Positions 1 through 12,643 of a stretch of DNA of 12,643 bases are shown in pieces; the stretch's first letter is position 1; every line of letters starts with the position of its first letter. Below the pieces are notes generated by a model, which saw only the letters and a program-made list of their open reading frames with translations, did not search any database and was not told the origin of the DNA. Position numbers and translations under genes: made by a program. Origin of the DNA: Clostridia bacterium (GTDB taxonomy: Bacteria > Bacillota_A > Clostridia > Oscillospirales > Acutalibacteraceae); assembly GCA_017441045.1 (NCBI GenBank), contig JAFSAK010000040.1:1-12643 (forward strand), in the 5' to 3' direction.

Positions 1-371
1 GACATAGACGAAGAATAATACCAACCTAAAAATCTACCGATTTTATAAGCGTGGTCGGCTGTAAGGACGGTACCCGCCTCGCCTCTGAAACCATCGGTGC
101 CGAAATATTTAAAGTTATAATCAACAACTTCGGTGGGGGTGAAAAGGGGCTCTGTATAGGTAGGAGCCAAGGGAATTTCATCCTTTAATAAGTCATCAAG
201 AGAAATATTAAAAATATTTGAAAGTTTTAAAACAATATTAAGTTCCGGAATGGATTTATCCGATTCCCATTTGGAAACAGATTGTCTTGAAACCTCAAGT
301 TTTTCTGCAAGTTGCTCTTGAGAAATTTTAAGTGCTGTGCGGAGAATGGAAATTTTTTGTCCTAATGTCAT
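1..371 (-). CDS. XRE helix-turn-helix / phosphoglucosamine mutase (GlmM-like) fusion, 3' end cut by the window
   Basis: The reading frame starts at ATG 369-371 and stays open to base 1, giving 123 full codons. Residues 5-65 are a classical XRE/Cro-C1 helix-turn-helix, with the HTH at about 17-36 (SQEQLAEKLEVSRQSVSKWE). After a roughly 20-residue Pro/Thr-rich linker (66-86), residues 88-120 match the start of GlmM-type phosphohexomutases: KYFGTDGFRGEA, then TADHAYKIGRFLGWYY. GlmM converts glucosamine-6-phosphate to glucosamine-1-phosphate for UDP-GlcNAc. The catalytic serine loop lies beyond the window, so activity cannot be judged. An AGGAGGT at 379-386 supports this start. There is no in-frame ATG or GTG between the HTH and the mutase, and no Shine-Dalgarno in the linker, so a separate mutase start is unlikely. 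The gene has its own promoter and is separated from the upstream CDF gene by a terminator. The fusion is seen directly; a regulatory role is inferred. It could instead belong to the closely related phosphoglucomutase/phosphomannomutase group. Confidence 0.85.
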   Translation of the reverse strand, partial: MTLGQKISILRTALKISQEQLAEKLEVSRQSVSKWESDKSIPELNIVLKLSNIFNISLDDLLKDEIPLAPTYTEPLFTPTEVVDYNFKYFGTDGFRGEAGTVLTADHAYKIGRFLGWYYSSSM

Positions 372-398
372 AAAAATGACCTCCTTCTACGATTATCA

Positions 399-427
399 AT
401 TTTAATATAGTATCTCCGCACCGTCAA
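399..427 (-). promoter_or_regulatory. Sigma-A-type promoter of the HTH-GlmM fusion gene
   Basis: On the minus strand, TTGACG (422-427) and TAAAAT (399-404) are separated by exactly 17 nt, with AGGAGGT about 13 nt further downstream and then the ATG at 371. This gives the fusion gene a promoter independent of the operon to its right. Confidence 0.65.
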
Positions 428-452
428 GCAATTATTGTAAGCATCTTTTTGT

Positions 453-465
453 CAACCGTTGGTTG
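453..465. repeat. Small inverted repeat CAACC-GTT-GGTTG upstream of the HTH-GlmM gene
   Basis: Two perfect 5-bp arms (453-457 and 461-465) flank a 3-bp centre. The repeat lies about 26 bp upstream of the -35 hexamer of the HTH-GlmM promoter, between that promoter and the terminator of the neighbouring operon. XRE proteins often bind short inverted repeats near their own promoters, so this could be an operator, but repeats of this size also occur by chance. Confidence 0.3.
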
Positions 466-472
466 CCAAAAT

Positions 473-500
473 AAAAAAACCGCGTAATCACGCGGTTTTT
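473..500 (-). terminator. Rho-independent terminator of the murF-ddl-CDF operon
   Basis: A perfect 7-bp stem (ACCGCGT 479-485, ACGCGGT 490-496) closes a 4-nt loop. An A run (473-478) on one side and a T run (497-500) on the other extend the stem. Read on the minus strand it follows the CDF stop codon by about 30 nt and ends in a long U tract. It therefore insulates the HTH-GlmM promoter from the operon. The flanking A/T runs would also let it work weakly on the plus strand. Confidence 0.85.
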
Positions 501-526
501 GTCGATTTATTAAAGTTTACCAAATT

Positions 527-1711
527 CTAATTTCCTATATAATCCGTATCAAATGTTATAACGCAGCAATAGGTTTTATTTATTTCCTTTGCAAGAGCGC
601 AAATTTTTTCGTTCGTTTCTTCCTTTGTCATTTTAAGGTCGGAAGGCACCACAACATCAAAAATCAGATTTGTGCGGTTTTTAGCATTGGGTGTCATACG
701 AAAATCGTGCAATGTCATTGCGGGGTGAATATTTTTAATTGCCGCTGCCATATCCTCTCTTGCTTTGGAAACGGCCTCGTTATCGGTATCAATGGGGTCC
801 ATATGAATAACAAGTTCAACCCCCGTTTTTTCGCAAATCAATTTTTCGCAGGCGTCGATTTGCTCGTGGCACTCTACTATATTTATATTGTATGGGACTT
901 CCACGTGCACCGATGCTAATTGTCTTCCCGGTCCATAATTATGCACTATCAAATCGTGAATTCCTATAAAGTCATCAAAGCCGAGAATGGTATCCTCGAT
1001 TTCCTTAATAAGTTCTTTATCGGGCGGACCGCCTAAAAGTTGGTCGGTGGTATCTTTGGCAGAGGTTAGTCCCGAATGGATGATAAACAGAGAAACAAAA
1101 AGGGCGATAACCGCATCGAGATTAAAGGGGAGAGTCCATATATTATCTATAAGGCAGGCCATAAGAATTGCCGATGTGGTAACAACATCGTTTATGGAAT
1201 CTTTTGCGGTAGCCAATAAAGCGGCAGAATCTATCTTCTTGCCGATTTTTCGGTTAAAGAAAAACATCCAGAGTTTAATAAGGATGGAAACGCCGAGAAT
1301 AATAATTGTCCATAAATCATAAACGGGCGCGGAGCCGCCGCCAATCAGGGTCTTTGCGGAACTGAAAAGCAAATTTCCACCCACGATAAGAATAAGTACA
1401 GAAATAATAAATGCCGACATATATTCGATTCTTCCGTGACCAAAGGGATGGTCGCGGTCGGCGGGTTTACCCGCAAGTTTAAAACCGATAAGGGAGATAA
1501 CGGATGAGCCCATATCGGAAAGGTTATTAAGTCCGTCGGCGATAATTGAAATACTCGAAACAATAACACCGATTATGATTTTTATAAAAGAAAGCGCGAT
1601 ATTGCAGATAATGCCCGTAATACTTGCGAGATTACCGTAAGCATTGCGGACATTTTTATCCTTGGTGTTATCGCCGTTCTTAATAAACAGTTTAATAAGA
1701 AGGGATGTCAT
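527..1711 (-). CDS. Cation diffusion facilitator (CDF) family metal exporter, probably Mn2+
   Basis: This 394-residue inner-membrane metal/proton antiporter has the usual six-helix CDF core, followed by a cytoplasmic domain and a C-terminal extension. The first half carries ADGLNNLSD (58-66) and DHPFGHGRIEY (87-97); the second membrane half carries KDSINDV (170-176). Aligned by eye to E. coli YiiP, the transport-site quartet is N62, D66, D171, D175. CDFs of the manganese branch use such Asp/Asn quartets instead of the His-containing zinc site, so Mn2+ (or Fe2+) export is more likely than Zn2+. This is inference. I chose the ATG at 1711 because AAAGGAG lies 12 nt upstream and the ddl stop ends 1 nt before it; an in-frame ATG at 1735, inside ddl, has no ribosome binding site. 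It is the last gene of the leftward operon. At about 394 residues it is longer than the roughly 300 of FieF/YiiP. The extra C-terminal part (about 310-394) looks like a second ferredoxin-like cytoplasmic domain. Confidence 0.88.
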   Translation of the reverse strand: MTSLLIKLFIKNGDNTKDKNVRNAYGNLASITGIICNIALSFIKIIIGVIVSSISIIADGLNNLSDMGSSVISLIGFKLAGKPADRDHPFGHGRIEYMSAFIISVLILIVGGNLLFSSAKTLIGGGSAPVYDLWTIIILGVSILIKLWMFFFNRKIGKKIDSAALLATAKDSINDVVTTSAILMACLIDNIWTLPFNLDAVIALFVSLFIIHSGLTSAKDTTDQLLGGPPDKELIKEIEDTILGFDDFIGIHDLIVHNYGPGRQLASVHVEVPYNINIVECHEQIDACEKLICEKTGVELVIHMDPIDTDNEAVSKAREDMAAAIKNIHPAMTLHDFRMTPNAKNRTNLIFDVVVPSDLKMTKEETNEKICALAKEINKTYCCVITFDTDYIGN

Positions 1712-1712
1712 A

Positions 1713-2906
1713 TTAAAATTTTGCTCCTTTTGCACCTTTGCTGCCGAAAGAAACGCCCGAAAGGATGTTTGTTTCTATTGTAAAGGTGAGATTATCGCGG
1801 TTTCGCTGCCTTCTGAAAGCAATATCTACAAGGCGGTCGATCATATCGGTATATTTAAGACCAGTAGCTTCCCATAAATAGAAGGCAAGGGAGCCGGGGA
1901 TGGTATTGATTTCGTTGGCGTAAACCTTGTCGGTTTTGGTATCGTAAAGGTAATCTATACGAACAACACCCGAAGCGCCTATGGTTTTAAAGATATCGCA
2001 GGAAAGTTTTTTGATTTCTGCCGCCTTTTCTTCGGTTATATCGGCGGGGATTTTTCTGCCTAAAGACGCCATACCTTTACTGGCGCCCTCGTTTTTACCG
2101 CCGCCCTTATATTTATCATCATAGGAAAGAATTTCATCGTGCATAAATGGTTCTTCGCAAACACTTGCTTCGCAGTTATCCGCATCCCCTAAAACCGAGC
2201 AATTGATTTCTCTTAAGTTTTCCACCGCTTTTTCAATGAGTATGCGGTCGGTAAAAGAAAAGGCAAGGGAAACTGCATCTATAAGTTCGTTTTCGGTTTT
2301 AACCTTTGAAATGCCTACGCTGGAGCCCAGATTTACGGGCTTTACAATAAGGGGAAATCCCACTTCGTTTTTGATTTTATTTGTGAAAAATTCGGTATTA
2401 AGAGCATATTCTTTGGCTCTTACGGTTATATAATCAAGAACGGGCAGACCTGCATTTTTAAGCACATCCTTAAATACCGCTTTATCCATTCCCACAGCAG
2501 CGGAAAGCACATCGCAACTAATATAAGGAAGGCCCAAAAACTCAAAATAACCCGCCATAGTTCCGTCTTCACAGTTGGTGCCGTGAACGATGGGGAAGGC
2601 AAGATTTATTTCTATATCTTTCTTCTTTTTGAAAAGGGTACTATCAAGAAAGTGCATAAATACGCCTTCGGCTGTCTTTATAAAAGTTACCCTTTCTGCG
2701 CCTTCTATAAGTCCTGCAAGGTCAGAATAATTTTCAATATCAAAAAGGGCTTCCCCGCTATACATAGAACCGTCTTTAGCAACATAAACGGGGGTGACAT
2801 CGTATTTTTCTCGGTTTATAGAGTGCATTGCCTGAACGGCGGAAATAATGGAAACCTCGTGTTCAACCGAGCGGCAACCGAAAAATACGGCAATATTTGT
2901 TTTCAT
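1713..2906 (-). CDS. ddl: D-alanine--D-alanine ligase
   Basis: This ATP-grasp enzyme joins two D-alanines to make the dipeptide that MurF adds to the peptidoglycan precursor. It is cytoplasmic and 397 residues long, somewhat longer than the common 300-370. Visible motifs are the first substrate loop with EHEVS (15-19), HGTNCEDG (108-115), the ATP-binding LIVKPVNLGSSVGISKV (186-202), the omega-loop region around SYDDKYKGGG (261-270), VRIDYLYD (315-322) and the Mg-binding NEINTIPGS (331-339). Tyr266 in the omega loop fits the D-Ala-D-Ala type rather than the His-bearing D-Ala-D-Lac (VanA) type, so there is no sign of vancomycin-resistance specificity. The usual HGxxGEDG motif has Cys at the Gly position. 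The last 35 or so residues are a family-atypical tail ending in a Gly/Lys-rich stretch (387-397); its codons contain the ribosome binding site of the CDF gene. AGAGG precedes the start by about 7 nt. It follows murF by 12 nt, which fits co-production of the D-Ala-D-Ala supply and transfer enzymes. Confidence 0.95.
   Translation of the reverse strand: MKTNIAVFFGCRSVEHEVSIISAVQAMHSINREKYDVTPVYVAKDGSMYSGEALFDIENYSDLAGLIEGAERVTFIKTAEGVFMHFLDSTLFKKKKDIEINLAFPIVHGTNCEDGTMAGYFEFLGLPYISCDVLSAAVGMDKAVFKDVLKNAGLPVLDYITVRAKEYALNTEFFTNKIKNEVGFPLIVKPVNLGSSVGISKVKTENELIDAVSLAFSFTDRILIEKAVENLREINCSVLGDADNCEASVCEEPFMHDEILSYDDKYKGGGKNEGASKGMASLGRKIPADITEEKAAEIKKLSCDIFKTIGASGVVRIDYLYDTKTDKVYANEINTIPGSLAFYLWEATGLKYTDMIDRLVDIAFRRQRNRDNLTFTIETNILSGVSFGSKGAKGAKF
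1724..1730 (-). promoter_or_regulatory. Ribosome binding site that decides the CDF start
   Basis: AAAGGAG, read on the minus strand, lies inside the 3' end of ddl, 12 nt before the ATG at 1711. It favours that ATG over the in-frame ATG at 1735, which lies upstream of it. Confidence 0.6.
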
Positions 2907-2918
2907 AAAAAAACCTCT

Positions 2919-4496
2919 TTAATTCAAATAGTTATCGGGCAGATCGTTTTCTATCAAGAGAACGCTGCTGCTATTAAGTTTGGCGCGGTAAATATCCAGC
3001 GCTTCTTTAAAACTGCCCGCAATATAAAGATTATCTTTATTAAAATCGGTGGTGGCAATAGCATCCCGCATTGGTACGGAACGGTTTTTGCCAACAAGGA
3101 TAATTATATCACAGAATTTTGCGGCGGCAAGACCTAAATTATAGTTGCTTTCATATTCTTTTTCGCCGAGTTCGATTAGTCCCGGAGTGATAATTGCTTT
3201 CTGCATACCCTCGAAAGAGCCCAGAATATTAACGGCTTCAAGACAACCTACGGGATTGGAATTATAGGCATCATCAATAAGCAGAGAGCCCTTTTCAAAG
3301 GATTTCAGTTCCAGTCGGTGCTCGGTGGGTTTTAAAGCGGAAATTGCGAAGGCAATATCTGATGCGGATACGCCCAGTATATGAGCGAGGGCCGCTGCCG
3401 CAACAATATCGGCTACCGAGTGTTTGCCGAGAAGACGGGTTGTAACGCTTATCTTTTCCCCGCCGAGATATAGGGTAAATGTTGAGCCCTGAGCGGAATA
3501 TTTGATATTTTCCGCAAAATACTCGGTGCCCTCACCAAAGGGAATAACATCGGCGCGGTGGGAAATTCTATTGCTTATTTCTTCACACTCGCCGTTCACA
3601 AGGCATTTGCCACCTACTTTTTTAACCGCATCGGCAAGTTCGAATTTGGTTTTAAAAACATTATCTACGCTTTTAAAGGTGTCAAGATGCTGAGGGCCAA
3701 CCGAGGTTATAATGGCGTGGTCGGGGTTAACGATATGGCAGATTTCTTTTATATCGCCTATATTTTTAGCCCCCATTTCGCAGACGAAAATCTGGGTTTG
3801 GGGCTTTAATTGTTCCCTTATAGTTCTCACAACGCCCATAGGAGTATTGAAACTTTGTGGGGTGCAAAGGGTGTTATACTTCTCGCTTAAAATTCGGGTT
3901 AAGATAAACTTTGTAGTAGTTTTGCCGTAACTTCCCGTAATACCGATAACCGTAAGCCCTTTTTGTTTTTTAAGAATTTTTTTAGCATCGGCAATATACC
4001 ATTTACCGAAGGCCCATTCGATAGGTTTGGTAAGCGCCCAGATAAGAAGGGTGAGAAGGGGCGAAACTATACCGAAAAGCACCGCCAAAACAATGCAAAA
4101 AGTGAATTTTCTGAAATCAATGGCGAATAATACGGCAAGGATTATAAAAACAATGAGAGCGGCGCCTAAAAGACGCTTAACTCTGGCTGTAAATACCAGT
4201 TTTTTTATTGAGGTTTTTTGAACGTTTACGGCCTCTACAATTTTCCATATGGCAAAGGCCCCCAAAAGACCTGCCTCGGCAAAATAAAATTCGGTTGCAA
4301 AAAGAAGGGAAGCCACGCAGAAAACGAAGGTGTTAACCGCCAATTCCCCCGAATATGAATTTAAAACCCACTTCATATATCTTGAAGGGAAATATGAATT
4401 CTGCTGCAACATTTGAAGTTGTTTTATAAGGGAAAAAATTCCCCCTACTGCAGAAAATAAAAGTATAAGAGAAACCGCTAATAATTTAAGTTCCAT
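2919..4496 (-). CDS. murF: MurF-type Mur ligase with an N-terminal membrane domain
   Basis: The C-terminal two thirds are a Mur ligase of the MurF type, which adds D-Ala-D-Ala to UDP-MurNAc-tripeptide using ATP. The P-loop is GITGSYGKTTTK (185-196). Further MurF-like signatures are SFNTPMGV (215-222), ALKPTEHRLE (387-396), DDAYNSNP (408-415) and TPGLIELGEKEY (437-448). The first 165 or so residues are not the usual MurF N-terminal substrate domain. They contain about four to five hydrophobic segments (roughly 3-23, 52-68, 72-88, 108-126, 131-156), so the enzyme is predicted to be membrane anchored with its catalytic domains in the cytoplasm. At 525 residues it is longer than the typical 450 or so. 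The start has AGAGGAAA just upstream, and the gene follows the hydrolase by 14 nt. Its place directly before ddl strongly supports the MurF assignment; a MurT-like or other Mur-ligase role is less likely. Whether the soluble MurF of this organism lies elsewhere cannot be seen here. Confidence 0.85.
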   Translation of the reverse strand: MELKLLAVSLILLFSAVGGIFSLIKQLQMLQQNSYFPSRYMKWVLNSYSGELAVNTFVFCVASLLFATEFYFAEAGLLGAFAIWKIVEAVNVQKTSIKKLVFTARVKRLLGAALIVFIILAVLFAIDFRKFTFCIVLAVLFGIVSPLLTLLIWALTKPIEWAFGKWYIADAKKILKKQKGLTVIGITGSYGKTTTKFILTRILSEKYNTLCTPQSFNTPMGVVRTIREQLKPQTQIFVCEMGAKNIGDIKEICHIVNPDHAIITSVGPQHLDTFKSVDNVFKTKFELADAVKKVGGKCLVNGECEEISNRISHRADVIPFGEGTEYFAENIKYSAQGSTFTLYLGGEKISVTTRLLGKHSVADIVAAAALAHILGVSASDIAFAISALKPTEHRLELKSFEKGSLLIDDAYNSNPVGCLEAVNILGSFEGMQKAIITPGLIELGEKEYESNYNLGLAAAKFCDIIILVGKNRSVPMRDAIATTDFNKDNLYIAGSFKEALDIYRAKLNSSSVLLIENDLPDNYLN

Positions 4497-4510
4497 ATAA
4501 ATTTCCTCTG

Positions 4511-5269
4511 TTAATGAATAAAACTTCGAAGTATTGCGTGGGCTTCGTAGGGCTTTTCGCAGAAAGAGTAGTGCCCAGTGCCTTTAATCACACAAAGTCC
4601 CGCATCCGAAATGAGTTTTTCTAAAATTTTAGCATCGGCAAGAGGGGTTGCCGTATCGTTTTCGCCCCAGATAAGCAGGGTGGGGCAGGTGATATTATGA
4701 ATGATATTCCTTAAATCTGTGTTAACGAGGGATACCATAGTGTTTCTGAGAACGGGCGGCGCCGAATTATAATCGGCAGAACCATAGTGGGCTCTGGCTT
4801 TATTAAGAAGTCCTTCGGATTTGTTCTTAATGAGGGGCAAGGTAAGAACTTTTTTAATTGCTTTAAAACTTTTCGCCCTCATTTTCTGCTTGAAGGATTT
4901 TTTAGGAATAAGCCCCGCCGAGTCAAGCAAAACGATTTTAGGGGGAGAAAGAAGTTTATCCCCCGCAAGTTTTAAAATCACTCGTCCGCCGTGGGAGTGA
5001 CCTATAAGTATGGGATTATCGAGGCCTACCGCCTTAATAAATTTAAGAACAAGGTCGCAGTAATCTTCAAGCTTCCAAGGGTTTTCCATAGTGTCACTAT
5101 TTCCGCAACCGGGGAAATTAAGGGCTACAAGGCGGCATCTGTCCTCAAGGGCCGACATAACCCCTTTATAAACATCAAAGGAGGAGCCCCAACCGTGCAA
5201 AAGCAAAACGGGTATGCCGTTTCCCTTTTCGGTATATTCAATATTAAGCCCGTCAATATTAACAACCAT
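4511..5269 (-). CDS. Alpha/beta-hydrolase fold protein (first gene of the murF-ddl operon)
   Basis: This is a 252-residue cytoplasmic alpha/beta hydrolase with no signal peptide. Counting from the chosen start, visible features are the oxyanion HGWG (25-28), the nucleophile elbow GHSHGG with Ser92, the acid loop GENDTATP with Asp205, and the GTGHYSF histidine His233, so the catalytic triad is complete. A helical cap segment rich in Lys (about 121-165) lies between the elbow and the acid. The substrate is not recognisable; such proteins include esterases, lactonases and C-C hydrolases. I chose the ATG at 5269 because AAGGGAG (5280-5286) lies 10 nt upstream. The in-frame ATG at 5296 has no ribosome binding site and sits only 10 nt after a TATAAT box, which would place it at the transcript's very 5' end. 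Being first in an operon with murF and ddl hints at a cell-envelope substrate, but this is only inference. Confidence 0.88.
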   Translation of the reverse strand: MVVNIDGLNIEYTEKGNGIPVLLLHGWGSSFDVYKGVMSALEDRCRLVALNFPGCGNSDTMENPWKLEDYCDLVLKFIKAVGLDNPILIGHSHGGRVILKLAGDKLLSPPKIVLLDSAGLIPKKSFKQKMRAKSFKAIKKVLTLPLIKNKSEGLLNKARAHYGSADYNSAPPVLRNTMVSLVNTDLRNIIHNITCPTLLIWGENDTATPLADAKILEKLISDAGLCVIKGTGHYSFCEKPYEAHAILRSFIH

Positions 5270-5279
5270 TGTGGGTCTT

Positions 5280-5286
5280 CTCCCTT
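5280..5286 (-). promoter_or_regulatory. Ribosome binding site that decides the hydrolase start
   Basis: AAGGGAG, read on the minus strand, lies 10 nt before the ATG at 5269 and supports the shorter protein over the ATG at 5296. Confidence 0.6.
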
Positions 5287-5306
5287 CAAAAATCATAGTT
5301 ACAATT

Positions 5307-5312
5307 ATTATA
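5307..5312 (-). promoter_or_regulatory. Putative -10 box of the hydrolase-murF-ddl-CDF operon
   Basis: A perfect TATAAT on the minus strand lies in the 124-nt region between the hydrolase and the divergent TauE-like gene. At 17-nt spacing the -35 region reads only TTTTCT, so the promoter is weak in that hexamer or needs an activator. The expected transcription start is near 5300. Confidence 0.5.
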
Positions 5313-5393
5313 GCAAATTTCTTCCAAAAAGAAAAGAGTTTTTAATAAATAATATTATTATACCTTAGCGGAAAGAATATTAGTGGTGATAAA

Positions 5394-5759
5394 ATGAAGA
5401 AAAAACCGAAAAAAATTTTCAAAAATACGCTTATGGGAATCCTCATAGGCATAGTTAACGGGTGTTTTGGCGCAGGGGGCGGTATGCTTGCGGTGCCGCT
5501 ACTGAAAAGAAACGGTATGGAGGTTAAGGAAAGTCATGCCAATGCCGTAGCGGTGATACTTCCCATAACCGTTATAAGCGCCATAGTTTATATGTGGAAA
5601 GGTTATGTGGAATTTTCCGATGCATTACCCTTTATTCCATCGGGAGTAATCGGCGCGGGTTTAGGCACTCTTATATTAAAGAAAATTTCACCGTTTTGGC
5701 TTAAAAGAATATTCGGCGGATTTATGGTTTATGCGGGTGTCCGCCTGATATTAAGATGA
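5394..5759 (+). CDS. Half-size TauE/SafE-like membrane protein, first of a pair
   Basis: This small integral membrane protein of 121 residues corresponds to one of the two repeats of TauE/SafE (DUF81) anion exporters, which are usually about 250 residues. A Lys-rich N-terminus (1-10) precedes hydrophobic segments at about 11-37, 49-68, 78-95 and 103-119. The repeat signature GCFGAGGG (23-30) and the following HANAVAVILPITVISAIVY (48-66) are typical of the first half of the family. The stop overlaps the start of the next gene (ATGA), so translation is probably coupled and the two proteins probably form a complex equal to one full transporter. GGTGAT just before the ATG gives only a modest ribosome binding site. 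TauE-family proteins are linked to sulfite, sulfoacetate or other small organic anions; the substrate here is unknown. A frameshift splitting one gene is an alternative. Confidence 0.8.
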   Translation: MKKKPKKIFKNTLMGILIGIVNGCFGAGGGMLAVPLLKRNGMEVKESHANAVAVILPITVISAIVYMWKGYVEFSDALPFIPSGVIGAGLGTLILKKISPFWLKRIFGGFMVYAGVRLILR

Positions 5760-6130
5760 GTATGGGCGCCCTTTTAGCAGGGCTTTTATCGGGAATTATA
5801 GGTGGAATGGGGCTTGGCGGCGGCGCCGTTCTCATTATTTATTTAACCGTATTTGCCGATACCGAACAGTTAAAAGCGCAGGGGATAAATCTTTTGTTTT
5901 TTATCCCTATAGCCCTTACGGCGCTTGGTATTTATGTATTTAAAAAACAAATAAAATGGAAAACCGTTTTACCCTTGGCGCTCGGCGGGATTCTAGGAGC
6001 GGTGGCAGGAATATTCCTCGCGGACTTTATCGGCGGCGAGTGGACGGCGCGGCTTTTCGGCGGTTTCATAGCGTTTTTAGGACTCAAAGAAATATTTTTT
6101 ACAAAGAAACCTTGCAACAAGGAGCCGTAG
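5756..6130 (+). CDS. Half-size TauE/SafE-like membrane protein, second of a pair
   Basis: This 124-residue protein is paralogous to the preceding one. GGMGLGGG (16-23) repeats the glycine signature, followed by AQGINLLFFIPIALTALGIY (41-60), which corresponds to the second half of full-length TauE/SafE proteins. Hydrophobic segments lie at about 4-32, 43-62, 71-91 and 98-115. The two proteins end alike: RIFGGFMVYAG in the first, RLFGGFIAFLG here. There is no clear Shine-Dalgarno before the ATG, which fits translational coupling through the 4-nt overlap. The 3' end of the gene carries the -35 hexamer of the lexA promoter. It is probably the obligate partner of the first half; homodimers of either half cannot be excluded. 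Confidence 0.8.
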   Translation: MSMGALLAGLLSGIIGGMGLGGGAVLIIYLTVFADTEQLKAQGINLLFFIPIALTALGIYVFKKQIKWKTVLPLALGGILGAVAGIFLADFIGGEWTARLFGGFIAFLGLKEIFFTKKPCNKEP

Positions 6131-6140
6131 ATGATATAAT
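6112..6140 (+). promoter_or_regulatory. lexA promoter
   Basis: TTGCAA (6112-6117) and a perfect TATAAT (6135-6140) are separated by 17 nt. The -35 hexamer lies within the last codons of the second TauE-like gene. The expected start site, near 6147, falls inside the SOS box, so bound LexA would block initiation. Confidence 0.8.
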
Positions 6141-6145
6141 AAAAA

Positions 6146-6159
6146 CGAATAAATGTTCG
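6146..6159 (+). promoter_or_regulatory. SOS box (LexA operator)
   Basis: CGAATAAATGTTCG matches the Gram-positive SOS box (CGAAC-N4-GTTCG) at every conserved position except one T for C in the left arm. It lies directly downstream of the -10 box and 15 nt before the lexA start codon. This is the classical autorepression arrangement. Confidence 0.85.
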
Positions 6160-6174
6160 CAAGGAGAAAGAGTT

Positions 6175-6765
6175 ATGTCTAAAACCCCGCTCACGCAGAA
6201 ACAAAGCGATGTTTATAATTATCTAGTAAAGCAGATGTCAAAGGGAATTCCCCCTACAGTCAGAGAAATCTGTCTTGCTACGGGAATCAAATCCACCTCT
6301 ACGGTGCACGGCATTTTGGGTGCACTTGAAGAGGGGGGTTACATAACGAGAAACGCCGGCTATTCAAGAGCCATTAAAATCGATAGCGGATATGATTCTG
6401 CTATGGTGCCCCTTGTTGGTAAAGTAACGGCAGGTCAGCCAATACTTGCCGTTGAGCAGATAGAAGATTATATACCCTATCCAACTAAAAATTCCGAAGG
6501 TCTCTTTGCCCTTAAAGTATCGGGACTAAGTATGAAAAATGCGGGAATTTTAGATGGGGATATTGTAGTTGCGGATAAAAACTGCCCTTGCAAGAACGGG
6601 GATATTATAATCGGTATGGACGGGGACGAGGCAACCGTTAAGCGCCTTAGCATAGATAAAAACGGCAATATCGTATTTCTCCCCGAAAACCCCGATTTTG
6701 AACCGATTCATCCCGAAAAACCTTCGGTGCTCGGCAAGGTAATCGGCAGTTACAGAAAGTATTGA
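6175..6765 (+). CDS. lexA: LexA repressor (SOS response), self-cleaving
   Basis: This 196-residue transcriptional repressor of DNA-damage genes is inactivated by RecA-stimulated self-cleavage. The N-terminal winged helix-turn-helix (about 1-70) includes TVREICLATGIKSTSTVHGI (28-47). The C-terminal S24 peptidase domain holds the Ala86-Gly87 cleavage site in TAGQP, the nucleophile Ser119 in GLSMKN and the general base Lys156 in ATVKRL. All elements are present, so it should be a functional autoprotease. The ATG at 6175 is chosen because AAGGAG (6161-6166) lies 8 nt upstream and the protein then has the family's standard N-terminus; the frame is open further upstream only because it overlaps the TauE-like gene. 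A near-consensus SOS box shows autoregulation. rnhA follows after 15 nt with no terminator, so readthrough into downstream genes is expected. Confidence 0.97.
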   Translation: MSKTPLTQKQSDVYNYLVKQMSKGIPPTVREICLATGIKSTSTVHGILGALEEGGYITRNAGYSRAIKIDSGYDSAMVPLVGKVTAGQPILAVEQIEDYIPYPTKNSEGLFALKVSGLSMKNAGILDGDIVVADKNCPCKNGDIIIGMDGDEATVKRLSIDKNGNIVFLPENPDFEPIHPEKPSVLGKVIGSYRKY

Positions 6766-6780
6766 AAAGGGTAATATTAT

Positions 6781-7218
6781 ATGTTAAAATATGTAGAGAT
6801 TTTTACCGATGGCGCTTGTTCGGGCAATCCCGGTCCTGGAGGTTGGGGAGCCATTTTGCGTTATAATGGCAAGGAAAGAGAACTTTCGGGCGGTGAAAAT
6901 GAAACCACCAATAACCGAATGGAACTTACCGCCGCTATAAAAGCCCTTTCTGCCCTTAAAGAGCCCTGTAAAGTGCGGCTTGTCACCGATTCCAAATATG
7001 TAGCAGATGGCATTACTCAAGGATGGGCGGAATCTTGGCAGAAAAACGGTTGGCGCAAAGCCGATAAAAAACCCGCTTTAAACCCTGATTTATGGGAAGA
7101 ACTTTTAAAATTACTTAAAATTCACGATGTTACGATTGATTGGGTTAAAGGTCACGCAGGTCATCCCGAAAATGAGCGTTGCGACCAATTGGCCGTAAAT
7201 TTTTATAAGTCATTATGA
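6781..7218 (+). CDS. rnhA: Ribonuclease HI
   Basis: This cytoplasmic endonuclease cuts the RNA strand of RNA-DNA hybrids (R-loops, Okazaki primers) using two metal ions. At 145 residues it is close to the E. coli enzyme. The catalytic set is complete: Asp10 in [14 protein letters not shown], Glu48 in NNRMELTA, Asp70 in VTDSKYV, His125 in [10 protein letters not shown] and Asp135 in the ERCDQLA segment. The basic protrusion region with [13 protein letters not shown] (86-98) is retained, so hybrid binding should be of the E. coli type. AAAAGGG lies about 9 nt before the ATG. It sits between lexA and queT with gaps of 15 and 10 nt and is probably cotranscribed with lexA, which would raise R-loop removal during DNA damage (inference). 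Confidence 0.97.
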
Positions 7219-7228
7219 GGCAAAACCA

Positions 7229-7735
7229 ATGAATAGAAAACAAAAAATAAGATTTTTAGTCGAAGGGGCGCTTATAGCCGCCGCTTATGCGGGGCTAACT
7301 TTGGCGGGAATAGGTTTTTCCTATGGCTCGGTGCAGTTTCGAATAGCCGAAATTTTAACCGTTCTCCCCATTTTTACCCCGTCGGCAATACCGGGGCTAA
7401 TGGTGGGTTGCTTTATAGCCAATATAGCATCTTTTAATGCTATGGATATGATTTTCGGCACCCTTGCTACCCTTTTGGCCGCAGTGGTTACCTATGCTTT
7501 AAGGAAAATTTGCATAAAGGGAATACCCGTGCTTTCTCTTCTTTCCCCCGTGTTTTTCAATGCGATTATAATAGGCGCGGAACTATATCTTTTAAGCGCA
7601 ACGCCTTGGGGATTTGGGCTTACCGCCCTCTCTATCGGGGTAAGCGAATTTTTTATTTGCGTAGTGTTGGGCATACCTGTGGCGCTACTGCTTAAAAAGT
7701 ATAATATTTTTGATACAAAAAATACCAAAAAATAA
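7229..7735 (+). CDS. queT: QueT-family ECF transporter S component (queuosine precursor uptake)
   Basis: This 168-residue membrane protein is the predicted substrate-binding subunit of an energy-coupling-factor transporter; the shared EcfA/A'/T module would be encoded elsewhere. The family signature QFRIAEILTVLP (36-47) and the glycine-rich GLMVGCFIANIAS (56-68) are clear, with about five to six hydrophobic segments (8-30, 40-66, 72-92, 100-123, 130-155). The family is linked to uptake of preQ1, preQ0 or queuine for the queuosine modification of tRNA. Many members are controlled by a preQ1 riboswitch, but here only 10 nt separate the gene from rnhA, so no riboswitch fits. GAGG (7217-7220) overlaps the rnhA stop. 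Its operon partners trmK, rqcH and yhaM also act on RNA or translation. The substrate is assigned from the family only. Confidence 0.88.
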   Translation: MNRKQKIRFLVEGALIAAAYAGLTLAGIGFSYGSVQFRIAEILTVLPIFTPSAIPGLMVGCFIANIASFNAMDMIFGTLATLLAAVVTYALRKICIKGIPVLSLLSPVFFNAIIIGAELYLLSATPWGFGLTALSIGVSEFFICVVLGIPVALLLKKYNIFDTKNTKK

Positions 7736-7751
7736 AATTTAAGGAGTTTTT

Positions 7752-8723
7752 ATGAACTTTACACCTGTTGATAATATGGGCAGAGTAGAGGGATACTGTC
7801 TCGTTAAATCGGTTGAACAGAAAACCTCTTCCAAAGGGGATACGTATCTCGATTTCACCCTTGGTGATAAAGATGGCGAGATTAACGGAAAACTTTGGCG
7901 TTATAATCTTATGGAACACGGCGAATACAAGAATAACGATCTGGTTAAAATTAGAGGTACCATATCCCAGTATAACGGAGTGGACCAGTTAAGAATTGAG
8001 CGAATTCGCCACTGTATTGATCAAGATAATGTAACTATGGAAGATTTCGTTCAGTCGGTATCCTATTCTTCCCTTGATATGTATAATGAACTTATGTCGG
8101 TAGCGGATGATTTTTCGGATTCGGATCTTAAAAAATTGGTTACCGCTATATATGAGGATAACCGCGAAGCCCTTTTATATTGGCCTGCCGCCTATAAACT
8201 TCATCACGCTCTTCGCGGCGGTCTTTTGATGCATACTTTATCCATAGTTCGTCTGGCAGAAATGATTTGCGAGGTCTATCCGTTTATCGATAAGGATTTA
8301 CTTCTTGCGGGCGCTATGCTGCATGATATTTCCAAACTTGAGGAATTTGTAGTAAACGAGGCGGGCGTAGCGGAAAATTACTCGGTAGAAGGTAACCTTT
8401 TAGGTCACTTGGCTATGGGAGCCGTAAAGGTTAATAAATATGCCGAAAAACTTGGAATTGACCGCAAAACTGCAATGCTCGTTGAACATATGATTTTATC
8501 TCATCACGGGGAGCCCGATTTCGGAGCCGCCGTTAGACCTATGTTTATAGAGGCCGAACTCCTATCTCAACTCGACCTTATGGATTCAAGGGTTTACGAG
8601 ATGAGAGAAGCGGTTGCGGGGATTAATAAGGATGATTTTTCCGCGCGAATGTGGGCCCTTGATAACCGAAAACTCTATAATCACGACCGCGCAGATTTAA
8701 AAACAGAACCTAAATTATTCTAA
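7752..8723 (+). CDS. yhaM: 3'-5' exoribonuclease YhaM (OB fold plus HD domain)
   Basis: This 323-residue cytoplasmic nuclease trims RNA 3' ends (and acts on single-stranded DNA) with metal ions; it is found in Gram-positive bacteria. The N-terminal OB-fold (about 10-90) would bind nucleic acid. It is followed by an HD-type phosphohydrolase domain with HHALRGGLLMHTLS (151-164), the metal-binding HD pair in AMLHDISKLEEF (188-199), His219, the double His251-His252 in MILSHHGEPDFG and Asp275 in LSQLDLMDSR. All HD-domain metal ligands are present, so it should be active. The length and domain order match B. subtilis YhaM. AAGGAG lies 5 nt before the ATG. It follows queT by 16 nt and precedes the DUF1858 gene by 20 nt, in the same direction. 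Confidence 0.95.
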   Translation: MNFTPVDNMGRVEGYCLVKSVEQKTSSKGDTYLDFTLGDKDGEINGKLWRYNLMEHGEYKNNDLVKIRGTISQYNGVDQLRIERIRHCIDQDNVTMEDFVQSVSYSSLDMYNELMSVADDFSDSDLKKLVTAIYEDNREALLYWPAAYKLHHALRGGLLMHTLSIVRLAEMICEVYPFIDKDLLLAGAMLHDISKLEEFVVNEAGVAENYSVEGNLLGHLAMGAVKVNKYAEKLGIDRKTAMLVEHMILSHHGEPDFGAAVRPMFIEAELLSQLDLMDSRVYEMREAVAGINKDDFSARMWALDNRKLYNHDRADLKTEPKLF

Positions 8724-8743
8724 TTTGAAAGGAATTTAAAAAT

Positions 8744-8944
8744 ATGAAAATCACAAAAGATATGCTTATAGGCGATGTACTTGATATTGACAGAGGCGCC
8801 GCAACCTACTTTTTTGAAATAGGTATGCATTGTCTTGGTTGCCCCGCTTCAAGAGGCGAAACCATTGAGCAGGCATGCAGTGTTCACGGAACTGATTGCG
8901 ATGCTTTGCTAGCAAAACTTAACGCATATTTTGCCGATAAATAA
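8744..8944 (+). CDS. DUF1858 small redox-type protein
   Basis: This 66-residue cytoplasmic protein belongs to the DUF1858 family, known as the domain associated with hybrid-cluster proteins and similar redox systems. The signature is the stretch FFEIGMHCLGCPASRGETIE (23-42) with Cys30 and Cys33 as a CxxC-like pair. Two further cysteines (45 and 52) follow. The pair could form a redox disulfide or bind metal; no specific reaction is established for the family. GAAAGGAA (8727-8734) lies 9 nt before the start. The stop codon overlaps the trmK start by one base (TAATG), so it is translationally linked to trmK, but no functional link between the two is known to me. Confidence 0.85.
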   Translation: MKITKDMLIGDVLDIDRGAATYFFEIGMHCLGCPASRGETIEQACSVHGTDCDALLAKLNAYFADK

Positions 8945-9633
8945 TGAAGCCATTAAGCCGTCGGCTTTCGCTATTATTATCCTTTGCGGAAACGGGTAAA
9001 AATATCTGTGATGTTGGAACAGATCACGGCTATCTTGCCGCCGCCCTTGCACTTTCGGGCAGATTCGGAAAGATTACCGCAACGGATATTAACGAAAAGC
9101 CCCTTAATAACGCCCGAAAAAATTTAGAAAAACTTGGTGTAGATAATGTAAAGCTCGTTCTTTGTGACGGGCTTTCAGGCGTTACAAGGAGTGATGCCGA
9201 TAATGTTATCATCGCAGGTATGGGCGGCGAGGTTATTTGGGGTATAATTGACCGTACACCTTTTCTTAAGGAGGATGGTGTTAAACTCATTTTGCAACCC
9301 ACCACCGCCGCTTCTTTTTTAAGGGAGAATTTGTTGGCGAAGGGATTTTTCATAGAAAATGAAGAAGCCGTAACGGAAAACGGAAAAATATATTCGGTTA
9401 TGGCCGTAAAATATGACGGGGTAGAAAAAAACATCTCGCCTCTTGAAATGAGGATAGGCAAACTAACTCCCACTTCGCCCCAAAATATTTCCTACATAGA
9501 AAAGCAGTATAATATACTAAATAGAAAATCCCGCGATTTAAAAAACATAGCGGGTAAGGAAGAAGAATATAACGAGGCGGCAAGTACCGCTCTTGAACTT
9601 AAAAAAATCCTGGAGGCAAGAAATGGCGCTTGA
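8944..9633 (+). CDS. trmK: tRNA (adenine(22)-N1)-methyltransferase
   Basis: This 229-residue S-adenosylmethionine-dependent class I methyltransferase makes m1A at position 22 in the D-arm of tRNAs, typically tRNA-Ser and tRNA-Tyr in Gram-positive bacteria. The N-terminus LSRRLSLLLSF (4-14) leads into motif I DVGTDHGYLAAAL (23-35), the acidic end of strand 2 in ATDIN (46-50), LCDGLSGV (73-80) and the TrmK-specific IIAGMGGEVI (89-98), followed by ILQPTTAASFLREN (116-129). The last 55 or so residues are helical, as in family structures. There is no Shine-Dalgarno before the ATG; its first base is the last base of the preceding stop, so translation probably depends on reinitiation after the DUF1858 protein. 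The 3' end overlaps rqcH by 11 nt. The Nif3-like gene often found after trmK is absent here. Confidence 0.95.
   Translation: MKPLSRRLSLLLSFAETGKNICDVGTDHGYLAAALALSGRFGKITATDINEKPLNNARKNLEKLGVDNVKLVLCDGLSGVTRSDADNVIIAGMGGEVIWGIIDRTPFLKEDGVKLILQPTTAASFLRENLLAKGFFIENEEAVTENGKIYSVMAVKYDGVEKNISPLEMRIGKLTPTSPQNISYIEKQYNILNRKSRDLKNIAGKEEEYNEAASTALELKKILEARNGA
9611..9616 (+). promoter_or_regulatory. Ribosome binding site that decides the rqcH start
   Basis: TGGAGG lies inside the 3' end of trmK, 6 nt before the ATG at 9623. It supports that start over the in-frame ATG at 9593. Confidence 0.75.
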
Positions 9634-11353
9634 TGGCGGATTTATTCGTAAACTTACGGCGGAACTTTCGAAAGCCGTAGATTGCCATATTGATAAAGCG
9701 TACCAACCGTCTAAAGACGAGTTGGTTTTCTTGTTGCGCAAAAAAGGTTTTTCAAAGCGGCTTTTGATGAGCGCAAGGCCCAATTCGGCAAGGGTTAATT
9801 TCACTGAAGAAAAGACGGAAAACCCCGCTGTTCCGCCAAATTTTTGTATGCTTTTGCGAAAGCATTTCGGCGGCGCGAGAATCACAAAAATTTATCAATC
9901 GGGATTTGAAAGAATAATCGAGTTCGGTTTCGAGAGCACAAATGAAATGGGCGATAGAGTCGAACTCAAAATAATATGCGAACTAATCGGAAATCAGAGC
10001 AATATAATTATGCTCGATGCCGATGGGAAAATTTTGGATGCCCTGCGCCGCAGTGATATAGAAACGGCAAAACGGATTATTTGGCCTGGGGCTAAGTACG
10101 AATATCCCGAAGCACTATCAAAAAAGGATATAACCGAAACTTCGGCGGAAGAAACGGTGCAATATATTAAATCTCTCCCCGAAATGCCTTTGTGGAAGGC
10201 CATTTTATCGGTTTGCGATGGACTTTCTCCCCTCGTTTGCCGAGAAATAGAATATAGAGCGTACGGCAGAGAGGTTTTAACTTCTGAAATTTATGATGTG
10301 AAACCTTTGATGGAAGCTTTAAATGATATAAAATCCGCCATTTTATCAGGCGGAACACCCGTAATGCTGCTTGATAAAAACGGCGCGCCCAAAGAGTTTT
10401 CTTTTTATTCCATAAAGCAATACGGTGACTTTTATCAGTCAAAAGAATTTGCTTCATATAGCGAACTTCTCGATGCCTTTTTCAGCGGCCGAGATAATAC
10501 CAATCGAATAGGTAAAGCATCGGCAGAATTAACTCGATTTGTCAATAATCTTATGAGTAGGGCCAATAAAAGATTGAATCTTCGCCTTAAAGAACTTGAA
10601 GGTTGCAAAAACCGCGAACATTTAAGGATATACGGAGAACTGATAAAAGCCAATATCCATTTGATTGCTGCGGGAACACCCGTAGCCAAGGTGCCTAATT
10701 TTTACGATGAAAATATGGCAATTATAGAAATTCCCCTCGATGTTTCTTTAAGCCCTCAAAACAATGCGGCAAAATACTTTAAAGAATATAAAAAAAGTTA
10801 TTCTGCCGAACAATCCTTGACGCTTCTTACCGAAAAAGACCGCGAAGAGATTAAATATCTTGAATCGGTCATTCTGGGACTTTCGACCTGCGAAAAACTT
10901 TCTCATATTGATGAAATTCGCGAAGAACTTAAGGCGGCGGGATATATAAAAGAAAAATCGGCAAGCGGCCGCAAAAAAGTTTCCGCGCCGAAAGCCGATG
11001 AGTATATAAGCCCCGATGGATTTAGGGTGCTCGTTGGCAAAAATAATATACAAAACGACCATATAACCACCAAAATGGCCGATAAAACGGATATGTGGTT
11101 TCATACAAAGGAAATTCACGGGTCTCACGTGCTTGTGAAAACCGAAGGCAAAGAATTGCCTTATGATACTATAATTTTCGCCGCAACTTTGGCCGCGAAG
11201 AACAGTAAAGCCAAGGAATCTTCCAATGTGCCCGTGGATTATACCCTCGCAAAATTCGTTAAAAAACCTTCCGGCGCAAAACCCGGAATGGTTATATATA
11301 CCACTAATAAGACGGTGTTTGTAAACCCAATGGAAAAGGAGAATTCGGTATGA
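9623..11353 (+). CDS. rqcH: NFACT-family ribosome quality control protein RqcH (Rqc2/NEMF homologue, formerly FbpA)
   Basis: RqcH binds split 50S subunits carrying stalled nascent chains and recruits tRNA-Ala to add C-terminal alanine tails that mark the chain for degradation. The protein has 576 residues, the usual family size. The NFACT-N/FpgN region spans about 1-290, with helical coiled-coil-like stretches at about 295-345 and 385-440. The C-terminal NFACT-R domain starts at about 462 and contains GKNNIQNDHITTKMA (472-486), DMWFHTKEIHGSHV (490-503) and PSGAKPGMVIY (549-559). Older annotations call such proteins fibronectin-binding. The Asp-Arg pair needed for tailing in known RqcH/Rqc2 proteins appears as Glu96-Arg97 (SGFERIIEF). 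The ATG at 9623 has TGGAGG 6 nt upstream and overlaps trmK by 11 nt; the following gene overlaps by 4 nt. A short basic, Ser/Ala-rich linker (445-457) precedes NFACT-R. Confidence 0.95.
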   Translation: MALDGGFIRKLTAELSKAVDCHIDKAYQPSKDELVFLLRKKGFSKRLLMSARPNSARVNFTEEKTENPAVPPNFCMLLRKHFGGARITKIYQSGFERIIEFGFESTNEMGDRVELKIICELIGNQSNIIMLDADGKILDALRRSDIETAKRIIWPGAKYEYPEALSKKDITETSAEETVQYIKSLPEMPLWKAILSVCDGLSPLVCREIEYRAYGREVLTSEIYDVKPLMEALNDIKSAILSGGTPVMLLDKNGAPKEFSFYSIKQYGDFYQSKEFASYSELLDAFFSGRDNTNRIGKASAELTRFVNNLMSRANKRLNLRLKELEGCKNREHLRIYGELIKANIHLIAAGTPVAKVPNFYDENMAIIEIPLDVSLSPQNNAAKYFKEYKKSYSAEQSLTLLTEKDREEIKYLESVILGLSTCEKLSHIDEIREELKAAGYIKEKSASGRKKVSAPKADEYISPDGFRVLVGKNNIQNDHITTKMADKTDMWFHTKEIHGSHVLVKTEGKELPYDTIIFAATLAAKNSKAKESSNVPVDYTLAKFVKKPSGAKPGMVIYTTNKTVFVNPMEKENSV

Positions 11354-12138
11354 GAATAGGCGTGTCCACATCCTGTTTTTACCCTATGCTCACCGAAGAT
11401 TCTTTGAAATTGGTGGGCGAAAACGGTGTAAAAACCACCGAGATATTTTTTAACGCAACGAGTGAACTTGAAAAGCCCTTCATAAAAGAACTTAAAAGCA
11501 TCAAAAACCACTATGGAATTGATGTTGTATCCTTGCATCCGACAATGTCCCTTGCGGAGTCATATGTCTTTTTTGCGGGGTATGAGCGTAGATTTAATGA
11601 GGGCGTCGAACTTTATAAACGCTATGCCGATGCGGCGGCGGAACTTGGCGCCAAGTATATCATTATGCATGGCGGAAAACCTAATAAATATTTAACCAAT
11701 GAAGAATATTGCCATAAATTTTTTGAGGTATCGAAAGCGGTTGGAGAGAATGGGGCCATGCTATTGCAAGAAAATGTGGTGCTCTTCAGAGCGGGAGACC
11801 TTGATTATTTAAAACTTATGGTTAAAACGCTGGGCAAAGATGCCAATATTTGCCTCGATATTAAGCAGTCAATAAGAGGCGGATATTCACCCTTTGATGT
11901 AGTGAAATGTGTAGGCGAAAACATTCGTCATATTCATATTAGTGATAATAGTGAAAAAGGGGATTGCCTTTTGCCGCCGCAGGGCACATTTGATTTTCAA
12001 AAATTCTTCCAAAAAGTCAGGGAAAAGGGCTATAAAGGCGATGCCATACTTGAGGTTTATGATTTTTGTTATAAGGATAAAAAAGATGTGTTTGAAAGCG
12101 CTCGCTTCGTAGAAAATAATGTACTTGCAAAAATATAA
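11350..12138 (+). CDS. Xylose-isomerase-like TIM-barrel protein (sugar phosphate isomerase/epimerase family)
   Basis: This 262-residue cytoplasmic protein belongs to the AP-endonuclease-2 / xylose-isomerase-like superfamily, whose members isomerise or epimerise sugars or act as metal-dependent endonucleases. Likely metal ligands sit at the ends of barrel strands: His63 in VSLHPTMS, His107 in YIIMHGGKP, Glu141 in LLQENVV, Asp170 in ICLDIKQ, His196 in IRHIHISDN and Glu235 in AILEVYDF. The LPPQGTFDFQKFF segment (208-220) is typical of the sugar-epimerase side of the family, so an endonuclease IV role is less likely. The substrate cannot be named. AAAAGGAG (11334-11341) lies 8 nt before the ATG, which overlaps the rqcH stop (ATGA). 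It is the last gene of the plus-strand cluster. The promoter of the next transcription unit begins inside its final codons. Confidence 0.88.
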   Translation: MRIGVSTSCFYPMLTEDSLKLVGENGVKTTEIFFNATSELEKPFIKELKSIKNHYGIDVVSLHPTMSLAESYVFFAGYERRFNEGVELYKRYADAAAELGAKYIIMHGGKPNKYLTNEEYCHKFFEVSKAVGENGAMLLQENVVLFRAGDLDYLKLMVKTLGKDANICLDIKQSIRGGYSPFDVVKCVGENIRHIHISDNSEKGDCLLPPQGTFDFQKFFQKVREKGYKGDAILEVYDFCYKDKKDVFESARFVENNVLAKI

Positions 12139-12153
12139 CCTTAATGATATAAT
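12125..12153 (+). promoter_or_regulatory. Promoter of the polysaccharide chain-length gene
   Basis: TTGCAA (12125-12130) and a perfect TATAAT (12148-12153) are separated by 17 nt, the same hexamers and spacing as the lexA promoter. The -35 lies in the last codons of the TIM-barrel gene, and the start codon follows 36 nt after the -10. This marks a new transcription unit despite the short gap. No terminator is visible before it. Confidence 0.75.
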
Positions 12154-12189
12154 TATTAGGATAAAATATAGTGGATGGAGGAGAGAAAT

Positions 12190-12643
12190 ATGAAAAAGTG
12201 GACCGTAGTTTATCTTTTTGAGTTTGCTTGGAAGAAAATTATCGCCCTTTTGTGTGCGGCAGTAATTTGCGCAGCGGCAACGTTTTCATACTGTTATTTT
12301 GTAGCAACTCCCAGATATACCGCAACTGCATCCGTAATGGTCACAAACGGCGCGGTTATAGATAATAATGCGGGTTATGAAAAGGTTCAAAGCACCGATA
12401 TTTCGGCATCTTTATCCTTGAGTAATACTGTTGTTGACCTTCTTAAAACTCCCAATATTTATAAAAATCTTTCCGATAAATTAAGCAATAAATATAGTTA
12501 TCAGCAGCTCAGAGGAATGATTTCTGCCGAGCGCAAGGATGAGGAAACCCTCATCATCAATGTCAGCGCTACTACTACCGACCCCGGCGAATCCATAAGG
12601 GTTGTAAATTCATATGCGAGTTTAGTTCCTGAATATATAAATA
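12190..12643 (+). CDS. Wzz/YveK-like polysaccharide chain-length / co-polymerase protein, 3' end cut by the window
   Basis: The frame is open from ATG 12190 to the window edge (151 codons). A short cytoplasmic N-terminus with KK is followed by one transmembrane helix (about 17-39). Then comes the Wzz-domain start, with TPRYTATASVMV (41-52) as the typical first strand, and an extracytoplasmic domain rich in Ser, Thr and Asn. The SLSNTVVDLLKTPNIY segment (76-91) also fits the family. Such proteins set chain length and, in Gram-positive bacteria, partner a BY-type tyrosine kinase during capsule or exopolysaccharide export. A strong GGAGGA lies 7 nt before the ATG. The second transmembrane helix and any kinase gene would lie beyond the window, so whether this is a stand-alone activator (CapA/YveK type) or a fusion with the kinase is unknown. 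Confidence 0.85.
   Translation, partial: MKKWTVVYLFEFAWKKIIALLCAAVICAAATFSYCYFVATPRYTATASVMVTNGAVIDNNAGYEKVQSTDISASLSLSNTVVDLLKTPNIYKNLSDKLSNKYSYQQLRGMISAERKDEETLIINVSATTTDPGESIRVVNSYASLVPEYIN

Follow-up and report, generated by a model that had tools for sequence, protein, structure and literature searches.

An XRE DNA-Binding Domain Fused to a GlmM-Type Phosphoglucosamine Mutase in Clostridia and Bacilli, and a Candidate Operator in the Promoter of the Fused Gene

The Fused Gene and Its Relatives

The stretch of DNA analyzed here (hereafter the window; 12,643 nucleotides from a Clostridia bacterium, GenBank assembly GCA_017441045.1, contig JAFSAK010000040.1) carries at its left end a gene that starts with an XRE helix-turn-helix (HTH) domain, continues into the start of the mutase GlmM and is cut by the window edge (Table 1). 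The first-pass annotation had read this gene as an in-frame fusion, and this reading is borne out: a single open frame leads from an ATG to the window edge, Pfam HTH_3 covers its residues 9–61 at 61.8 bits (cut-off 23), and the TIGR01455 (glmM) match begins at residue 90, at 16.9 bits on a stub that is too short for the full-length cut-off. The closest relative, L001, is 97% identical over the 123 amino acids, and its frame continues to 545 amino acids with a mutase part that scores 501.6 bits.

Table 1. Features at the left end of the window
Feature	Position	Strand	Basis
XRE-GlmM fusion gene, 5' part, 123 codons, runs off the window	3..371	-	open frame, HTH_3 and TIGR01455; 29 relatives
XRE helix-turn-helix domain, residues 1–65	177..371	-	HTH_3 at residues 9–61; five helices, L001 model residues 3–62
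Variable linker, residues 66–87	111..176	-	mean conservation 0.47; pLDDT <50 at L001 model residues 70–82
Start of GlmM mutase domain, residues 88–123	3..110	-	TIGR01455 from residue 90; full domain in L001
Shine-Dalgarno-like AAGGAGGT	379..386	-	read from sequence
Promoter-like pair TTGACG-17-TAAAAT	399..427	-	consensus match alone; equally scored pair farther upstream
Half-site-like ATTGCTTGA, overlapping the -35	424..432	-	such a half-site at the same place in 28/33 Clostridia fused promoters
Operator-like palindrome GCAACCAACGGTTGA	452..466	-	window copy; conserved in relatives
Terminator-like hairpin between the fusion gene and the upstream ddl/efflux genes	475..500	-	

Among the best 80 of 158 confirmed loci that were kept from a scan of genome contigs, the fusion is found in at least 29 (L001–L029), none of which bears the title of a cultured strain. 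These loci align over residues 1–121 at 50–97% identity, and 27 of them hold complete open reading frames of 544–548 amino acids with the GlmM active-site motifs retained, the other two (L004 and L014) running off their contigs; L030 and L053, which match over the HTH, are not fusions. Because 29 loci align across the junction and 27 of the frames are complete, a frameshift or an assembly error, which the first-pass annotation had kept in view, is very unlikely. A protein search with residues 1–130 of L001 gave 2989 matches at E ≤1e-10 among 7999 scored candidates, and among the matches listed the HTH and PGM_PMM Pfam domains are both present in 120 of 120, under the source name "phosphoglucosamine mutase". 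Of 300 genomes sampled from the GTDB family to which L001 belongs, 30 have the HTH–linker–mutase junction (G178 and G056 in this sample being cut by contig ends); it is also present in 11 of 291 from the class of L001 and in 25 of 96 from the family of a Bacilli member, and all three samples partly overlap genomes already known from the contig scan. The architecture thus recurs across Clostridia and Bacilli and is no isolated artefact, and the fusion is a real, conserved protein. On a tree of 54 fused and 55 unfused rows, built by a quick method and with long branches flagged, the fused label needs three changes (e.g., one gain and two losses), which would fit one origin of the fusion or more than one.

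The mutase part of the relatives exceeds the curated TIGR01455 cut-off of 447.55 bits (L001 as given above; L010, 494.7 bits), and the fold of the L001 model matches GlmM of B. subtilis (7ojr), B. anthracis (3pdk) and S. aureus (6gyz), with the same mutase domain and catalytic loops. Compared to ordinary GlmM, the fusion has approximately 87 extra N-terminal residues, comprising the XRE domain and the linker, and the unfused GlmM proteins considered here begin, as a rule, within a few residues of KYFGTDG, in agreement with the first-pass annotation. The catalytic loops of the window's own gene fall outside the window, and conservation was thus read from 51 relatives, in which S191-H192-N193, D337-G338-D339, G421-E422, R507 and S509-P513 are invariant or nearly so; we take these stretches to be the serine, metal, sugar and phosphate loops of GlmM. 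The mutase, including its catalytic serine loop, is therefore intact in the relatives. Judging by these profile, fold and motif matches, the fused protein is GlmM, the phosphoglucosamine mutase that converts GlcN-6-P to GlcN-1-P, and a core enzyme of peptidoglycan precursor synthesis.

Searches for a further mutase of GlmM grade came up empty in 50 of the 56 fused genomes; most of these genomes are drafts, and the absence is therefore provisional. This comprises 28 of 29 genomes without a second GlmM-grade match, with G006 having a stand-alone copy, and 22 of 27 further genomes without a second match at E ≤1e-60, such a match being present in G056, G100, G135, G146 and G240. A second fragment on another contig of G004 was taken as the rest of a split fusion, and the fusion of G014 is cut.

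Across 53 aligned proteins, mean conservation is 0.72 in the HTH (0.90 over residues 28–38), 0.47 in the linker and 0.76 in the mutase. R29, Q30, S33, K34, W35 and E36 do not vary across 51 sequences; HTH residues of this type are also frequent in other XRE proteins. The dN/dS of the HTH is 0.00–0.11, near the mutase value, in the 11 measurable of 13 gene pairs, with dS saturated in two of the 13 pairs and >1 in several others. The HTH is under purifying selection, which, together with the palindrome described below, contradicts the structural remnant that the first-pass annotation had offered as an alternative. The L001 model (mean pLDDT 87.7) places five helices in residues 3–62, and the solved XRE structures nearest to the fused HTH are 9k3w, and also ICEBs1 7t8i and CylR2 1utx. 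Residues 70–82 of the same model, in the linker between the XRE domain and the mutase, have low predicted confidence, and the linker is probably flexible.

The further claim that no start lies between the two domains is nearly right. Downstream of codon 60 and ahead of the mutase, 12 of 56 genes (55 loci and the window) do have an in-frame ATG, none with more than 4/6 Shine-Dalgarno matches, and the window, alone among the 56, has an in-frame TTG (codon 68) with 5/6 matches. An internal start with a convincing Shine-Dalgarno sequence is not conserved among these 56 genes.

A Palindrome in the Promoters of Fused Genes

Upstream of the fusion gene lies a 15-bp palindrome, GCAACYNNNRGTTGC, of the form GCAAC-N5-GTTGC, which was derived by eye from the upstream regions of fused genes, and which in the window sits inside positions 372–470, the region where a binding test had earlier been proposed. 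Within 200 bp of the start, the exact palindrome is present in 33 of 56 fused promoters (55 relatives and the window, with L105 left out as its start is cut), and 48 of the 56 have a copy with no more than one mismatch, compared to 0.1 expected from Markov shuffles; this first count is descriptive, because motif and count come from the same promoter set. Among unfused glmM promoters (43, with Lachnospiraceae contributing many), no site comes closer to the palindrome than three mismatches. In a held-out test with its criterion fixed beforehand, 18 of 25 new fused promoters pass (0.02 expected), corresponding to 10 of 10 in Clostridia, all exact, and 8 of 15 in Bacilli. A site with at most one mismatch is absent from seven of the 25 held-out and eight of the 56 first-set promoters; all seven of the former and six of the latter fall in the Bacilli group, or have 3–5 mismatches there. 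The variant GCAACYNNNRGTTGAC (GTTGAC form) occurs once per genome in six of six genomes of the window clade, always at the fusion (G003, which has the GTTGC form, was left out of this search). As a single case, the unfused GlmM L161, which is nested in a fused clade, has no such site upstream.

We also observed, near the -35 of several Bacilli fused promoters and in the register of the palindrome, a second box of approximately GTAAA-N5-GTTAA/GTTAC (upstream of L007, L009–L017, L019, L022, L029, L168, L173 and L176), which is perhaps a diverged operator. Several of the Bacilli promoters without a passing palindrome carry a related box, of the form GTAAA-N5-GTTAC.

Outside the fused gene, the genome-wide search covered exact GCAACYNNNRGTTGC sites in Clostridia genomes, with the GTTGAC form searched in the six genomes noted above. 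Of the 42 exact sites that turned up in 33 fused Clostridia genomes, the fused gene accounts for 24. Three of the remaining 18 precede other XRE genes (L112, L121 and L123), 10 fall within long open frames (>240 codons) and five have no assignment; among these 18 sites, no further target common to the fused Clostridia genomes was seen. The same search in 33 unfused members of the family gave 20 exact sites, 13 of which precede ordinary XRE genes (L127–L130, L132, L133, L137, L138, L140–L143 and L145; nine flagged by script, and L127, L129, L132 and L140 read by eye), as would be expected of an XRE self-operator, and GCAACYNNNRGTTGC is accordingly placed, by its genomic positions, as a putative general self-operator of this XRE type. 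A TTGGTAGA-like element 3' of the palindrome, read by eye, is common to the ordinary XRE promoters and some fused promoters, suggesting that the fusion acquired an XRE promoter along with the HTH. This points to a possible route by which a housekeeping gene was placed behind an autoregulated XRE gene, whose promoter layout apparently came along.

Relative to a promoter-like pair, 28 of the 31 Clostridia rows, among them the window, have the operator centre at approximately -61 to -67; 25 of these placements use the best pair (which in the window is tied with another) and three the second-best. In L004 and L081, where the promoter reads TTGACA-17-TATAAT, the operator is centred at -39 and spans the -35, and L084 offers no unambiguous placement. 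Among 17 Bacilli rows, 16 have the operator at +11 to +31, L017 by way of the second-best pair only. Positions across the -35 and past the start speak for repression as the predicted outcome of binding. A centre near -65, as in Clostridia, is also a place used by activators, and in these promoters the putative regulation could have either sign. A half-site, [GC]TTG[CGA], follows the operator by 15–27 bases and adjoins the -35 in 28 of 33 Clostridia promoters (shuffle control: mean 1.7, maximum 7), although this interval was picked after viewing the same promoters, and the TTG there may simply be that of the -35 itself.

Neighboring Genes

A GlmU-C-like hexapeptide protein, for which the best NCBIfam matches are the C-terminal parts of GlmU-type proteins, below cut-off, is encoded downstream of the fusion in 37 of 56 loci. 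The gene nagB is downstream in 25 (the L010 copy exceeding the TIGR00502 cut-off) and divergent in six, and glmS is directly downstream in two. At least one of these neighbors is present in 45 of the 56 loci, with three contigs ending at the gene; L001 has none of them, and has a phosphoribosyltransferase-like gene instead. Unfused glmM can have such neighbors too, and the neighborhood therefore tells us what would be regulated jointly with the fusion but does not prove function, which weakens the operon as an argument for co-option. Where nagB is divergent (L018, L023–L026 and L028), it shares a short intergenic region with the fused glmM, such that one operator could serve both promoters. 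The GlmU-C-like protein is a stand-alone product of approximately 220–250 amino acids lacking the nucleotidyltransferase domain (L010:7553-8299 and 36 other fused loci), and is possibly a separate GlcN-1-P acetyltransferase; the same protein type is found beside unfused glmM in L040, L048 and L152.

Three further candidates were considered and rejected. The cell-wall theme that the first-pass annotation had drawn from murF and ddl does not hold as an envelope regulon of the fusion: both genes are upstream of the fusion in the same orientation, past the terminator-like hairpin, and the recurrent neighbors are those described above. When the neighboring genes of the 56 related loci were clustered, no cluster that took in one of the window's four neighbors exceeded two members, a comparison in which the L001 contig, with only 665 bases upstream, is too short to show conservation in the closest kin. 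The glmS ribozyme (RF00234) is over cut-off in two of 47 fused and three of 33 unfused genomes, and is present in G001, the nearest relative of the window; being as rare with the fusion as without it, it gives no sign that the fusion replaces it. Loss of a DAC (CdaA-type) gene is likewise not supported, the DAC domain being found in 54 of 56 fused and 24 of 24 unfused genomes.

Predicted Autoregulation and Alternative Readings

With a DNA-binding domain of its own and a matching site upstream of its gene, the enzyme probably controls its own amount. We consider it likely that the fused GlmM regulates its own gene or operon autogenously, acting through the palindrome in its promoter and probably as a repressor. 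In this mechanism, the cell's GlmM would carry an N-terminal XRE domain on a flexible linker, the two XRE domains of a GlmM dimer would bind the palindrome, and binding would regulate transcription of the gene, most likely negatively; where amino-sugar genes are co-transcribed with the fused glmM, they would be regulated together with it. We prefer this reading because the palindrome goes with the fusion, the HTH is under selection, and the same site precedes XRE genes. Against it count the centre near -65 in Clostridia, the promoters that lack the site, and the other XRE proteins that could use it (L112, L121 and L123).

The fusion shares with XRE autoregulators an HTH_3 domain over cut-off and a palindrome before its own gene, and differs from them in that its C-terminal part is a metabolic enzyme. 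C proteins, whose fusions to restriction endonucleases we compare with it below, are XRE-type. GlmM with an XRE domain is in this respect a variation on known fusions of enzymes to DNA-binding domains (cf. PutA). Trifunctional PutA carries an N-terminal DNA-binding domain on a metabolic enzyme and represses its own regulon, and its switching has been shown (PMC5293562). The GlmM fusion is alike in joining a DNA-binding and a catalytic domain in one chain, both under selection, with its regulation predicted; PutA, in contrast, is a ribbon-helix-helix protein of proline catabolism, and the fusion an XRE protein of wall-sugar synthesis. In fusions of C proteins to restriction endonucleases, a regulator fused to an enzyme acts on its own promoter (PMC3850674); there the enzyme is a restriction enzyme and the cases are few, whereas the GlmM fusion concerns core metabolism and extends across Clostridia and Bacilli. 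By analogy, the fused GlmM most probably works like these two systems. Within a literature search of titles and the starts of abstracts, with preprints and most subscription papers outside it, neither an XRE-GlmM fusion nor its operator is reported, and GCAACYNNNRGTTGC may already be among the 223 XRE motif clusters in the supplements of PMC12565409.

A possible extension of autoregulation, which we advance tentatively, is that the fused protein is a true trigger enzyme, as the first-pass annotation had envisaged. DNA binding would then be switched by GlcN-6-P or GlcN-1-P, by a sugar bisphosphate or by phosphorylation of the catalytic serine, so that the operon follows amino-sugar flux. GlmM might in this way combine sensing and transcriptional control at the amino-sugar branch point, with its occupancy by GlcN-6-P or GlcN-1-P or its phosphorylation state gating binding to GCAAC-N5-GTTGC; we hold this to be somewhat doubtful. 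The catalytic domain is fully retained, and the operon partners, namely the GlmU-C-like protein (37/56) and NagB (25 downstream, 6 divergent), act on the same metabolites. However, unfused glmM can have these neighbors, the glmS ribozyme is equally rare with and without the fusion, and a linker of low predicted confidence offers no obvious allosteric path. If this were true, one polypeptide would set the balance between wall-precursor synthesis (GlmM and the GlmU-C-like protein) and recycling (NagB), with no need of a separate regulator.

That another XRE protein of the cell binds the palindrome, with the fused HTH serving something else or cross-talking, is unlikely. This would be in line with the palindrome preceding ordinary XRE genes (unfused genomes, 13/20 sites; fused genomes, three of the 18 other sites), but the site goes with the fusion (48/56 compared to 0/43, and 18/25 held out), and in six of six genomes the sole site of the GTTGAC form is at the fusion. 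GlmM is also a partner of the c-di-AMP synthase CdaA, complexes of the two have been solved for other species, and a DAC domain is present in nearly all fused genomes (54/56). The HTH could therefore have another role, such as oligomerization or placing the enzyme on DNA or near CdaA, with no regulation of the promoter, but we consider this more improbable still, as it leaves the palindrome unexplained and the DAC domain is as common in unfused genomes (24/24). Finally, an inert HTH remnant, or a mutase made separately from an internal start, is very improbable: the window's TTG, the linker ATGs in 12 of 56 genes and the three changes on the tree could be read in its favor, but the HTH has a dN/dS near that of the mutase and invariant DNA-contact positions, and no well-formed start is conserved between the domains.

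Returning to the predicted autoregulation, what lends it weight is that in many Clostridia and Bacilli genomes the usually sole GlmM found, an enzyme for a cell-wall sugar, carries its own DNA-binding domain, under selection and with its own conserved site, and that the fusion is found in several groups of gut bacteria. As the site is short and defined, both regulation of its own operon by the enzyme and switching by substrate are testable now.

Elsewhere in the window, two adjacent half-size genes on the plus strand (5394–5759 and 5756–6130; 121 and 124 amino acids, with a 4-base overlap) each match the C-terminal half only of the TauE/SafE profile, and the pair is a possible two-gene split of a transporter. 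Also on the plus strand, a 66-amino acid DUF1858 protein is encoded at 8744–8944, directly before a TrmK-like methyltransferase gene.
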